Assembly (NCBI RefSeq): GCF_025753855.1
Contig: NZ_JAOWPT010000003.1
Coordinates: forward strand, 248,001 to 312,000
Direction: 5' to 3'
Source: Mesorhizobium sp. ZC-5
GTDB lineage: Bacteria; Pseudomonadota; Alphaproteobacteria; Rhizobiales; Rhizobiaceae
Length of the DNA: 64,000 nt
Position 1 is the first letter of the stretch, and every line of letters begins with the position of its first letter. The notes under the pieces were generated by a model. That model ran no database searches and was not told the DNA's origin. It worked only from the letters and a program-made list of their open reading frames with translations. Both the position numbers and the translations under genes were made by a program. Shown one piece after another: positions 1 to 64,000 of the stretch.

Positions 1-419
1 TGGGCATCTGCATCGAAACCGAGGCCGGCCAGGATGGTCGCGGCGCGCGCTTCCGCCGAATGGGCGTCGATGTCGGCGAGCCGCATGTGGATTTCGGCGA
101 TGCGGTGCGCGTCGGTCGCCGTCTTTTCCTCCTCCAGCAAGGCGGCACGCTCGACATCGGCCTTCAGCACGATGTCGATCAGCGGCTCTTCCGTCCCCGG
201 AGCTTCCTGCGCGACCTGACCGATCCGCGTGTTCTTGGGCATCGAGATTGAGCCGGTCTCGGTGGCGAGATCGCCGGTGATCGCCTTGAACAGCGTCGTC
301 TTGCCCGTACCGTTGCGGCCGACCAGACCTGCCTTCGACCCCGCAGGCAGCGTCAGCGACGCGTGATCGATCAGAAGCCGTCCGGCGATGCGAAGCGAGA
401 TGTCGTTGAGGATAAGCAT
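1..419 (-). CDS. ABC-F family ATP-binding protein (N-terminal part, cut by window edge)
   Basis: The reading frame starts at ATG 419 and runs off the left edge, so only about 139 N-terminal residues are visible. They form the first half of an ABC ATPase domain: a short strand (ILNDISLRIAG) is followed by a Walker A loop GRNGTGKTT at about residues 35-42. There is no membrane segment. After the P-loop comes a charged helical stretch rich in Glu and Ala, as in ABC-F proteins, which carry two ABC domains in one chain and act on ribosomes rather than in transport. The second domain and the linker are outside the window, so the subclass (Uup, EttA or YheS-like) cannot be given. Confidence 0.8.
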   Translation of the reverse strand, partial: MLILNDISLRIAGRLLIDHASLTLPAGSKAGLVGRNGTGKTTLFKAITGDLATETGSISMPKNTRIGQVAQEAPGTEEPLIDIVLKADVERAALLEEEKTATDAHRIAEIHMRLADIDAHSAEARAATILAGLGFDADA

Positions 420-537
420 GGCGGGGCGCTTTTGCACTCTCCGCCGGCTGATCGCAAGGGCTGCCCGAAACAAGCTTGGTGCTGCGAGGCAGAAGGCCCG
501 CATCGTCGCGGGCCTTCCAATCTTGGTTGAAACGTTG

Positions 538-1344
538 TCAGCGGCCCAGCGCCATGCACAGTTCCACGAGTCCGCGGTCGTAACCGCCGGAATTGGCCAT
601 GACATCGAGGCAGCGCTTCTTCATCAAGACGACCTTGCTGCTCGAAAGGCCTGCGATGTTCACACCTGGGCGCCGGGGGCCGGGACGGCCCGGGATACCT
701 GGGTTGTTCGGATTGCCGGCGATTGGACCGCCGGGCCTTCCGGGCGCACCGGGGACGCCAGGAGCGCCAGGAGCACCAGGCGTGCCAGGGCCGGGATTGC
801 CGGGATCGAGCGGGCTGCCGCCTATGCCGATGCCAACGCCGACACTTGCAAGACCTCTGCCACCGACATTAGCCGATACATCGGCATTGACGCCGTTTGT
901 GCCGCCGATGGACGCGGTCGTTTTGGAATCGACGAGACCCTTGCTACCGGCCACCGAGTTGTTGCTCTTGGCGGCGATGCCGTTGGCACCGCCGACGGTC
1001 GCATCGGCATCGACGCTGGCGAGGCCCTTGCTGGTGTCGATACCGGCGCCGACGTCTGCATTGACACCTCTGGCGCCGCCGACGTTGGCGCTTACGCCCA
1101 GCGGGCCGTTCTTGCTTGGGCCGACACTGATGCCGTTGGCACCGCCGACATTGAGGCCGCCGCCGTTGCCGCCGAGGCCGAGCCCACCGACAGCGTCGCC
1201 GACCGTATCGCCGACGCCGCCCAGCGCGCCGCCAAGACCGCCGCTACCGCCGCCCAGGCTCTGCGCCGACGCCGGCAAGCAAAGCGCCAGAATGATAGCA
1301 CCACTCGCCAGGGTATCGGCGAAACGCTTTAAATTCGTTGCCAT
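538..1344 (-). CDS. Exported glycine-rich protein with collagen-like Gly-X-Y segment
   Basis: 268 residues. Residues 1-28 are a signal peptide (basic start, hydrophobic core, cut near ASAQS). Residues 30-175 are glycine-rich and contain recurring GG-x-x-G-[IV] units such as VGGANGI, VGGARGV and IGGTNGV. Residues about 182-227 hold collagen-like triplets rich in GAP, GVP and GRP, with a run of about seven between residues 187 and 207. The last 35 residues are not repetitive and contain two cysteines (245 and 263). Long open frames on the opposite strand are by-products of the GC-rich repeats. This frame is preferred because it alone has a signal peptide. The protein is probably a surface or periplasmic structural protein; its function is unknown. 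Confidence 0.75.
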   Translation of the reverse strand: MATNLKRFADTLASGAIILALCLPASAQSLGGGSGGLGGALGGVGDTVGDAVGGLGLGGNGGGLNVGGANGISVGPSKNGPLGVSANVGGARGVNADVGAGIDTSKGLASVDADATVGGANGIAAKSNNSVAGSKGLVDSKTTASIGGTNGVNADVSANVGGRGLASVGVGIGIGGSPLDPGNPGPGTPGAPGAPGVPGAPGRPGGPIAGNPNNPGIPGRPGPRRPGVNIAGLSSSKVVLMKKRCLDVMANSGGYDRGLVELCMALGR

Positions 1345-1533
1345 TACACTTCTTCCTGTGGTTGCGAAACGCAGCCGGTCGGGCCGGTTGCATTCGTAGC
1401 AACGAAGGAGTGTAATGCAAGTTTCAAGCAGAGGAGATTGTCATTTATATAGAATAACCAGATGTCGCAGAATTATATTAAAAGTATCATAAATCGCTTT
1501 CTGAAATACGGACAGAGATCAAAAGGGTAAGCA

Positions 1534-2046
1534 TTACGCAAACGCCCTTCCTTCTTCGGTACGCTGAAAAGCGATCAGGTCGAGCTGTACGGATTGTCTT
1601 CCCAGCGACGTCAGTATCATGTGAGCCTGGCCCCGATGATGGGTCTGGTGATTGAAGAGATGATCGAGCGCCGGCGCCAGGCGCTGCGAAATGGTGCGCA
1701 TGTCCGAGACGGTCATGTAGGTGAAGCGGCCGCCGAACTCCTTGTCGCCGAGCGATCCGACCCATTTCAGGATACGCTTGTCCTCCGCTTCCCGCGCCGC
1801 GCGCAGTTTCGCGAAATCGGCCTGGATGATGGTGTCGAGCGTCGCCGGGGCCTCGCCTTCGCCGGTGAAGCGCTTCATCCAGACGCGGTCGGCGACGAGG
1901 GTGTGGTTGAGGGTGCCCATCATCGACTTGAAGAAGGCGCCGGTATCGCGGCCGAACTCTTCCACCGAAAGTTCCGCGGTTTCATCATAGACGCGTCCAT
2001 TGGCCCATTGGTTGTAGGCCGCGAACATCATGAAGTGTTTTTTCAT
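1534..2046 (-). CDS. DinB family protein
   Basis: 170 residues, the usual length for a DinB/YfiT-like four-helix bundle. The N-terminus MKKHFMMFAAYNQWAN is the typical first helix ('W-x-N' after a short lead). Three histidines sit where this family binds a divalent metal: H48 in the NHTLVADRVW segment, and H133 and H137 in the NHQTHHRGQAH segment near the C-terminus. Members are metal-dependent enzymes, often thiol transferases, or stress-induced proteins whose substrate is unknown. The gene stands alone, facing the collagen-like gene across an AT-rich stretch, and is divergent from the GST at 2113. Confidence 0.85.
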   Translation of the reverse strand: MKKHFMMFAAYNQWANGRVYDETAELSVEEFGRDTGAFFKSMMGTLNHTLVADRVWMKRFTGEGEAPATLDTIIQADFAKLRAAREAEDKRILKWVGSLGDKEFGGRFTYMTVSDMRTISQRLAPALDHLFNHQTHHRGQAHMILTSLGRQSVQLDLIAFQRTEEGRAFA

Positions 2047-2112
2047 TGATTTTATCTTTGCGAAGCGAAACAGAATTCCCGCGTTACCAGACGTGCCGCG
2101 AAAGGGAAGTCA

Positions 2113-2805
2113 ATGACCATTCTGCTCTATGATCTTGTCGGCAGCGATGCCGGCCGCCCGTATAGCCCGCATTGCTGGAAGGCAACGATGGCACTCGCCC
2201 ACAAGGGCCTCGATTTCAAGAGCGTGCCGACGCGATTCCTGGACGTTCCGGAGGTCGAGAACGGCGCATCGAAACTTGTGCCGGTGATCCGCGACGGCGA
2301 TGCCGTGGTGTCGGATTCCTTCGCCATCGCGCTCTATCTCGAAAAAACCTATCCGGATCGCCCGACGCTGTTCGGCGGGCCGGGCGGCGAGGCGATGGCC
2401 CGTTTCGTCGAACGCTGGTCGCAGGCCACATTGCATCCCTATCTCGGTGCCGCCGCGCTGATGGACATCTACGAGCGGCAGAGTGACGACAACAAGACAT
2501 ACTTCCGCAACAGCCGCGAGGCGCGTTTCGGCAAGAGCCTGGAAGAGGTGGCGTCGAACCGCGATGCGGGCCTGGCCGCGTTCCGTGCTTCGCTGGAGCC
2601 CTTGCGCAGCACGCTGACCTACCAGAAATGGATCGGCGGCGAGGGGCCATTGTTCTGTGACTACATCGTCTTTGGCGCATTGCAGTGGGTGCGGGTGATG
2701 TCGCCCTTTCAGGTGATCGCCGATGGCGATCTCGTGCAGGAATGGTTCGGCCGCTGCCTCGATCTGCACGGCAGCCTGGGTCGGCGTGTTCCCGCGGCCG
2801 CCTGA
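2113..2805 (+). CDS. Glutathione S-transferase family protein
   Basis: 230 residues with a thioredoxin-like N-terminal domain (start MTILLYDLVGSDAGRPYSPH) and an all-helical C-terminal domain. The cis-Pro strand is KLVPVIRDG, followed by the SDSFAIALYLE glutathione-binding segment. The tyrosine/serine-rich motif before the first helix and the long C-terminal domain suggest the beta-etherase-like branch (LigE/LigF relatives), but this is only a resemblance. A GGGAAG Shine-Dalgarno lies just upstream of ATG 2113. It is the first of three GST-type proteins in the window, the others being at 3523 and 12168. Confidence 0.85.
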   Translation: MTILLYDLVGSDAGRPYSPHCWKATMALAHKGLDFKSVPTRFLDVPEVENGASKLVPVIRDGDAVVSDSFAIALYLEKTYPDRPTLFGGPGGEAMARFVERWSQATLHPYLGAAALMDIYERQSDDNKTYFRNSREARFGKSLEEVASNRDAGLAAFRASLEPLRSTLTYQKWIGGEGPLFCDYIVFGALQWVRVMSPFQVIADGDLVQEWFGRCLDLHGSLGRRVPAAA

Positions 2806-2925
2806 CCGGTTCCGGAGGTTTGGCCGGTCCGGCGCAAAAGTCGCGCCGGACCGGGTTCCGTTCCGGCGGAAATTGCTCTAAAGAGCCCGCCACCTTCCGA
2901 AATCACTTATCCCAAAGGACCGACC

Positions 2926-3348
<423 letters not shown>

Positions 3349-3393
3349 ATCAATTTACGAGCTTCGTTTCGCAGATCGCTGATCTGATTCATG

Positions 3394-3422
3394 AAAGCCG
3401 GGGCGAAAGCTCCGGCTTTTTG
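3394..3422 (+). terminator. Rho-independent terminator after ndk
   Basis: An AAAGCCGG arm pairs with CCGGCTTT around a GGCGAAAGCT loop and is followed by a T-run. It lies 45 bp after the ndk stop. It also argues against starting the next GST at 3391, which would place the start codon inside the terminator. Confidence 0.85.
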
Positions 3423-3522
3423 TTGGCGGGAGATGGCTGGATCGGGTGCTTTGGGCTCGCTGGTCTCATGCGTGCCAGCGTGCCACCGACCATATAGCCG
3501 TCACGCGGCATGGATGGTCCCG

Positions 3523-4140
3523 ATGAAACTTTTCTACCAGACGCATTCGCCTTACGCCCGCAAGGTGCTGGTCGCGGCGCATGAAACCGGGCTCGCCGGA
3601 CAGCTGGAAGTCATCCACCACGAGACCAGTCCGACCAGGCCGAATGACGACGTCATCGCGCTCAACCCGCTCGGCAAGGTGCCCGTGCTGATCCGTGACG
3701 ATGGCGTCGCGATCTTCGATTCCAGCGTGATCTGCGAATTCCTCGACGGACTCCATGCAGGGCGCAAGCTGATCCCGGTAGATGGCGAGGCACGCTGGCA
3801 GGCCTTGCGGCTGCAGGCGCTGGCGCAGGGCATTGCCGATTCAGGGATCGCAGTGCGTTGGGAGGCCGTGCGGCGGCCCGAAGAGGTACGCTGGCCGACG
3901 ATGCGTGACGCGCAATTGCAGAAGATCGCCGCGGCCTGCGATTTCATCGAGCAGGAAGCCGAACTGGAAGGAGTGCCGACCATCGGCGAGATCGCGGTGG
4001 CGACGACGCTGAGCTGGATCGAATTTCGCGACGTCTACGATTTTGCGGCGGAACGGCCTCGGCTGGCGGCGTGGTACAAAAGCTTTTCGCAGCGGCCGTC
4101 GATGCTGGCGACGATGCTTGAAGGCGACACGCACGACTAA
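3523..4140 (+). CDS. Glutathione S-transferase family protein
   Basis: 205 residues from ATG 3523. A longer frame is open upstream but runs through the ndk terminator, so the internal ATG giving MKLFYQTHSPYARKV is chosen. The N-terminal thioredoxin-like domain shows the S-P-Y-A-R-K-V active-site helix, the cis-Pro motif GKVPVLI and the DSSVICEFLD glutathione-binding segment. A helical domain follows with the typical GVPTIGEIAVA core. The closest shape is the small bacterial GSTs annotated as YibF-like or GstA-like, whose substrates are mostly unknown. It is convergent with the cyclase gene to its right. Confidence 0.85.
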   Translation: MKLFYQTHSPYARKVLVAAHETGLAGQLEVIHHETSPTRPNDDVIALNPLGKVPVLIRDDGVAIFDSSVICEFLDGLHAGRKLIPVDGEARWQALRLQALAQGIADSGIAVRWEAVRRPEEVRWPTMRDAQLQKIAAACDFIEQEAELEGVPTIGEIAVATTLSWIEFRDVYDFAAERPRLAAWYKSFSQRPSMLATMLEGDTHD

Positions 4141-4239
4141 AGCGCGTCGCGCCGAATGGGATTCGGTGGCCGCGCTTCAGATTCTTTGATTTGATACATC
4201 TCGTTATCCCGAAATCGAGGACACCTCTCGGGCGACATG
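4140..4239. repeat. RIME-like two-palindrome intergenic element
   Basis: Two compound palindromes lie back to back between convergent genes. The first has AAGCGCG (4140-4146) pairing with CGCGCTT (4171-4177), enclosing CCGAAT (4152-4157) and ATTCGG (4161-4166). The second has CATCTCG (4197-4203) with CGACATG (4233-4239; one mismatch), enclosing CCCGA (4208-4212) and TCGGG (4228-4232). The layout and the closing GGGCGACATGCATTA wording match, from memory, the Rhizobium-specific intergenic mosaic elements that are common in Mesorhizobium genomes. Here they may also act as a bidirectional end signal. Confidence 0.6.
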
Positions 4240-4241
4240 CA

Positions 4242-6005
4242 TTAAGCCGCCGGCTGTAGCCCGTTGCCCAAGCCCGCTTTCAGCAGTCCGTCGCGGACGT
4301 GCTGGACATCGGAGTCGCGCGTGAAGTGGAGCGTCCCAAGAAATGCGTCGAGGTCGAATCCTGGCTCCAATGCTCTGACCCTGGCTGCGTGCGCCGAGGC
4401 CGCGATTTCATCTCCGAGCCAGCCGTAGGAGGCGGCAACGAAGGCGTGCTGGACATGGTCCATCACCGACAGATGCATGAACGCTTCAATCGCCTCGCCA
4501 TACTGATGCGCGGCAAAATGGGCCTTCCCAAGGTGACTCCAGAATCTCTCCGGATGGTGTGGGTTGAGCCGCATTGCCTTGCGGATCCATTCGGTTCCTT
4601 CTTCCGGGCGCCCCAACCATGTTAGCAACTCGCCTTGCTGCACAACGACAAGGTCGTAATTGGGATTTAGCGCTAAGGCCCGCTCCTGGTGATAACGCGC
4701 CGTGGTGAGGGCGTTGCTGTTCACATTCACCGCGGCGAGGATGCGATGGACATCGGCATCGTTGTCATCCAGGGCCAACGCCTTGTCCAACTCGGCCCCG
4801 ATTTCGTTCCAGACAGTATCCTTGTCTTCGCACCAGTCATGAACCCAGGCCTGGCCGAGAATGCAGGCGCGCCAGGCATGGGCATGGGCATAGTCGGGGT
4901 CGAGCGCGACAGCCCGGTCTATCAAGGCCCGTGCCTGTTCGTTGTCAGGAAGCGTGCTTCGGTGGTGGAGCACCTTGGCGGTAAGTACGCATTCATAAGC
5001 CGCCATGCTTGCCGGCTTCTTCCGCGCCAGTTGGTCCCGCTGGGCGGCTTCCAGGCGACCGGGCAGCGTGGCCGCGATGGCGGCCGTCACCTCGTCCTGG
5101 ATTGCGAATATGTCGTCGAGCTTCCGGTCATATCGGTCGGCCCAGATGTGGGTGTCGTTCGTTGTGTCGATGAGCTGCGCCGTCACGCGGACCCGGTCGC
5201 CCACCTTCCGGACGCTTCCCTCCACCAGATATTGCGCCCCGAGCTTTTCAGCCACCTCCCGCACGTTCACCGCGCGATTCTTGTAGATGAAGCTGGAGTT
5301 GCGTGAAATCACGAACAATTCGTGATGGCGCGACAATTCGGTGATGATGTCTTCGGTCAGGCCGTCTGCGAAGAACTCTTGCTCCGGATCGCCGCTCATA
5401 TTGTCGAACGGCAGCACCAGTATCGACGGTTTCGAAACTGGCCGCGCCTCCTGCGGACGATGTTTTGCTTGCTGAAATGGTTGAGAGGACCCGTCAAGTG
5501 TGACGCGATAGAGATGAACCGGACGACTGATATTCTTCAGGCTCTTCTCGCCAAGGTCGTCGAGGACGATATCGAGGCGGTCGACGATCTGCGTCGCGAC
5601 TGCTGCGGTCAAGCAAATGCCGCCGATATCCGCAAGCTGCTCGATGCGGGATGCAATATTGACTCCGTCACCGAAGATGTCGTCGTTGTCGAAAATGATA
5701 TCGCCGAGGTTTATGCCGATCCGGAATTCTATGCGCCGCTCCTTCGGCACGTCGGAATTGCGTCGCTTCATGCGTTCCTGGATTTCCACGGCGCATCTGA
5801 CCGCGTCGGTGACGCTCTGGAACTCGACGAGCATCCCGTCGCCGGTGGTCTTGATCACCCGGCCGTTGTTTTTGGCGATGGCCGGGTCGACCAGTTCGAT
5901 GCGATGGGTTCGCAGACGAGCAAGCGTGCCGGTTTCATCGGCTTCCATAAGCCGGCTGTAGCCAGCCATGTCGGCCGCCAGAACCGCGGCTAGTCTGTGT
6001 TCCAT
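4242..6005 (-). CDS. Class III adenylate/guanylate cyclase with TolB-N-like and TPR region
   Basis: 587 residues, with no signal peptide or membrane helix, so it is cytosolic. Residues 5-168 are a class III nucleotide cyclase domain. The two metal-binding aspartates are D12 (AADMAGYS) and D56 (TGDGML), and the transition-state Asn/Arg pair is N116 and R120 in VNIASRIE. Residues about 194-310 form the TolB N-terminal/FlgO-like domain often seen after this cyclase (ILVLPFDNMSGDPEQ, GAQYLVEGSVRK). The remainder is TPR-like helical repeats. The catalytic residues look intact, so cAMP synthesis is likely. This architecture is multicopy in Mesorhizobium and Bradyrhizobium, and the individual signals are unknown. 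Confidence 0.88.
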   Translation of the reverse strand: MEHRLAAVLAADMAGYSRLMEADETGTLARLRTHRIELVDPAIAKNNGRVIKTTGDGMLVEFQSVTDAVRCAVEIQERMKRRNSDVPKERRIEFRIGINLGDIIFDNDDIFGDGVNIASRIEQLADIGGICLTAAVATQIVDRLDIVLDDLGEKSLKNISRPVHLYRVTLDGSSQPFQQAKHRPQEARPVSKPSILVLPFDNMSGDPEQEFFADGLTEDIITELSRHHELFVISRNSSFIYKNRAVNVREVAEKLGAQYLVEGSVRKVGDRVRVTAQLIDTTNDTHIWADRYDRKLDDIFAIQDEVTAAIAATLPGRLEAAQRDQLARKKPASMAAYECVLTAKVLHHRSTLPDNEQARALIDRAVALDPDYAHAHAWRACILGQAWVHDWCEDKDTVWNEIGAELDKALALDDNDADVHRILAAVNVNSNALTTARYHQERALALNPNYDLVVVQQGELLTWLGRPEEGTEWIRKAMRLNPHHPERFWSHLGKAHFAAHQYGEAIEAFMHLSVMDHVQHAFVAASYGWLGDEIAASAHAARVRALEPGFDLDAFLGTLHFTRDSDVQHVRDGLLKAGLGNGLQPAA

Positions 6006-6101
6006 GACGCTTTTGCCCCGATGGAGAGTATTCCTCGGCGGCAGCCAAATCCAGCAATTTCGGGTGGAAACCGAGCCGGTCGGAGCCAGACCCGAGGTCG
6101 G

Positions 6102-6593
6102 TTACGCGTTGCCGGTTTGCCTTCCGCTCGCCAGCCAGGCGGTATCGAACGGCGCGTTGTCCAAAGGCACCCGCGACTTCTGCACCATCTTGAGCAGCAG
6201 CGTGTGCTTTCCGTCGCCGGCGGTGGGGTCAAAGGTGTTGCGCGTATCGGTGATGAACCAGAGTGTGTCGCCGACGCTGATACGCGCCTGCAGCGCGTAG
6301 GTCCTGCCCGATTTGAGCTCGGCGTCGTCGAAGGAGAGGCTGAACGGGACCGGAACTTGTCCGGCGGGCTTGATGGTCTGCTCCGCGATGATCCTGGCGG
6401 GTGCATCGGCCAGCGAGACATCCGCCAATTGCACCACCACCACAGCGTCCGGCGGCATCGCGATGCGCTCGCGGTAAAGCACTTCGCCTTCGATCGTTCT
6501 CTGGGCCGCCAGCGCGTTTGCCGGCATCGCCGCAAGTCCGAGCAGCAGCGGCGCCACGCCAAAAAGGAAAAGTTCGGCAAATCTGCTGATCAT
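6102..6593 (-). CDS. YbaY-like exported protein
   Basis: 163 residues from ATG 6593, which has an AGGTGG Shine-Dalgarno; an in-frame upstream ATG at 6662 lacks one. Residues 1-29 are a signal peptide with a long hydrophobic core and an Ala-rich cut region, without a lipobox cysteine. The rest is the YbaY (YscW-like) beta-sandwich: TIEGEVLYRERIAMPPDAVV opens the domain and the RTYALQARI and WFITDT strands follow. The family is periplasmic or lipid-anchored in other bacteria and its role is not well defined. It lies 96 bp upstream of the cyclase gene on the same strand. Confidence 0.75.
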   Translation of the reverse strand: MISRFAELFLFGVAPLLLGLAAMPANALAAQRTIEGEVLYRERIAMPPDAVVVVQLADVSLADAPARIIAEQTIKPAGQVPVPFSLSFDDAELKSGRTYALQARISVGDTLWFITDTRNTFDPTAGDGKHTLLLKMVQKSRVPLDNAPFDTAWLASGRQTGNA

Positions 6594-6664
6594 CGGTCCA
6601 CCTCGTCCGTTCGGCGCGTTCTGCCAAGGAATCAGGTGATTGCGGTGGTTCCGTGACAACAAGA

Positions 6665-7138
6665 TCAGGAAGGTTTCCAGCGCCTTGCCGCGACCTCGTC
6701 GGTTTCCTTCGCATCGACCCAGTCGCCGGCGGAGCCGTCGGCATGATGCTCCTTCTTCCAGAACGGGGCGCGCGACTTGAGATAATCCATCAGGAAATCA
6801 GCGGCTTCGAAGGCGGCCTGCCGGTGCGAGGAGGCGGCGACCACAAGGACGATGTTTTCGCCGGGTTTTATGCGGCCGTGGCGATGGATGGCAGTGAGCC
6901 CAGTGAGCGGCCAGCGCTGCATCGCCTCCGTTGCGATGCGGGTGATCTCCGCCTCTGCCATGCCGGGATAGTGCTCGAGTTCGAGTGCCGCCAGGGCGCC
7001 GGCTTCGTCGCGGCAAAGCCCCGAGAAGGTGACGATCGCGCCGACGTCGCCGCGGCCCTGCGCCAGCCTGGCGATTTCGGCGGTGACGTCGAAATCCTCG
7101 GCCTGGATGCGCACGGTCGGCACCGCTTGCGCGGTCAT
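6665..7138 (-). CDS. moaE: Molybdopterin synthase catalytic subunit
   Basis: 157 residues. MoaE joins MoaD to turn precursor Z (cPMP) into molybdopterin by adding two dithiolene sulfurs. The family motifs are present: TFSGLCRDE near residue 38, ELEHYPGMAE, HRHGRIKPGE, and the catalytic-lysine region APFWKKEHHADG near the C-terminus. It lies 4 bp after moaD. Molybdenum cofactor made here could serve the molybdopterin oxidoreductase at 24734. Confidence 0.96.
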   Translation of the reverse strand: MTAQAVPTVRIQAEDFDVTAEIARLAQGRGDVGAIVTFSGLCRDEAGALAALELEHYPGMAEAEITRIATEAMQRWPLTGLTAIHRHGRIKPGENIVLVVAASSHRQAAFEAADFLMDYLKSRAPFWKKEHHADGSAGDWVDAKETDEVAARRWKPS

Positions 7139-7142
7139 CGGC

Positions 7143-7400
7143 TCAGCCTCCGGTCATCGGCGGGAACAGCGCGATTTCGTTCGCCCCGGCAAGGCTCTCG
7201 CGATGGTCGACATGTTCCTGGTTGATAGCGACGCGGATGACGTCCGGATATTGCAGCGCGTGCTCGTATTCCTCGCCGCGCGACCTCAGCCAGCGCAAGA
7301 GATCGGCTACGGTTTTCACGTCTGCGGGAAGCGCCACGTCTTCTTCAGGCTTGCCGATACGCTCGCGGACCCAGGCGAAATAGATGAGCTTCATCGTCAT
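7143..7400 (-). CDS. moaD: Molybdopterin synthase sulfur carrier subunit
   Basis: 85 residues with a ubiquitin-like fold. The chain ends in the essential Gly-Gly (FPPMTGG), which becomes a thiocarboxylate. The opening MTMKLIYFAWVRERIG is the standard first strand and helix of the family. Its start overlaps the stop of pgsA by four bases (ATGA), and moaE follows 4 bp later, so the three genes are almost certainly one transcript. Confidence 0.96.
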   Translation of the reverse strand: MTMKLIYFAWVRERIGKPEEDVALPADVKTVADLLRWLRSRGEEYEHALQYPDVIRVAINQEHVDHRESLAGANEIALFPPMTGG

Positions 7401-7987
7401 TCGTCCATGATGTGCTTGGCGCCGGCGCGGAAATAGTCATAGCCGGTGTAGAGCGTCACCAGCGCGGCGATCCACAACAGCGCGATCCCGGTCTCCGTGG
7501 CATAGGAGATGATCTTGTCGAGTGCGGGGCCGGCGAGCAGCACGGCGATCGCCACCATCTGGATGGCCGTCTTCCACTTGGCCAACTGCGTCACCGGCAC
7601 GCTGACCTTTAGCGCGGCGAGGTATTCGCGCAGGCCCGAGACCAGGATCTCGCGGCAAAGGATGATGATCGCTGCCCACAGCGACCAGCCGGCGATGGTG
7701 CGGTCGGTGTCGGCGGCAAGCAGCAACAGGCAGGTTGCGACCAGCAGCTTGTCGGCGATCGGATCGAGCATGCGGCCGATGTTCGAGGTTTGCTGCCAGG
7801 CCCGCGCCAGATAGCCGTCGAGATAGTCGGTAATGCTGGCCACGACAAAAATCACCAGCGCCGACCAGCGCGCGAAATCGCTCGACTGCAGCCGGCCTTC
7901 GAGGAAAAAGCACAGCACCACCAGCGGGACGGCAAGAATGCGGCCGTAGGTGAGCATGTTGGGGAGGTTGAAGGCGCGTTTTGCCAT
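7397..7987 (-). CDS. pgsA: CDP-diacylglycerol--glycerol-3-phosphate 3-phosphatidyltransferase
   Basis: 196 residues with about four to six membrane helices. It carries the complete CDP-alcohol phosphotransferase signature: D-x2-D-G-x2-A-R-x8-G-x3-D-x3-D, read here as TDYLDGYLAR followed by GRMLDPIADK. The enzyme makes phosphatidylglycerophosphate, the precursor of phosphatidylglycerol and cardiolipin, at the inner membrane. Its start, NLPNMLTYGRI after a short basic lead, matches PgsA. It sits downstream of uvrC and upstream of moaD, the usual Rhizobiales order. Two more members of this superfamily are encoded at 29364 and 32950. Confidence 0.95.
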   Translation of the reverse strand: MAKRAFNLPNMLTYGRILAVPLVVLCFFLEGRLQSSDFARWSALVIFVVASITDYLDGYLARAWQQTSNIGRMLDPIADKLLVATCLLLLAADTDRTIAGWSLWAAIIILCREILVSGLREYLAALKVSVPVTQLAKWKTAIQMVAIAVLLAGPALDKIISYATETGIALLWIAALVTLYTGYDYFRAGAKHIMDE

Positions 7988-8103
7988 GGATGCCTGCTGC
8001 TTTCCTGATCAGTTACTCAAAACAGAACGCCGGCCCGCCGGTCAATCGCAAGCACGCCATGGACCAATCAAAAAGCGCTGTCCTGCCGCCGATGACAGCA
8101 GTT

Positions 8104-10212
8104 TCAGCCATTTTCGTGGAAATGGTTGTAGATTTGACGCGCAATCGACTCCGAAATGCCGTCGACGGCCATTAGATCCTCCATTGCCGCGCGGCTGACC
8201 GCCTTGGCAGTGCCGAAATGCAGCAGAAGCGCACGCTTGCGTCCGGGTCCGATGCCGCCGATCTCGTCGAGCGGGTTCCTGATCATTTCCTTCTTGCGCC
8301 GCGCGCGGTGCGAACCGATGGCGAAACGGTGGGCTTCGTCGCGCATCCGCTGGACGAAGTAAAGGACCGGATCGCGCACCGGCAGCGAGAACGAGTCGCG
8401 GCCGAGCATGAAGAAGCGTTCGCGCCCGGCGTCGCGGTCCTGGCCCTTGGCGACGCCGATCGCGGTGACGAAGCCGGAAACGCCGAGATCATCGAGGATC
8501 TTCCGCACCGCCGACATCTGGCCCTGGCCGCCGTCGATCAGGATGACATCCGGCCAGGCGGGAAAACCCGAAGGATTGACTTCTTCGTCATCCACGACCA
8601 CTTCGGCATTCTCGCCGAGTGGCGGTCCGTGTTCTTTCAGGAGTCGTGAAAAACGGCGCTCCATCACCTCGCGCATCATGCCGAAATCGTCGCCCGGCGT
8701 GATCTCGGTCGAGCGAATGTTGAACTTCCGGTACTGGTTCTTCACGAAGCCTTCGGGCCCGGCAACGACCATCGCGCCGACCGCGTTGGTGCCCATGATG
8801 TGCGAGTTGTCGTACACTTCGATGCGTTGCGGCGGCTTGGCCAGCCCGAATGTTTCCGCGAGACCCGTAAGCAGCCGTCCCTGCGTCGATGTCTCGGCGA
8901 GCCGCCGTCCGAGCGCCTCGCGGGCGTTCTGCAGCGCGTGGTCGGTGAGGTCCTTCTTTTCGCCGCGCTGCGGCACGCTGACCGCGACCTTGTGGCCGGC
9001 GCGCGTCGACAGCGCTTCGGCAAGCAGTGGCTGGTCCTCGACCGCTGTCGACAAGAGGATGAGGCGAGGGCAGGGCTTGTCGTCATAGAACTGGGCGAGG
9101 AACGAACTCAGCACTTCGCCGGGCTCGAGCGCCGGGTCGGCTTTCGGGAAATAGGCGCGGTTGCCCCAGTTCTGGCCGGTACGGAAGAAGAAGACCTGGA
9201 TGCCGGTATGGCCGCCCTCCTGATGGATGGCGAAGACGTCGGCTTCCTCTACGCCTTGCGGGTTGATGCCCTGGTAGCTCTGCACATGCGACAGCGCGGC
9301 AAGCCGGTCGCGGTAGACCGCGGCGCGCTCGAAATCGAGGTCCTCCGAAGCTTCCTGCATGGCCGACGAGATCTCGGATTTCACCTTCTGGCTGCGGCCG
9401 GACAGGAAATCCTTCGCCTCGCTGACGAGGTTGGCGTAGTCGGGCGCACTGATCTCGCCGGTGCACGGCCCCGAACAGCGCTTGATCTGGTAGAGCAGGC
9501 AGGGGCGCGTGCGGCTCTCGAACACCGAATCGGTGCAGGTTCGAAGCAGGAAGGCCCGCTGCAGCGAATTAATGGTGCGGCCGACAGCACCTGCCGACGC
9601 GAACGGTCCGAAATAGTCGCCCTTTCGTGAACGCGCCCCGCGGTGCTTGAAGATGCCGGGCGAAGGGTGGTCGCCGGTCAGAAGGATGTAGGGGAACGAC
9701 TTGTCGTCCCGCATCAGGACGTTAAAGCGCGGCCGCAAGCGCTTGATGAGATTCGCCTCGAGCAGCAGCGCTTCGGTCTCGGTGCGGGTGACGACGAATT
9801 CCATCGTCGAGGTTTCGCGCACCATCCGGCCGATGCGGTTGGTGTGGAAGCGGCCCTGCGCGTAGTTGGTGACACGCTTCTTCAGGTTGCGCGCCTTGCC
9901 GACGTAGAGCACGTCACCGGACGCGTTGATCATGCGGTAGACGCCCGGCGAATTGGGCAGCCGCTTGACCAGGGTCTGGATCACCTCTGCGCCGAGCATG
10001 CCGTCGGCGTCGCCGGCATGCGCTTCCCAGTCGATGGCGACGAAGGGCAGCGCCGGACCGTCCGCCGCGACGATCTCGGGGATCACCGCTTCGTCGGCAG
10101 ACGTCTCGTCTTCCTCATATTCGTCGCCGGGAACGTAGCCGGCTATGTCGTCGCTGGCGCCGAGCTTTCCGCGCGGCCGCTTCGGTGTCTTGGGATTTTC
10201 GTCGCTGTTCAT
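8104..10212 (-). CDS. uvrC: Excinuclease ABC subunit UvrC
   Basis: 702 residues from ATG 10212, whose ATGA overlaps the stop of the upstream SDR. UvrC makes both incisions in nucleotide excision repair after loading by UvrB. Residues 1-75 are a low-complexity acidic lead. The GIY-YIG nuclease follows ([23 protein letters not shown]), then a cysteine cluster ([15 protein letters not shown]), the UVR motif, the RNase H-like second nuclease domain ([28 protein letters not shown]), and a helix-hairpin-helix pair at the C-terminus ([26 protein letters not shown]). The acidic N-terminal extension is longer than in E. coli UvrC but is seen in rhizobia. Confidence 0.97.
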
Positions 10213-10973
10213 TCCGTCATGCCTGTCACATCCGGCGTTTGCCACGCAAGATGCTGTCCGCCGTCGATGGCGATCATCTGGCCGGTCACCGACCGTGCCT
10301 CCCATAGATAACGTATCGTCGCCCCGAATTCAGCAAGGGCAGGCCCGCGACCGAGGATGAGACCATCAAGCTGGGCCTGGAAATCCTCCGGCTGCTGGCG
10401 GGTGTTGGCGAGCGTCGGGCCGGGGCCGACAGCATTGACGCGGATGCGCGGCGCCAACGCCAGGGCCAGCGTCTGCGTGGCGGTCCACAGGGCTGATTTG
10501 GATAGCGTGTAGGAAAAATAGCGCGGTGTAAGCCGCCATACCCGCTGATCGATGATGTTGACGATTAGCCCTTCGGCATCGGCTGGCACCTGCGCGGCAA
10601 AATCCCTGGAAAGCTGGGCCGGCGCCTTGAGATGGATGGCGAAATGCCGGTCCCAGTCCGCCCAATCGAAGTTTTCAGCCGAATCGTCGACGAACAGCGA
10701 GGCAGAGTTAACGAGCAGGCCGAGCGGCCCGAGCGCAGCGCGGGCTTTTGCAACCACGTTTGCCGCGGCATCGAGATCGGTCAGATCGACCTCGATCACG
10801 GCGGCGCGGCCGCCTTTCGCCACGATGCTTTCCGCCAGCTTGTCGGCTTCCTCGCGTGACTCGTGGCAATGGATCGCCACTGCAAACCCGTGCGCGGCAA
10901 GATCCTCGACGATCGCCTTGCCGATCCGCCTGGCGCCGCCGGTGAGGAGCGCGGTCTTCTCGGCTTTCGCCAT
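10209..10973 (-). CDS. SDR oxidoreductase, pteridine reductase (FolM/PTR1)-like
   Basis: 254 residues with a Rossmann SDR fold. The dinucleotide loop is TGGARRIG (residues 11-18), with basic residues that favour NADPH. The active site is D142-x12-Y155-x3-K159. Ordinary SDRs have Ser where this protein has Asp142; pteridine reductases use Asp, with the same 13- and 17-residue spacing (PTR1 Asp181/Tyr194/Lys198). The LLVNSASLF motif also resembles the VNNAS loop of that family. A role in reducing dihydro- or monapterins is therefore plausible. It is the first gene of the uvrC transcript and overlaps uvrC by 4 bp. Confidence 0.8.
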
Positions 10974-11366
10974 GTCTGCCTAACTCCGGAGTCCGGAAAT
11001 ATGACCCGATGCCCCATTTCCGGTAAGGTTGTGTTTGGTCATAGGGCAGCAATGTGGCAAGAGCTGCTGAACGGGCCGCAGAATGGCTTCACGCCGCAGC
11101 CCATGTTTTCAATATAGGTCGCCTAACCCCTTGCTCCAAGCGGGTTACAAGCCCTGTTTCGTCAGTCTGCTGACAAAACTGTTGCCGAACCGCAACGTCA
11201 TCTTTCCGCCTTTTTGGAGCCGGGGAATCACCCAACTTCAGGTGTGGTGGCGCCGCATTTCGACCCGACATTGGGAACTGTCTGACGCGACAGCCGTTCC
11301 CCCCGCGGTTGTCTGAGTGTCAATCGGAAAAAGGCTGCGAGTTCCCTGCAGCCAAGGAGTAAAAGA
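10974..11366. other. 393-bp intergenic region upstream of the Omp gene and SDR
   Basis: A divergent promoter region with no credible gene. It contains a small inverted repeat GTCAG-tctg-CTGAC at 11161-11174 and the longer stem-loop listed at 11273-11302. No clear -35/-10 pair could be assigned. The transcript for the outer-membrane protein probably starts within it and has a long structured leader. Confidence 0.5.
11273..11302 (+). promoter_or_regulatory. Stem-loop in the leader of the Omp gene
   Basis: GGGAA pairs with TTCCC, and inside that CTGTC pairs with GACAG around a TGACGC loop. It lies about 65 bp before the omp start codon. Structured leaders on outer-membrane protein mRNAs often control stability or small-RNA binding; that role is inferred here. 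Confidence 0.35.
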
Positions 11367-12038
11367 ATGAAAGCCAATCTCAAATTTGCGCGGTCGACTG
11401 CGGCTGCTTTCGGGCTTCTCGCCCTCGGCATGGCCCCCGCCTTCGCCGCCGACGCTGTCATGGAAGAGCCGCCGGCACCGGCCGCTCCGATGGAACAGCC
11501 GCCGGTCAACACCTGGTCCGGCCCTTATGCCGGTGTCACGCTCGGCTACGGCTTTGCCGGTCAGACCGATATCGGCAACCCGGCTCTCGAAGTCGAGACC
11601 GACGGCTTCCTGGGACACGGCTTTGCCGGTTACCAGATGGAAAACGGCGGCTTCGTCTACGGTCTGGAAGCCGATCTCGGCTACGGCGGCTATGAGGGCG
11701 ACAATGCCGGCGTCGAATCGAAGGCCGGCCTTGATGGCTCGCTGCGCGCTCGCCTGGGCGTCGCGGTAACCCCGGACATCCTCGTCTACGGTACGGCTGG
11801 TGGCGCGTTGCAGAGCAACAAGATCACCGACACCGTCACCGGCAGCAGCGACCGCAACACCCACCTCGGCTGGACGGCCGGTGTCGGCACCGACGTCAAG
11901 ATCACCGAGCAGGTGTTTGGCCGCGTCGAGTACCGCTACACCGACTTCGGTTCGAAGGACTACGCCATCAACGGCGGTTCGGTCGAAGCCGATTCGCGCG
12001 ATCATCGCGTGATGTTCGGCGTCGGCATGAAGTTCTGA
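11367..12038 (+). CDS. Outer-membrane beta-barrel protein (Omp25/Omp31-like)
   Basis: 223 residues. Residues 1-27 are a signal peptide ending AFAAD. A proline-rich linker (EEPPAPAAPMEQPP) precedes an eight-stranded barrel with alternating aromatic strands, beginning WSGPYAGVTLGYGF, the usual opening of the family. It ends in phenylalanine (MFGVGMKF), as needed for insertion by BamA. Rhizobia and Brucella carry several such proteins; they hold the envelope together and are abundant. An AAGGAG Shine-Dalgarno precedes ATG 11367, and a strong terminator follows. It is monocistronic. Confidence 0.92.
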   Translation: MKANLKFARSTAAAFGLLALGMAPAFAADAVMEEPPAPAAPMEQPPVNTWSGPYAGVTLGYGFAGQTDIGNPALEVETDGFLGHGFAGYQMENGGFVYGLEADLGYGGYEGDNAGVESKAGLDGSLRARLGVAVTPDILVYGTAGGALQSNKITDTVTGSSDRNTHLGWTAGVGTDVKITEQVFGRVEYRYTDFGSKDYAINGGSVEADSRDHRVMFGVGMKF

Positions 12039-12062
12039 TCCGGCGACACGCTTGGATCAAGG

Positions 12063-12092
12063 AAAAGCCGGGCGGCGACGCCCGGCTTTTTT
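12063..12092 (+). terminator. Rho-independent terminator after the Omp gene
   Basis: AAGCCGGGCG pairs with CGCCCGGCTT around a four-base loop and is followed by six T residues, 25 bp after the stop codon. The arms share the AAAGCC-S-GG wording of the terminators after ndk and aspS. Confidence 0.92.
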
Positions 12093-12167
12093 CATAAAGG
12101 CAGCAGGAATAGGCATCAGCCAGAAGCCGGAAACCCAATCCTACCGTCCTATCAGCTATTGCCTTCC

Positions 12168-12764
12168 TTATGCCGGCAGCAAAGGCACCAGGTCGGGAAA
12201 TTTCTGGTCGAACTTCTTTGCCCAGCGCTTGAGCTTGGGGCGGCGCTGCTGCCACTTTCCGGCAAACCGCAGATCCATGTAGCCGAGTGCGCTGCGCAGC
12301 GCGATCTGCCCGGCATGCAGTTTTCCGGTCAGTTTCGGCGGTACCGCCTCGAGTTCGTCCAGAGCGCGCGCGACCTTCGACCACTGCCGGTCGAGCCAGG
12401 GCTGGTGAATCTTTTCCTCCGGACGGAAGCGCCGTTCATAGACTTGCGACAGCAGGCTGTCGCACATGCCGTCGGCCAGCGCTTCCAGCTTCTCGGCATC
12501 TGTGCGCTTTTCGGCATTGCGCGGAAACAGCGCGTTCTTCGATACGCGGTTGAGATATTGGGTAATGGCGCGGCTGTCATGCACCGCAGAGCCGTCATCG
12601 GCCAGCAGCGTCGGAATCTTGCCGAGCGGATTGGCCTGCAGCAAGTCGGCCGGATCGGCATTGGTATCGGTCTTGACGAGTTCCAGCGCGATGCCGGCAT
12701 GGGCAGCCGCCATGCGAACCTTGCAGCTGTAGGGCGAGGCGGGTGCGTAGAATAATTTCGGCAT
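12168..12764 (-). CDS. Glutathione S-transferase family protein
   Basis: 198 residues from ATG 12764, where the thioredoxin-like domain begins with MPKLFYAPASPYSCKVRMAA. The frame is open further upstream, but that extension has no family character, and an AGGGAT sequence stands upstream of this start. The cis-Pro motif is NPLGKIPTLL and the glutathione-contact segment is AVHDSRAITQYL. The C-terminal domain is helical and basic (RRPKLKRWAKKF). It is probably a cytosolic GST of unknown substrate. It is convergent with the Omp gene and downstream of the HxlR regulator. Confidence 0.85.
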   Translation of the reverse strand: MPKLFYAPASPYSCKVRMAAAHAGIALELVKTDTNADPADLLQANPLGKIPTLLADDGSAVHDSRAITQYLNRVSKNALFPRNAEKRTDAEKLEALADGMCDSLLSQVYERRFRPEEKIHQPWLDRQWSKVARALDELEAVPPKLTGKLHAGQIALRSALGYMDLRFAGKWQQRRPKLKRWAKKFDQKFPDLVPLLPA

Positions 12765-12870
12765 GTAGCGGGATCCCTGTTTCTGACGGCTGAAAACTAA
12801 GGGGCGACGCCGTGGGGAGCAATCGTGTTCGCTTGAGCCAGCCTGTTTTGCGGCGGTTTTCGTTACGAAA

Positions 12871-13563
12871 TCAGGAAACGGCGCGCGTGCCGGGAGCAAA
12901 ACTGCTCAAGCCCAGCCATCGTTGCATGGCGCTTGCGATCGACGGCTCACCTTCGAGGGCCAGCCGTCCGGCATCGATTTCCCCGCGTGCCACGGCGAGG
13001 CCCATCCAGATTGCCGTCATCGACTTCAATGAACCGCGTACAAGCAGGTCGACCTCGTAGCCAGGGTCGAAACCGCAGAGGTCGACAGTGCCGTTTTCGA
13101 CCACCAGCCACCAGTTTTTCTGCGCATCCGGCAATTCGGGGTATTGAAACTGAATCGTGCAGCGCCGCGGCGGCAACGGCTGCGGATTGAGATTGCGCCG
13201 CATGTCCCACATCAGCAGCGACGGATCGAGATTCTTCAGCGAAAGCCGCGATTCGACCCAGCGCTGCCCCCAGAATCCCATCGACATGACGATGGGACGA
13301 AGCTCTTCGCCGGCCGGAGAGAGGCGGTATTCCAGTGTCCCGGAAGCTGTCGGCGTCGTCACGATGACGCCGGCTTTCTCCAACTGCTTCAAGCGCTTGG
13401 ACAAAAGCGCCGGCGACATTCGGGGAACGCCGCGCCGGAGGTCGTTGAACCGGGTCGAGCCGCAGAGAAGCTCGCGAACGACCAGTGTGGTCCAGCGCGT
13501 GCACAATATTTCGGATGCCATCGCAACGGGGCAGAATTGGCCGTATCCCCCGCGATCTTCCAT
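12871..13563 (-). CDS. HxlR family transcriptional regulator with C-terminal SCP2-like domain
   Basis: 230 residues from ATG 13563, which has a CGGAGA Shine-Dalgarno; the open frame extends upstream without family similarity. Residues 1-110 are the HxlR winged helix (CPVAMASEILCTRWTTLVVRE, then FNDLRRGVPRMSPALLSKRL and GTLEYRLSPAGEEL), with the N-terminal cysteine typical of the family. Residues about 130-225 are an extra domain resembling SCP2 sterol-carrier folds, as in long HxlR proteins, and may bind a hydrophobic ligand. It is divergent from the acyl-CoA-dehydrogenase-like gene at 13758, its likely target. Confidence 0.88.
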   Translation of the reverse strand: MEDRGGYGQFCPVAMASEILCTRWTTLVVRELLCGSTRFNDLRRGVPRMSPALLSKRLKQLEKAGVIVTTPTASGTLEYRLSPAGEELRPIVMSMGFWGQRWVESRLSLKNLDPSLLMWDMRRNLNPQPLPPRRCTIQFQYPELPDAQKNWWLVVENGTVDLCGFDPGYEVDLLVRGSLKSMTAIWMGLAVARGEIDAGRLALEGEPSIASAMQRWLGLSSFAPGTRAVS

Positions 13564-13625
13564 GCTGGTCTCCGGGGAAAGTCTTTGATCCGCATAGAAT
13601 ACCGGTCCTCCAGGCCGTTGCCAAG

Positions 13626-13646
13626 GCACCGAGTTCGGTGCTTTTT
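13626..13646 (+). promoter_or_regulatory. Inverted repeat with T-run between HxlR and its divergent neighbour
   Basis: GCACCG (13626-13631) and CGGTGC (13636-13641) enclose AGTT and are followed by five T residues. No plausible transcript ends here, so it may be an operator rather than a terminator. A terminator-like attenuator cannot be excluded. Confidence 0.35.
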
Positions 13647-13682
13647 CTATGTGGAAGCTTCTGACAAACAGGAAAGCGGTAC

Positions 13683-13694
13683 AGTTCCTGAACT
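13683..13694. promoter_or_regulatory. Candidate HxlR operator palindrome
   Basis: AGTTC-CT-GAACT is a perfect 5-bp-arm inverted repeat in the 194-bp gap between the HxlR gene and the divergent acyl-CoA-dehydrogenase-like gene. Its position suits a dimeric winged-helix repressor; binding is inferred only. Confidence 0.35.
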
Positions 13695-13757
13695 AGATCG
13701 TAGCCGAAAGCCGGTGGATGTTCTCATCCGTGTTACTGTGGCCAAGGGAGAGAAGCC

Positions 13758-14909
13758 ATGACAAGTGTTGTGAGAGCAGAGACAGCTGAAATACAAGACA
13801 TCGTCACGGCAGCACGCCGGCTCGGCGCGGATTTTGCCGAGCGGGCGACCGAGGCCGACGAACACGATCAATTCGTCGCCGAAAATTACAAGGCTCTGAA
13901 GCAGGCCGGCCTTGTTGCCGCCGGCGTGCCGAAGGAATTGGGCGGCAGCGGCGCGGACGTGGCTGAACTTGCCAACATGCTGCGTGAACTGGCGCACCAC
14001 TGCGGTTCGACCGCGCTCGCCTTTTCAATGCACACGCATCAGGTCGCCATTCCGGCATGGCGCTGGCGGCACCAGAAGGTGACTGCCGTCGAACCGCTGT
14101 TGCGGCGCGTGGCCGGGGAAGGGCTCGTGCTTCTGTCCAGCGGCGGTTCCGACTGGATCGCCGGATCCGGCAAGGCGGTGAAGGTCGATGGCGGCTACCG
14201 GGTTTCCGCGCGCAAGGTCTTCACCTCGGGTGCGGAAGCCGGCGATATCCTGATGACCGGGGCCGTCGTGCAGTCGGAAGGTGAGCCGGACGCGGTGATA
14301 CATTTTCCGGTGCCCATGAAAGCGCCAGAGGTGAAGATCATCGATACGTGGCGTACCCTCGGCATGCGCGGCACCGGGTCCAACGATGTGCTCATCGAAG
14401 GACTGTTCGTGCCCGATGCGAGCGTTGCGGTGTCGCGCAAGAGCGGCGAATGGCATCCGCTGTTCCATATCATCGCCACGATCGCGTTTCCGCTGGTCTA
14501 CGCCGCCTATCTCGGCGTTGCCGAGAGCGCCCGCGACATCGCCATCGGGCTGGCGAAGCAGAAGCGGCAGACGCCCTATGCCACGGAACTCGCGGGCCGG
14601 ATGGACACGACCTTGCGGACGGCGCAACTGGCGCATCGCTGGATGATCGAGATCGTCGAACGCAACGCGCCATCAGCCGAGACGATCAACGAGGTGATGA
14701 TCGGCCGCAGTCTCGTCGCGGAAAACGCCATCAGGACCGTCGAACTGGCGATGGAACTGGCGGGCGGTGCCGGCTTCTACCGCAGCAACGGTCTGGAACG
14801 GCGTTTCCGGGATATCCAGGGTGCGCGGTTCCATCCGCTGCAGGCTGGGCCACAGGCGCATTATGCGGGGGCGATGGCTCTCGGCCTGCCTGTGGCGAAT
14901 ATTTTCTAA
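13758..14909 (+). CDS. Acyl-CoA dehydrogenase-fold flavoprotein (DszC/HsaA-like monooxygenase branch possible)
   Basis: 383 residues. N-terminal helical domain, middle beta domain (SSGGSDWIAGSGKAVKVDGG, then WRTLGMRGTGSNDV), and C-terminal four-helix domain ending GAGFYRSNGLERRFRDIQGARFH in shorter segments. The last part resembles the 'type 2' C-terminal domain, where an R-D-I and a histidine replace the catalytic glutamate of true acyl-CoA dehydrogenases; such proteins are flavin-dependent monooxygenases that need a separate reductase. The substrate is unknown. A GGGAGAG Shine-Dalgarno precedes ATG 13758. It is probably controlled by the divergent HxlR protein. Confidence 0.82.
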   Translation: MTSVVRAETAEIQDIVTAARRLGADFAERATEADEHDQFVAENYKALKQAGLVAAGVPKELGGSGADVAELANMLRELAHHCGSTALAFSMHTHQVAIPAWRWRHQKVTAVEPLLRRVAGEGLVLLSSGGSDWIAGSGKAVKVDGGYRVSARKVFTSGAEAGDILMTGAVVQSEGEPDAVIHFPVPMKAPEVKIIDTWRTLGMRGTGSNDVLIEGLFVPDASVAVSRKSGEWHPLFHIIATIAFPLVYAAYLGVAESARDIAIGLAKQKRQTPYATELAGRMDTTLRTAQLAHRWMIEIVERNAPSAETINEVMIGRSLVAENAIRTVELAMELAGGAGFYRSNGLERRFRDIQGARFHPLQAGPQAHYAGAMALGLPVANIF

Positions 14910-14933
14910 AACTGGAGTTGCCCGGCGCGGCGG

Positions 14934-15665
14934 CTATCCGCCGCGCATCGGCGGCATCACGGCCTTGGGCAGCCGGCAGGCGCGGCGATCGACCTCGGGG
15001 CAGGGACGGTAGGCAAGGTCCTTAGTCATGCAGATGCGCACCTCGCGCAGGTAACGCTTGTCGCATGTAACGGCAACGCCTTCGGCGGGAAGACTCTGAT
15101 TCGTCTCGATAAAGGCGCTTTCGACTTCCTTGGGATCGACCGTCTTGTAGTCGTCGAGGCGGCGGAACTGGGTCGGGATGACCACCTTGTCGCGGGCAGC
15201 CCGAAGCACCCTGAAATAGTCTTGCTGGGCCATGTTGGCGCAGGCACCGTGCTTCTTCCACTGATATCGGATCAGCCCGGCGGACGGCATGATGTCGTAA
15301 AGGGTGCGCAAGGTTTCCCTGGAGACATTCGGATCCTGCGTCGCGCAATCCTGCGGATAGCTGCGTTCGAATTGCGGCCACAGCCCATGGACGACGAATG
15401 CATAGAGCCGCCCGTCGGCGCACTGCTGCTGGTTGGCATCCTCGCCTTCCGCTTCGCAATAACTCGGCGACCACGACAGCGACAGCACGTAAAAATCGAA
15501 ACCGGCGCCAACCGGCAACGTGTCGATGGCGGGGGCCGTGGGGGCAGCCGGTGCGGGAGTGGCGATAGGCGCGTTGGCGGTCGATTGCGATTCAGGCGCC
15601 GGCTCGCATCCGGCGAGCAGTGCTGACAGAGAGGCGATCGCCGCTAGGGTCCCGATGCCGCGCAT
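14934..15665 (-). CDS. Ribonuclease T2 family lipoprotein
   Basis: 243 residues from ATG 15665. The N-terminus is a lipoprotein signal with lipobox LLAGC (lipidated C20), followed by a Pro/Ala-rich linker to about residue 48. Both conserved RNase T2 segments are present: VVHGLWPQ (H93) and YQWKKHGAC (K138, H139). In the second segment the usual His-Glu before Trp reads Tyr-Gln. The enzyme would cleave RNA in the periplasm, as RNase I does. The start lies 10 bp after the stop of the upstream small exported protein, so the two are probably cotranscribed. An upstream frame extension would overlap that gene. Confidence 0.88.
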   Translation of the reverse strand: MRGIGTLAAIASLSALLAGCEPAPESQSTANAPIATPAPAAPTAPAIDTLPVGAGFDFYVLSLSWSPSYCEAEGEDANQQQCADGRLYAFVVHGLWPQFERSYPQDCATQDPNVSRETLRTLYDIMPSAGLIRYQWKKHGACANMAQQDYFRVLRAARDKVVIPTQFRRLDDYKTVDPKEVESAFIETNQSLPAEGVAVTCDKRYLREVRICMTKDLAYRPCPEVDRRACRLPKAVMPPMRGG

Positions 15666-15675
15666 CGCCAGGAGA

Positions 15676-16119
15676 TCACCTGAGAACGCGGCAGCGCCCG
15701 TTGTAGACCATCCAGCGGTCGAAGCCGGCAACGCAGAATTCGACGTTGTCGCCCATCGAGGCGAAACCCTGGCCTTCTTCGATCAGATACCAGATGTCGC
15801 GCGGACGGCCATCCGACAGGTCGACCGTGGCACCGCAGTAGCGCCGGCCGATCGGACGGTCTTCACGCGCCGGCAGGTACCGATGCTGGTGGATGCGGCG
15901 GAAATCGGTGATCGAGACATCCGGCAGGTTCGGAACGTGCTTGACCTGATGATCGAAGCGCTTGCTGATCGTGTTCAACACCCACGCTTCGCCGCAAATT
16001 CCGGAATCCTCCACGTAGACACTGCTAAGATCGGCGGCTTCCGCCTTGCTTCCAGCGAAAATCGCGGCTCCCGCGGCAATGAGGGCGGTGAAAGCGAGGG
16101 TGGCAAGGCGTCTCATCAT
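15676..16119 (-). CDS. Small exported protein of unknown function
   Basis: 147 residues. Residues 1-28 are a signal peptide (MMRRLATLAFTALIAAGAA, cut near AEAAD). The mature part has four cysteines (in DSGICGEAW, RRYCGATV, EFCVAGF and GRCRVLR), which could form two disulfides in the periplasm. It has a Trp/Tyr-rich DIWYLIEEG stretch. I do not recognise the family; similar small secreted proteins occur in Mesorhizobium. A GGAGAG Shine-Dalgarno precedes the ATG pair at 16119/16116. It lies directly upstream of the RNase T2 gene on the same strand. Confidence 0.75.
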   Translation of the reverse strand: MMRRLATLAFTALIAAGAAIFAGSKAEAADLSSVYVEDSGICGEAWVLNTISKRFDHQVKHVPNLPDVSITDFRRIHQHRYLPAREDRPIGRRYCGATVDLSDGRPRDIWYLIEEGQGFASMGDNVEFCVAGFDRWMVYNGRCRVLR

Positions 16120-16225
16120 AATCTCTCCGTCGCCCGGCGATTCAACGACCGCGCGTCATTGCACTGTGCTAGCGAAGCGCGAAGTGGTCAAGCGGGAGAC
16201 TGCTTCGGTGCCACGAGGATTGCGG

Positions 16226-17524
16226 TCAAGCGCCTGTCACGCGCCAGATCACGTCGCCGACGTCGTCTGCCACCAGCAGCGAACCGTCCGGTCCGATCGC
16301 CACGCCGACCGGCCTGCCGTAGGACACCCGCTCGTCCAGGGAGAGGAAACCGCTGAGAATGTCGCGCACCGGACCGGCAGGTTTTCCGTTCTCGAACGGC
16401 ACGAACACCACTTTGTAGCCGCTGAGCGTGCTGCGGTTCCACGAACCGTGCTGGCCGATGATCATGCCATCGGGGAAGCCGGGCAGCGTTCCGGCGGGGT
16501 GCCAGCACAGGCCGAGCGAAGCGGTATGCCCGCCGAGCGCGAAATCGGGCGTCAGTGCGACCGCAACAAGTGTTGGATCCTGCGGAACCCGGCCATCCAC
16601 GGTCTTTCCCCAGTAGCAATAGGGCCAGCCGTAGAAGCCGCCGTCGCGGACCGAGGTCAGGTAGTCGGGCGGCGTCTCGTCGCCGAGGCCGTCACGCTCG
16701 TTGACGACGGTCCACAGCGCGCCGGTCGTCGGCTCCCACGCCAGGCCGACGGGGTTGCGCAGGCCAGAGGCGAAGATGCGGCTGTCGCCGGTCTCGATGT
16801 CCAGCTCGTAGATGCACGCCCGGCCCTCTTCAGCCTCCATGCCTTTGTCGCCAATATTGCTCAGCGAACCGACGCCGGCGTAGAGCTTGCGCCCGTCCGG
16901 GCTCGCCAGCAGGCTGCGCGTCCAGTGCCCGCCGGACTTGAAGTCGACAAGCTTGCGCCCGGATGAGTCGATACGGCTGGCCCCGGCCGTGTAGGGGAAG
17001 GCGACGACACCGTCGGTGTTGCCGACATAAAAAGTGTCGCCGAGCTGAGCCATGCCGAACGGCTGGTTCAGCCTGTCCATAAACACTTCGCGGGTTTCGG
17101 CCACGCCATCGCCGTCGGCATCGCGCAGGAGAGTGATGCGGTTGGGACTGACGCCGGTGGCGGCGGCGCGCTGCATGGTGCTCGCCATGGCATAGTCGAA
17201 AACCGACTTGATGCCGCCCGGCTCGCTCAACGCCTCGGCGGTCAGCACGTCGCCATTGGGCAGGACATGGATCCAGCGCGGGTGCTTGAGGCCCGGCGCG
17301 AAGGCGTTGACCTTGAGACCGGGAGCCGCGACGGGCGTCCGTCCCGCCGTCCACCCCCTGGCCGTGGGCATTTTGAGCGTCGGAATGCCTTGCGGCTTCG
17401 CCTGCGGGATGTTGGGCGCGCTGCCGAAAGCTGGCTCCAGGGTGCCATCGGCGCGGTGTCGCAGGAATATCGCGCCCGCGCCGACCAAAGCCACCAGACG
17501 AGCAAAAATGCTTGAAAAACTCAT
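16226..17524 (-). CDS. PQQ-dependent sugar dehydrogenase / sorbosone dehydrogenase-like beta-propeller protein
   Basis: 432 residues. An N-terminal hydrophobic segment (FARLVALVGAGAIF) acts as a signal or anchor and places the protein in the periplasm. The body is a six-bladed propeller of the soluble glucose dehydrogenase type: HPRWIHVLPNGDVLTAE, FGMAQLGDTFYVGNTDG, and GLRNPVGLAWEPTTGALW followed by VNERDGLGDE, with GFYGWPYCYWG and GQHGSWNRS near the active face. PQQ genes are not in the window. The substrate is unknown, since such proteins are often annotated as L-sorbosone dehydrogenase without proof. An AGGAAG Shine-Dalgarno supports ATG 17524. Confidence 0.85.
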   Translation of the reverse strand: MSFSSIFARLVALVGAGAIFLRHRADGTLEPAFGSAPNIPQAKPQGIPTLKMPTARGWTAGRTPVAAPGLKVNAFAPGLKHPRWIHVLPNGDVLTAEALSEPGGIKSVFDYAMASTMQRAAATGVSPNRITLLRDADGDGVAETREVFMDRLNQPFGMAQLGDTFYVGNTDGVVAFPYTAGASRIDSSGRKLVDFKSGGHWTRSLLASPDGRKLYAGVGSLSNIGDKGMEAEEGRACIYELDIETGDSRIFASGLRNPVGLAWEPTTGALWTVVNERDGLGDETPPDYLTSVRDGGFYGWPYCYWGKTVDGRVPQDPTLVAVALTPDFALGGHTASLGLCWHPAGTLPGFPDGMIIGQHGSWNRSTLSGYKVVFVPFENGKPAGPVRDILSGFLSLDERVSYGRPVGVAIGPDGSLLVADDVGDVIWRVTGA

Positions 17525-17654
17525 CGTATCTTCCTGTGATTTGCGTGCAAGCTACACGACCCGGGTGAGGGGTGGAACCACCGAGATGGCACTGTTATCG
17601 TTTGTACGATGCGGCGTTCGGCCGACCGGCGACGCAAGGGAGAACAGCAGCGCG

Positions 17655-18131
17655 ATGAATGCCCCGAACCGGAAGAGAACCGATTGCGCGTCCCGTATCA
17701 TCAATGCTTCGCCGCAATCCATCTATCGGGCCTTCATCGACCCCGAAGCGCTGACATCCTGGCTGCCGCCGCAAGGCATGACGGGTCGGATGCATGCCTT
17801 CGATGCCAGGCCGGGCGGATCCTACAGGATGACGCTGACCTACCAGGACGCAGGACACGCGGGAAAGACCTCGGAGAATTCCGACACCGTCGGCGGAAGG
17901 TTTCTGGAACTCGTCCCGAACGAAAAGATCGTCCAGGAGGTCGAGTTCCAGTCAGACGACGCGGCGTTTGCCGGCACGATGACGATGACCTGGTCGATTG
18001 CGGCGGTGCCGGGAGGCAGCGAAGTGACCATCCGCTGCGAGAACGTGCCGGAGGGAATACGCAAGGAGGACCACGACGCCGGCCTCAAATCCAGCCTGGA
18101 CAATCTCGCCGCGTTTACCGAACTTGCCTGA
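17655..18131 (+). CDS. SRPBCC (AHSA1-like) protein
   Basis: 158 residues from ATG 17655. It has the START/AHSA1-like fold: an opening ASRIINASPQSIYRAFIDPE segment, then W-L-P-P-Q-G-M-T, strands rich in Phe and Thr, and a long C-terminal helix (GLKSSLDNLAAFTEL). Proteins of this type bind hydrophobic ligands in a deep cavity; many bacterial ones are part of stress-response pairs with an ArsR repressor, but no ArsR gene is adjacent here. A GGGAGA Shine-Dalgarno is present upstream. It is convergent with the DUF308 membrane protein. Confidence 0.82.
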   Translation: MNAPNRKRTDCASRIINASPQSIYRAFIDPEALTSWLPPQGMTGRMHAFDARPGGSYRMTLTYQDAGHAGKTSENSDTVGGRFLELVPNEKIVQEVEFQSDDAAFAGTMTMTWSIAAVPGGSEVTIRCENVPEGIRKEDHDAGLKSSLDNLAAFTELA

Positions 18132-18140
18132 AGTCAGGAC

Positions 18141-18728
18141 TCATTTGCCACTGCCCGACTGGGCAGCACCTGCGGCATCTACGTTGCGATAGGCTGCGAC
18201 GGCAAGCCAGATCGCGGAAAGCAGGAAGTAGAACGCGCCGAACGCCGCATAGGGGACGATGTCCAGAATCGTCGGCGCAACTGTGCCGAGGGATCGGCTG
18301 ATCATGAAGCCGCCGGCGAGCGCCGACTGCGCTCCGCTCAGCACCATCGGCCACTGTGCGCCGTAGTGACGCCAACGTCTCACCCCCGTGTACAGCTGCA
18401 GCAGGCCCGAGAGGATCGCCCATACCCCGAACACCGCCAGAACGGCATAGATGCTGTTGCTGAGCGCCACGATCACGGCGAGCACCGTTATCGTGCTGAC
18501 CACGACATTGAGTGCCTGGGACGGGTTGGCTTTCAGGCCGCCGTTCACGCGGGCGTCGACCAGATTGGCGAAGGCGTCCCATGCCGGGTAGATCACGAGC
18601 AGGAATGCGGCGGGGCCAGGTTGCCCGCTGAAGAGAATGGCGGCGGCGATCCACGCGATGGAGAATATGGCGCGCACGAAGTAATAGGATCGCAGCCAGT
18701 TGGACTGGATCGAAGATTGGGTTTGCAT
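18141..18728 (-). CDS. DUF308 / HdeD-like membrane protein
   Basis: 195 residues with five to six hydrophobic helices arranged as hairpins, for example YYFVRAIFSIAWIAAAILF, VVVSTITVLAVIVAL and PYAAFGAFYFLLSAIWLA. The pairs of helices separated by short loops and the AVLAVFGVWAILSGLLQL segment fit the DUF308/HdeD family, inner-membrane proteins linked to acid or membrane stress in some bacteria. An AAGGAAC Shine-Dalgarno supports ATG 18728. The gene is divergent from a TetR repressor with two related palindromes between them, so it is the probable target of that regulator. Confidence 0.75.
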   Translation of the reverse strand: MQTQSSIQSNWLRSYYFVRAIFSIAWIAAAILFSGQPGPAAFLLVIYPAWDAFANLVDARVNGGLKANPSQALNVVVSTITVLAVIVALSNSIYAVLAVFGVWAILSGLLQLYTGVRRWRHYGAQWPMVLSGAQSALAGGFMISRSLGTVAPTILDIVPYAAFGAFYFLLSAIWLAVAAYRNVDAAGAAQSGSGK

Positions 18729-18747
18729 TGGTATGTTCCTTGTTGAC

Positions 18748-18769
18748 GCCTACCTTCTAGTAGGGAGGC
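18748..18769. promoter_or_regulatory. TetR operator, copy 1 (DUF308 side)
   Basis: A 22-bp near-perfect palindrome: the left half GCCTACCTTCT and right half AGTAGGGAGGC match at 9 of 11 positions. It lies 20 bp upstream of the DUF308 start codon and shares its GCCTACC arm with the second copy near the TetR gene. Confidence 0.65.
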
Positions 18770-18842
18770 AATTTTTGAGTCAACCGGGTCCGGGAACACC
18801 TTCTTGTGAGACGCGGGAACGATGCGGAAGTCTTGACAAACT

Positions 18843-18860
18843 GCCTACCAGTAGGTAGGC
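18843..18860. promoter_or_regulatory. TetR operator, copy 2 (autoregulatory position)
   Basis: GCCTACC-AGTA-GGTAGGC, perfect 7-bp arms. It begins 4 bp after a TTGACA hexamer (18833-18838) and ends just before the TetR start, so binding would block the regulator's own promoter. Confidence 0.7.
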
Positions 18861-18866
18861 GGAAGC

Positions 18867-19454
18867 ATGAAATCAATGACTTCGACCCCGGAGAAAATTC
18901 TAGACGTCGCGCAATCTCTCATTGTGAAGGGAGGCTACAACGGGTTCAGTTATGCCGACATCTCGGCTGCGATCGGCATCAGGAAAGCGAGCATCCACCA
19001 TCATTTTCCGACGAAAGCCGAGTTGGTCTCGGCGCTGGTGGATCGTTACAACCAGCAGGCAGACGCGGGTTTGAAGTCTCTTCGACAGCAGTTCTCAAAC
19101 CCTGCCGAGCAACTGCAGACCTATTTGAACTACTGGCAGACATGCATTCGCGATGCCGCGCCGCCCTTCTGCGTCTGTGCGATGCTCGCCGGCGAAATGC
19201 AGATGCTGCCCGAAGAGGTAGAATCACGCGTTCGTGTCCATTTCCGTAGTCTCGCGAACTGGCTTGCGTCGGTGCTGCAGGCCGGAATGGAGCTGGACCT
19301 GTTCCGATTGGACAAGCGGCCGGAAGAGGTGGCCCAGATGCTGATGGCCTCGGTTCATGGGGCAATGCTCTCTGCGCGGGCGTTCAGCGATCCCGAACTG
19401 TTCACCACAATCGTCACCCCCCAGGTCGCCAGGCTGCGAGCACCGGGGTGCTAG
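18867..19454 (+). CDS. TetR/AcrR family transcriptional regulator
   Basis: 195 residues. Residues 8-60 are the TetR helix-turn-helix domain (ILDVAQSLIVKGGYNGFSY, then AAIGIRKASIHHHFPTKAEL). The helical ligand domain follows, with several cysteines around residue 90 (CIRDAAPPFCVCAML) that could sense electrophiles or oxidants, though this is only a suggestion. ATG 18867 is used, but an in-frame ATG at 18876 has better spacing from GGAAG (18861-18865). It is divergent from the DUF308 gene, with matching palindromes in front of each gene. Confidence 0.93.
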   Translation: MKSMTSTPEKILDVAQSLIVKGGYNGFSYADISAAIGIRKASIHHHFPTKAELVSALVDRYNQQADAGLKSLRQQFSNPAEQLQTYLNYWQTCIRDAAPPFCVCAMLAGEMQMLPEEVESRVRVHFRSLANWLASVLQAGMELDLFRLDKRPEEVAQMLMASVHGAMLSARAFSDPELFTTIVTPQVARLRAPGC

Positions 19455-19618
19455 TCGCGAACCCATAAATCGGGAACGACCGAGATGGGGTGGAAAGCAG
19501 GTTTCCGCAGATCGCAAATTCACCTGTCCGGTTTGCCCGATCTAATTTCGGTCCGAATTGCATTACGCTCTGGAATCACTGGGGTCGGATTCGATCGGTT
19601 GTTTCCCGGAGGGCCGCC

Positions 19619-20371
19619 ATGCACTACTGGAACTGGTTCGACATTGCCTTTCCCTGGATTGGCGGCGTTGGCGCAATCGTCCTGGCGGTCCTGCTTTTTG
19701 CAACTGACCGTCTCCGGAGCGATCCAAGCCGCTCGCGATGGCATGACTGGGTGTGGTTATCCTGGCTCGGGGTGGTGGCCTATCTGCTTCACAACTTCGA
19801 AGAATACGGCATCGATCTGCTCGGGACATTCCATGCATTTCCGGACATGATTTGCGCACAGCTCGGTTTGCCGCCTTATCCGAATTGTCCGATCCCACCG
19901 GTGTTTTTCCTGGCGGTCAATATAACTGCGTTCTGGATCGCGGCTCCCCTTGCAGCCCTGTTGAGCCGACGACACCCGCTTGTCGGGCTTTCTGTCTACG
20001 GCATCATGATGATCAACGCTCTGTTACATATGGTGGCCGCGCTTGGGGGTAATTTCGGTGGAGGATTTTTGACTTCATTACTTTTCGCGGCCCTGGCCGT
20101 GTGGATCATCCGCGCCTGCTTCGGTCCAGGCCGAATGAGCTACGGCGCGCTCGCGCTTCTTGTGGCTGGTGGGATCATTGTTCACATCGTTTTGGCGGCC
20201 CCGCTGTTGCTGTTTCTCAATCTTGGCATGAGCACGGCCGTGCTTGTCTTGCTGCAACTGGCGAATCCCTTCCTGCTGATGCTCATCCTGTGGCTTGGTG
20301 AGCGGTGGCGTGATGGGAAACTGATCTCGAGCCCGCGAAACCAACTGACCTCAAGAGCGGCGCGGACCTAA
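19619..20371 (+). CDS. HXXEE domain membrane protein
   Basis: 250 residues from ATG 19619, which has a GGAGGG Shine-Dalgarno; the upstream in-frame extension has no signal. Six to seven hydrophobic segments cross the membrane. The family signature H-x-x-E-E occurs as HNFEEYG about 65 residues in. Its histidine and two glutamates suggest a membrane-embedded metal site. The segment MMINALLHMVAALGG adds another polar helix. The function of the family is unknown. The gene lies between the TetR gene and a convergent hydrolase. Confidence 0.78.
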   Translation: MHYWNWFDIAFPWIGGVGAIVLAVLLFATDRLRSDPSRSRWHDWVWLSWLGVVAYLLHNFEEYGIDLLGTFHAFPDMICAQLGLPPYPNCPIPPVFFLAVNITAFWIAAPLAALLSRRHPLVGLSVYGIMMINALLHMVAALGGNFGGGFLTSLLFAALAVWIIRACFGPGRMSYGALALLVAGGIIVHIVLAAPLLLFLNLGMSTAVLVLLQLANPFLLMLILWLGERWRDGKLISSPRNQLTSRAART

Positions 20372-20443
20372 CCGCGAATCTCCGCTTTGAGGTCTAGGGA
20401 GCGGTCGGACCGCTTCTAGCCGTATTTCATATAAAAGCAGCCG

Positions 20444-21331
20444 TTAGCTTTCTGCCTTCTCATATTGCACATTGACGATGAAGTTTCGCATCACGCGCGC
20501 GCATTCCTCGTAGTGCGTCTCAAGCAGCAGATGGGTGCCGTCGTAGAGGTGCATGTCGATCCGGTCGAGATCCTTGGCATAAGCGTAGGCCTCTTCGATT
20601 TCATAGTACGGGTCGTGTCGCCCCCACAGCAGCAGCGCGGGGGGTCGATGATCGCGATGGTAGGCTGCATATTCCGGGAAGCGAGCCACATGCGAACTGT
20701 AATCGGAAAAGATACGGAGTTGGATTTCGACGCGTCCCGGCTGGCTCATGCGCTCCCAGTCGAGATGCCAGCCTTCAGGGGCAACAAGCGGCACGAGGCT
20801 ATCCGGGATATCGCCGACATAGGTATGCTTGACGCCCTCGAAGTTGAGCCATTCTGGAAGTCTGGCAAGGTTTGCGGGAGTGGGGTCGGCCCAGTATGAC
20901 TTGACCAGATCCCAGGGTGCCCCAAGGCCCTCTTCATGGGCATTGCCATTCTGAATGATAAGCCCGAGCACGCGTTCGGGGTATTTCAGCGCCAAGGCAT
21001 AGGCGACGGGCGATCCGAAATCGTGGACGTAAAGGAAAAACCGATCCATGCCGACCTCGCGCATCAACGCGTCGATAGTTTCGGCCATGGCATTGAAGGT
21101 GTAGGGATAGTCATCGGGCGCTTCTGTAAAGCCGAAGCCCGGCAGGTCCGGGGCGACAACATGCGCGACTTCGGACAGCGGGCCAATGACGTGGCGGAAA
21201 TAAAACGACGAGCAGGGTTGGCCGTGCAGAAGCAGCAGCCCCGGCGCTCCGCGCCGTCCCGCTTCCCGATAGAAAAGGTCTACGCCATCCACATTAACGG
21301 TGTGATGTCTGGTTTTCTCATTGGTCTGCAT
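20444..21331 (-). CDS. Alpha/beta hydrolase, haloalkane dehalogenase/epoxide hydrolase-like
   Basis: 295 residues with an alpha/beta-hydrolase fold. The oxyanion motif is LLHGQPCSS. The nucleophile elbow reads VHDFGSPVA, so the nucleophile is Asp104, not Ser. This is typical of haloalkane and haloacetate dehalogenases and epoxide hydrolases. The acid is D240 (WGRHDPYYE) and the base H267 (DGTHLLLE). The protein is probably cytosolic, with an unknown substrate. A GGAGG Shine-Dalgarno precedes ATG 21331. It is divergent from a CGNR-type putative regulator across a 103-bp gap with a large inverted repeat. Confidence 0.88.
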   Translation of the reverse strand: MQTNEKTRHHTVNVDGVDLFYREAGRRGAPGLLLLHGQPCSSFYFRHVIGPLSEVAHVVAPDLPGFGFTEAPDDYPYTFNAMAETIDALMREVGMDRFFLYVHDFGSPVAYALALKYPERVLGLIIQNGNAHEEGLGAPWDLVKSYWADPTPANLARLPEWLNFEGVKHTYVGDIPDSLVPLVAPEGWHLDWERMSQPGRVEIQLRIFSDYSSHVARFPEYAAYHRDHRPPALLLWGRHDPYYEIEEAYAYAKDLDRIDMHLYDGTHLLLETHYEECARVMRNFIVNVQYEKAES

Positions 21332-21383
21332 GGGGCCTCCTAGACTGCTATCCTTGGCCAGAAAAACCGATTAAACCCAATAT

Positions 21384-21416
21384 AGCGGTTATCTGTTAGG
21401 CAACCGGATAACTGCT
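21384..21416. promoter_or_regulatory. Inverted repeat between hydrolase and CGNR genes
   Basis: AGCGGTTATC (21384-21393) and GATAACTGCT (21407-21416) match at 9 of 10 positions around a 13-bp spacer. It sits about 20 bp before the CGNR start and 53 bp before the hydrolase start, a good place for a shared operator. Confidence 0.55.
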
Positions 21417-21434
21417 CTTATATGGTTAGGTTCC

Positions 21435-22037
21435 ATGCCAAATAATTTGGATACCGTCTGGACGCGCGGACATTTCATAGGTGGCCATCCGGCGGTTGAC
21501 TTCACCAACGCCGTCTTCACCCGCCACATGCCCGGCGACGACAACGATTTGTTGAACTCCCCACGAGATGTCGGAAACTGGCTTCATTTCGCTGGACTGG
21601 CCACGAAAGCTCAGGCGAACGCGATTTCGGATATCCAGGCCCCGGCGTTTCTGGGAAGCGTTCGGGAATTGCGAGAGACATCCTTTTCGGTTTTCGATGC
21701 GCTTGCCGCCGGGAAACCACCATCGACGGAGGCGCTAGGCCTCTTGTTCGAACGGGCAGCGAAAGGGCTTTCGGGAGGAGGGCTCAAGCTGGTCGAAACC
21801 GACGCCGCACCGCAAATTGTGCGCTTTGATGATCCCAAAGCCATTGTCGCTTTTTTTACAACCATCTCGATCGAGGCGTACTTCGCTTTGCCACGAGAGA
21901 GGCTGCATGCCTGCCCTCGGTGTGGCTGGCTTTTTGTCGACACATCACGAGGCGGAAGGCGGCGGTGGTGCAGCATGCAGACTTGCGGCAACCGCGAGAA
22001 AGCATCGCGGCACAAAGAAAAGGCTGATGATCAGTAG
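21435..22037 (+). CDS. CGNR zinc-finger (ABATE domain) putative regulator
   Basis: 200 residues. The N-terminal 145 residues form the ABATE (putative stress-induced regulator) domain, opening GGHPAVDFTNAVF. The C-terminal 45 residues are the CGNR zinc finger: C160 and C163 (CPRCGWLF), then C179 and C184 in a basic segment, with the C-G-N-R name motif at 184-187. Such proteins are thought to be DNA-binding regulators, and the finger would contact DNA. It is divergent from the dehalogenase-like hydrolase. The Shine-Dalgarno is weak. Confidence 0.88.
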   Translation: MPNNLDTVWTRGHFIGGHPAVDFTNAVFTRHMPGDDNDLLNSPRDVGNWLHFAGLATKAQANAISDIQAPAFLGSVRELRETSFSVFDALAAGKPPSTEALGLLFERAAKGLSGGGLKLVETDAAPQIVRFDDPKAIVAFFTTISIEAYFALPRERLHACPRCGWLFVDTSRGGRRRWCSMQTCGNREKASRHKEKADDQ

Positions 22038-22156
22038 ATGCACGCACGAAACGGCCGCTTTTGGAGGCTTGGTCATTTGGCTGCATGTCTCAAACGGGGT
22101 CGGTAGCCGTCATCCGGCCTTTCGCCCGGTTTACAGATACTGGACCCTGGAAGACC

Positions 22157-23071
22157 TCACCGGTAGCCGGTGACGTCCGACGGCTTGCCGGCCTCGCGGA
22201 CTTCGACGAGATAGCGCCAGCAATCAGGGCGCGAGCCGTCGACATCGTCGAAACCGTATTCCTTGGCGATCTGCCCGCTCGACACCGATTGGCCGTTCCA
22301 GCGTGCCTTGTTGTCGTCGGCGGCAAGCGCCGCCACCGCGCGGCCGACGAAGCGCGGCGTCTCCGAAATGGCGAAGTCGGGCTGGTTGGCGATTGCGTCC
22401 CGCCATGTTGGCTCGGTGACGCTGTAATGTTCCAGCATCATTTCCGAGCGCATCCAGCCGGGCGTGATCGACAGGGCCGTGCATCCATGCTTTTCCAGGT
22501 CCTTCGCATGCGCCCAACTCATCCGGTCGGCGGCAACCTTGCAGAGGTCGTAGAAAACCGAGAGCCGATAGCGCGTTTCATTGTAGGCGCGAGTGCCGTC
22601 GGTGACTTCGACAAGCAGGCCGCCGGGGCGTTCGATGAGCAGGGGCAGGGCGTAGTGTGAAGTGATCAAATGCGTGTCGATGGCCAGCCGCAGCATGCGC
22701 AGGCCGTTGTCGAGATTGTGATCCCACACCGGCTTGTTCCATTCGAACAGGTTTTCACCGCCCCATATGTCATTGACCAGGACGTCGAGGCGGCCGTGGT
22801 CACGGCGGATTCTTTCCACCAGCGCTTTCACCGCGTCCTTTTCGAGATGGTCGACGCGAACGGGGATGGCCTTGCCGCCGGCTGCCTCGATGATGCCCGC
22901 CGTCTCGTCGATCGTTTCGGAACGGTTGATTTCGGATTTTTGGTCGCGCGTCGAGCGGCCGGTGACATAGACGGTGGCGCCGGCGGCGCCGAGTTCCACC
23001 GCGATGCCGCGCCCGCCGCCCCGCGTGCCCCCGGTTACAAGTGCGACTTTTCTTTCCAATGGGTTGCTCAT
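22157..23071 (-). CDS. SDR family oxidoreductase (DHRS1-like)
   Basis: 304 residues from ATG 23071, with a GGAGG Shine-Dalgarno; the frame could also start at 23092. The dinucleotide loop is TGGTRGGGRGI. The sequence continues VLVNDIWGGENLFEWNKPVW, where most SDRs have NNAG, and the catalytic pair is Y-D-L-C-K. The W-G-G loop and the C-terminal extension resemble eukaryotic DHRS1 and its bacterial relatives of unknown substrate. It is divergent from a TetR gene that probably controls it. Confidence 0.85.
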   Translation of the reverse strand: MSNPLERKVALVTGGTRGGGRGIAVELGAAGATVYVTGRSTRDQKSEINRSETIDETAGIIEAAGGKAIPVRVDHLEKDAVKALVERIRRDHGRLDVLVNDIWGGENLFEWNKPVWDHNLDNGLRMLRLAIDTHLITSHYALPLLIERPGGLLVEVTDGTRAYNETRYRLSVFYDLCKVAADRMSWAHAKDLEKHGCTALSITPGWMRSEMMLEHYSVTEPTWRDAIANQPDFAISETPRFVGRAVAALAADDNKARWNGQSVSSGQIAKEYGFDDVDGSRPDCWRYLVEVREAGKPSDVTGYR

Positions 23072-23160
23072 GTACTGGCCTCCTGAATGCAAAGCTGTAG
23101 CGTTCGCCGCGTTGGCGGCGCTTGCTATTTCGGGGTGAGTGACGTATATAAACTAATAAT

Positions 23161-23172
23161 CATTTATAAATG
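23161..23172. promoter_or_regulatory. Perfect palindrome ahead of TetR gene
   Basis: CATTTATAAATG, a perfect 12-bp palindrome in the AT-rich gap between the SDR gene and the divergent TetR gene. It ends directly before the regulator's start codon, as expected of an autoregulatory operator. Confidence 0.5.
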
Positions 23173-23174
23173 GA

Positions 23175-23747
23175 TTGCAAGTGCCAAGACGCAAGTCGCT
23201 TTCGGATGCAGATCTCCTCGACCGCGTGCTGACGCTGATGCGCCGGTCGGGGCCGCAGGGCGTTACCTTTGCCGCCGCCGCCACCGAAACCGGGCTCTCG
23301 GGCCCGACGCTGGTGCAGCGTTTCGGCACGCGGGACGGCCTGTTGCACGCTGCGCTGCTGCGAGCCTGGGATCTGCTCGACCAGCGTACTGAAGCAGCAA
23401 TCGCGGCCGAGCCGGCGACCCCGGCAGGCGCCGTTGCCATCCTGGTCACGCTGTCCGGCGATTTCGGCTCCGGCGAAAACTATGCGGAAGGCCTGCTGGT
23501 CCTGCGCGAGGACTTGAGGAACGCGGAGCTGAGGGCGCGCGGCGACCGATGGGGAAAGCGGCTGGCCGAAGCACTCGGCCGGTGTTTGGGCGATGCAAGC
23601 GGCCCACGGCCGGACCTTGGAAAACTGCTGGCGTCGCAATGGCAGGGCGCATTGCTGTGGTGGGGGTTTTCGCGCAACGGCACCCCGGCGGAAGCTGTCA
23701 AGGAAGGCCTGATCGCCCTCTGCCGCTCCATCGGGAGGGACGTCTGA
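23175..23747 (+). CDS. TetR family transcriptional regulator (non-ATG start)
   Basis: 190 residues. The helix-turn-helix is LLDRVLTLMRRSGPQGVTFA followed by GLSGPTLVQRFGTRDGLLHAAL. No ATG is available: the frame can open only at TTG 23175 or GTG 23181, and neither has a Shine-Dalgarno, so the mRNA may have a very short leader. The remainder is a ligand-binding helical domain with a Trp-rich segment (QWQGALLWWGF). It is divergent from the DHRS1-like SDR, the likely regulated gene. The start is uncertain by two codons. Confidence 0.85.
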   Translation: MQVPRRKSLSDADLLDRVLTLMRRSGPQGVTFAAAATETGLSGPTLVQRFGTRDGLLHAALLRAWDLLDQRTEAAIAAEPATPAGAVAILVTLSGDFGSGENYAEGLLVLREDLRNAELRARGDRWGKRLAEALGRCLGDASGPRPDLGKLLASQWQGALLWWGFSRNGTPAEAVKEGLIALCRSIGRDV

Positions 23748-23756
23748 GCGGACAAC

Positions 23757-24623
23757 TCAGTCGCGGCCTGGCGCAGTTTCACCGGCCAGCCATTCGACCG
23801 TCCATTTGGCGTGCGGGCTCTCCGCCAGAAGCGTTTTTAGCGCTGGCAGCAGGCTGCGCAATTCCGCCTCCAGCGGGTAGGGCGGGTTGACCACGATCAT
23901 GCCGGTGCCGTCGAGCCGCGGCTCAGGCGAGGGCGGCCGTACCTCGAAGCGGATGTCGAGGATCTTTGCAATGCCGGTCTCCACCAGATCAGCGCGGAAC
24001 CGGTTGACGGCAGTGCGGTCCTTCAGCGGATACCAGAGCGCGAAGATGCCGCCCGGCCAGCGCCGGTGCGCCCTGGCAAGGCCATCGACCAGCCGGTCGA
24101 ATTCGCCTTCCTGTTCAAACGGCGGATCGATCAGCACCAGCCCGCGCTTCTCCTTGGGCGGCAGATGCGCGCCGAGAGCGAGCCAGCCGTCGAGTTCGAT
24201 GACGCGCGCCTGGAAATCGCCGGCAAAGCGCTCCCTGAGAAGTGCAGCGTCAGCGGGATGCAGTTCGATCGCCGACAGCCGGTCCTGCTTGCGCAGGAGA
24301 TGGCGCACGATGAGCGGCGAGCCGGGGTAAAAGCGCAACCCACCCTCCGGATTCATCGCGTGAACCGCTCCAAGCAAGGGGCTCAGAAGGTTGGCGATTT
24401 CCGGCTTGAGCGTTGCATCGAGCAGCCTGCCTATGCCGTCCCGCCACTCGCCTGTCTTCCGCGCTTCTTCGGCGGAGAGGTCGTAGAGCCCGATGCCGGC
24501 ATGCGTGTCGACGACGCGGAAGGCTTTTTCCTTCAGCTTCAGGTATTCGACGATGCGGACGAGCACCGCATGCTTGACGACATCGGCGAAATTCCCGGCA
24601 TGATAGGCGTGGCGATAATTCAT
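23757..24623 (-). CDS. rlmJ: 23S rRNA (adenine(2030)-N6)-methyltransferase
   Basis: 288 residues, full length. The opening MNYRHAYHAGNFADVVKH is diagnostic of RlmJ (YhiR). The SAM-binding part has VVDTHAGIGLYDL, and the catalytic motif is IDPPFEQ (family D/N-P-P-F/Y). The enzyme methylates N6 of A2030 in free 23S rRNA. It is cytosolic and conserved in Proteobacteria. It stands alone, divergent from the molybdopterin oxidoreductase gene. Confidence 0.95.
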   Translation of the reverse strand: MNYRHAYHAGNFADVVKHAVLVRIVEYLKLKEKAFRVVDTHAGIGLYDLSAEEARKTGEWRDGIGRLLDATLKPEIANLLSPLLGAVHAMNPEGGLRFYPGSPLIVRHLLRKQDRLSAIELHPADAALLRERFAGDFQARVIELDGWLALGAHLPPKEKRGLVLIDPPFEQEGEFDRLVDGLARAHRRWPGGIFALWYPLKDRTAVNRFRADLVETGIAKILDIRFEVRPPSPEPRLDGTGMIVVNPPYPLEAELRSLLPALKTLLAESPHAKWTVEWLAGETAPGRD

Positions 24624-24733
24624 TTGGGCAGCATCGTCTCCCGAAAATCAGCAGTCAGGGATCAAGATCTGCAACAATCGATTTTCGCAAGCCGCGTCTA
24701 CACGTCCGTAACGAAACCCGCTAGTTTCCAAGC

Positions 24734-26842
24734 ATGAACCAGCACACCAAGCTCAGAATCGGCCATTCGGCCTGCCCGCACGACTGTCCGTCGACCTGTG
24801 CGCTCGACGTCGAATTGCTGGACAGCAAAACGATAGGCCGTGTCCATGGCGCCAAGGACAACAGCTACACCGCCGGCGTCGTCTGCGCCAAGGTGGCGCG
24901 CTACGCCGACCGCGTGCATCATCCCGACCGGTTGCTGAAGCCGCTGATCCGCGCCGGCGCCAAGGGTGAGGGCGGCTGGAAGGAAGCAAGCTGGGAAGCA
25001 GCACTCGACCTCGTGGCCGAAAAGTTCATCGCGGCTGAGGAAAAGTACGGCAGCGAGACCGTGTGGCCGTATTTTTACGCCGGCACCATGGGGCTGGTAC
25101 AGCGCGACGGCATCGAGCGGCTGCGCCACGCCAAGAAATATTCCGGCTTCTTCGGTTCGATCTGCACCAATCTCGCCTGGACCGGCTATGTGATGGGCAC
25201 GGGAGCGCTGCGCGGCAGCGATCCGCGCGAGATGGCGAAGTCGGATTGCGTGGTGATCTGGGGGACTAATGCGGTCGTCACCCAGGTCAACGTGATGACG
25301 CACGCGATCAAAGCGCGCAAGGAACGCGGCGCCAAGATCGTCGTCATCGATATCTACGAAAACGCGACGATGAAGCAGGCCGACATGGGCCTCGTGCTGA
25401 AGCCCGGCACCGACGGCGCATTGGCCTGCGCTGTCATGCATGTTCTGTTCAGGGAAGGGCTGGCCGACCGCGCCTACCTCGAAAAATACACCGACGACCC
25501 GAAGGGACTGGAAGCGCACCTCGCCGACAAGACACCGGAATGGGCGGCGGCGATCACCGGCCTGTCGGTGGAAGAAATCGAAGCGTTCGCACGGCTGATC
25601 GGTACGACCAAAAAGACATTCTTCCGCCTCGGCTACGGCTTCGCGCGCCAGCGCAACGGCTCGGTCAATATGCATGCAGCACTTTCCGTCGCCGCCGTCA
25701 CCGGCTGCTGGCAATATGAGGGCGGCGGCGCATTCCACTCCAATTCCGGCGTCCTGAAGCTCAACGGCGAGCTTCTCGAAGGCACCAAGCTGCGCGATCC
25801 TTCGATCCGCTATCTAGACCACTCGCGCATCGGCCCGGTGCTGATGGGCCACGAGGATGCTCTTTACAGCGGTCCACCCGTTACAGCTATGCTGATCCAG
25901 AACACCAATCCGATGAATGTCGCGCCCGAGCAGCGGCTGGTGAGGCAAGGTTTCCTGCGCGACGACTTGTTCACCTGCGTGCACGAGCAGTTCATGACAG
26001 ACACGGCCAAGATGGCGGACGTGGTTCTGCCGGCGACGATGTTCCTCGAGCACGACGATATCTACAAGGGCGGCGGCAACCAGCACATCACACTGGGACC
26101 GAAGCTGATCGACCCGCCTGAGGGGCCGCGAACCAACCACTACGTCATCGAGGAACTCGGCAAGCGGCTCGGCGTCTCGCACCTGCCGGGCTTCGGCATG
26201 ACCGAACGCCAGCACATCGATGTCATGCTGGAGAAGAAAGGGCTCGGCGATTTCGATTCTTTCAGGGAAGAGCGCTGGGTCGACCTGCAGCCCGATTTCG
26301 ACGACGCGCATTTTCTCAACGGCTTCGGCCATCCGGACAGCAAGTTCCGCTTCAAGCCGGAGTGGAACGGCGGTTTCGCACCGAACAAGCCTCCGAAAAG
26401 CATGGGCATCTTCGGGCCTTACCAGCAGCTGCCGGAGTTCCCCGACCATGTCGACCTGATCGAGGTGGCGGACGAAAAACATCCGTTCCGGCTGGCGACG
26501 TCGCCGGCGCGCAACTTCCTCAATTCGAGTTTTGCCGAAACGCCGGTATCAAAGGCCAAGGAAGGCAGGCCGGAACTGCTGATCCATCCTGACGACGCGG
26601 CAACGCTTGGTCTAGCGGCGGGCGACCGTGTCGAAATCGGCAATCCGCGTGGCGAGGTGGTGCTGCATGCCAGGATCTTCGATGGCCTCAAGCGCGGCGT
26701 GGTCATAGCCGAGGGCATCTGGCCGAACAGCGCGCATGAGCGCGGCGAGGGCATCAATGTGCTGACCGGCGCCGATGCCCCGGCGCCTTATGGGGGTGCC
26801 GCCGTCCACGACAACAAGGTCTGGGTGCGGGCGGCGGGGTAA
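24734..26842 (+). CDS. Molybdopterin-dependent oxidoreductase (formate dehydrogenase/DMSO-reductase family)
   Basis: 702 residues with no Tat signal, so cytosolic. Near the start is the 4Fe-4S motif C-x3-C-x3-C-x(about 28)-C: ACPHDCPSTCALD, with the last cysteine in GVVCAKVAR. The Mo-bisPGD domains follow (WPYFYAGTMG, VVIWGTNAVVTQ, LGYGFARQRNG), with the C-terminal cap domain (RLATSPARNFLNSSF, LAAGDRVEIGNPRGEV). Such proteins are often annotated as molybdopterin oxidoreductases of unknown substrate. It is transcribed alone and is convergent with sixA, one base apart. Confidence 0.92.
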   Translation: MNQHTKLRIGHSACPHDCPSTCALDVELLDSKTIGRVHGAKDNSYTAGVVCAKVARYADRVHHPDRLLKPLIRAGAKGEGGWKEASWEAALDLVAEKFIAAEEKYGSETVWPYFYAGTMGLVQRDGIERLRHAKKYSGFFGSICTNLAWTGYVMGTGALRGSDPREMAKSDCVVIWGTNAVVTQVNVMTHAIKARKERGAKIVVIDIYENATMKQADMGLVLKPGTDGALACAVMHVLFREGLADRAYLEKYTDDPKGLEAHLADKTPEWAAAITGLSVEEIEAFARLIGTTKKTFFRLGYGFARQRNGSVNMHAALSVAAVTGCWQYEGGGAFHSNSGVLKLNGELLEGTKLRDPSIRYLDHSRIGPVLMGHEDALYSGPPVTAMLIQNTNPMNVAPEQRLVRQGFLRDDLFTCVHEQFMTDTAKMADVVLPATMFLEHDDIYKGGGNQHITLGPKLIDPPEGPRTNHYVIEELGKRLGVSHLPGFGMTERQHIDVMLEKKGLGDFDSFREERWVDLQPDFDDAHFLNGFGHPDSKFRFKPEWNGGFAPNKPPKSMGIFGPYQQLPEFPDHVDLIEVADEKHPFRLATSPARNFLNSSFAETPVSKAKEGRPELLIHPDDAATLGLAAGDRVEIGNPRGEVVLHARIFDGLKRGVVIAEGIWPNSAHERGEGINVLTGADAPAPYGGAAVHDNKVWVRAAG

Positions 26843-26843
26843 T

Positions 26844-27359
26844 TCAGCCCAGATCCCTCGGTCGCAGGAAATGTGTCAGCCGCGCAGTACCGCGCCGAAG
26901 TTTCTCCCACGGTCCGTCGAATTCGAACCGAGCCAATGCGGCGGTCGGGAATTTTTCACGCATGCGGCTAAGCGAGGCGTCGTCCGAGCCATCTCCGGCA
27001 ATCAGCGTCGCGAACTCCTCCAGACCGGGATTATGGCCAACAACAAGCAAAGAGTTCACCGTCTCGGGCGTTTTCCTGACATGCTGAAGCAGGCGCGCAG
27101 GTGCAGCCATGTAGAGGGCCTTTGAAAGGGCCGGTTTGGGCGCATTGGTCAACTGCGCCGCAACCAGCGCCCATGTCTGCTGGACGCGCACCGCCGCGGA
27201 GCCAAGAACGGCGTCCGGCAGCCAGCCGCGTGCAGCGAGTTCCTTTCCCATCCTCGGAGCGGCCTCGCGGCCGCGCTCGGCGAGCGGCCGGTCGAAATCG
27301 TCCAGAGACGCATCGTCCCAGTTCGATTTGGCATGACGCAACAGGAGCAAGGTTTTCAT
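26844..27359 (-). CDS. sixA: SixA-type phosphohistidine phosphatase
   Basis: 171 residues with a histidine phosphatase fold. The catalytic motif is LLLRHAKSNWDD (RHG-type, here RHA as in SixA), with a second histidine in VVGHNPGLEEF. SixA removes phosphate from histidine phosphotransfer domains in E. coli, such as ArcB or PtsN systems; the target in rhizobia is not fixed. It lies 36 bp downstream of purN on the same strand, so it may be on the same transcript. Confidence 0.85.
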   Translation of the reverse strand: MKTLLLLRHAKSNWDDASLDDFDRPLAERGREAAPRMGKELAARGWLPDAVLGSAAVRVQQTWALVAAQLTNAPKPALSKALYMAAPARLLQHVRKTPETVNSLLVVGHNPGLEEFATLIAGDGSDDASLSRMREKFPTAALARFEFDGPWEKLRRGTARLTHFLRPRDLG

Positions 27360-27395
27360 AGAGATTCCCGCTTTCGGGGCGGTGCCTTATCGCGT

Positions 27396-28103
27396 CTACG
27401 GTGTGAAACGTGCCAAATTCTCGAGATCGTTCGGATCGTGCCAGGTGCTGGGCATCATGATAACGCCGCTGCCGCCGGCATGGTCGATGCCGTCGAACAC
27501 GGTTCGTCCGTTCTCCATGCGTGCCTTGCCGCCGGCAACCAGGGCCAGCGCCAGCGGATAGAGCTGGTGTTCGGCCTTGAGCACGCGTGCCGAGAGTTTT
27601 TCCTCCGTGTCGTTGGTCAGAACGGGGACCGCCGCCTGCGCGATGATCGGTCCGTCGTCCATGTCCCGGGTGACGAAGTGCACGGTGCAGCCATGCACCC
27701 GCAATCCGTCGTCGAGCGCGCGTTGATGGGTGTTCAGGCCCTTGAACATCGGCAGCAGGGAGGGGTGGATGTTGATCATCCGGCCCTGCCATTTGTCGAC
27801 GAAGCCGGGCGTCAACAGCCGCATGTATCCCGCAAGGCAGACGATATCGGCGCCGAATTTGCGAAGTGCCGCGTCGATGGCCGCGTCATGCGCCTCCTTG
27901 CTGGCGTGGTCGCGCCTCGAAACAACGCGGGTTGCGACCCGGAAACTTTCCGCAGCCTTCAAGCCCGCTGCATCGGCCTGGTCCGAGATCACTCCGGCGA
28001 TCTCGGCCGGATAATCGGCCTCTTTAGCGGCCTGTATCAGCGCGGCCATGTTCGAGCCGCGACCGGAAATAAGGATGACGATGCGTTTGCTTTTTGTGCT
28101 CAT
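27396..28103 (-). CDS. purN: Phosphoribosylglycinamide formyltransferase
   Basis: 235 residues. The enzyme formylates GAR in purine synthesis, using 10-formyl-THF. The motifs are [25 protein letters not shown], the catalytic [13 protein letters not shown] (Asn and His), and [16 protein letters not shown] with the catalytic Asp. It is about 20 residues longer at the C-terminus than E. coli PurN. Its start codon overlaps the purM stop (ATGA), so purM and purN are translationally coupled. Confidence 0.96.
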
Positions 28104-29164
28104 AGGTCGATGGTACCACGGTAAATGACGCCGGCATCACGGCGGGGCACGATGCGGCCGATCGGCTCGACGGTCTCGCCGGCTTCCTGCAGCACTGCGG
28201 CGACCTGTGCCGCCTGGCCTGACGCAACGACCATGATCATGCCGATGCCGCAGTTGAAGGTACGCATCATCTCGACAGGTGCAACGCCGCCGGTCCTCGC
28301 CAGCCACGAAAATACCCCCGGCACCGCGATCGCTTCGAGATCGAGTTCGGCGGTGAAGTCCTTGGGCAGCACCCTCGGGATGTTTTCCGGAAAGCCGCCG
28401 CCGGTGATGTGGGCGAGCGCCTTGATGCCATGGGTGTTGCGGATCGCCTGCAGCACCGGCTTCACATAGATGCGGGTGGGTTCCAGCAAGGCCGCACCCA
28501 GTGTCTTGTCGCCGGCGAACGGTGCCGGAGCGTCCCAGGCAAGGCCAGATTGCTCGACGATGCGGCGAACCAGTGAGAAGCCGTTCGAATGAACGCCGGA
28601 GGAGGCAAGTCCGAGCAGCACGTCGCCTTCGACGATATCGTCGGTCGGCAGCAACTGGCCGCGCTCGGCGGCGCCGACGGCAAAACCGGCGAGGTCGTAG
28701 TCGTTGCCCTGGTACATGCCGGGCATTTCCGCGGTTTCGCCGCCGATCAGCGCGCAACCGGCCTGCCGGCAGCCTTCGGCGATGCCGCCGACGATTGCCG
28801 CTCCCTGCTCGGGATCGAGCTTACCCGTGGCGAAATAGTCGAGGAAAAACAACGGCTCGGCGCCCTGGACGACGAGGTCGTTGACGCACATCGCGACAAG
28901 ATCGATGCCGACGGTGTCGTGGATGCCGGCGTCGATGGCGACCTTCAGCTTGGTGCCGACGCCATCATTGGCGGCGACCAGCACCGGATCGCTGAAACCG
29001 GCCGCCTTGAGATCGAAAAGCCCGCCGAAACCGCCGATTTCGCCGTCCGCACCGGGACGTCTGGTCGATCGCACCAGCGGCTTGATCTTCTCGACCATGG
29101 CGTTACCGGCATCGATGTCGACACCCGCTTCCGCATAGGTGAGGCCGTTCTTGCGCTCGCTCAT
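28100..29164 (-). CDS. purM: Phosphoribosylformylglycinamidine cyclo-ligase
   Basis: 354 residues from ATG 29164 ([20 protein letters not shown]), with AGAGG at good spacing; an adjacent ATG is at 29167. The open frame extends 118 codons upstream but crosses the divergent promoter and the start of the CDP-alcohol phosphatidyltransferase gene, so it is rejected. AIR synthetase motifs are present: [34 protein letters not shown] and [14 protein letters not shown]. It catalyses the ATP-dependent closure of FGAM to AIR. Confidence 0.97.
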
Positions 29165-29363
29165 CATTATCCTCTGCGTGGCGCGAATATCCTGCCGGGC
29201 TCTTCGCATGAAGCGCCACGCGCCGCAACAGAATGCCGTGTTTCGTGTCGCTGAAGAAGGCAAAAACCGTGGACAGAGGCCGGCAAGTCCCTGGCACCTT
29301 GCGGGCCGCTGCGCTTTCGACCATGTAACGGCTAACGATACGCGGGAAGGGGAGGCGAACTGC

Positions 29364-29921
29364 GTGACCATACCGAACATGATCACAATTCTGCGTTTCC
29401 TGCTGGTACCGGGCGTGATTTTCGCCTTGCTGACGGACAAGATGGGCTGGGCGCTTGCCGGCTTTCTGGTCGCGGGCATTTCCGATGGCATCGACGGCTT
29501 CATTGCGCGCCAGTTCAACCAGCGCAGCGAGCTCGGCGCTTACATGGACCCCATGGCCGACAAGCTGTTGCTGGTCAGCGTGTTCCTGATGCTCGGCTTC
29601 ATGGGCGAACTGCCGTTGTGGCTGGTGATTGCGGCGGTTTCGCGCGATGCGCTGATCATCGGTGCGGTGCTGCTGTCGACGATCATGGGCAATCCGGTCG
29701 AGATGAAGCCGCTGTTCGTGTCGAAAGCCAACACCGCCATCCAGATCGTCTTAGCGGCGACAGTGCTCGCCGAACTGGCCTTTGCGACCCAGTTCGGCCA
29801 TGCCCGCGTCGCCCTCATATTCCTGTCCGGCCTCTTGACCGTCGCTTCCGCCGCGGCCTATCTCGTAGCCTGGTCGAGGCATATGAGCGGCAATGGCGAG
29901 AGCAAAAGTCCCCACGGATGA
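29364..29921 (+). CDS. CDP-alcohol phosphatidyltransferase family protein (second PgsA-like)
   Basis: 185 residues from GTG 29364, which follows a strong GGGGAGG. The start [17 protein letters not shown] matches PgsA-type N-termini. The signature is complete: [11 protein letters not shown], then [10 protein letters not shown]. About five membrane helices are visible. It is a paralogue of pgsA at 7397; the alcohol substrate is not known and could be glycerophosphate, cardiolipin-type phosphatidylglycerol or another alcohol. Its last 29 bases overlap the start of the AI-2E/PerM gene, so the two are coupled. Confidence 0.9.
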
Positions 29922-31050
29922 CGAGGCCGACGAAGCTGCCTCGGCAGCTTTCCGCCGCCAGATCCGTTTTTGGCTGATCGCCGCCGCGCTTTTCGCGCTC
30001 TTCGTCTATGTTTTCAGCGATATTTTGCTGCCGTTCGTCGCCGGCATGGCGCTCGCCTATTTCCTCGATCCGGTTGCCGACAGATTGCAGAAGGCGGGCT
30101 TGTCGCGGATCATGGCGACGGTGTTGATCCTGGTCGCCTTCGTCATCGTGTTGGCGCTGGGCCTGATGATCCTGATCCCCATCCTCGCCCAGCAGATGGC
30201 TGATTTCGTCGGCAGGCTGCCTGAATACCTTACGCGCCTTCAGGGGCTTGTCACCAATTTCGATCCCGATTGGCTGGAGGATCGTTTCGGCGTCGACCCT
30301 GGCAGCCTCAAGGAAGGCCTGAATTCCCTGCTGACCTCCGGGGTCAGCTTCATATCGACGGTGTTCGAGTCGATCTGGGCATCCGGCGTGGCAATTTTCA
30401 ACATTGCCGGCCTGTTCGTCGTAACCCCTGTCGTCGCCTTCTACATGCTGCTCGATTGGGATCGCATGATCGCCACGGTCGACAGCTGGGTGCCGCGCGA
30501 TTACGTCGAAACGGTGCGCCAGATCGCCGTGGACATCAACAAGGCGACCGCGGGCTTCGTGCGCGGGCAGGGTACGCTGTGTCTGGTGCTGGGCTTCCTT
30601 TACGCGGTAGGCCTGACCGTCGTCGGGCTGAATTTCGGCATCCTGATCGGCATGTTCGCCGGGCTGATCAGCTTCATTCCATATGTCGGCTCGCTCGTCG
30701 GCCTGGTGCTGTCGATTGGAGTGGCGTTCGTCCAGTTCTGGCCGGATTGGCCATGGATCGCCGCCGTGGCGGGTGTGTTCTTCATCGGTCAGTTCATCGA
30801 AGGCAACATCCTGCAGCCACGGCTGGTCGGCAAGAGCGTCGGCCTGCATCCGGTCTGGCTGATGTTCGCGCTGTTTGCTTTCGGCGCGCTGTTCGGCTTC
30901 GTCGGTCTGCTGATCGCGGTACCAGCGGCGGCGGCCGTCGCCGTACTCGTGCGTTTCGCCATCTCGCGTTATCTGGAATCGCCGCTTTACAAGGGCCACA
31001 AGGAAGAGCCTGCGGTGAAGGCGGCGCGGAGCGGCAAGGCGGGCGTCTGA
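29893..31050 (+). CDS. AI-2E family (PerM-type) transporter
   Basis: 385 residues with about eight membrane helices in the family pattern: an N-terminal pair (FWLIAAALFALFVYVFSDIL), a soluble middle with an amphipathic domain, and a C-terminal set with the FIEGNILQPRLVGKSVGLHP motif (usually E-x-x-x-L-x-P). Members export small molecules or act as Na/H antiporters, and 'AI-2 export' has been shown only for TqsA. The gene overlaps the upstream CDP-alcohol transferase and lies 4 bp before hdaA. Confidence 0.9.
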   Translation: MARAKVPTDDEADEAASAAFRRQIRFWLIAAALFALFVYVFSDILLPFVAGMALAYFLDPVADRLQKAGLSRIMATVLILVAFVIVLALGLMILIPILAQQMADFVGRLPEYLTRLQGLVTNFDPDWLEDRFGVDPGSLKEGLNSLLTSGVSFISTVFESIWASGVAIFNIAGLFVVTPVVAFYMLLDWDRMIATVDSWVPRDYVETVRQIAVDINKATAGFVRGQGTLCLVLGFLYAVGLTVVGLNFGILIGMFAGLISFIPYVGSLVGLVLSIGVAFVQFWPDWPWIAAVAGVFFIGQFIEGNILQPRLVGKSVGLHPVWLMFALFAFGALFGFVGLLIAVPAAAAVAVLVRFAISRYLESPLYKGHKEEPAVKAARSGKAGV

Positions 31051-31054
31051 TCCG

Positions 31055-31756
31055 ATGGCCGAATTGCAAAAGCCGCGTCAATTGCCGCTCGACTTGCGGC
31101 ATTCCGCCGGCTTCTCGCGTGACGACCTGGTCGTTTCGCCGGCCAATGCCGATGCCGCTGCGCTGATCGATCGCTGGCCGGACTGGCCGGCACCTGTCGT
31201 TGTCCTTGCCGGTCCGGCGGGATCGGGTAAAACCCATCTCGGCGCCATCTGGCAGGAGATATCGTCAGCCACGGCGCATAATGCGGGCGCCATCGGCGAA
31301 AGCACGCTGAAGGCGGCGGAAGCCGGGCCGGTGCTCATCGACGACGCGGACGTGGCCGGGCTCGACGAACAGGGCCTGTTTCACCTGATCAACGCGGTGC
31401 GCGGCGCCGGCACGCACCTTCTATTGACGGCACGCCGTTTCCCGGCCGCCTGGGGCGTAAGACTTCCGGACCTAGCCTCGCGGCTCAAGGCGGCGACCAC
31501 GGTCGAGATCGGCGAGCCGGATGACCTGCTGCTGGCCGGCGTCATCACCAAACTCTTCGCCGACCGGCAGGTCGAGGTCGAACCGCATGTCGTGCAATAT
31601 CTGGTGCGCCGCATCGAACGGTCACTGTCGACCGCCATCCGCGTCGTCGACAGGCTTGATCGCGCGGGGCTCGAGCAAAAATCGCGCATCACGCGGGCGC
31701 TGGCGATCGAAGCCGTCAGCGCGCTGGACGAGGGGCAGCGCGAATTCGACCTGTAA
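31055..31756 (+). CDS. hdaA: DnaA regulatory inactivator, Hda type
   Basis: 233 residues. A beta-clamp-binding motif QLPLDL (residues 9-14) is followed by a AAA+ domain with Walker A AGPAGSGKTHL and sensor-like segment LLTARRFPAAWGVRLPDLASR. It lacks the DnaA DNA-binding domain. HdaA, loaded on the clamp, promotes ATP hydrolysis by DnaA and limits re-initiation. The 4-bp gap places it in an operon with the AI-2E/PerM gene. In many Rhizobiales ppk follows hdaA directly; here ppk lies about 22 kb away. Confidence 0.92.
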   Translation: MAELQKPRQLPLDLRHSAGFSRDDLVVSPANADAAALIDRWPDWPAPVVVLAGPAGSGKTHLGAIWQEISSATAHNAGAIGESTLKAAEAGPVLIDDADVAGLDEQGLFHLINAVRGAGTHLLLTARRFPAAWGVRLPDLASRLKAATTVEIGEPDDLLLAGVITKLFADRQVEVEPHVVQYLVRRIERSLSTAIRVVDRLDRAGLEQKSRITRALAIEAVSALDEGQREFDL

Positions 31757-31788
31757 TCTGCAATCTCAATCGCGCGGCCCGTCCAGAG

Positions 31789-32070
31789 TTACGACGATAG
31801 CCGCAGGTAGGCGGCTTTTGCTGCGAGAAGCACTGCCAGTATGGTGAGGTTGGAGAACAGGCCGACCAGAATGTGCTGGAAAACATCGGCACCCGCGCTG
31901 CTGCCAATGGTGGTCGGGATGAGCACCGCGACGAACACCAGGCCGAGCGCGATCGGTATCCACCGGTTCAGCGTTGCCTGGGTGTTGGCGGCGGTAAACA
32001 GAAGCGCGACCAGCAGTCCGACGCGAAACGGGTCGACCAACTGCGCGAGATAGATATCGACAAAAGACAA
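31789..32070 (-). CDS. Small integral membrane protein of unknown function
   Basis: 93 residues from TTG 32070, which has GGGGGAG six bases upstream; a TTG at 32085 is also open. Three hydrophobic segments are visible: VGLLVALLFTAANT, WIPIALGLVFVAVLIPTTI and LVGLFSNLTILAVLLAAKAAY. No known motif. It lies downstream of the TetR gene on the same strand and could be coexpressed with it. I do not recognise the family. Confidence 0.6.
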   Translation of the reverse strand: MSFVDIYLAQLVDPFRVGLLVALLFTAANTQATLNRWIPIALGLVFVAVLIPTTIGSSAGADVFQHILVGLFSNLTILAVLLAAKAAYLRLSS

Positions 32071-32157
32071 GGCTTGCTCCCCCAAAGCGGTTCCGCATTG
32101 TGCAGGTCCGACGCCACCTGTCGAGAGCGCGGTGAACGAAAGCCGCCCTCGAATGGC

Positions 32158-32814
32158 TTAGCGATCGGGGCCTGGCGGCTCCTCGGAAATCTTTGCCGTT
32201 GGCGCTTCGCGCGACCTGATCCCATCGCAGAACGCTTCGACGATGAATTTGATCTGCCCTGAAATCTCTTCCGGTGGGACGGCGACGAAACGGCGCTGCA
32301 GCCCGAGGCCGACGATCCCGTGAACCGCCGAGAACAGCGACTTCGCCAGAAGGACGCGGCGCTCGTCGCTCTCGTTGGGGAACAGCAGCCTCAGCGGCTT
32401 CACGATGTGGCCGATCAGGCGGACATGTTCGTTGATCTGCCATTGCGGCAATTCCTTCGTCGAGCCGAGACCGACTTCGAAGATCGCCGACCAGAGTTTC
32501 TGGTTGGCGAGAACGAATTGGAAATAGGTCTGCCCGAGCAGCGATAATGCGGCCTTGGGATCGTTGGCTTTCGCTGCGGCGAATGCCGTGGCAACGGCTG
32601 CCTCCAGCCTTGCGACCGTTCGCGAATTCACTTCGGCAACGAGCGCATCCATGTCCGGAAAGATCGTGTAGATCGCGCCCAGCGCGCAACCTGCTTCACG
32701 CGCGAGTTCGCGTGCCGTCAGTGCGGGATAGCCGTTTGCCGCGATTGATCGCTCGGCGATCTCCACGAGCGTGACACGCAGTGCGGCCCGCCGCTCTTCT
32801 GTTTTTGATGCCAA
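32158..32814 (-). CDS. TetR family regulator, divergent from the lipid cluster
   Basis: 218 residues from TTG 32814, the only start that keeps the whole helix-turn-helix (TLVEIAERSIAANGYPALTA, then REAGCALGAIYTIFPDMDAL). The C-terminal part resembles the TetR_C_33/WHG domain, with segments YFQFVLANQKLWSAIFEVG and SAVHGIVGLGL. No Shine-Dalgarno is obvious. Two near-identical palindromes lie between this gene and the divergent lipid operon, so it probably represses that operon and itself. Confidence 0.9.
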   Translation of the reverse strand: MASKTEERRAALRVTLVEIAERSIAANGYPALTARELAREAGCALGAIYTIFPDMDALVAEVNSRTVARLEAAVATAFAAAKANDPKAALSLLGQTYFQFVLANQKLWSAIFEVGLGSTKELPQWQINEHVRLIGHIVKPLRLLFPNESDERRVLLAKSLFSAVHGIVGLGLQRRFVAVPPEEISGQIKFIVEAFCDGIRSREAPTAKISEEPPGPDR

Positions 32815-32844
32815 GGCAGGGATTCCAGCTTTCTATGCCACAAT

Positions 32845-32859
32845 TTGAACATTGTTCAC
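32845..32859. promoter_or_regulatory. TetR operator, copy A
   Basis: TTGAACATTGTTCAC contains the inverted repeat TGAAC-...-GTTCA. A second copy lies 23 bp further on, a little over two helical turns, so two dimers could bind the same face. Confidence 0.7.
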
Positions 32860-32867
32860 GGAAATTA

Positions 32868-32882
32868 TTGAACAGCGTTCAC
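32868..32882. promoter_or_regulatory. TetR operator, copy B
   Basis: TTGAACAGCGTTCAC; identical to copy A at 13 of 15 positions, the two differences lying in the centre. It is 68 bp upstream of the first lipid gene's ATG. Confidence 0.7.
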
Positions 32883-32949
32883 GAACTTAGGCACGATGTG
32901 GCGCGCAGTCGTCCGATGTCAAGGGGCGAATGGACGAATGGGGGATGGC

Positions 32950-33564
32950 ATGACAACGCTTTACGCGCTCAAACCAGGATTCCAGAGGAGGCTGCGTCCT
33001 ATTTGCAGGGGACTTGCGGCATCCGGCGTGACGGCAAACCAGGTGACCATCGCAGGCGCCGTCATCTCGGTCTCAACCGGCATAACGCTTTCATGGTGGT
33101 CGGCACATCCCGCGATCTTCTGGCTGTTGCCGCTGGTTCTTCTCGTCCGCATGGCGCTGAACGCACTTGACGGAATGCTGGCGCGCGAGTTCGGGCAGGC
33201 CTCCAAGCTCGGCGCCTATCTGAACGAGCTTGCCGATGTGGTTTCCGATACCGCGCTGATCCTGCCTTTCGTTTTTGTCGCTCCTTTCGGCATCTGGGGC
33301 GTGATGGCCTTCGCGATTACCGCGATCCTTGCCGAACTCGCCGGCGTGCTGGGGCAGGCGACCGGTGGCATCCGGGCTTATGACGGACCGTTCGGCAAGA
33401 GCGACCGGGCACTCGCATTGGCGCTTCTCGCGGCCATCGTCGCGTCGGGTATCTCTCTTCCAGTGGCGCCGGAGTGGCTTTTCCCAGCCATGGCGCTGCT
33501 TGCGCTTGTCACCATGGTGAACCGGGTGCGTTCCGGCCTGCGCCCCTCGGCGACCAACCCGTAA
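32950..33564 (+). CDS. CDP-alcohol phosphatidyltransferase, YnbA-like
   Basis: 204 residues from ATG 32950 (GGGGG spaced 5 bp upstream); ATG 32938 is an alternative. Five or six membrane helices. The CDP-alcohol signature is present but altered: residues 71-79 read N-A-L-D-G-M-L-A-R and 88-96 read G-A-Y-L-N-E-L-A-D, so Asn replaces the first and third of the four usual aspartates. From memory E. coli YnbA has the same two Asn positions and a similar GPFGKSDRAL segment, so this looks like a YnbA subfamily trait. The product alcohol is unknown. First gene of a four-gene lipid operon. Confidence 0.85.
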   Translation: MTTLYALKPGFQRRLRPICRGLAASGVTANQVTIAGAVISVSTGITLSWWSAHPAIFWLLPLVLLVRMALNALDGMLAREFGQASKLGAYLNELADVVSDTALILPFVFVAPFGIWGVMAFAITAILAELAGVLGQATGGIRAYDGPFGKSDRALALALLAAIVASGISLPVAPEWLFPAMALLALVTMVNRVRSGLRPSATNP

Positions 33565-33621
33565 CCGTCAGTCAACGCCAGTCAGCATCGCTGCATTGCA
33601 CCGAAACCAGGGAACAAAAAA

Positions 33622-35418
33622 ATGCTCAACGTCGCTCCTGAAACGCTCATTGTTCGAAGCGAGATGCCGCTGAAGGCGCGCCCGGTCGAGGAACACACAT
33701 TCGCCAGCCATGACGGGACCGAACTTTTCTATCGCAAGTGGCCGGCCCTCACCGGGAAAGCCAAGGGTGCCATTCTCCTCTTCCACCGCGGCCACGAACA
33801 TGGCGGCCGCATGGCGCACATTCCGGACGAACTTGGGCTCGACGGCTTCGCCTTTTATGCCTGGGATGCGCGCAGCCACGGCCGGTCGCCGGGGCTGAGA
33901 GGCTATTCTGCTTCCTTCTCTGCGTCGGTGCGTGACGTCGACCGTTTCGTCAAACATGTGCAGGAAATCGACGGCTTTGCCATCGAAGACATCGCGGTCG
34001 TCGCCCAGTCGGTGGGCGCGGTACTGGCCGCGACATGGGTCCATGACTATGCGCCCAAAATCCGCGCGCTCGTGCTTGCCGCGCCGGCATTCGACGTGCG
34101 GCTCTATGTGCCTTTCGCCAGGGCGGGCATTAGTCTGTGGCAAAAGCTCAAGGGAACGTTCTTCGTCAATTCCTACGTCAAGGCACGCTTCCTGACGCAC
34201 GATGCGAGGCGCATCGCTTCCTTCGAAGCCGATCCGCTGATCACGAGGCCGATCGCTTCCAACATCCTGCTCGAGCTTTACGAGCAGGCGTCGCGTGTCG
34301 TGAAGGATGCGCGCGCCATCACCGTTCCGACCCAGTTGCTGATCTCCGGCAGCGATTTCGTCGTCCGCCAGGAACCGCAGCACGCGTTCTTCGTCAATCT
34401 CGGCAGTGCGATCAAGGAACGCCGTGTGCTGCCGGGTTTTTATCACGACACGCTGGGCGAAAAGGACCGCGCCCAGGCGTTCGGGCTGATACGCGGCTTC
34501 CTTGATGCCCGCTTCGCACGGCCTGCCGCGCCCGTCGATCTGCTGCAGGCCGACAAGGCGGGCCATACGCGTGACGAGAGCGACCATCTGGCGACGCCGT
34601 TGGCGCGGTTTTCCCCGGCAGGCCTTTATTGGGCGATGAACCGCCTTTCGATCAGGATCGCCGCGCGGTTTTCGGATGGCATAGCCACCGGCGTTGCGAC
34701 CGGTTTCGATTCCGGCTCGACGCTGGACTATGTCTACAGGAACGAGGAAAAGGGTTTCGGCCCCCTCGGGCGGCTGATCGACCGGATGTTCCTGGAGGCC
34801 ATCGGCTGGCGCGGGATCCGCTGCCGGAAGCAGCATATCGAAGCTTCCATAGCCGATGCGCTATCCCGTTTGGCCGCTGAAAAGCAGCCGGCCGCCGTCC
34901 TCGACATTGCCGCCGGCCATGGCCGCTATGTGCTGGATGCGGTGGCGGCTGCCGGAAAACCCGCCAGCATCCGGCTGCAGGATTATTCGACGGCGAATGT
35001 CGAGGCTGGCCGCAAGGCAATCCGCGAGCGCGGTCTTGAAGGCCTTGCCTCGTTCCATCTTGGCGATGCCTTCGATGGCGATGCGATTGCGGCGATCGAG
35101 CCAAGGCCCAACCTGGCGATCGTTTCGGGGCTCTACGAACTCTTCTCCGACAACACATTGGTCGCGCGTTCGCTCGACGGGCTTGCGCGCGCCATGCCGC
35201 GCGGAGGGCTGCTGATCTACACGAACCAGCCCTGGCATCCGCAACTCGAAATGATCGCCCGCAGCCTGACCTCGCATCGGGGCGGCAATGCCTGGGTGAT
35301 GCGGCGGCGGACGCAGGGCGAGATGGACCAGCTCGTCGAGGCTGCAGGCTTTCGCAAGATCGACCAGCGGATCGACGAGTGGGGCATCTTCACCGTCTCG
35401 CTGGCGGAGAGGGTCTGA
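33622..35418 (+). CDS. Alpha/beta hydrolase-SAM methyltransferase fusion, YnbC-like
   Basis: 598 residues. Residues 25-300 are a monoacylglycerol-lipase-like hydrolase: HRGHEHGGR, nucleophile S130 (VVAQSVGAV), acid D245 (SGSDFV), base H275 (FYHDTLGEKDR). Residues about 330-400 are a linker. Residues 415-598 are a class I SAM methyltransferase with motif I VLDIAAGHGRY (426-436). E. coli YnbC (about 585 residues) has the same two-domain plan. One chain could remove an acyl group and methylate the head group of a lipid. The gene starts 57 bp after the CDP-alcohol gene and ends 2 bp before the acyltransferase. Confidence 0.87.
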   Translation: MLNVAPETLIVRSEMPLKARPVEEHTFASHDGTELFYRKWPALTGKAKGAILLFHRGHEHGGRMAHIPDELGLDGFAFYAWDARSHGRSPGLRGYSASFSASVRDVDRFVKHVQEIDGFAIEDIAVVAQSVGAVLAATWVHDYAPKIRALVLAAPAFDVRLYVPFARAGISLWQKLKGTFFVNSYVKARFLTHDARRIASFEADPLITRPIASNILLELYEQASRVVKDARAITVPTQLLISGSDFVVRQEPQHAFFVNLGSAIKERRVLPGFYHDTLGEKDRAQAFGLIRGFLDARFARPAAPVDLLQADKAGHTRDESDHLATPLARFSPAGLYWAMNRLSIRIAARFSDGIATGVATGFDSGSTLDYVYRNEEKGFGPLGRLIDRMFLEAIGWRGIRCRKQHIEASIADALSRLAAEKQPAAVLDIAAGHGRYVLDAVAAAGKPASIRLQDYSTANVEAGRKAIRERGLEGLASFHLGDAFDGDAIAAIEPRPNLAIVSGLYELFSDNTLVARSLDGLARAMPRGGLLIYTNQPWHPQLEMIARSLTSHRGGNAWVMRRRTQGEMDQLVEAAGFRKIDQRIDEWGIFTVSLAERV

Positions 35419-35420
35419 CA

Positions 35421-36119
35421 GTGGCAATCGTCAGGGAAGACACGCGCAGCCAGGCATGGTGGCTATCGATCGATCTCAAGCCCGTCCTGCGTTCACTGAC
35501 CGCTTCGGCACTTGCCATGCTGGCGCGGCTGATCACCGGTGTGCGTCCGATCTGGCAAGGCTGCCAGCCCTCGCGGAAGCAGCGCATCTATTTCGCCAAC
35601 CATGGCAGCCATGTCGATTTCATCCTCCTGTCGTCATGCCTGCCGCCCGACCAGCGCGCGAAAACGCGCGGGGTCGCGGCGGCCGATTATTGGGGCAGGA
35701 CGCGATTTCGCCGGCTGATCTCCGAGGTGCTGCTCGGCGCCGTTCTCGTCGAGCGCAACTGGGTCGAGCGAAAGGCCGATCCTCTTGCCGTGCTGATCGA
35801 GGCGCTGGACCGGGGCGATACGCTGATCATGTTTCCCGAAGGCACCCGCAATATGGGCGAGGAACCGCTGCTGCGCTTCCGCAGCGGGCTTTATAGCCTC
35901 GCCACCGCAAGACCGGATGTCGAACTGATCCCTTGCTGGCTGGAGAACATGTCGCGTGTCCTGCCGAAGGGCGAGTTCCTGCCCGTGCCGCTGCTTTGCC
36001 GCGCCATCTTCGGCGCGCCCGTCATCCCCAGCCCTGGCGAGGAGAAATATGCATTCCTTGCCCGCGCCCGTGGCGCACTGCTTGCGCTCGATCCGAAATC
36101 CAAGGGAGAGAAATCTTGA
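35421..36119 (+). CDS. Lysophospholipid acyltransferase (PlsC-like)
   Basis: 232 residues from GTG 35421, with GGAGAGGG seven bases upstream and 2 bp after the fusion gene. Acyltransferase block I is NHGSHVDF (H61, D66; H-x4-D) and block III is FPEGTRN (138-144). A hydrophobic N-terminal segment (LTASALAMLARLITG) would dock it on the inner membrane. It would acylate lysophosphatidic acid or a related lipid. This gene is not part of E. coli ynbABCD, so the operon here has an added acyl step. Its stop overlaps the cytidylyltransferase start. Confidence 0.88.
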   Translation: MAIVREDTRSQAWWLSIDLKPVLRSLTASALAMLARLITGVRPIWQGCQPSRKQRIYFANHGSHVDFILLSSCLPPDQRAKTRGVAAADYWGRTRFRRLISEVLLGAVLVERNWVERKADPLAVLIEALDRGDTLIMFPEGTRNMGEEPLLRFRSGLYSLATARPDVELIPCWLENMSRVLPKGEFLPVPLLCRAIFGAPVIPSPGEEKYAFLARARGALLALDPKSKGEKS

Positions 36120-37048
36120 TCCGCGAAACGGCACTGCTGATGGGCGGCCTGATCGGCGTTCTGTCGTCGGCGAGCGCGGTGGCCGCCATTCTGTCTTTCC
36201 GCGCCGGCGCGACGCTCAGCCCGGCGCTTCAGAACCTCAACCAGCGCATCAAGGCGTGGTGGCTGATGGTGCTGCTGATCTCCGGCGCATTCATCTGCGG
36301 CAAGGCCGGCGTGATCGTTCTCTTCGCCTTCGTCTCGTTCGCGGCGCTGCGCGAATATGTGACGCTGACCTATTCGCGACGAAGCGATCACCGGGTGCTG
36401 CTCGGCATGTTCGGCATCGTCATTCCCGTGCAGTATTTGCTCGTCTGGAGCGAATGGTACGGGCTGTTTTCGGTGTTCATCCCGGTCTACTGCTTTCTGG
36501 TGATGCCGGCGCTGACAGCGCTGCGCGGCGACACCGAGCGCTTTCTCGATCGCGTCGCCGAACAGCAATGGGGCATCATGCTTGCGGTCTATTGCATCAG
36601 CCACGTGCCGGCGCTGATGACGCTGCCGATCCCCGGCTTCGAAGGCCGCGGCCTGCTGCTCATCGCCTTCCTCATCATTACCGTGCAGGGCAGCGACGTG
36701 CTGCAGTACATCTTCGGCAAGTTGATGGGCAGGCATGTGATATCGGCGAGCGTGTCGCCGTCGAAGACCTGGGAAGGCCTGGTCGGGGGCATGGCCAGCG
36801 CCACCCTGCTTGGCGGCATGCTGCATTGGCTGACGCCGTTTTCCGCGCTGGAGGCGGCGGCCATCGCCGCGCTCAGCTGCCTGATGGGTTTTTTCGGCGG
36901 GCTCGTCGCCTCGGCGATAAAGCGGGATCGCGGCGTCAAGGATTGGGGCAACATGATCGAGGGCCATGGCGGCATGCTCGACCGGGCCGACAGCCTGATC
37001 TTCGCGGCGCCGGTGTTTTTCCATCTGGTCCGCTATCTCTGGACCTGA
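36116..37048 (+). CDS. Phosphatidate cytidylyltransferase (CdsA family, YnbB-like)
   Basis: 310 residues from TTG 36116, whose TTGA overlaps the previous stop; AGGGAGAG stands upstream. About eight membrane helices. The CdsA signature is complete: SPSKTWEG (214-221) and S-A-I-K-R-D-R-G-V-K-D (266-276) followed by HGGMLDRAD (284-292). It makes CDP-diacylglycerol from phosphatidate and CTP. A housekeeping cdsA is expected elsewhere, so this is a second copy dedicated to the operon. Last gene of the cluster; it is convergent with the TauE gene. Confidence 0.9.
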   Translation: MIRETALLMGGLIGVLSSASAVAAILSFRAGATLSPALQNLNQRIKAWWLMVLLISGAFICGKAGVIVLFAFVSFAALREYVTLTYSRRSDHRVLLGMFGIVIPVQYLLVWSEWYGLFSVFIPVYCFLVMPALTALRGDTERFLDRVAEQQWGIMLAVYCISHVPALMTLPIPGFEGRGLLLIAFLIITVQGSDVLQYIFGKLMGRHVISASVSPSKTWEGLVGGMASATLLGGMLHWLTPFSALEAAAIAALSCLMGFFGGLVASAIKRDRGVKDWGNMIEGHGGMLDRADSLIFAAPVFFHLVRYLWT

Positions 37049-37078
37049 TGTTCGATGGGACGCATCAGGCGGTCGAGG

Positions 37079-37909
37079 CTAGCTCACGATGTCCCATATG
37101 AACCGGGCGCACACCAGAAGCAGAAATATCCCGAATGACGTTTCGAGCGTCCGGCGCGGCAGCGCATGCGCAAGCGCGACGCCGAGGCGGGCGGTCAGAA
37201 GCGATGTCGGGATCGTCAGGGCAAAGGCGGCCAGCGATACGAAGCCGATCGCATCCGGAGGCAGGTCTGGGCGACCGTAGCCGGCGGCCATGTAGCCCAG
37301 TGTCCCCGGGATGGCGATAAGGACGCCGACGCCAGCGGCGGTAGACACCGCGCGATGGATCGGCTCGCCGTGCAATGTCATCACGAGGTTCGTCAAGGCC
37401 CCGCCGCCGATTCCCATCAGCGAGGAGGCAAGGCCGATCGCGGCGCCATAGAGGCGCATGATGCCTTTTGACGAGGGTTCCTCTCGCACCCGCCAGCCCT
37501 TTCCGCCGGTGATCAGTTTTGCCGCGTTCACCGTCGCGACGCCGATGAAGACCACTTGGAACACGACTGGATCGGCATAGCGCGCAATGACCGCGCCGAT
37601 CATCACGCCCGCCAGGATCGGCAGCGCCCAAAGATGCAGGAGCGCCAGATCCACCGTGCCCTTGGCATAATGAGCCCGCGCTGACATGATCGAGGTGGGT
37701 ACGATGACTGCGAGCGACGTTCCGACCGCGAGCGGCATCGCGACCTCGGGCTTGTATCCAAGAACGCCGAATATCTCGTAGAAGACAGGCACCGAGATGG
37801 CGCCGCCGCCGACGCCGAACAGGCCGGCGAGGAAGCCGGTCGCCGCCCCGGCCACCAGGAGTGCTGCGACCAGTGTCAGGAGCGTCTGGGGGTCGGCAAG
37901 TGCCTCCAA
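37079..37909 (-). CDS. TauE/SafE family permease
   Basis: 276 residues from TTG 37909, just after the stop of the upstream dehydrogenase; another TTG (37960) is open but overlaps that gene. Eight or so membrane helices in two halves. Each half has the family G-x-G-G-G motif: GLFGVGGGAISVPVFY and SLMGIGGGALTNLVM. The family exports sulfite, sulfoacetate or other organosulfonates, and some members move carboxylates. It ends the leftward FAH-HIBADH-TauE transcript, so it may export a by-product of that pathway. Confidence 0.88.
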   Translation of the reverse strand: MEALADPQTLLTLVAALLVAGAATGFLAGLFGVGGGAISVPVFYEIFGVLGYKPEVAMPLAVGTSLAVIVPTSIMSARAHYAKGTVDLALLHLWALPILAGVMIGAVIARYADPVVFQVVFIGVATVNAAKLITGGKGWRVREEPSSKGIMRLYGAAIGLASSLMGIGGGALTNLVMTLHGEPIHRAVSTAAGVGVLIAIPGTLGYMAAGYGRPDLPPDAIGFVSLAAFALTIPTSLLTARLGVALAHALPRRTLETSFGIFLLLVCARFIWDIVS

Positions 37910-37913
37910 GGCG

Positions 37914-38783
37914 CTAGCCCAGCAGCATGCGCGTGAGGGTGGCACCGTCGAAGCGCCCAAGTCCTTCGGCGCGCGCGCGGTCGTAGCTGGTCTTGGCAGC
38001 CTCGGACAGTGGCAGCCGGTTGCCGCCCGTGGCTGCGAACCGAAGTGCCAGATCGAGGTCCTTGGCGAGCCCCGCTATATCGAAGGTGCCCGGTTGATCG
38101 GTGCCTGTGAGCGTATCCACCAAGACCTGCGCGCGGTTCTTGAGAACGGTCGGCCCGGCCGAGCTGTCGGCGATCAGGCTGACCGCCTTCTCGGTCGGGA
38201 TTCCAGTTCCTTGGAGGAGTGTCATCGCCTCCGCCAGCGTCTGCCAGTAGATCGCAAGCGGCAGGTTGATGGCGAGCTTCATCTGCGCGCCGCTGCCTGC
38301 GGGGCCGAGATGCTCGACCCGGCGGCAGAGCTGCTCGAGGATCGGTTTGGCCCGCGCGAAGGCGGCGTCGGTACCGCCTGCCATCCCGAGAAGTTGTCCC
38401 TTCAGGGCGGGCGCAACCGTGCCGCCGACCGGACAATCGACAAAGTCGCCGCCGGCCGCCGCTATCCGGGCTGCAACGGCACGGCTCTCGTCGGGCAGGA
38501 TGGTCGACATGTCGACCACGAGGCGTCCGTCGATTCCGGCGGCGACGAGCCCTTCCGCCAGGGCCTCGACAGCCGCAGCATCGGTCAGCGAGATCAGGAT
38601 GACGTCGCACGACGCAAGCGCGGCGAGATCGGTCGCAGTTCCCGCGCCGGCATCGGCGGCCTGGGCGGTGCGTTCGGGAGTCCGGTTCCAGACCGTCACC
38701 TGGTGCCCCGTCTCGATAAGGCGGCGCGCGAAAGCGGTGCCCATGCGGCCGGTCCCGGCGATTCCGATCATACTCATGGCCAT
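37914..38783 (-). CDS. NAD(P)-dependent beta-hydroxyacid dehydrogenase (HIBADH family)
   Basis: 289 residues. Rossmann motif IGIAGTGRMGTAFARRL at the start, VDMSTILPDESR in the middle, substrate motif DCPVGGTVAPALKGQL, and the catalytic lysine in GAQMKLAINL. This is the 3-hydroxyisobutyrate/tartronate semialdehyde reductase superfamily, and the substrate cannot be told. An ATG at 38777 fits the GAGGGAGA Shine-Dalgarno slightly better than 38783. It lies between FAH and TauE genes on one strand, 54 bp after FAH. Confidence 0.9.
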   Translation of the reverse strand: MAMSMIGIAGTGRMGTAFARRLIETGHQVTVWNRTPERTAQAADAGAGTATDLAALASCDVILISLTDAAAVEALAEGLVAAGIDGRLVVDMSTILPDESRAVAARIAAAGGDFVDCPVGGTVAPALKGQLLGMAGGTDAAFARAKPILEQLCRRVEHLGPAGSGAQMKLAINLPLAIYWQTLAEAMTLLQGTGIPTEKAVSLIADSSAGPTVLKNRAQVLVDTLTGTDQPGTFDIAGLAKDLDLALRFAATGGNRLPLSEAAKTSYDRARAEGLGRFDGATLTRMLLG

Positions 38784-38837
38784 TCTCCCTCGGTCAGTCC
38801 GAGGATCTGCGACGTCGTTTCCCCGGCGCGGCGAGGC

Positions 38838-39536
38838 TCACCCGACAGAAGCTCCAATGCGCACCTGCATGGGCGCCAGTCCGTCGACGGAACAATCGAG
38901 CACGTCTCCAGTGACGACGGCACCGACACCCGCCGGCGTGCCGGTCATGATGATGTCGCCGGGCATCAGGCGGTGCTGCTCGGAAAGCTTCGCGATGATC
39001 TCGTCGATCTTCCAGATCATCAGCGAGATGTCGGCATCCTGGCGCACGTCGCCGTTGACCTTGAGACGCACATGGCCGGTAGCGAGCACGCCGCTGTCCT
39101 CCACGCGCGTGATCGGGCCGACCGGGGCGGAAAGGTCGAAAGCTTTGGTCACTTCCCACGGCAGCCCCTTGGCGAGAGCCTCGGCCTGGTGGTCGCGCCG
39201 GGTCATGTCGAGCCCGACAGCATAACCGAAAATGTGCTTCGACGCGTCCGCCTCGGAAATGTTGTAGCCGCCCGACTTCAAGGCGACGATCAACTCGCAC
39301 TCGTAGTGGAAGTTGTTGGTGAACACCGGATAGGGGATTTCGCCGCCATTCTTCACGACGGCATCCGCCGGCTTCATGAAGATGACCGGTGGATCACGCT
39401 CGTCGGCATTCATCTCGCGGATGTGGGCGACGTAGTTCTTGCCGATGCAATAGATGCGCCGGACCGGGAACTTCTCGTCCGAGCCGGTGATATCCAGTTG
39501 AGCCTGGGGCGGTGCCAAAACGGCGTAAGAAACCAA
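38838..39536 (-). CDS. Fumarylacetoacetate hydrolase family protein (fumarylpyruvate hydrolase-like)
   Basis: 232 residues from TTG 39536, with AAAGGAG eight bases upstream; a longer open frame (to 39683) has no family character. The FAH fold is clear: IYCIGKNYVAH, PPVIFMKPADA, FHYECELIVAL (metal-binding E-x-E), FGYAVGLDMTRRD, and MTGTPAGVG. The short length fits acylpyruvases such as fumarylpyruvate hydrolase, which split 2,4-diketoacids from aromatic or dicarboxylate breakdown. First gene of the leftward transcript and divergent from the ABC importer. Confidence 0.92.
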   Translation of the reverse strand: MVSYAVLAPPQAQLDITGSDEKFPVRRIYCIGKNYVAHIREMNADERDPPVIFMKPADAVVKNGGEIPYPVFTNNFHYECELIVALKSGGYNISEADASKHIFGYAVGLDMTRRDHQAEALAKGLPWEVTKAFDLSAPVGPITRVEDSGVLATGHVRLKVNGDVRQDADISLMIWKIDEIIAKLSEQHRLMPGDIIMTGTPAGVGAVVTGDVLDCSVDGLAPMQVRIGASVG

Positions 39537-39635
39537 CGGACGTACTCCTTTAATCAGTGATTGTGGCGTCTCCGGACAGCCGTCTCCGCGGCGCGGGCCC
39601 ACAACAGGATTTCCCAGATCAGCAGCCAATTCAAG

Positions 39636-39666
39636 ATATGAAATGCATTTTTCGAACGTTTCATAT
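39636..39666. promoter_or_regulatory. Inverted repeat in the FAH / ABC-importer divergent promoter
   Basis: ATATGAAA (39636-39643) and TTTCATAT (39659-39666) are perfect 8-bp arms around a 15-bp spacer, in the AT-rich centre of the 228-bp gap. A shared operator, perhaps for the GntR protein at 42462, is inferred. Confidence 0.5.
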
Positions 39667-39764
39667 ATTATTTTGCAAAACACGGCAGTTCGTATACCTT
39701 GATTGTGGGGCGACGGCAGTGGTCTGGCGGCGTTCCAACAACGATGAGTGGGAGGAACAAACTC

Positions 39765-40799
39765 ATGACGCTTGACACCCAGATATCGCGCCGAACCTTC
39801 GGAAAGCTGGCGGCCGCCGGCGTGACCGCCGCATTCGTGGGAGCGCCGGCGATTGTGCGCGCGCAGACCGCAATCACCTTCGCCGTGCCGAACCCTTCGG
39901 CCCTGACCTGGCTGCCCTATTGGGTCGCCGTTGGCGAAGGTTACTTTGAGGAGGAAGGACTGAAACCAACGCTGGAGGCGATCGACGGTTCTTCCGCCGT
40001 GCTGCAGGCCATGTCAGCCGGCCAGGCCCAGATCGGCGCGCCCGGACCCGGCCCGGTGCTCGGCGCCCGCGCCCGTGGCGTCGACGTCAAATTCATCTAC
40101 AACCTCTACCCGAAATCGGTGTTCGGTCTCCTGGTGAAGGAAGAGAGCGAGTTCAAGCAGCCCGCGGACCTGAAGGGAAAGGTGATCGGCGTCGGCACCG
40201 CGGACGGTGCCGAAGTCTCGTTCACCCGCGCCATCATGACCGATCTCGGCATGAAGGAAGGCACGGACTATACCTTCCTTCCAGTGGGCGACGGCGGGAC
40301 GGCGGCAGTGGCCTTCCTGCGCGATGAAGTCTCATGTTACGCCGGGGCGGTGTCGGATGCCGCAATCCTTGGAGCACGTGGCTTGAAGCTGCGCGAGATC
40401 ACGCCGGAGGCCTATCTGGGGTTTTTCGGCAACGGGATAGCGATGCTGGAAAGCCAGATGGCAGCGACGCCGGACCTGGCGCCGAAGTTCGGCAAGGCGC
40501 TCGTGCGTGGCACCAAGTTCTCGATCGATCCCGCCAACAAGGACAAGGCGCTCGCGCATTGCGCCGTCGGCAACCCGCAGGAAGGCGAAGACAAGGATTT
40601 CGCCGCATCGCTGCTGACGGGCGTGATCCATCGGATGACCCCGACCGACGCCTTCATCGCTCAGGGCTATGGCTTCCAGCCGGCCGAGCATTGGCAGGAG
40701 ATCCACGACTCCGCCGTAGCATCGGGGGCGCTCGAAAAGCCGCTCGACGATCTGGCGGCGGTTTACACGAACGAGTTCGTGGCAGGCTGGAACGCCTGA
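39765..40799 (+). CDS. ABC transporter substrate-binding protein (NitT/TauT type, Tat signal)
   Basis: 344 residues from ATG 39765 (GGAGG nine bases upstream). The first 32 residues are a twin-arginine signal (ISRRTFGKLAAAGVTAAFVG, cut near VRAQ). The mature protein is a SsuA/ThiY/TauA-like binding protein: WLPYWVAVGEGYFEEEGL near the start and LKGKVIGVGTADGAE in the middle. Ligands of this group are sulfonates, pyrimidines, nitriles or aromatic acids; the ligand here is unknown. A Tat signal means the protein folds before export. Its stop overlaps the ATPase start. Confidence 0.9.
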   Translation: MTLDTQISRRTFGKLAAAGVTAAFVGAPAIVRAQTAITFAVPNPSALTWLPYWVAVGEGYFEEEGLKPTLEAIDGSSAVLQAMSAGQAQIGAPGPGPVLGARARGVDVKFIYNLYPKSVFGLLVKEESEFKQPADLKGKVIGVGTADGAEVSFTRAIMTDLGMKEGTDYTFLPVGDGGTAAVAFLRDEVSCYAGAVSDAAILGARGLKLREITPEAYLGFFGNGIAMLESQMAATPDLAPKFGKALVRGTKFSIDPANKDKALAHCAVGNPQEGEDKDFAASLLTGVIHRMTPTDAFIAQGYGFQPAEHWQEIHDSAVASGALEKPLDDLAAVYTNEFVAGWNA

Positions 40800-41617
40800 T
40801 GACGATGGTGGAGCCTCGCCCGTTGCGCTCCGAGCCGGCTGCACCTCCGGTGCGGCCGGTCTATGAGATCGAGCGGCTGACGAAGACCTATGCCCGCAAC
40901 AGCCTGACCGCGCTGACGGACGTGAACCTGACCCTTCGCAAGGGCGAGTTCGTGTCGGTGATCGGTTCGTCGGGTTGCGGGAAGTCGACGCTGCTGAAGA
41001 TCATGGCGGGGCTCCTGCCGCCGACCAAGGGACGGGTCGTGCTCGAAGGGCAGCCGGTGATGGGGCCTCGGCCCGATATCGGCATGATGTTCCAGCAGGC
41101 GACGCTGCTGCCGTGGAAGACGACGGTCGAGAACATCCTGCTGCCGATCGAGATCCACAGCGGCCGCGCCGCCGCGAAGGCTGCTGCGGGCCGCGCGCGG
41201 GAATTGCTGCAGCTCGTCGGACTGGGCGAGTTCGGCAACGTCTACCCGGGCGAACTTTCGGGCGGCATGGCGCAGCGCGCCGCCATCTGCCGCATGCTGA
41301 TCGCCGATCCAGCAGTGCTGCTGCTCGACGAACCGTTTTCCGCGCTCGACGAACTGACGCGGGACTTCATGAACATGGAGCTGCAGCGCATCTGCATGGA
41401 GCGCCAGGCGACGGCGTTCCTCGTCACCCATTCAATCGCGGAGGCGGTGATCCTGTCCGATCGGATACTCGTCATGCAGCCGCGTCCGGGCCGGATCGTT
41501 GAAGATGTGCCCATCGATCTTTCGCGTCCGCGCACACTGGAAATGATCAACACGCCGCGCTTCGGCGAGATCGTGGCGTATATTCGCAACCTCTTGGGGC
41601 GGGAGGCTTTCGCATGA
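40799..41617 (+). CDS. ABC transporter ATP-binding protein (NitT/TauT type)
   Basis: 272 residues from ATG 40799, overlapping the binding-protein stop (ATGA). Walker A is IGSSGCGKST, the Q-loop FQQATLLPW, the signature LSGGMAQR and Walker B LLLDEPFSALDE, with H-loop VTHSIAEAV. It is of the SsuB/TauB subfamily. Frames upstream in the same phase belong to the previous gene's region and are rejected. The permease overlaps its end. Confidence 0.93.
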   Translation: MTMVEPRPLRSEPAAPPVRPVYEIERLTKTYARNSLTALTDVNLTLRKGEFVSVIGSSGCGKSTLLKIMAGLLPPTKGRVVLEGQPVMGPRPDIGMMFQQATLLPWKTTVENILLPIEIHSGRAAAKAAAGRARELLQLVGLGEFGNVYPGELSGGMAQRAAICRMLIADPAVLLLDEPFSALDELTRDFMNMELQRICMERQATAFLVTHSIAEAVILSDRILVMQPRPGRIVEDVPIDLSRPRTLEMINTPRFGEIVAYIRNLLGREAFA

Positions 41618-42462
41618 CCAAGGCTTCGAACACGGCAGGTGCGGATACTGTCTGGGTCGAACGGGACGCACTGATCGACAGGATCCCGCGTTGGCTGGCC
41701 ATGACGATCCTGTTCGTCATCGCGGTCGGAGTCTGGGACTTCGTCACGCGGATGGGATGGGTGTCTCCGATCATACTGCCCAGTCCGAAGGAGACGCTGG
41801 ACGACCTGATCTTCGTCGGGCGCAATCTGGTCACCGGCGACTACATGCTGGGAGCCCTATGGACGACGACGCTGACCGTCATCTATGGGTTCCTGATCGC
41901 CACCGTGATCGGGTTCTCGCTTGGCGTGCTGGTCGGCGAGACGAAGTTCGGCGAACGCGCGGTGATGCCTTACCTGGTTGCGATCGACACGATGCCGAAA
42001 ATCGCCTTCGCGCCGCTCTTCATTGCGTGGCTCGGCTTCGATATCTCCTCGAAGGTGGCGCTTGCCGCTTTCATCGCCACATTCGCGATCGTGGTGGCGA
42101 CGGCGGCGGGATTGTATGCCGCGAGCGAAAACGAACGGATGCTGTTCAAGTCGATGGGCGCGTCGCGAATGCAGACGCTGATCCGGCTCAAGCTGCCGAC
42201 CGGATTGCCTTACATCTTCACCGGCCTCAAGATTGCGTCCGTCGGTGTGATGGCCGGCGCGATCACGGGAGAGTTCCTGGGCGGCGGCAAGGGATTCGGG
42301 GCGCTGATACGGCAGTCGGCCAGCCAGATGAACACGCCGCGCGTGTTTGCGCTCATTCTTTATCTCAGCCTTCTCGGTCTGGCGCTCTATTTCAGTATCG
42401 CCTGGATGCAGCGTAGACTTGTTTTCTGGAACAAGTCGGACCGGTTGGGGGCGATTGGCTGA
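41614..42462 (+). CDS. ABC transporter permease (NitT/TauT type)
   Basis: 282 residues with six membrane helices. The cytoplasmic EAA-like loop GASRMQTLIRLKLPTGLPYI links to the ATPase, and the TMPKIAFAPLFIAWLGF segment is typical of SsuC/TauC permeases. Start overlaps the ATPase stop by 4 bp, and its stop overlaps the GntR start by 1 bp, so all four genes are coupled. Confidence 0.93.
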   Translation: MTKASNTAGADTVWVERDALIDRIPRWLAMTILFVIAVGVWDFVTRMGWVSPIILPSPKETLDDLIFVGRNLVTGDYMLGALWTTTLTVIYGFLIATVIGFSLGVLVGETKFGERAVMPYLVAIDTMPKIAFAPLFIAWLGFDISSKVALAAFIATFAIVVATAAGLYAASENERMLFKSMGASRMQTLIRLKLPTGLPYIFTGLKIASVGVMAGAITGEFLGGGKGFGALIRQSASQMNTPRVFALILYLSLLGLALYFSIAWMQRRLVFWNKSDRLGAIG

Positions 42463-43208
42463 TGAGCGGTGTCGGCGTTGGCGTGGCGGAAGTCAGGAAC
42501 CTGTCGGAGCAGGCCTACGACCGGATTCGCCACGACATTCTGTATGGCGAATTGTTTCCTGACGAAAAGCTCCAGATAGACGCGATCTCCGAACGCTACG
42601 GGATTGGCGCCGTGCCGGTGCGCGAGGCGCTGAACCGTCTTTCCTCCGAGGGGCTTGTCGAAAGGAAGAGCCACCGTGGTTTCTTCGTCGCCACCATCTC
42701 GATGGCGGACCTGGAGGAACTGGTGAAGACGCGCATCTGGCTGGAGACGCTCGCACTCACGCATTCCATGCAGAATGTGGACGAGGCATGGGAGGAGGCG
42801 CTCGTGGTCAGCTACCATCGCCTCGCGCGCACGCACCGCCTGCTGCCCGCCGATGCCGGGCGCGAGATTTCCGAGGAATGGGAGGTCCGGCACAAGGCGT
42901 TTCACTTGCTCCTGCTCGACCGTTGCGGATCGAGCTGGTTGCTCGGGTTCTGTTCCACGCTGATGGACCAGGCGGTCCGTTACCGGAACCTGTCGATGAA
43001 CACCAACCCGAGCCGGCTTCGACGCGAAGGTGCCGCGGCCGAGCACCAGGCGATCCTCGATGCCGTGCTTGAACACGATACCAGCCGTGCCTGCCAGTTG
43101 CTGGCGGAGCATTACCGGACGACCCTCGAGGGGCTTCGGCCGGTCATCCTCGGCCAATCTGGTTCGAATCCGGCACCTGTCCGGGCCGGCGGCGACTCTC
43201 TCGGGTAA
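42462..43208 (+). CDS. GntR family regulator (FCD ligand domain)
   Basis: 248 residues. The winged helix at 12-80 (QAYDRIRHDILYGELFPDE, then ISERYGIGAVPVREALNRL) is GntR type. The rest is an FCD helical domain (metal/carboxylate binding) with RHKAFHLLLLDRCGS and HQAILDAVLEHD histidine segments. It starts within the permease stop, so it is cotranscribed with the importer and most likely controls the divergent FAH and importer operons. Confidence 0.92.
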   Translation: MSGVGVGVAEVRNLSEQAYDRIRHDILYGELFPDEKLQIDAISERYGIGAVPVREALNRLSSEGLVERKSHRGFFVATISMADLEELVKTRIWLETLALTHSMQNVDEAWEEALVVSYHRLARTHRLLPADAGREISEEWEVRHKAFHLLLLDRCGSSWLLGFCSTLMDQAVRYRNLSMNTNPSRLRREGAAAEHQAILDAVLEHDTSRACQLLAEHYRTTLEGLRPVILGQSGSNPAPVRAGGDSLG

Positions 43209-43255
43209 CAGCAGCCTTCAGTGGCCAGGCGCCACGACCCGTTTGATATTCACCG

Positions 43256-43275
43256 AAAATGAGGGCTTGCGCGGC
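43256..43275 (+). repeat. 20-bp direct repeat, copy 1
   Basis: Identical to the 20 bases at 44431-44450 (AAAATGAGGGCTTGCGCGGC), and followed in both copies by a partly complementary tail that lets the GCTTG part fold as a stem-loop. The two copies flank the formylglycine-generating enzyme gene. Confidence 0.75.
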
Positions 43276-43440
43276 AAGGCTGAAAGCACGAGCGCGACAT
43301 TCTGGACCCATGTCGGCAACGGCGTTATCGTGTCCTCATCTATTCGTCGCCGTCGCCGCCGGCCATGTGGGGAGCCGGGCCAAAGGCCTCGACAGAGTCG
43401 CTGCCATCGAACCAAGCCAGCAGATCCGCGCAGGTGCCAA

Positions 43441-44409
43441 ATGAACATAGCGACCAATCCCCGGACTTCCGGTGACGCACCGCCGGGAAGGGACATGGTG
43501 TGGCTGCCGGGCGGAGAGTTTTTGATTGGCTCCAACCGCCACTATCCGGAGGAGGCACCAGCGCACCGCGTGAAAGTCGATGGCTTCTGGATCGACCGCT
43601 TCACGGTAACCAACCGGGATTTCGAGAAGTTCGTGTCGGAAACCGGATATGTCACCTTGGCCGAGAAGCCGGTCGATCCAGAAGACTATCCGGGCGCGCT
43701 TCCGGAAATGCTCTCGCCATCCTCGACCGTCTTCCGCAAGCCTGCCGGTCCGGTCGATATCCGCAATCCATACAATTGGTGGACTTACGTGCCCGGCGCG
43801 AACTGGCGTCATCCGCGTGGGCCGGCCAGTTCGATCGCCAAGCTCAAGGATCATCCGGTGGTGCACATTGCCTATCAGGACGCGGAGGCCTACGCGCTAT
43901 GGGTCGGCATGCAACTGCCGACCGAAGCGGAGTGGGAGTTTGCAGCCCGCGGCGGGCTGGAAGGTGCGGACTTTGTCTGGGGCGACGAATTGACACCGGG
44001 CGGCGCCCACATGGCCAATACCTGGCAGGGTGAATTCCCCTATCGCAACACGCTCGACGACGGCTTCGAATACACCGCACCCGTCGGCTCCTTTCCTGCA
44101 AACGGCTACGGCCTCCACGACATGGCAGGCAATGTCTGGCAATGGACCGCAGACTGGTATCAGGAACATGGCGCAATCGACAGCCCGTGCTGCACTGTCT
44201 CCAATCCGCGGGGTGGCGATCGTGAGACGAGCCGTGATCCGGGCGATCCCACCGGAATTCCCCGCAAGGTAACCAAGGGGGGCTCGCACCTGTGCGCGTC
44301 GAATTATTGCCAGAGGTATCGACCGGCGGCGCGAATGGCGCAGCCGGTCGATACCTCTGTCTCGCATCTTGGTTTTCGCCTCGTTTTCCGCCCGACCGCG
44401 GAATTATAG
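43441..44409 (+). CDS. Formylglycine-generating enzyme family protein
   Basis: 322 residues from ATG 43441 (AGGTG five bases upstream). SUMF1/FGE fold: MVWLPGGEFLIGS, WIDRFTVTNRDFEKFV, AYQDAEAYALWVGMQLPTEAEW split by short loops, and GLHDMAGNVWQW. The two catalytic cysteines that bind copper are both present, C285 and C290 (GGSHLCASNYCQRYR), followed by HLGFRL. It should therefore oxidise a sulfatase cysteine to formylglycine. No sulfatase gene is in the window. The coding sequence for residues 291-307 contains a long inverted repeat. Confidence 0.93.
   Translation: MNIATNPRTSGDAPPGRDMVWLPGGEFLIGSNRHYPEEAPAHRVKVDGFWIDRFTVTNRDFEKFVSETGYVTLAEKPVDPEDYPGALPEMLSPSSTVFRKPAGPVDIRNPYNWWTYVPGANWRHPRGPASSIAKLKDHPVVHIAYQDAEAYALWVGMQLPTEAEWEFAARGGLEGADFVWGDELTPGGAHMANTWQGEFPYRNTLDDGFEYTAPVGSFPANGYGLHDMAGNVWQWTADWYQEHGAIDSPCCTVSNPRGGDRETSRDPGDPTGIPRKVTKGGSHLCASNYCQRYRPAARMAQPVDTSVSHLGFRLVFRPTAEL
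44311..44359. repeat. 17-bp-arm inverted repeat inside the FGE gene
   Basis: CAGAGGTATCGACCGGC (44311-44327) is perfectly complementary to GCCGGTCGATACCTCTG (44343-44359). The 15-base spacer (44328-44342) contains GCGC on both sides, so the stem could extend. Both arms are coding (QRYRPA and QPVDTSV) for conserved FGE residues next to the catalytic Cys290. Confidence 0.9.
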
Positions 44410-44430
44410 AGACCATCGAGGCCTTCCCGA

Positions 44431-44450
44431 AAAATGAGGGCTTGCGCGGC
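44431..44450 (+). repeat. 20-bp direct repeat, copy 2
   Basis: Second copy of the repeat at 43256, 30 bp after the FGE stop and 40 bp before tRNA-Pro. Here GGCTTG pairs fully with CAAGCC (six pairs) around the loop CGCGGC; copy 1 has one mismatch. Confidence 0.75.
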
Positions 44451-44491
44451 CAAGCCGAAAACACTAGGCACTGCAACGCCGAAGTAAGGCA

Positions 44492-44568
<77 letters not shown>

Positions 44569-44638
44569 ACTGCTTTCGCCCGTCGAGCCTTGGCTCGGGG
44601 AGCCTGTTTGCCCAGGCATCAGAATTGAGGTGATGTGC

Positions 44639-44944
44639 ATGTCCGCCCGTATTTTCAGCCCCGCCAAGACAGCGATGCAGTCCGGCAAGGCCAAGACCGG
44701 CCACTGGCTGCTCGAGTTCGATCCGGAACAGCCGCGCAAGATCGATCCGCTGATGGGCTATACGACATCCGGCGACATGAAGAGCCAGATCCGGCTGGCC
44801 TTTCCCACCAGGGAAGAAGCGGTCGCTTATGCCGAGAAGCACGGCATCGTGTTCCGTGTCGAGGAGCCCAAGGAAGCCAAGCGCCGGCAGATTTCCTATG
44901 CGGAAAATTTCCGCTATGACCGCAAGATACCCTGGACGCATTGA
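44639..44944 (+). CDS. NDUFS4-like complex I accessory subunit
   Basis: 101 residues from ATG 44639 (GAGG eight bases upstream); ATG 44633 is too close to it. The family sequence is clear: ARIFSPAKTAMQSGKAKTG, WLLEFDPEQPRKIDPLMGY, MKSQIRLAFPTREEAVAYAE, and a basic tail ending RYDRKIPWTH. It is the bacterial homologue of the 18-kDa complex I subunit, found in Alphaproteobacteria, and would bind NADH:quinone oxidoreductase on the cytoplasmic side. It lies between two tRNA genes. Confidence 0.92.
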   Translation: MSARIFSPAKTAMQSGKAKTGHWLLEFDPEQPRKIDPLMGYTTSGDMKSQIRLAFPTREEAVAYAEKHGIVFRVEEPKEAKRRQISYAENFRYDRKIPWTH

Positions 44945-44980
44945 GCGGTCAGGCATTGCCGGAGCCGTTCCGGCACCGAC

Positions 44981-45057
44981 GGTCCCGTAGCTCAGCTGGA
45001 TAGAGCACCGGCCTTCTAAGCCGATGGTCACAGGTTCGAATCCTGTCGGGATCGCCA
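44981..45057 (+). tRNA. tRNA-Arg (anticodon TCT)
   Basis: 77 nt with encoded CCA. The acceptor GGTCCCG pairs with CGGGATC (one G-U pair). The anticodon loop CTTCTAA gives TCT. The T arm is CACAGG-TTCGAAT-CCTGT. Confidence 0.95.
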
Positions 45058-45098
45058 AGTTTGAAAACGGCCTGCGATTCCCGAAACGGAGTACACCG

Positions 45099-45257
45099 AT
45101 GCGGCAACTGCTTGTAGTTGCCATCCTTTCTGCTTCCGCAATTCTTGCCGGCTGCCAGTCGAGGCCGCCGGAATATGTGGGTTATTGCAAGTGGCGGGCG
45201 GAAAACGCCGGTCTTTGCGGCGACAGCGTCAATTCCGGCGGGTTTCGCCGGCGTTGA
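45099..45257 (+). CDS. Very small lipoprotein
   Basis: 52 residues from ATG 45099, with CGGAGT upstream. The signal MRQLLVVAILSASAILAGC ends in a perfect lipobox, and the mature part is about 34 residues with two further cysteines (YCKWRAENAGLCGDS). It starts 42 bp after tRNA-Arg. A larger open frame runs back into the tRNA and is rejected. Function unknown; similar tiny lipoproteins occur in rhizobia. Confidence 0.65.
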   Translation: MRQLLVVAILSASAILAGCQSRPPEYVGYCKWRAENAGLCGDSVNSGGFRRR

Positions 45258-45355
45258 TTTTTCGCCGCTGCATGGATCAGCCCGTTGGCGGCCATGACGG
45301 AATGCCGGATCGGCTCCGTGCGTCGAAGGCCAGGAAGGCATAAACGGCAAAATGC

Positions 45356-45394
45356 ACCGGACAGTCGGCATATGCCGACTATCAGAAGTCCGGT
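45356..45394. promoter_or_regulatory. Perfect 18-bp palindrome inside a 7-bp inverted repeat
   Basis: AGTCGGCATATGCCGACT (45363-45380) is perfectly self-complementary. It is preceded by ACCGGAC (45356-45362) and followed, after ATCAGAA, by GTCCGGT (45388-45394). It lies in the gap between the small lipoprotein and the convergent metC gene, where no promoter is expected. Confidence 0.6.
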
Positions 45395-45426
45395 CAGCTT
45401 GGCAGAAGTCCAGCCTCACAAACTCT

Positions 45427-45465
45427 CCCGCCGTCCGACAAGGCCCAGGACGGCGGGGCTTTTTG
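45427..45465 (+). terminator. Rho-independent terminator
   Basis: CCCGCCGTCC pairs perfectly with GGACGGCGGG (10 bp) around an 11-base loop, followed by GCTTTTTG. It would end rightward transcripts through the tRNA-Arg/lipoprotein region before the convergent metC gene. Confidence 0.85.
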
Positions 45466-45534
45466 TAGGCTTTTCCGGTATCCCACCCAACCTCGTCCGC
45501 TTGCTCGCGTACGCCCGCTCGCGGGTGCTACGGC

Positions 45535-46710
45535 TCAGCCGCGTGCCGCGGCCAGCCCTCTGGAGATGTCCGCCTTGAGGTCCTCGACATCTTCCAGCCC
45601 GATCTGGAGGCGGATAACCGCACCTTCGTAGGGGCCCTTGGCGACCGTACGGTCGGTGAGGACGACGGGCACTGCGAGGCTTTCGAAGCCGCCCCACGAG
45701 TAACCGATACCAAAAATCTCCAATGCGTTCAGAAATGCATTCGCTTGGGTCTGACCACCGCCGGCGAGCACGATCGAAAAGATACCGCTGGAACCTGAAA
45801 AGTCGCGCTTGAAGATCGCGTGTCCCGGATGGCTCTCGAGGCCGGGATGCAGGACGCGTGCCACGCCGGGCTGCTTTTCCAGCCAGCGCGCGATGTCGAG
45901 CGCGCTTTTTTGATGACGCTCCAGCCTGACGCCCATGGTGCGCAGCCCGCGCAACACCTGGTAGACCTGTTCCGGGCCGGCGCAAACGCCGAGCGTAAGA
46001 TAGGCCTGGTGCAGCCGTTCCCAGCAGGCCGCATTGGCCGAGACCGTGCCGAGCAATACATCGGAATGGCCCCCCGGATATTTGGTGGCTGCGTGGATGG
46101 TGACGTCGACGCCATGGTCGAGGGCCTTGAAATAGAGCGGTGTCGCCCAGGTGTTGTCCATCATCACAATGGCGCCGCCTGCATGCGCCGCCTCGACGAT
46201 GGCCGGGATATCCTGAATTTCGAAAGTGACGGAGCCTGGCGATTCGGTGAATACCACCTTGGTGTTGGGCTTCATCAGTTTAGCGATGCCGCCGCCGACT
46301 AGCGGGTCGTAATATTGAACCTCGATGCCGAGGCGGGTCAGCATCGTATCGGCGAAGCGCCGCGTCGGGCCGTAGACGGAATCGACGATCAGAATGTGAT
46401 CCCCAGCCGACAGGAAGCCGAGCAGCGGCACGGTGACCGCGGCAAGCCCGGATGGCACCAAGATGGTTCCCGCCGAGCCTTCCAATGCGTCGATCGCATT
46501 ACCCAGCGCCTCTGTTGTCGGCGTCCCGTGGGTGCCGTAGACATATTTGGCCTTCACGACACGTCCCAGAGCGGTTTCGGCATTGGGAAAGAGAACCGTG
46601 GAGGCGTGGACGACCGGCGGATTAACGAAACCGTGGAAGTCATGGGGATCATTGCCGATATGAGCAAGCCGCGTGTTGACGCCGGTGTTCGAATAATCGC
46701 GCTTGGCCAT
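45535..46710 (-). CDS. metC: Cystathionine beta-lyase
   Basis: 391 residues of the Cys/Met PLP enzyme family. The PLP lysine is in ATKYPGGHSD, the active-site tyrosine in KYVYGTHGTPTTEAL, and the phosphate-binding Ser-Gly pair in VPSGLAAVT. It splits cystathionine to homocysteine, pyruvate and ammonia in methionine synthesis. In Rhizobium metC is also next to aapJQMP, here divergent from it by a 390-bp gap. Confidence 0.93.
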   Translation of the reverse strand: MAKRDYSNTGVNTRLAHIGNDPHDFHGFVNPPVVHASTVLFPNAETALGRVVKAKYVYGTHGTPTTEALGNAIDALEGSAGTILVPSGLAAVTVPLLGFLSAGDHILIVDSVYGPTRRFADTMLTRLGIEVQYYDPLVGGGIAKLMKPNTKVVFTESPGSVTFEIQDIPAIVEAAHAGGAIVMMDNTWATPLYFKALDHGVDVTIHAATKYPGGHSDVLLGTVSANAACWERLHQAYLTLGVCAGPEQVYQVLRGLRTMGVRLERHQKSALDIARWLEKQPGVARVLHPGLESHPGHAIFKRDFSGSSGIFSIVLAGGGQTQANAFLNALEIFGIGYSWGGFESLAVPVVLTDRTVAKGPYEGAVIRLQIGLEDVEDLKADISRGLAAARG

Positions 46711-47100
46711 GGGGATCCTGTCGTGGTTGGGTGAGGTTGGCTACGCATAAGGTGTCGGAAGGGGCGGTGCAACTGCACGGGCCGGAGACCGATTGGACCA
46801 AAATGCGCTGGTCGCTCGATTCGCCTGTGTGCCCGACAATTCGGCTTGACCTGCCTGTTTCGCCGGCTTCCGCTTCCTTGCGCGGCAAATTGATGGAAGT
46901 ACTTTCCAAACCGGGTCGGTTTAGGTCATTCGCCCTTGACCGCCACCCAATAATCGCCTTCGATGGGGCACGTGAATGGGAGACGGAGCACACGCGTCGT
47001 ATAAGATGCGGCGTTCCGGGCACGGGCCGGAACGGGAAACTGGCTTCCGCACGGGATCACTCAGGGATGGTTCCTGAATAACAGAAAAGGGTTTGTGGGT
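46711..47100. other. 390-bp intergenic region between metC and aapJ
   Basis: The divergent promoter region. It holds a hairpin GTTCCGG-GCACGGG-CCGGAAC (47013-47033) and a TATAAG hexamer at 47000-47005 that might be a -10 element, with no good -35. A TTGAC is at 46936-46940. No sigma-54 site or Shine-Dalgarno-backed ORF was found. It should hold the nitrogen-responsive control known for aap in Rhizobium, but no site was identified. Confidence 0.45.
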
Positions 47101-48129
47101 ATGAAAAACGTTCTGACAGTTGCTCTGGGCGTGACCGCGCTGGCGTTTACGGCGTCGGTAGCGTCGGCCGACACGTTGAGCGACGTGAAGGCGAAGGGCT
47201 TTATCCAGTGTGGCGTCAACACCGGCCTGGCCGGGTTCTCGGCGCCAAACGACAAGGGCGAGTGGACGGGTCTCGACGTCGACTTCTGTCGCGCCATGGC
47301 TGCCGCCATCTTCGGCGATGGCACCAAGGTCAAGTTTACCGGCCTGAGCGCCAAGGACCGCTTCACGGCGCTGCAGTCCGGTGAAATCGACGTCCTGTCG
47401 CGCAATACGACATGGACCGTCAACCGCGACACCGCGCTCGGCCTGAACTTCGCCGGCGTCACCTATTTCGACGGCCAGGGCTTCATGATCAATGCCAAGA
47501 AGCTGCCCGGCGTGAACTCGGCGCTGCAGCTTTCGGGCGCGGCGGTCTGCGTACAGGCCGGCACCACGACCGAACTGAACCTCGCCGACTACTTCAAGGC
47601 CAACAAGATGGAATACAATCCGGTGGTCTTCGAGAAGTTCGAGGAGGCCAACGCCGCCTACGACGCCGGCCGTTGCGATGCCTACACCACCGACCAGTCC
47701 GGCCTCTATGCCGTTCGCCTGCAGATGAGCGCGCCGGACGATCATGTCGTTCTGCCCGAGATCATCTCCAAGGAACCGCTTGGACCGGCCGTGCGCCAGG
47801 GCGACGACAAGTGGCTCGATATCGCCAAGTGGACCTATTACGCGCTTCTCAATGCGGAGGAGGCCGGCATCACGCAGGCCAATGTCGAGGAAATGAAGAA
47901 TTCCGAAAACCCCGACATCAAGCGCATTCTAGGCGTCGAGGCGGAAACCAAGATCGGTACTGACCTTGGCCTCGACAACGCCTGGGTCGTCAACATCATC
48001 AAGGCGACCGGTAACTATGGCGAGATCTTCGAACGCAACGTGGGCTCGGGCAGCCCGCTGAAGATCGCGCGCGGCATCAACGCGCTGTGGACCAAGGGCG
48101 GCCTGCAATACGGCATGCCGATCCGCTGA
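47101..48129 (+). CDS. aapJ: General L-amino acid ABC transporter, periplasmic binding protein
   Basis: 342 residues from ATG 47101, which is well placed after AAAAGGG (a GTG at 47095 is an alternative). Signal peptide 1-23 (VLTVALGVTALAFTASVASA). The mature part is a SBP_bac_3 protein: GVNTGLAGFSAPNDKGEWTG, LDVDFCRAMAAAIFGD, RNTTWTVNRD, and DAGRCDAYTTDQSGLY. AapJ binds a broad range of L-amino acids. First gene of aapJQMP; a strong hairpin separates it from aapQ. Confidence 0.95.
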   Translation: MKNVLTVALGVTALAFTASVASADTLSDVKAKGFIQCGVNTGLAGFSAPNDKGEWTGLDVDFCRAMAAAIFGDGTKVKFTGLSAKDRFTALQSGEIDVLSRNTTWTVNRDTALGLNFAGVTYFDGQGFMINAKKLPGVNSALQLSGAAVCVQAGTTTELNLADYFKANKMEYNPVVFEKFEEANAAYDAGRCDAYTTDQSGLYAVRLQMSAPDDHVVLPEIISKEPLGPAVRQGDDKWLDIAKWTYYALLNAEEAGITQANVEEMKNSENPDIKRILGVEAETKIGTDLGLDNAWVVNIIKATGNYGEIFERNVGSGSPLKIARGINALWTKGGLQYGMPIR

Positions 48130-48136
48130 TCGATAG

Positions 48137-48167
48137 ACGGCCGGAGGGCGAAATGTCCTCCGGCCGT
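48137..48167 (+). promoter_or_regulatory. Intercistronic stem-loop between aapJ and aapQ
   Basis: ACGGCCGGAGG pairs perfectly with CCTCCGGCCGT (11 bp) around a 9-base loop, 8 bp after the aapJ stop. There is no long T-run. Such hairpins after a binding-protein gene protect its mRNA 3' end, giving more binding protein than permease. Confidence 0.8.
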
Positions 48168-48190
48168 TTCAGTCAGGGAAGGGGAGCCCC

Positions 48191-49381
48191 ATGGCGTCAC
48201 AAGAAGCGATCCGCGCGAGCGAGCCCGCCAAGGCTTCGCTCCTCTACGATCCAAAAGTCCGTAGCCTGGTGTTCCAGGCGGTGCTCATTTTTTTGTTGAT
48301 CCTGGGCGGCTGGTGGATCGTCGACAACACGATCGAGAACCTGCGTCGCTCCAACATCACGACCGGCTGGGCTTTCCTGCGGGGCCGCGCCGGCTTCGAC
48401 ATCTCCGACAGGTTGATCGATTATTCGTCCGACTCGACCTTCTTCCGCGCGCTTGTCGTCGGCGTGCTCAACACCCTCAAGGTCGCGATCGCCGGCATCG
48501 TTCTCGCGACGATCGTCGGCTTTATGGTCGGCATCGGCCGCCTCTCCAACAACTGGCTGATCCGCAAGATTTGCACGGTCTATGTCGAGGTCTTCCGCAA
48601 CATCCCGCCGCTGCTGGTCATCCTGTTCTGGTACCAAGGCGTGCTGGCGGTGTTGCCACAGGTGCGCGAGAGCATAGCACTGCCGTTCACCTCGTTCCTC
48701 AACGTGCGCGGCTTCTACCTGCCGGCGGTCGTATGGAACGGCAGTGGTTTGATGGTGCTGGGCGGATTGGCGATTGGCGTGCTCTTGAGCTGGTATGTGG
48801 CCCGCCGGGCCTATGCGCGCCAGATGGCCACGGGCCATTCTTTTCCGGTGTTGTGGGTGAGCCTCGCGCTGATCGTTGGCATGCCTCTGCTCGCCTATTT
48901 GCTGAGCGGCATGCCGGCCACCGTCGACTATCCGCAGAAGGGCAATTTCAACCTGACCGGCGGCTTCAACATCAAGCCGGAATTCCTCTCGCTGTTCCTG
49001 GCGCTGTCCTTCTATACGGCCTCGTTCATCGCCGAAATCGTGCGCGCCGGAATCCTGGGCGTGCCGAAAGGGCAGACCGAGGCCTATTCGGCGCTGGGGC
49101 TGCGACCCGGCACGGGGCTGCGGCTGGTGGTTGTTCCGCAGGCGCTGCGCATCATCATTCCGCCGCTGACCAGCCAGTATCTCAACCTGACCAAGAACTC
49201 GACGCTCGGCGTGGCGATCGGCTACCCTGAACTCTATTCTGTCGGCGGCACGACCCTGAACCAGACCGGCCAGGCGATCGAGGTGGTGGTGATTTTCATG
49301 GTTGTTTACCTGTCGATCAGCCTCGTGACGTCCGGTTTCATGAACTGGTTCAACAACAAGATGGCGCTGAAGGAGAGATGA
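48191..49381 (+). CDS. aapQ: General L-amino acid ABC transporter permease
   Basis: 396 residues, ATG 48191 with a GGGG-rich Shine-Dalgarno. Eight or so membrane helices. The conserved HisM-like core is in the C-terminal half: AEIVRAGILGVPKGQTEAY, ALGLRPGTGLRLVVVPQALR and NLTKNSTLGVAIGYPEL. The long N-terminal half and the inserted soluble segment between helices are typical of AapQ as compared with ordinary histidine permeases. It ends 3 bp before aapM. Confidence 0.95.
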   Translation: MASQEAIRASEPAKASLLYDPKVRSLVFQAVLIFLLILGGWWIVDNTIENLRRSNITTGWAFLRGRAGFDISDRLIDYSSDSTFFRALVVGVLNTLKVAIAGIVLATIVGFMVGIGRLSNNWLIRKICTVYVEVFRNIPPLLVILFWYQGVLAVLPQVRESIALPFTSFLNVRGFYLPAVVWNGSGLMVLGGLAIGVLLSWYVARRAYARQMATGHSFPVLWVSLALIVGMPLLAYLLSGMPATVDYPQKGNFNLTGGFNIKPEFLSLFLALSFYTASFIAEIVRAGILGVPKGQTEAYSALGLRPGTGLRLVVVPQALRIIIPPLTSQYLNLTKNSTLGVAIGYPELYSVGGTTLNQTGQAIEVVVIFMVVYLSISLVTSGFMNWFNNKMALKER

Positions 49382-49384
49382 TCC

Positions 49385-50545
49385 ATGCAGGAACATGATC
49401 TCTCCTGGGTGCGTACCGAAATGGCGCTCGCACAAGCGGCGCCCCGATCGGAGGTCGGACCGCTGGCGTGGGCCCGCAAGAGCCTCTTCGCAACGCCCGT
49501 CGATTCGGCACTGACGATAATCGCGGCGCTGGCGCTCGCCTGGGCGCTGCCGCAGATGCTGAACTGGGCGTTCTTCAACGCGGTGTGGAGCGGCGCCGAC
49601 CGCACCGCCTGCCTGACGACGGAACAGGGCGGGTTCTTGCCGGCCGGGTGGACAGGCGCATGCTGGCCTTTCATCGACGCGCGCCTCGGCTACTTCACAT
49701 TCGGCCGCTATCCCGTGGACGAACGTTGGCGCGTCATTCTGTGCGGCGCCATCTTCCTGGCGCTGCTGGTTCCGCTGCTCACCCCGCGCGCGCCGTTCAA
49801 GAGGCTGAACGCCATCCTGTTCTTCGCGGTGTTCCCGTTCATTGCCTTCTTCCTGCTGCTCGGCGGCTATTTCGGCCTGCCCTATGTCGAGACGCCGCTA
49901 TGGGGCGGCCTGATGGTCACGCTGGTGATCTCCTACGTCGGCATCGTCACCTCGCTGCCGCTCGGCATTCTTCTGGCGCTCGGGCGGCGCTCCAAAATGC
50001 CGATCGTCAAGCTGCTCTCGGTGATATTCATCGAGACGGTGCGCGGCGTGCCGCTGGTCGCTGTGCTGTTCATGGCGAGCTTCATGCTGCCGCTGTTCGT
50101 GCCGCCGGGCATGACCTTCGACAAGCTGCTGCGGGCGCTGATCGGCGTGGCGCTGTTCTCGTCGGCCTATATGGCGGAGGTGATACGCGGCGGCCTGCAG
50201 GCGATTCCCAAGGGCCAGTACGAGGGCGCCGATTCGCTCGGTCTGGGCTACTGGCAGAAGATGGGGTTGATCGTCATGCCCCAGGCGCTGAAGCTGGTGA
50301 TTCCCGGTATCGTCAACACCTTCATCGGTCTGTTCAAGGATACGACGCTGGTGTTGATCATCTCGCTGTTCGACCTGCTGGGCACGGTGAAGCAGTCGAT
50401 TTCGGGCGATCCCACATGGGCAACGCCACAGACGGCCAAGACCGGCTATGTGTTCGCCGCCGCCGTGTTCTGGATATTCTGCTTCAGCATGTCGCGCTAT
50501 TCCATCTACATGGAACGCAGGCTCGACACCGGGCACCGAAAATAA
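49385..50545 (+). CDS. aapM: General L-amino acid ABC transporter permease
   Basis: 386 residues. Like AapQ it has a long N-terminal part before the HisM core ([59 protein letters not shown]). AapQ and AapM form the heteromeric membrane channel. Start 3 bp after aapQ, stop 23 bp before aapP. Confidence 0.95.
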
Positions 50546-50568
50546 GGCCACGAAAAGGGGAATACTCG

Positions 50569-51372
50569 ATGGCTATTGAAAACGCAGTCAGCGCCGAAGA
50601 GATCAAGGTCGATGTCAAGAAGATGCACGTCTCCGACACCGACGTCGCGATCGATATCGTCGCCATGCACAAATGGTATGGCGATTTCCATGTGCTGAAG
50701 GACATCAACCTGCGCGTCATGCGCGGCGAGCGCATCGTGATTTGCGGACCATCAGGCTCCGGCAAGTCGACCATGATCCGCTGCATCAACCGGCTCGAGG
50801 AGCACCAGAAGGGCAGGATCGTCGTCGACGGCAAGGAACTGACCAACGATTTGAAGAAGATCGACGAAGTGCGCCGCGAAGTCGGCATGGTGTTCCAGCA
50901 CTTCAACCTGTTCCCGCATCTGACCATCCTCGAAAACTGCACGCTGGCGCCGATCTGGGTGCGCAAGACGCCGAAGAAGCAGGCCGAGGAAATCGCCATG
51001 CATTTCCTGACGCGGGTGAAGATCCCCGAGCAGGCCCTCAAATATCCGGGTCAGCTTTCGGGCGGCCAGCAGCAGCGCGTGGCGATCGCCCGCTCGCTCT
51101 GCATGAACCCGCGCATCATGCTGTTCGACGAGCCGACCTCGGCGCTCGATCCGGAAATGATCAAGGAAGTGCTGGAAACCATGGTCGGCCTGGCCGAGGA
51201 AGGCATGACAATGCTCTGCGTGACCCACGAAATGGGCTTTGCGCGCAAGGTGGCCAACCGGGTCATCTTCATGGACCAGGGCCAGATCGTCGAGCAGAAC
51301 ACGCCGAGCGAGTTCTTCGACCATCCTCAGCACGAGCGCACCAAGCTGTTCCTCAGCCAGATATTGCACTAG
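50569..51372 (+). CDS. aapP: General L-amino acid ABC transporter ATP-binding protein
   Basis: 267 residues from ATG 50569 (GGGG spaced 7-8 bases upstream); a long upstream frame is a shadow of aapM. Walker [11 protein letters not shown]-loop FQHFNLFPH, signature [13 protein letters not shown], Walker [11 protein letters not shown], and H-loop VTHEMGFAR. It energises AapQM. Last gene of the operon. Confidence 0.96.
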
Positions 51373-51485
51373 GCACTTGGCCCGGTGATGGAAAACGGCG
51401 TCGCGAACAAAAGCGGCGCCGCTTGCATGTCAGGCGCCAAAGATCTGCCTGAAGCCATGAGCCGGTCGCAGCATGGTTGCCGCAC

Positions 51486-52154
51486 ATGAAGCGCCTCTTG
51501 CGATGGTGCGCGGCGGCCGTGCTTGCCATCGTCCTGGCATTGGTTCTCGGAACCACCGTGCCGCGCCCGCTGTTTGACGCACCGGCCAGCACCGGTGAGT
51601 CGACGCGAAGAATCCTCGTGCTCACCAACCCGATCCACACCGACATCGCCATTCCGGTCGATGCCGGGACGCTGCAGCGTTTTGGATTTCTGGCCGAGGC
51701 CGGACTGCCGGCGAAACATCCGCAAGCACGTTGGCTGGTTTTCGGCTGGGGCAGCCGCGCCTTTTACATCAAGACGCCGACTTGGGACCAGCTGAAGCCC
51801 GGTCCGGCGCTGGCGGCAATGACAGTCGACCGCTCGGTCATGCACGTTTCGATCGCCGGCGATCTCGATCCGTCGCATCCGTCGGTCACCACCTATGAGA
51901 TCGGCGAGACGGAATTCGGCAGGCTGATCGATTTCATCGAGGCGGGTTTCCAGCAAGGGCCGGATGGCCCGGTCTTCATTCCCGGAACCGCTTACGGTCC
52001 CGATGACGGGTTTTTCGAAGCCAACGGCTGGTTCACCGCCCTGCTTGGCTGCAACACCTGGACCGCGAGGGGATTGCGCGAAGCCGGACTGCAGACCGGC
52101 TGGTGGAACCCATTGCCGGCGACGCTGGCGTGGTCGCTGGCGCTTCACAATTGA
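51486..52154 (+). CDS. DUF2459 (TIGR02117) family protein
   Basis: 222 residues from ATG 51486; a TTG at 51477 is also open, and neither has a clear Shine-Dalgarno. One N-terminal membrane anchor (WCAAAVLAIVLALVLG). The periplasmic part has the family motifs VLTNPIHTDIAIPV, GWGSRAFYIKTPTWD and GPVFIPGTAYG, with LGCNTWTARGLREAGL near the end. The Cys-x-x-W-T and His residues suggest a hydrolase-like active site. Function is unknown; the family was first noted near urease genes. Convergent with the FAD monooxygenase. Confidence 0.82.
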   Translation: MKRLLRWCAAAVLAIVLALVLGTTVPRPLFDAPASTGESTRRILVLTNPIHTDIAIPVDAGTLQRFGFLAEAGLPAKHPQARWLVFGWGSRAFYIKTPTWDQLKPGPALAAMTVDRSVMHVSIAGDLDPSHPSVTTYEIGETEFGRLIDFIEAGFQQGPDGPVFIPGTAYGPDDGFFEANGWFTALLGCNTWTARGLREAGLQTGWWNPLPATLAWSLALHN

Positions 52155-52158
52155 GGAA

Positions 52159-53364
52159 CTAGGCTCCAGGCTGCCAACCGTACAGCCAGTCCATGTCCGC
52201 GGCGAGCCCCTCCGGCGAACGGGTTTTCAGGAACAGGTCGCGGGCCAGCGCGGCCGGGCCGCCGGCATGCCAGGCAAAGCGGTTGAGCGCACCGCGCCGC
52301 GCCACGCGCTGCACGCGCGGGCGACGCTTTGCCTCCCATTGCGCCAGCGCTGCCGCCATGTTCGCGGGCGTTTCCGCCACGAGGGCGGCGAGCGTCACCG
52401 AATCCTCGATCGCCATCGCGGCGCCTTGCGCGGCAAACGGTGTCATTGCATGGGCGGCATCGCCGATCAGCGCGACAGCTCCGTCGCGGGTCCATTGGCT
52501 AGCGGGATCGATGGTATGAATGGGCCACACTGTCCAAGGTCCGGCAGCCGGAACGAGTTGATTCAATTCCGCAGCGACACCGCGCAAGGCCTTGAGAAGA
52601 ATTGCGATATCGGCGTTGCCGGACCAGCCGTCCGCGATGCGTTCGCCGGGGGTGAACGCGACCAGATTGAACGCCGTTCCGGCGCGCACGGGGTAGACGA
52701 TCAGATGCGCGCCGGGATGCAGGAACGCGGTGACGACCGCGTTGGCACCAATTTCGCAAAGCATCCTGCCGCCCGGGCTGTCGCTCGCTATCGTCGTGCG
52801 CCAGGCAACCTCGCCGGCGAAGCGGCTCTTTGCGGACGGCGCGACAAGCGCCCTGGTTTTCGACCAGACGCCGTCGGCGCCGATCAGCAGCAGGCCGTCC
52901 AGCGTCCTCGAAGCACCGCCCACGTCGATCGAAACCTGCACACCCGTCTCGATCGGGGTGGCAGCCCGAATTTCCGCGCCGGTGGTGAGCCGGATGTTTG
53001 GCTCCCGCGCCACCTTTTCGAGCAGCGCGCTCTGAAGGTCCGCACGGTGGATGACCAGATAGGGCGCGCTCCAGCGGCGCTCGGCATTCTCTCCAAGCGG
53101 CACGCGGGCAAGCCGCCCGAGCGTGCCGGCCTTGCGAAGAAGCACGGCTTCCGGCTGCACCGCATGAGGCCTGAGCAAGTCGAGTACGCCGAGGCGATCG
53201 AGCAGGCGCGTCGCATTGGGCGAAAGCTGCAGCCCGGCACCGACTTCCTCGAGCTTTTCGCTTCGCTCGAAGATGCTGCAGGAGAAACCTCTCGCGGCAA
53301 ACGCAATCGCTGCGGTCAGGCCGGCGATGCCGGCACCGGCGACGATGATGTCTTTTTGCGTCAT
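52159..53364 (-). CDS. FAD-dependent monooxygenase (salicylate-hydroxylase-like)
   Basis: 401 residues, single-component group A flavoprotein. FAD-binding GxGxxG is IVAGAGIAGLTAAIAFA, then EEVGAGLQLSPNATR, the GADGVWSKTR motif (DG), and GDAAHAMTPFAAQGAAMAIED. The overall length and these motifs fit 3-hydroxybenzoate/salicylate hydroxylases and UbiH-like proteins. The aromatic substrate is unknown. It is 21 bp downstream of the NDUFS6-like gene. Confidence 0.9.
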   Translation of the reverse strand: MTQKDIIVAGAGIAGLTAAIAFAARGFSCSIFERSEKLEEVGAGLQLSPNATRLLDRLGVLDLLRPHAVQPEAVLLRKAGTLGRLARVPLGENAERRWSAPYLVIHRADLQSALLEKVAREPNIRLTTGAEIRAATPIETGVQVSIDVGGASRTLDGLLLIGADGVWSKTRALVAPSAKSRFAGEVAWRTTIASDSPGGRMLCEIGANAVVTAFLHPGAHLIVYPVRAGTAFNLVAFTPGERIADGWSGNADIAILLKALRGVAAELNQLVPAAGPWTVWPIHTIDPASQWTRDGAVALIGDAAHAMTPFAAQGAAMAIEDSVTLAALVAETPANMAAALAQWEAKRRPRVQRVARRGALNRFAWHAGGPAALARDLFLKTRSPEGLAADMDWLYGWQPGA

Positions 53365-53385
53365 GGTCCGTCCGGACCGAAAGGA

Positions 53386-53631
53386 TCAGGCGGCGCGGTC
53401 GAGATAGAGGCAGCCGTCCGGCCGGGTTTCGCTGGCTTTCAGCGCCGCATTGTAGCGGTAGAGCGTCGAGCAATAGGGGCAGACCTTTTCACTGTCGCTG
53501 CCCATGTCGAGGAAGACATGCGGATGGTCGAAAGGCGCATTGGCGCCCACGCACATGAACTCCCTGACGCCGATCTCGATCGCCGCGTGCCCGGCGTCGT
53601 TCTGGAAATGCGGAATGGAGCTGCCCGCCAT
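53386..53631 (-). CDS. NDUFS6-like CHCC zinc-finger protein
   Basis: 81 residues. The zf-CHCC motif is complete: Cys in FMCVGANAPFDHPHVFLDMG (with the conserved His) and the pair CPYCSTLYRY. It is the bacterial homologue of the 13-kDa complex I subunit NDUFS6, needed for zinc binding and late assembly of mitochondrial complex I. It is transcribed with the FAD monooxygenase. The other mitochondrial-type subunit, NDUFS4, lies about 9 kb to the left. Confidence 0.9.
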   Translation of the reverse strand: MAGSSIPHFQNDAGHAAIEIGVREFMCVGANAPFDHPHVFLDMGSDSEKVCPYCSTLYRYNAALKASETRPDGCLYLDRAA

Positions 53632-53806
53632 TTTATTCTCCCGTCGATAGGGCGCCGTAGCGGAGCCGAGTTCTGCGCAAGCGTTTGTAACATAAAGGAC
53701 GTGTTTGCAAGCTGTGTGATATCAAACTGTCGCAAAACCCTGTCAGGAGATAAAATGACGGGGAATTCCCGCTTAATGTCATGCCGTCGTCACGAAAGAG
53801 CGAGAA

Positions 53807-56011
53807 ATGAACGAATTGAAGCCGGTGAAAAGCGAATTTGTCGGCAAGTCCGTGGCGGAAGCCGCGGCAGGCAACCCGGACCGTTTCGTCAACCGGGAGT
53901 TCTCCTGGCTCCAGTTCAATCGCCGCGTCCTCGAAGAATCGCAGAACTCGCGTCACCCTCTGCTTGAGCGGGTCCGGTTCCTGTCGATCTCGGCAGGCAA
54001 TCTCGACGAGTTTTTCATGGTCCGTGTTGCCGGCCTCGCCGGCCAGGTTCGCGAAGGCATCGCCATCAAGAGCCCGGACGGCCGCACACCCGAACAGCAG
54101 CTCGAGCAGTTGCTGGTCGAAGTCGAGCGCCTGCAGGCGGACCAGCAGAACAGCCTGTCGGGCCTGGCCGATCTTCTGAAGAAGGAAGGCATAGAAAATG
54201 TCCGCCCCGACGCGCTGAACCGCGACGAAAAAGCCTGGCTGGAAGAGCATTTCCTGGAATCGGTATTCCCGGTGCTCACGCCGCTTTCAATCGACCCGGC
54301 GCACCCGTTCCCGTTCATCCCCAACCTCGGCTTCTCGATGGCGCTGCAGCTTCGCCATCTGAAGAATGGCGAGGAAATGACGGCGCTGCTCCGTTTGCCG
54401 GTGGCGCTGCGCCGTTTCATCCGGCTGCCCGACCGGAAAACCAGCATCCGCTTCATCAGGCTGGAGGATACGGTCGGGCTGTTCATAGGAAAGCTCTTCC
54501 CCGGCTACGAGGTCAACGGTTCGGGCACGTTCCGCATCATCCGCGACAGCGATATCGAGGTCGAGGAAGAGGCCGAGGACCTGGTGCGCCTGTTCGAGAC
54601 CGCGTTGAAGCGCCGCCGCCGCGGATCGGTGATTCGTATCGAATTCGACAGTGAGATTCCCGAGGCACTGCGCGATTTCGTATCGGGTGAACTCGGAGTT
54701 TCCTCGTCCCGCATCAGCGTTCTGAAGGGACCGCTCGCGGTCAACCAGATTTCGGAGATCGTGGCGATAGCCCGCGACGACCTGAAATTCCCGCCTTACA
54801 ACCCGCGCTTTCCCGAGCGAATCCGGGATCATGGCGGCGACTGTTTCGCGGCGGTGCGCGAAAAGGATATCGTCGTTCACCACCCTTATGAATCGTTCGA
54901 CGTGGTCGTCCAGTTCCTGCGCCAGGCGGCGGCCGATCCGGAAGTCGTGGCGATCAAGCAGACGCTTTACCGCACCTCCAACGACAGCCCGATCGTGCGT
55001 GCCTTGATCGATGCCGCCGAAGCCGGCAAGTCGGTTACCGCGCTGGTCGAACTGAAGGCGCGCTTCGACGAGGAGGCCAACATCCGCTGGGCCCGCGATC
55101 TCGAACGCGCCGGCGTTCAGGTGGTGTTCGGCTTCATCGAGCTGAAGACGCACTCCAAGATGTCGCTGGTGGTGCGCCGGGAAGACGGCAAGCTGCGCAA
55201 TTACGTCCACCTCGGCACCGGCAACTATCATCCGATCACCGCGCGCATCTATACCGATCTGTCTTACTTCACCACGGATCCGGGCATCGCACGCGATGTC
55301 GCGCAGGTGTTCAATTTCATCACCGGTTATGCCGAGCCTGCCCAGGAGATGCGGCTTGCCATCTCGCCATTCACGCTGAGGAACCGCATCCTCGACCACA
55401 TCGCCGCTGAAATCGCGCATTTCCGGGCCGGTCGTCCGGCCCGAATCTGGATGAAGATGAACGCGCTGGTCGATCCGATCATCATCGATGCGCTTTACGA
55501 TGCAAGCCGGGCCGGCGTCGAGATCGACCTCGTCATCCGCGGCATCTGCTGCCTGAGGCCGCAGGTGCCGGGGCTTTCCGAGAATATCCGCGTCAAGTCG
55601 ATCATCGGACGCTTTCTCGAGCACAGCCGCATCTTCTGCTTCGGCAATGGCCACGGCCTGCCGTCCGACGGGGCGCTGGTCTACATCAGCTCCGCCGACA
55701 TGATGCCGCGCAATCTCGATCGCCGCGTAGAGACGATGGTGCCGATCACCAACCCGACTGTGCATGAACAGGTGCTCGGCCAGATCATGCTCGGAAACAT
55801 AATGGACAACCAGCAAAGTTTCGAAGTATTGGCTGACGGTACCTCGAGGCGCATGGCGCCGGACGAGGGAGAGGAACCGTTCAACGCGCAGGAATACTTC
55901 ATGACCAATCCGAGCCTGTCCGGACGGGGCGACGCACTCAAATCGCACGCGCCGAAACGCATCGCGCAGTTCAAGCGCCAGCGAAAAGCCAACGCAGCGC
56001 AGGGCGCATGA
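53807..56011 (+). CDS. ppk: Polyphosphate kinase 1
   Basis: 734 residues with all four PPK1 domains. The start [20 protein letters not shown] is standard. The catalytic histidine is in [12 protein letters not shown] (E. coli H435 site), and the second histidine-bearing segment [20 protein letters not shown] is in the C2 domain. It makes inorganic polyphosphate from ATP. The next gene, ppx, starts inside its stop. An AGAGCGAG sequence precedes ATG 53807. Confidence 0.97.
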
Positions 56012-57522
56012 TTGCAAATTCGCAGGGCCGGCTACAGGATCGCCGGCCACTGTCCATCATCGACATCGGGTCCAACTCGATCCGCCTTGTCGTCTATGAG
56101 GGCATAGCGCGTTCGCCGACGGTTCTGTTCAACGAAAAGATGCTGGCCGGCCTTGGCCGCGGCATTGTTTCGACAGGCAGGCTCGATCCCGACGCCGTAA
56201 AGCGGGCGGTCGATGAGTTCCGGCGTTTCCGGGCCCTGTCGGACCAGGCCGGTGCGCAGGAGCTATACGTCATAGCCACCGCTGCCGCGCGCGAGGCGGA
56301 GAACGGACCGGATTTCATCCATCGGGCGGAGGAGATACTGGGCACCAAGATCCGCGTGCTTTCCGGGCGCGAGGAAGCGCATTATTCGGCGCTTGGCGTG
56401 ATTTCCGGGTTCCACCCGGCCAACGGAATCGCAGGAGACCTTGGCGGCGGCAGCCTGGAACTGGTCGATGTCGACGGTGAGCACATCGGCGACGGCATCA
56501 CCTTGCCGCTCGGCGGCCTGCGCCTGCAGGACATGGCCAAGGGTTCGCCGGTCGAAGCAGCAAAAATCGCGAAGAGGGAACTCGCCCGCGCAAAACTGCT
56601 GAAAGGCGGAGAGGGCAGGGTGTTCTATTGCGTCGGCGGTACCTGGCGAAACCTTGCCCGGCTGCACATGAACGCGATCGGCTATCCGCTCAGCGTCATG
56701 CACCACTACGAGTTCGGCGTCGAAAGCTCGGCGGCGTTCCTGCGTCAGGTCGCCAGGGGCGAGATCGACAAGATCAAGGGCATCGAGCGGATCTCCAAAA
56801 GCCGTCGTGCGCTGCTGCCCTACGGTGCGGTCGTGCTGCAGGAGATCATAGCGGTGATGAAGCCGTCGAAGATCGTTGTTTCGGCACTCGGCGTGCGCGA
56901 AGGTTTTCTATACTCCCTGCTGCCGCCGGAGGAGCGTGGCGCCGACCCGTTGATTTCGGCGGCCGAGGAACTGGCTGTTTTGCGGGCGCGCTCCGTTGCC
57001 CACGCCCATGAGCTTGCCAAATGGACAGGCGAATCGCTCGCCGCCTTCAACATCGACGAGACCGAGGACGAGGCGCGCTATCGCGAAGCCGCCTGTCTGC
57101 TCGCCGACATCGGCTGGCGCGCCCATCCGGAATATCGCGGCATGCAGTCGCTGAACATCATCGCGCATGCTTCGTTCATCGGTGTCGACCATCCGGGCCG
57201 GGCCTTCATCGCGCTGGCAAACCTGTTCCGCCACGAGGGCGTCTTCGACGATTCCGTCGCGCCGGAAATGCGGACGCTGGCGACGCCGCGCTATCTGGAA
57301 CGCGCACGCCTGCTCGGCGCGCTGCTGCGCGTCGTCTATCTGCTCTCGGCCTCAATGCCGGGCGTTATCCCGAAGCTCAGGTGGCAGCCGCAGCCGAATG
57401 GCGGCCTGGCGCTGGTCATTCCGGCCTCGCATGCCGGACTCGACGGCGAACGGCCGACCGGCCGCCTGGCTCAGCTTGCCAGGGTCACCGGCCGCAGCCT
57501 CGAACTGGTGGTTGGTTCGTAA
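56008..57522 (+). CDS. ppx: Exopolyphosphatase
   Basis: 504 residues of the Ppx/GppA family. Phosphate 1 motif [17 protein letters not shown], phosphate 2 motif [15 protein letters not shown], and C-terminal HD-like domain with [15 protein letters not shown]. It removes terminal phosphates from polyphosphate. Overlap of 4 bp with ppk places synthesis and breakdown in one transcript. Confidence 0.96.
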
Positions 57523-57541
57523 GAGGCAGAGTAGCTGCCTC
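57523..57541. terminator. Hairpin between convergent ppx and rnd
   Basis: GAGGCAG-AGTAG-CTGCCTC, 7-bp perfect arms starting directly after the ppx stop codon. There is no T-run on either strand, so termination is only possible. Confidence 0.4.
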
Positions 57542-57552
57542 GGTGAATCGCC

Positions 57553-58725
57553 TCAGGCGTCGACGCGCTGCTTTTGCGTTTCGAACACGGCGATCTTGCG
57601 CCGCTCGAACTTCAACGCGATCTCGCCGCGAACCAATTGCAGCGCCTTCTCGCCGAACACTTCCCGCCGCCAGCCATGCAGGGCAGCGACGTCGGCATCC
57701 TCGCCCTCGGCGGCCAGGCGGTCAATGTCGTCGCTTGAGGCAAGCACCTTTGCGGCGACGCCTTCGGCTTCAGCGACCATGCGCAGCAATACCTTCAGCA
57801 GTTCGGCGGCGGCACTCGAGCCTTCCTGCGATTGCGGGAGCTTCGGCAACCGGGGCATCTCGTCCTTGGACATGCCGAGCGCCGCGTTCACCACCGCCAG
57901 CAACGCTGTCGCGGTGGAGGAGCGCTCCCAGCCTTTCGGCGTGGTGCGCAGCCGACCGAGCGCCGTCGCATCGCGCGGCGCCTGCTGCGCGACCTCGTAG
58001 ATCGCGTCGTCCTTCAGCACCCGTCCGCGCGGAACATTGCGTTCGCGCGCCTCGCGTTCGCGCCACGCCGCCACCGCCTGGACCACGGCCAGTTCCTGCG
58101 GCTTGCGCAGCCGCATCTTGAGGCGCTTCCAGGCGTCTTCGGGGTGCGGATCGTAGGTCTGGCGCGAGGTCAGGACTTCCATTTCCTCGTTCAGCCAATG
58201 GGCGCGGTTCTCGCGTTCCAGTTCGGCCTTCAGATGGTTGTAGACGTCGATCAGGTGCGTGACGTCGGCGATCGCATATTCGAGCTGCTTGTCCGAAAGC
58301 GGCCGGTGGCGCCAATCGGTGAAACGCGACGATTTGTCGAGGCGCACGCCGGTGATCTTCTGCACGAGTTGGTCGTAGGAAACGCTGTCGCCGAAGCCGC
58401 ACACCATGGCGGCGACCTGGGTGTCGAAGACCGGGTGCGGGATCAGCCCGCCGAGGTGGAAGATGATTTCGATGTCCTGGCGGGCGGCGTGGAAGACTTT
58501 TGTCACCGCCTCGTTGGCCATCAGTTCGAAGAACGACTTCAGGTCGATACCCGCCGCCAACGGGTCGACCAGCGCCGTTACGCCGGGCGCCGCCATCTGG
58601 ATCAGGCAGAGTTCCGGCCAGAACGTCGTCTCGCGGATGAATTCGGTGTCGACTGTAACAAATTCGGATTTCGCGAGTTCGCGGATCACCGAATCCAGCT
58701 CATTTTGCGTTTTTATCAGATTCAT
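57553..58725 (-). CDS. rnd: Ribonuclease D
   Basis: 390 residues. The DEDD exonuclease motifs are Exo I (FVTVDTEFIRETTF), Exo II (LIDVYNHLKAEL region with KVFHAARQDIEI) and Exo III (YAIADVTHLIDVYN, a Tyr-x3-Asp motif). HRDC domains follow (WREREARERNVPRGRVLKDD). RNase D trims tRNA 3' ends. It is transcribed leftward, next to the MFS gene on the same strand. Confidence 0.94.
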   Translation of the reverse strand: MNLIKTQNELDSVIRELAKSEFVTVDTEFIRETTFWPELCLIQMAAPGVTALVDPLAAGIDLKSFFELMANEAVTKVFHAARQDIEIIFHLGGLIPHPVFDTQVAAMVCGFGDSVSYDQLVQKITGVRLDKSSRFTDWRHRPLSDKQLEYAIADVTHLIDVYNHLKAELERENRAHWLNEEMEVLTSRQTYDPHPEDAWKRLKMRLRKPQELAVVQAVAAWREREARERNVPRGRVLKDDAIYEVAQQAPRDATALGRLRTTPKGWERSSTATALLAVVNAALGMSKDEMPRLPKLPQSQEGSSAAAELLKVLLRMVAEAEGVAAKVLASSDDIDRLAAEGEDADVAALHGWRREVFGEKALQLVRGEIALKFERRKIAVFETQKQRVDA

Positions 58726-58791
58726 CGAGGTCTCTTTAGGCGACGAAAGCGGTTTTGTCTTGCCTGACCGGCAATTTCGTCAAGCCATCCA

Positions 58792-60048
58792 CTATTCTGT
58801 TCGATTTTCCTTCGGTCGCTTGTCGCTGTCGCCGTTTCGTTTGGCCAGCCGGGAAAACACCGTCGATGTCCTCAGCAGGCTCATAAACCGGCCGCGCTGG
58901 CCCGCCGGTACGCCGCCACGGGCCCCCATGCGATAGAAGATGATGAGAATGAAGATCGCATAGACCGTTGCCGTGAAGCTGAACAGCGATTGCGGGCCGA
59001 ATTGCTCCATGAACCAGGACGCCGCGAATGGCCCACCGATCGCGCCGAAGGAGTAGAACAGCATCAGTGCCGCGTTGACGAGCACGAACTCGCCCTTGCC
59101 GGCGCGGTCGTTGGCGTGCGCTGCCGACAGCGAGAACAGCGGCATGGCGAAGGAGCCGAAGATGAAGACGAGAACCAGGTTCGCCAAGGGGTCCGTTCCG
59201 GCGAGAAAGACGATCGCAAGGGCCGAAAGCAGGGCGCCGACGGTGCTGAGCAGTAGGACCATGCGCCTGTCCCACAGGTCGGACAGGTAGCCGAGCGGAT
59301 ACTGGATGATCGCGCCGCCGATGATGCCGACCGCGACGAAGGTCACGATATCGGCCACCGACATGCCGATTTCCTCGGCATAGACCGGCGATAGGGTGCG
59401 GAAGGCGCTGTTGGTGACGCCGACCGCGATGCAGCCGATACAGCCGAGCGGCGAGATGCGCCAGACGCGCCCGAGGTCCAGCTTGACGTCCTCCGGCGCC
59501 GTCGGGTTGGAGCGATCCCCCAGCGAAACCGGCACCAGCGACAGCGTGATCATGATCGACATGATCGCGAAGATGGTGAAACCCTCGGAGCCGAAGATCG
59601 GGATGACGAATTGCGCTCCGGTGACCGAGCCGATGTCGACGATGCGGTAGAGCGCCAGCACTCGTGCACGGTCGTTGTTGGATACGCCTGAGTTCAGCCA
59701 GCTTTCCATGATCGTGAACAATCCGGCGAAACAGAAGCCGCTGGCGAAGCGGATCAGCGACCAGGCGATCGGATCGATGAGCAGCACCAGCAGCAAGGTG
59801 CCGGCGGAGGCGATCGCGGCAAGGGCCGAGAACGAGCGTACATGGCCGACCGACTTCATGATGCGCGAAATCGCAAGGCAGCCAAGCAGGAAGCCGCCGA
59901 AATAGGACGTTCCCATGAAGCCGATGACCGCCGGTGAAAAGCCCTCTTGCGCGCCGCGCAACGCAATCAGCGTGCCTTGCATCCCGTTGCCGCCGAGCAG
60001 GATGCCGGCGGCTATCAGGAGCGGAATCAGCGGGCGGATGGAGGACAT
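58792..60048 (-). CDS. Major facilitator superfamily transporter
   Basis: 418 residues with 12 predicted helices and the usual central loop. The start MSSIRPLIPLLIAAGILLGG leads into helix 1. The loop-2/3 basic motif region SRIMKSVGHVRSFSALA is weak, as in the YcaD/MFS_1 branch. Its substrate cannot be told. It ends 66 bp before the rnd start, both reading leftward. Confidence 0.88.
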   Translation of the reverse strand: MSSIRPLIPLLIAAGILLGGNGMQGTLIALRGAQEGFSPAVIGFMGTSYFGGFLLGCLAISRIMKSVGHVRSFSALAAIASAGTLLLVLLIDPIAWSLIRFASGFCFAGLFTIMESWLNSGVSNNDRARVLALYRIVDIGSVTGAQFVIPIFGSEGFTIFAIMSIMITLSLVPVSLGDRSNPTAPEDVKLDLGRVWRISPLGCIGCIAVGVTNSAFRTLSPVYAEEIGMSVADIVTFVAVGIIGGAIIQYPLGYLSDLWDRRMVLLLSTVGALLSALAIVFLAGTDPLANLVLVFIFGSFAMPLFSLSAAHANDRAGKGEFVLVNAALMLFYSFGAIGGPFAASWFMEQFGPQSLFSFTATVYAIFILIIFYRMGARGGVPAGQRGRFMSLLRTSTVFSRLAKRNGDSDKRPKENRTE

Positions 60049-60210
60049 TCAGGCGAAATGGCAAGCGGGCATGTTTCTCTATAGTCCCAACAGGCCGGCA
60101 ATGCGACCTTGGTTCGGCTGGAGCGATGCATTTGGCGATGCTGCGCCAATCGGCATTGTGCTCGCGACCGTCACAGTGTTTGAAGGCGGAAGCGACCTTG
60201 CGAGGCAAGA

Positions 60211-60627
60211 ATGGCAACGTTGACTGTCAGCACCGACATCGAGAACGAAATCCAGGATGTGATCGGCAACGGGCTGGACGAATACAATGTCGGCAAGGCC
60301 GGTCCCTACAACACCGAGGATCTGTGGATCGTCGCCCGCGATGATGTCGGCGCGGTCGAGGCGGGGCTGAAGGCAAAAAGCGAATATTCCTGGCTGTTCG
60401 TCGACTGGCTGTGGGTCGATCCGGGACGCCGCGGCACGGGCCTCGGCACTGAATTGCTGGGCAAGGCTGAGGAAATAGCCCGCGAGCGCGGTTGTCTTGG
60501 CGTTTACCTTGAAACCGCTACCTTCCAGGCGCCCGGCTTCTACAAGCGGCTTGGTTATCAGGAGGTCGGGCGGATCGAGGATTTCCCGCCAGGCCATGCC
60601 ATGGTCTGGCTGAAAAAGGTGCTGTGA
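60211..60627 (+). CDS. GNAT family N-acetyltransferase
   Basis: 138 residues. The acetyl-CoA loop is VDPGRRGTGLGTELLGKAE (the R-x-x-G-x-G/A pattern), followed by GCLGVYLETATFQAPGFYKRLGYQEVGR, given here in segments no longer than twenty: LGVYLETATFQAPGF and YKRLGYQEVGR. The acceptor is unknown. It is divergent from the MFS gene and upstream of aspS. Confidence 0.88.
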   Translation: MATLTVSTDIENEIQDVIGNGLDEYNVGKAGPYNTEDLWIVARDDVGAVEAGLKAKSEYSWLFVDWLWVDPGRRGTGLGTELLGKAEEIARERGCLGVYLETATFQAPGFYKRLGYQEVGRIEDFPPGHAMVWLKKVL

Positions 60628-60688
60628 ACCGCTTCGCGACCGTTACCTTGACAAAAGCCGGCACCCATGCGCTTTTCCCGCCAATTTT

Positions 60689-60715
60689 CGGGCCTGGCGC
60701 AGGCTGCGCCGCCCG
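60689..60715 (+). promoter_or_regulatory. Stem-loop in the aspS leader
   Basis: CGGGC (60689-60693) pairs with GCCCG (60711-60715), and inside it GGCGCA (60696-60701) pairs with TGCGCC (60705-60710) around GGC, with a two-base bulge. It lies 39 bp before the aspS start. No T-run follows, so it is not a terminator. Confidence 0.5.
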
Positions 60716-60753
60716 GTCGAATTTCAATCCTTAAAAACCGGAATACCAGTCCC

Positions 60754-62544
<1,791 letters not shown>

Positions 62545-62587
62545 CGCAGGCGGACACATCCGGCGCGGCGATCCTCGCGTTATGTCC

Positions 62588-62620
62588 AAAAAAAGCCCGG
62601 CATCGCTGCCGGGCTTTTTT
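62588..62620. terminator. Bidirectional terminator between aspS and the exported protein gene
   Basis: A-run plus GCCCGG pairs with CCGGGC plus T-run around CATCGCTG. The A-run and T-run on either side let it act in both directions, ending aspS (62544) and the convergent gene (stop 62641). Confidence 0.92.
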
Positions 62621-62640
62621 GTTTCAGTGATAGGAGCCGC

Positions 62641-63840
62641 TTATTCGGACTCTTCGTTTGCCGTGACCGTGACGCCGAGCGTCTTCGGCAGTTCCTGTGG
62701 CGTCGACATGGCGCCGGCCATGACCAGCGCGAACGGCACCGGAGAAGCGGGCGCGGCCTCGATTTCCAGCGACTGCGGGTCGTCGAGATAGGCGTTGAGC
62801 GCTTCGGTGACGTTCTTGGTCAGGTCGGGGTTGTTGAGCTGCGCCATCAGGAACGGCACGATCGCCTTCGCTTGGTTGGCGATGTCTTCCGGCTTCTGGC
62901 CCTGCTGCTTGGCGACATATTCGAGCACCTTGCCGGTCAGCGAATCGTCGTCGAAGCGGATGGTGGCGCCGTGGAAGGTAAGCTGCTGAAGCAAGCCGAG
63001 CATGGCAAGGCCCTGGGCCGAATTGTCGCTGCCCGCGGGCTGCTCGGCCATCTTCTTCTGCAGGTCCTGGATGGCCTTGAGGAAGTCCGGCGTATAGCCG
63101 CCGAGATCGAAGGTCATGCCCAGCGTACCGGCGTTTTCGACCGAAATGTCATACTGGGTAAGCCCCATGCGGCCGTCGCTGGGCTGCCACGATCCCTCCA
63201 TCGCGAAATCGCCGTTGATGGTGTTGTAGCCGAGCGCCTCGATGACCTTCTTTGCCTCCGGGTCCTCGACGCCGGTGAGGTCGGCCGTGAACTTTTCGGC
63301 GGCGCCCGAAAACTCCAGCGCGGCACCATCCTTGGGCGGGGTGGCCTCGACATGCAGATTGTCCATCGAAAACAGCTGCTTGTCGGCTCGCTTTACCGAA
63401 ACGGTCGCCAGATCCGCAGTCTCGTACATCATGATGGAAGCGAGCGGGTCGGTCGAACCTTCCGGCGGCAGTGCCAAGCCCGTCAACTCGGCACCGGAAA
63501 TATCGACGTTCAGGCCGTCCTGGGCGAGCGCGTAGGTCGGGAAGGTGACCTTGCCGATCCGGTAGCCGCCGTTGACCTCGGTGACCTCGTCGAGCGTGAC
63601 GTTGCCGATGGTCGCCGCCGCCGGCGCGCTGGGAACTTTCACCGTCGCGCCCTCGAGCACGATCTGCGATCCGTTTTCGGAGAGATTGGTCCAACTGATC
63701 TCCATGCCTTGTCCGGCCATAGCGGCCTTGAGGCGGTCGCCGACCTTGCTGGCTTCCAATGCATCGGCAGCCGACAGCGGCAATGTGAAAAGAATAGTGG
63801 TCAGCGCAAGCTTTTTTAGCAAAGGATGATGAATAGTCAT
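62641..63840 (-). CDS. Exported protein of unknown function
   Basis: 399 residues. Signal peptide 1-28 (KLALTTILFTLPLSAADALE). The mature protein is acidic, rich in beta-strands and without cysteines, as in large periplasmic proteins. It has repeating strand patterns (NVDISGAELTGLALP, NTINGDFAMEGSWQP, LTFHGATIRFDDDSL). The plan resembles DUF945/AsmA-like proteins that line or tether membranes, but I cannot assign the family. It ends at the bidirectional terminator. The 160 bp to its right, up to the window end, show no gene. Confidence 0.72.
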   Translation of the reverse strand: MTIHHPLLKKLALTTILFTLPLSAADALEASKVGDRLKAAMAGQGMEISWTNLSENGSQIVLEGATVKVPSAPAAATIGNVTLDEVTEVNGGYRIGKVTFPTYALAQDGLNVDISGAELTGLALPPEGSTDPLASIMMYETADLATVSVKRADKQLFSMDNLHVEATPPKDGAALEFSGAAEKFTADLTGVEDPEAKKVIEALGYNTINGDFAMEGSWQPSDGRMGLTQYDISVENAGTLGMTFDLGGYTPDFLKAIQDLQKKMAEQPAGSDNSAQGLAMLGLLQQLTFHGATIRFDDDSLTGKVLEYVAKQQGQKPEDIANQAKAIVPFLMAQLNNPDLTKNVTEALNAYLDDPQSLEIEAAPASPVPFALVMAGAMSTPQELPKTLGVTVTANEESE

Positions 63841-64000
63841 GACACGGTCCCTGAGACATAATGAAACTGTAGCGCGCTAACCTGTCGCGGAAGAACTGGA
63901 CTGGAAAATGGCGCGTCGAAGACATTGGTCGAAATTTTCGAAAAAAGGCAAATCGAAAAGATAGCGAACCTCGAGCGGGCGTTGAAGCCGGTCTTATCGA

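Follow-up and report, generated by a model that had tools for sequence, protein, structure and literature searches.

A compact ynb-type lipid gene cluster beside a divergent TetR gene in Mesorhizobium sp. ZC-5

Four closely packed genes next to a divergent TetR gene in Mesorhizobium sp. ZC-5 raise the question of which lipid pathway they may encode and when it would be switched on. They lie in a stretch of 64,000 nucleotides (positions 248,001 to 312,000 of contig NZ_JAOWPT010000003.1), called the window below, of a 6.34-Mb genome in 68 contigs.

Gene layout and relatives of the cluster

The open frames agree with a preliminary description, made from the DNA alone, on the places of the five genes and on the gaps of 57, 2 and -4 bp between ynbA, ynbC, the plsC-like and the cdsA-like gene. 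The features are as follows.

32158..32814, minus strand: TetR-family repressor, TTG start, of a subfamily adjoining PspA and LplT-Aas genes in relatives
32846..32858, no strand: operator-like palindrome copy 1, TGAACATTGTTCA
32869..32881, no strand: operator-like palindrome copy 2, TGAACAGCGTTCA, 23 bp from copy 1
32950..33564, plus strand: YnbA, CDP-alcohol phosphotransferase homologue, 204 aa, with N71, D74, N92 and D96
33622..35418, plus strand: YnbC, fusion of a monoacylglycerol-lipase-like hydrolase and Methyltransf_20 (PF12147), 598 aa
35421..36119, plus strand: PlsC-like acyltransferase, GTG start, with NHxSHxD and EGTR
36116..37048, plus strand: CdsA/YnbB-like cytidylyltransferase, TTG start, signature intact (SxxKRxxGxKD, GHGGxxDRxD)

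Pfam places each gene in the family first proposed for it: YnbA in CDP-OH_P_transf (PF01066; 39.7 bits against a cut-off of 22), YnbC in Hydrolase_4 (212.5 bits) and Methyltransf_20 (467.9 bits), the PlsC-like protein in Acyltransferase (60.2 bits), the CdsA-like protein in CTP_transf_1 (220.1 bits) and the regulator in TetR_N (37.4 bits) and TetR_C_33 (36.2 bits). YnbA and YnbC are 47% and 54% identical to their E. coli namesakes, and the CdsA-like protein is 38% identical to YnbB. YnbA adjoins CdsA-like and hydrolase-methyltransferase genes, the arrangement that marks a ynb cluster, as do YnbA, the CdsA-like YnbB and YnbC in E. coli K-12 ynbABCD (b1408-b1411). The gene set is found again in distant bacteria and is therefore not due to chance, which bears out the view of a conserved phospholipid-type cluster related to ynbABC. 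An odd base composition of the cluster was ruled out, its GC resembling the surroundings. Another CDP-alcohol phosphotransferase, whose motif has the usual four Asp, is encoded at 29373-29921, 3 kb upstream of ynbA. The stretch 31756-37079 behind hdaA differs among six relatives and looks like a variable region.

In E. coli K-12 the genes run ynbA-ynbB (cdsA-like)-ynbC-ynbD, so that ynbD (PAP2 plus dual-specificity phosphatase) is present and plsC absent, whereas the window has plsC, no ynbD, the order A-C-plsC-cdsA and a divergent TetR gene. The E. coli genes had been said to have no settled function. This holds for ynbD, since in the available text of PMC7413402 YnbD could not stand in for phosphatidylglycerophosphate or undecaprenyl-pyrophosphate phosphatases and is given no function, but not fully for ynbB: the accessible part of a review (PMC7018664) proposes that its product is a backup enzyme for MPIase, a glycolipid.

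A YnbA alignment scan of named genomes returned at least 582 relatives, the best 80 loci of which were analysed. Being those that best match YnbA of the window, these loci are not randomly sampled, and several are on short contigs. Among these best 80, plsC and cdsA occur with ynbA in 68, ynbC in 64 and ynbD in 60, and ynbA, plsC and cdsA alone make up 12, at least one of which (L086) is truncated where its contig stops. It follows that the acyltransferase is core and that the window has a reduced form, and not, as the preliminary description had it, ynbABC extended by an extra acyltransferase. On Shinella and Rhizobium plasmids, ynbA, ynbC and ynbD are accompanied by a small hypothetical gene, plsC and cdsA; these six genes recur in a different arrangement on a Burkholderia plasmid, and Citrobacter plasmid L023 (NZ_CP053574.1) has all six, plsC included. 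E. coli plasmid L022 (NZ_CP045714.1), typed as conjugative, bears a related set with plsC, in which ynbD is only a 73-aa piece. Five Pasteurellaceae loci (L056, L058, L061, L071, L104) present the three-gene core ynbA-plsC-cdsA, with no ynbC or ynbD found nearby.

Closer to the window, six-gene clusters of Mesorhizobium and Phyllobacterium (L028-L037, L039, L041-L045, L153, L155) share its four genes, with YnbA 57-65% identical, but keep ynbD and the small hypothetical gene between ynbC and plsC, both of which the window lacks; only L043 among them has TetR and palindromes. The same four-gene order without ynbD, sought in other Rhizobiales, is present in G120 and G072. Searches with a YnbD profile gave no match in the ZC-5 genome, which rules out YnbD encoded elsewhere in it; strong matches came from 5 of the 11 genomes searched (three of these had contributed rows to the profile, G082 and G095 had not) and a weak one (23.9 bits) from G072. 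In a quick YnbA tree of 95 rows (SH-aLRT support only, as for the TetR tree below), the window belongs to a set of 27 rows, most of them from Mesorhizobium, Phyllobacterium and other Rhizobiales/Rhizobiaceae (support 99), and its neighbour is a Phyllobacterium-type group that has ynbD (support 85); seven changes in ynbD presence are required. Judged by these sequence comparisons, the window's cluster is a reduced variant without ynbD and the small gene, nested among six-gene clusters.

Concerning its origin, of 150 genomes of the order 11 encode PF12147, as do 27 of 398 across the phylum (ZC-5 itself being counted in both), and the cluster is absent behind hdaA in all six relatives fetched for that region; this patchy spread and absence would fit gain by transfer. 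Carriage by viruses was rejected, as none of 11 pattern matches from one viral scan was confirmed as a relative. YnbC relatives also occur in other settings: on Kosakonia plasmid L026 (7971-9599) one ends a run of a phosphopantetheine-binding protein, a ketosynthase, a MaoC-type protein and FabG, on Moraxella plasmid L025 (7302-11664) one spans two frames and neighbours a patatin-like phospholipase and a short-chain dehydrogenase, and in Cardiobacterium hominis (L070, 10708-12450) ynbC is apparently broken into three pieces.

The metal motif of YnbA

CDP-alcohol phosphotransferases carry the motif D1xxD2G1xxAR...G2xxxD3xxxD4 with four Asp, as given in the available part of PMC6506517. YnbA of the window departs from it with Asn at positions 1 and 3 (N71, D74, N92, D96), a change shared by E. 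coli K-12 YnbA. By alignment columns, Asn occupies both positions in 95 of 95 rows, which include the window and near-copies. The scan behind the best 80 loci used the peptide patterns NA[ILV]DGMLA and GP[MFL]GKSDRA, so that those rows are to some extent selected for the first Asn and the GKSDR stretch; both Asn are likewise present in all of the 14 rows that were found via ynbC or the window, free of any YnbA pattern. At control CDP-alcohol phosphotransferase loci, Asp stands at both positions in 53 of 54 rows, three of which were unparsed by pattern and read by eye. The fourth Asp (D96), the proposed base, is kept.

The structure prediction gives YnbA the six-helix fold of the superfamily, in its phosphatidylinositol-phosphate synthase form. 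By sequence and modelled fold, the nearest characterised kin are M. tuberculosis PgsA1 (PIPS) and archaetidylinositol-phosphate synthase. The phosphate-site arginines R155 and R195 of PIPS are also present in YnbA, whereas its D1 and D3 are replaced by Asn and its R94 by Val. According to passages of PMC6506517, R94 likewise contacts the acceptor phosphate, and enzymes that use inositol phosphate conserve it; YnbA lacks this basic residue after D4, having V97 in the window and Val in the five rows aligned with it as well, so that all six rows agree. YnbA reaches 51.3 of 170 bits against the NCBIfam PIPS equivalog NF045883 and 75.3 of 180 bits against archaetidylinositol-phosphate synthase NF040950. 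These scores below the family cut-offs and the missing R94 rule out YnbA as a phosphatidylinositol-phosphate synthase, and the Val weakens the case for a phosphorylated acceptor.

The TetR regulator and its palindromes

Two TGAACNNNGTTCA palindromes lie in the gap between tetR and ynbA; the shuffled window has 0.02 on average and never two. Exact copies in the 6.3-Mb genome number three, these two and one whose position within an ORF ruled it out as another target. Across the best 80 of at least 582 ynb loci (1.51 Mb), 12 copies were counted, all just upstream of ynbA in five loci, four of which have TetR there (none was detected at L048). TetR was found in only 4 of these best 80, and TetR control of ynb is therefore not general.

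Of 199 genomes of the order, 63 encode TetR relatives. We compared 36 TetR loci, made up of 28 of the 30 relatives' loci and eight ynb-linked ones including the window (L123 is the window, and L148 duplicates L119). Upstream of tetR, TGAACNNNGTTCA is present in 31 of the 36, in 1-4 copies, and absent from five. Neighbours, assigned by tblastn in short loci with priority ynb > PspA > LplT, were PspA in 18, ynb in 8, LplT-Aas in 4, a type III polyketide synthase in 2 and others in 4, and five otherwise-labelled rows also matched LplT-Aas. Of 10 neighbours tested with Pfam, 7 matched PspA; the best NCBIfam match was the LplT-Aas type fusion, by its name a lysophospholipid salvage system, for three of five proteins tested, these three staying below the family cut-off because the proteins are cut. 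The regulators beside pspA or lplT-aas in this order thereby share subfamily and TGAACNNNGTTCA palindromes with the window's TetR, which adjoins the ynb cluster instead. In G148, TetR, a methyltransferase-only ynb cluster and an LplT-Aas type fusion gene stand in one run, and the same subfamily and palindrome recur in L145 and L149 next to a type III polyketide synthase of the chalcone/stilbene synthase family.

In the TetR tree the window's protein and three more that are ynb-linked form a group (support 100), next to a PspA- and LplT-Aas-linked one (support 90), and the remaining four ynb-linked TetRs lie elsewhere. With the ynb-linked proteins so scattered, the coupling of TetR to ynb probably arose more than once. 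A promoter scan gave no sigma-70-type promoter near the palindromes, and three terminator-like sites were counted against 4.5 in shuffles. The conserved candidate operators strongly support TetR control of the cluster, in keeping with the repressor role first proposed.

Candidate pathways and their significance

The reading that we favour, tentatively, is a compact TetR-controlled member of the widespread ynb lipid module, acting as a membrane-stress-induced lipid pathway. The PlsC-like acyltransferase and the YnbB-like cytidylyltransferase, both dedicated, would prepare a CDP-activated lipid, YnbA would transfer lipid phosphate to an acceptor, possibly itself phosphorylated, and YnbC would then remove an acyl group and/or methylate the product. 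The divergent TetR, on two putative TGAACNNNGTTCA operators, would keep its own gene and the operon off until released by a membrane-derived signal such as damage, lysophospholipid or free acyl chains. Regulation by TetR is well supported by sequence; the stress signal is suggested by the PspA and LplT-Aas neighbourhood of the TetR kin, and TetR ligands change easily. Against this reading, the window has no YnbD to take off an acceptor phosphate, its YnbA is without R94, TetR accompanies few ynb clusters (4 of the best 80), palindromes are missing at 5 of the 36 TetR loci, no sigma-70-type promoter came to light, and the E. coli literature leads towards MPIase.

Catalytic motifs are kept in the PlsC-like, CdsA-like and YnbC proteins. 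The first has HX4D and EGTR, the motifs of PlsC-type acyltransferases, and the second combines CTP_transf_1 with the SxxKR...GHGGxxDRxD signature of CdsA phosphatidate cytidylyltransferases. In YnbC, S130, D245, H275 and the SAM loop are conserved, and its methyltransferase half has weak PDB matches (best E 0.022). The stepwise chemistry of the preliminary description stays conditional throughout, activation being its best-founded step because E. coli YnbB makes CDP-diacylglycerol in vitro according to the available text of PMC7018664, and for the same reason no unusual lipid is needed up to CDP-diacylglycerol. That account had passed over the ynbD gene of E. coli and relatives, the replacement of Asp by Asn in YnbA and the kinship of TetR with PspA- and LplT-Aas-adjacent regulators.

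A bolder version, which we find somewhat unlikely, has YnbA founding a separate CDP-alcohol phosphotransferase branch with a changed metal site and, with its own acyltransferase and cytidylyltransferase, making an undescribed phospholipid that in this lineage would be a membrane-damage response, under a PspA-type repressor and in place of PspA. No PspA match was found in the ZC-5 genome. Less probable is remodelling with no new head group, in which YnbC would deacylate damaged phospholipid, the PlsC-like enzyme re-acylate it, and CdsA and YnbA return phosphatidate to ordinary lipids. The YnbC hydrolase half points this way, its nearest PDB matches being monoacylglycerol lipases, with a weak match (33 bits) to lysophospholipase L2, and so does the placing of the TetR subfamily beside LplT-Aas salvage genes. 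However, salvage needs no dedicated CDP-alcohol phosphotransferase, and no YnbC was found in 12 of the best 80 of at least 582 loci (L086 being cut), so the core seems independent of the hydrolase.

A 2019 paper is said, by its title, to present YnbB as a backup enzyme for MPIase. An MPIase-type glycolipid as the purpose of the cluster strikes us as quite improbable. In that case YnbB would supply CDP-diacylglycerol, to which YnbA would link a sugar-1-phosphate, and the Asn changes would suit a phosphate nucleophile. As far as the available parts of PMC7018664 and PMC6362211 go, YnbB overproduction in E. coli raises or restores MPIase and not phospholipids; under CdsA depletion MPIase is restored and phospholipid levels are not. 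This literature makes the glycolipid slightly more likely, and both the favoured reading and that of a separate YnbA branch less so. The two PIPS phosphate-site arginines kept in YnbA also suit the glycolipid, but the proposed base is retained, the cluster includes no glycosyltransferase, ynbB deletion brought no significant MPIase change in the accessible text of PMC6362211, and the acyltransferase and YnbC are left unexplained. Finally, an ordinary route (phosphatidate, CDP-diacylglycerol, phosphatidyl-alcohol, methylation) with an added acyltransferase and a small-molecule TetR ligand unrelated to membrane stress fits the Pfam families and the in vitro activity of YnbB, but is distinctly unlikely given that the acyltransferase is core, also in the E. 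coli and Citrobacter plasmid clusters, that the YnbA metal motif is altered and that the TetR kin adjoin membrane-stress genes.

Beyond the papers cited, the listings from one open-access library showed nothing on this cluster or a TetR-PspA link, no paper on PF12147 and none on a cluster of these families; the available text of a PSP survey (PMC11237479) has 0 occurrences of TetR. With at least 582 YnbA relatives the module is widespread, and the Asn-for-Asp motif provides an easy way to recognise true YnbA proteins from sequence. The TetR kin beside membrane-damage genes suggest when the cluster's lipid may be made, and a variant that has a repressor of its own and likely operators, and whose regulator family is found beside membrane-repair genes, would allow the pathway to be turned on and its product to be observed.
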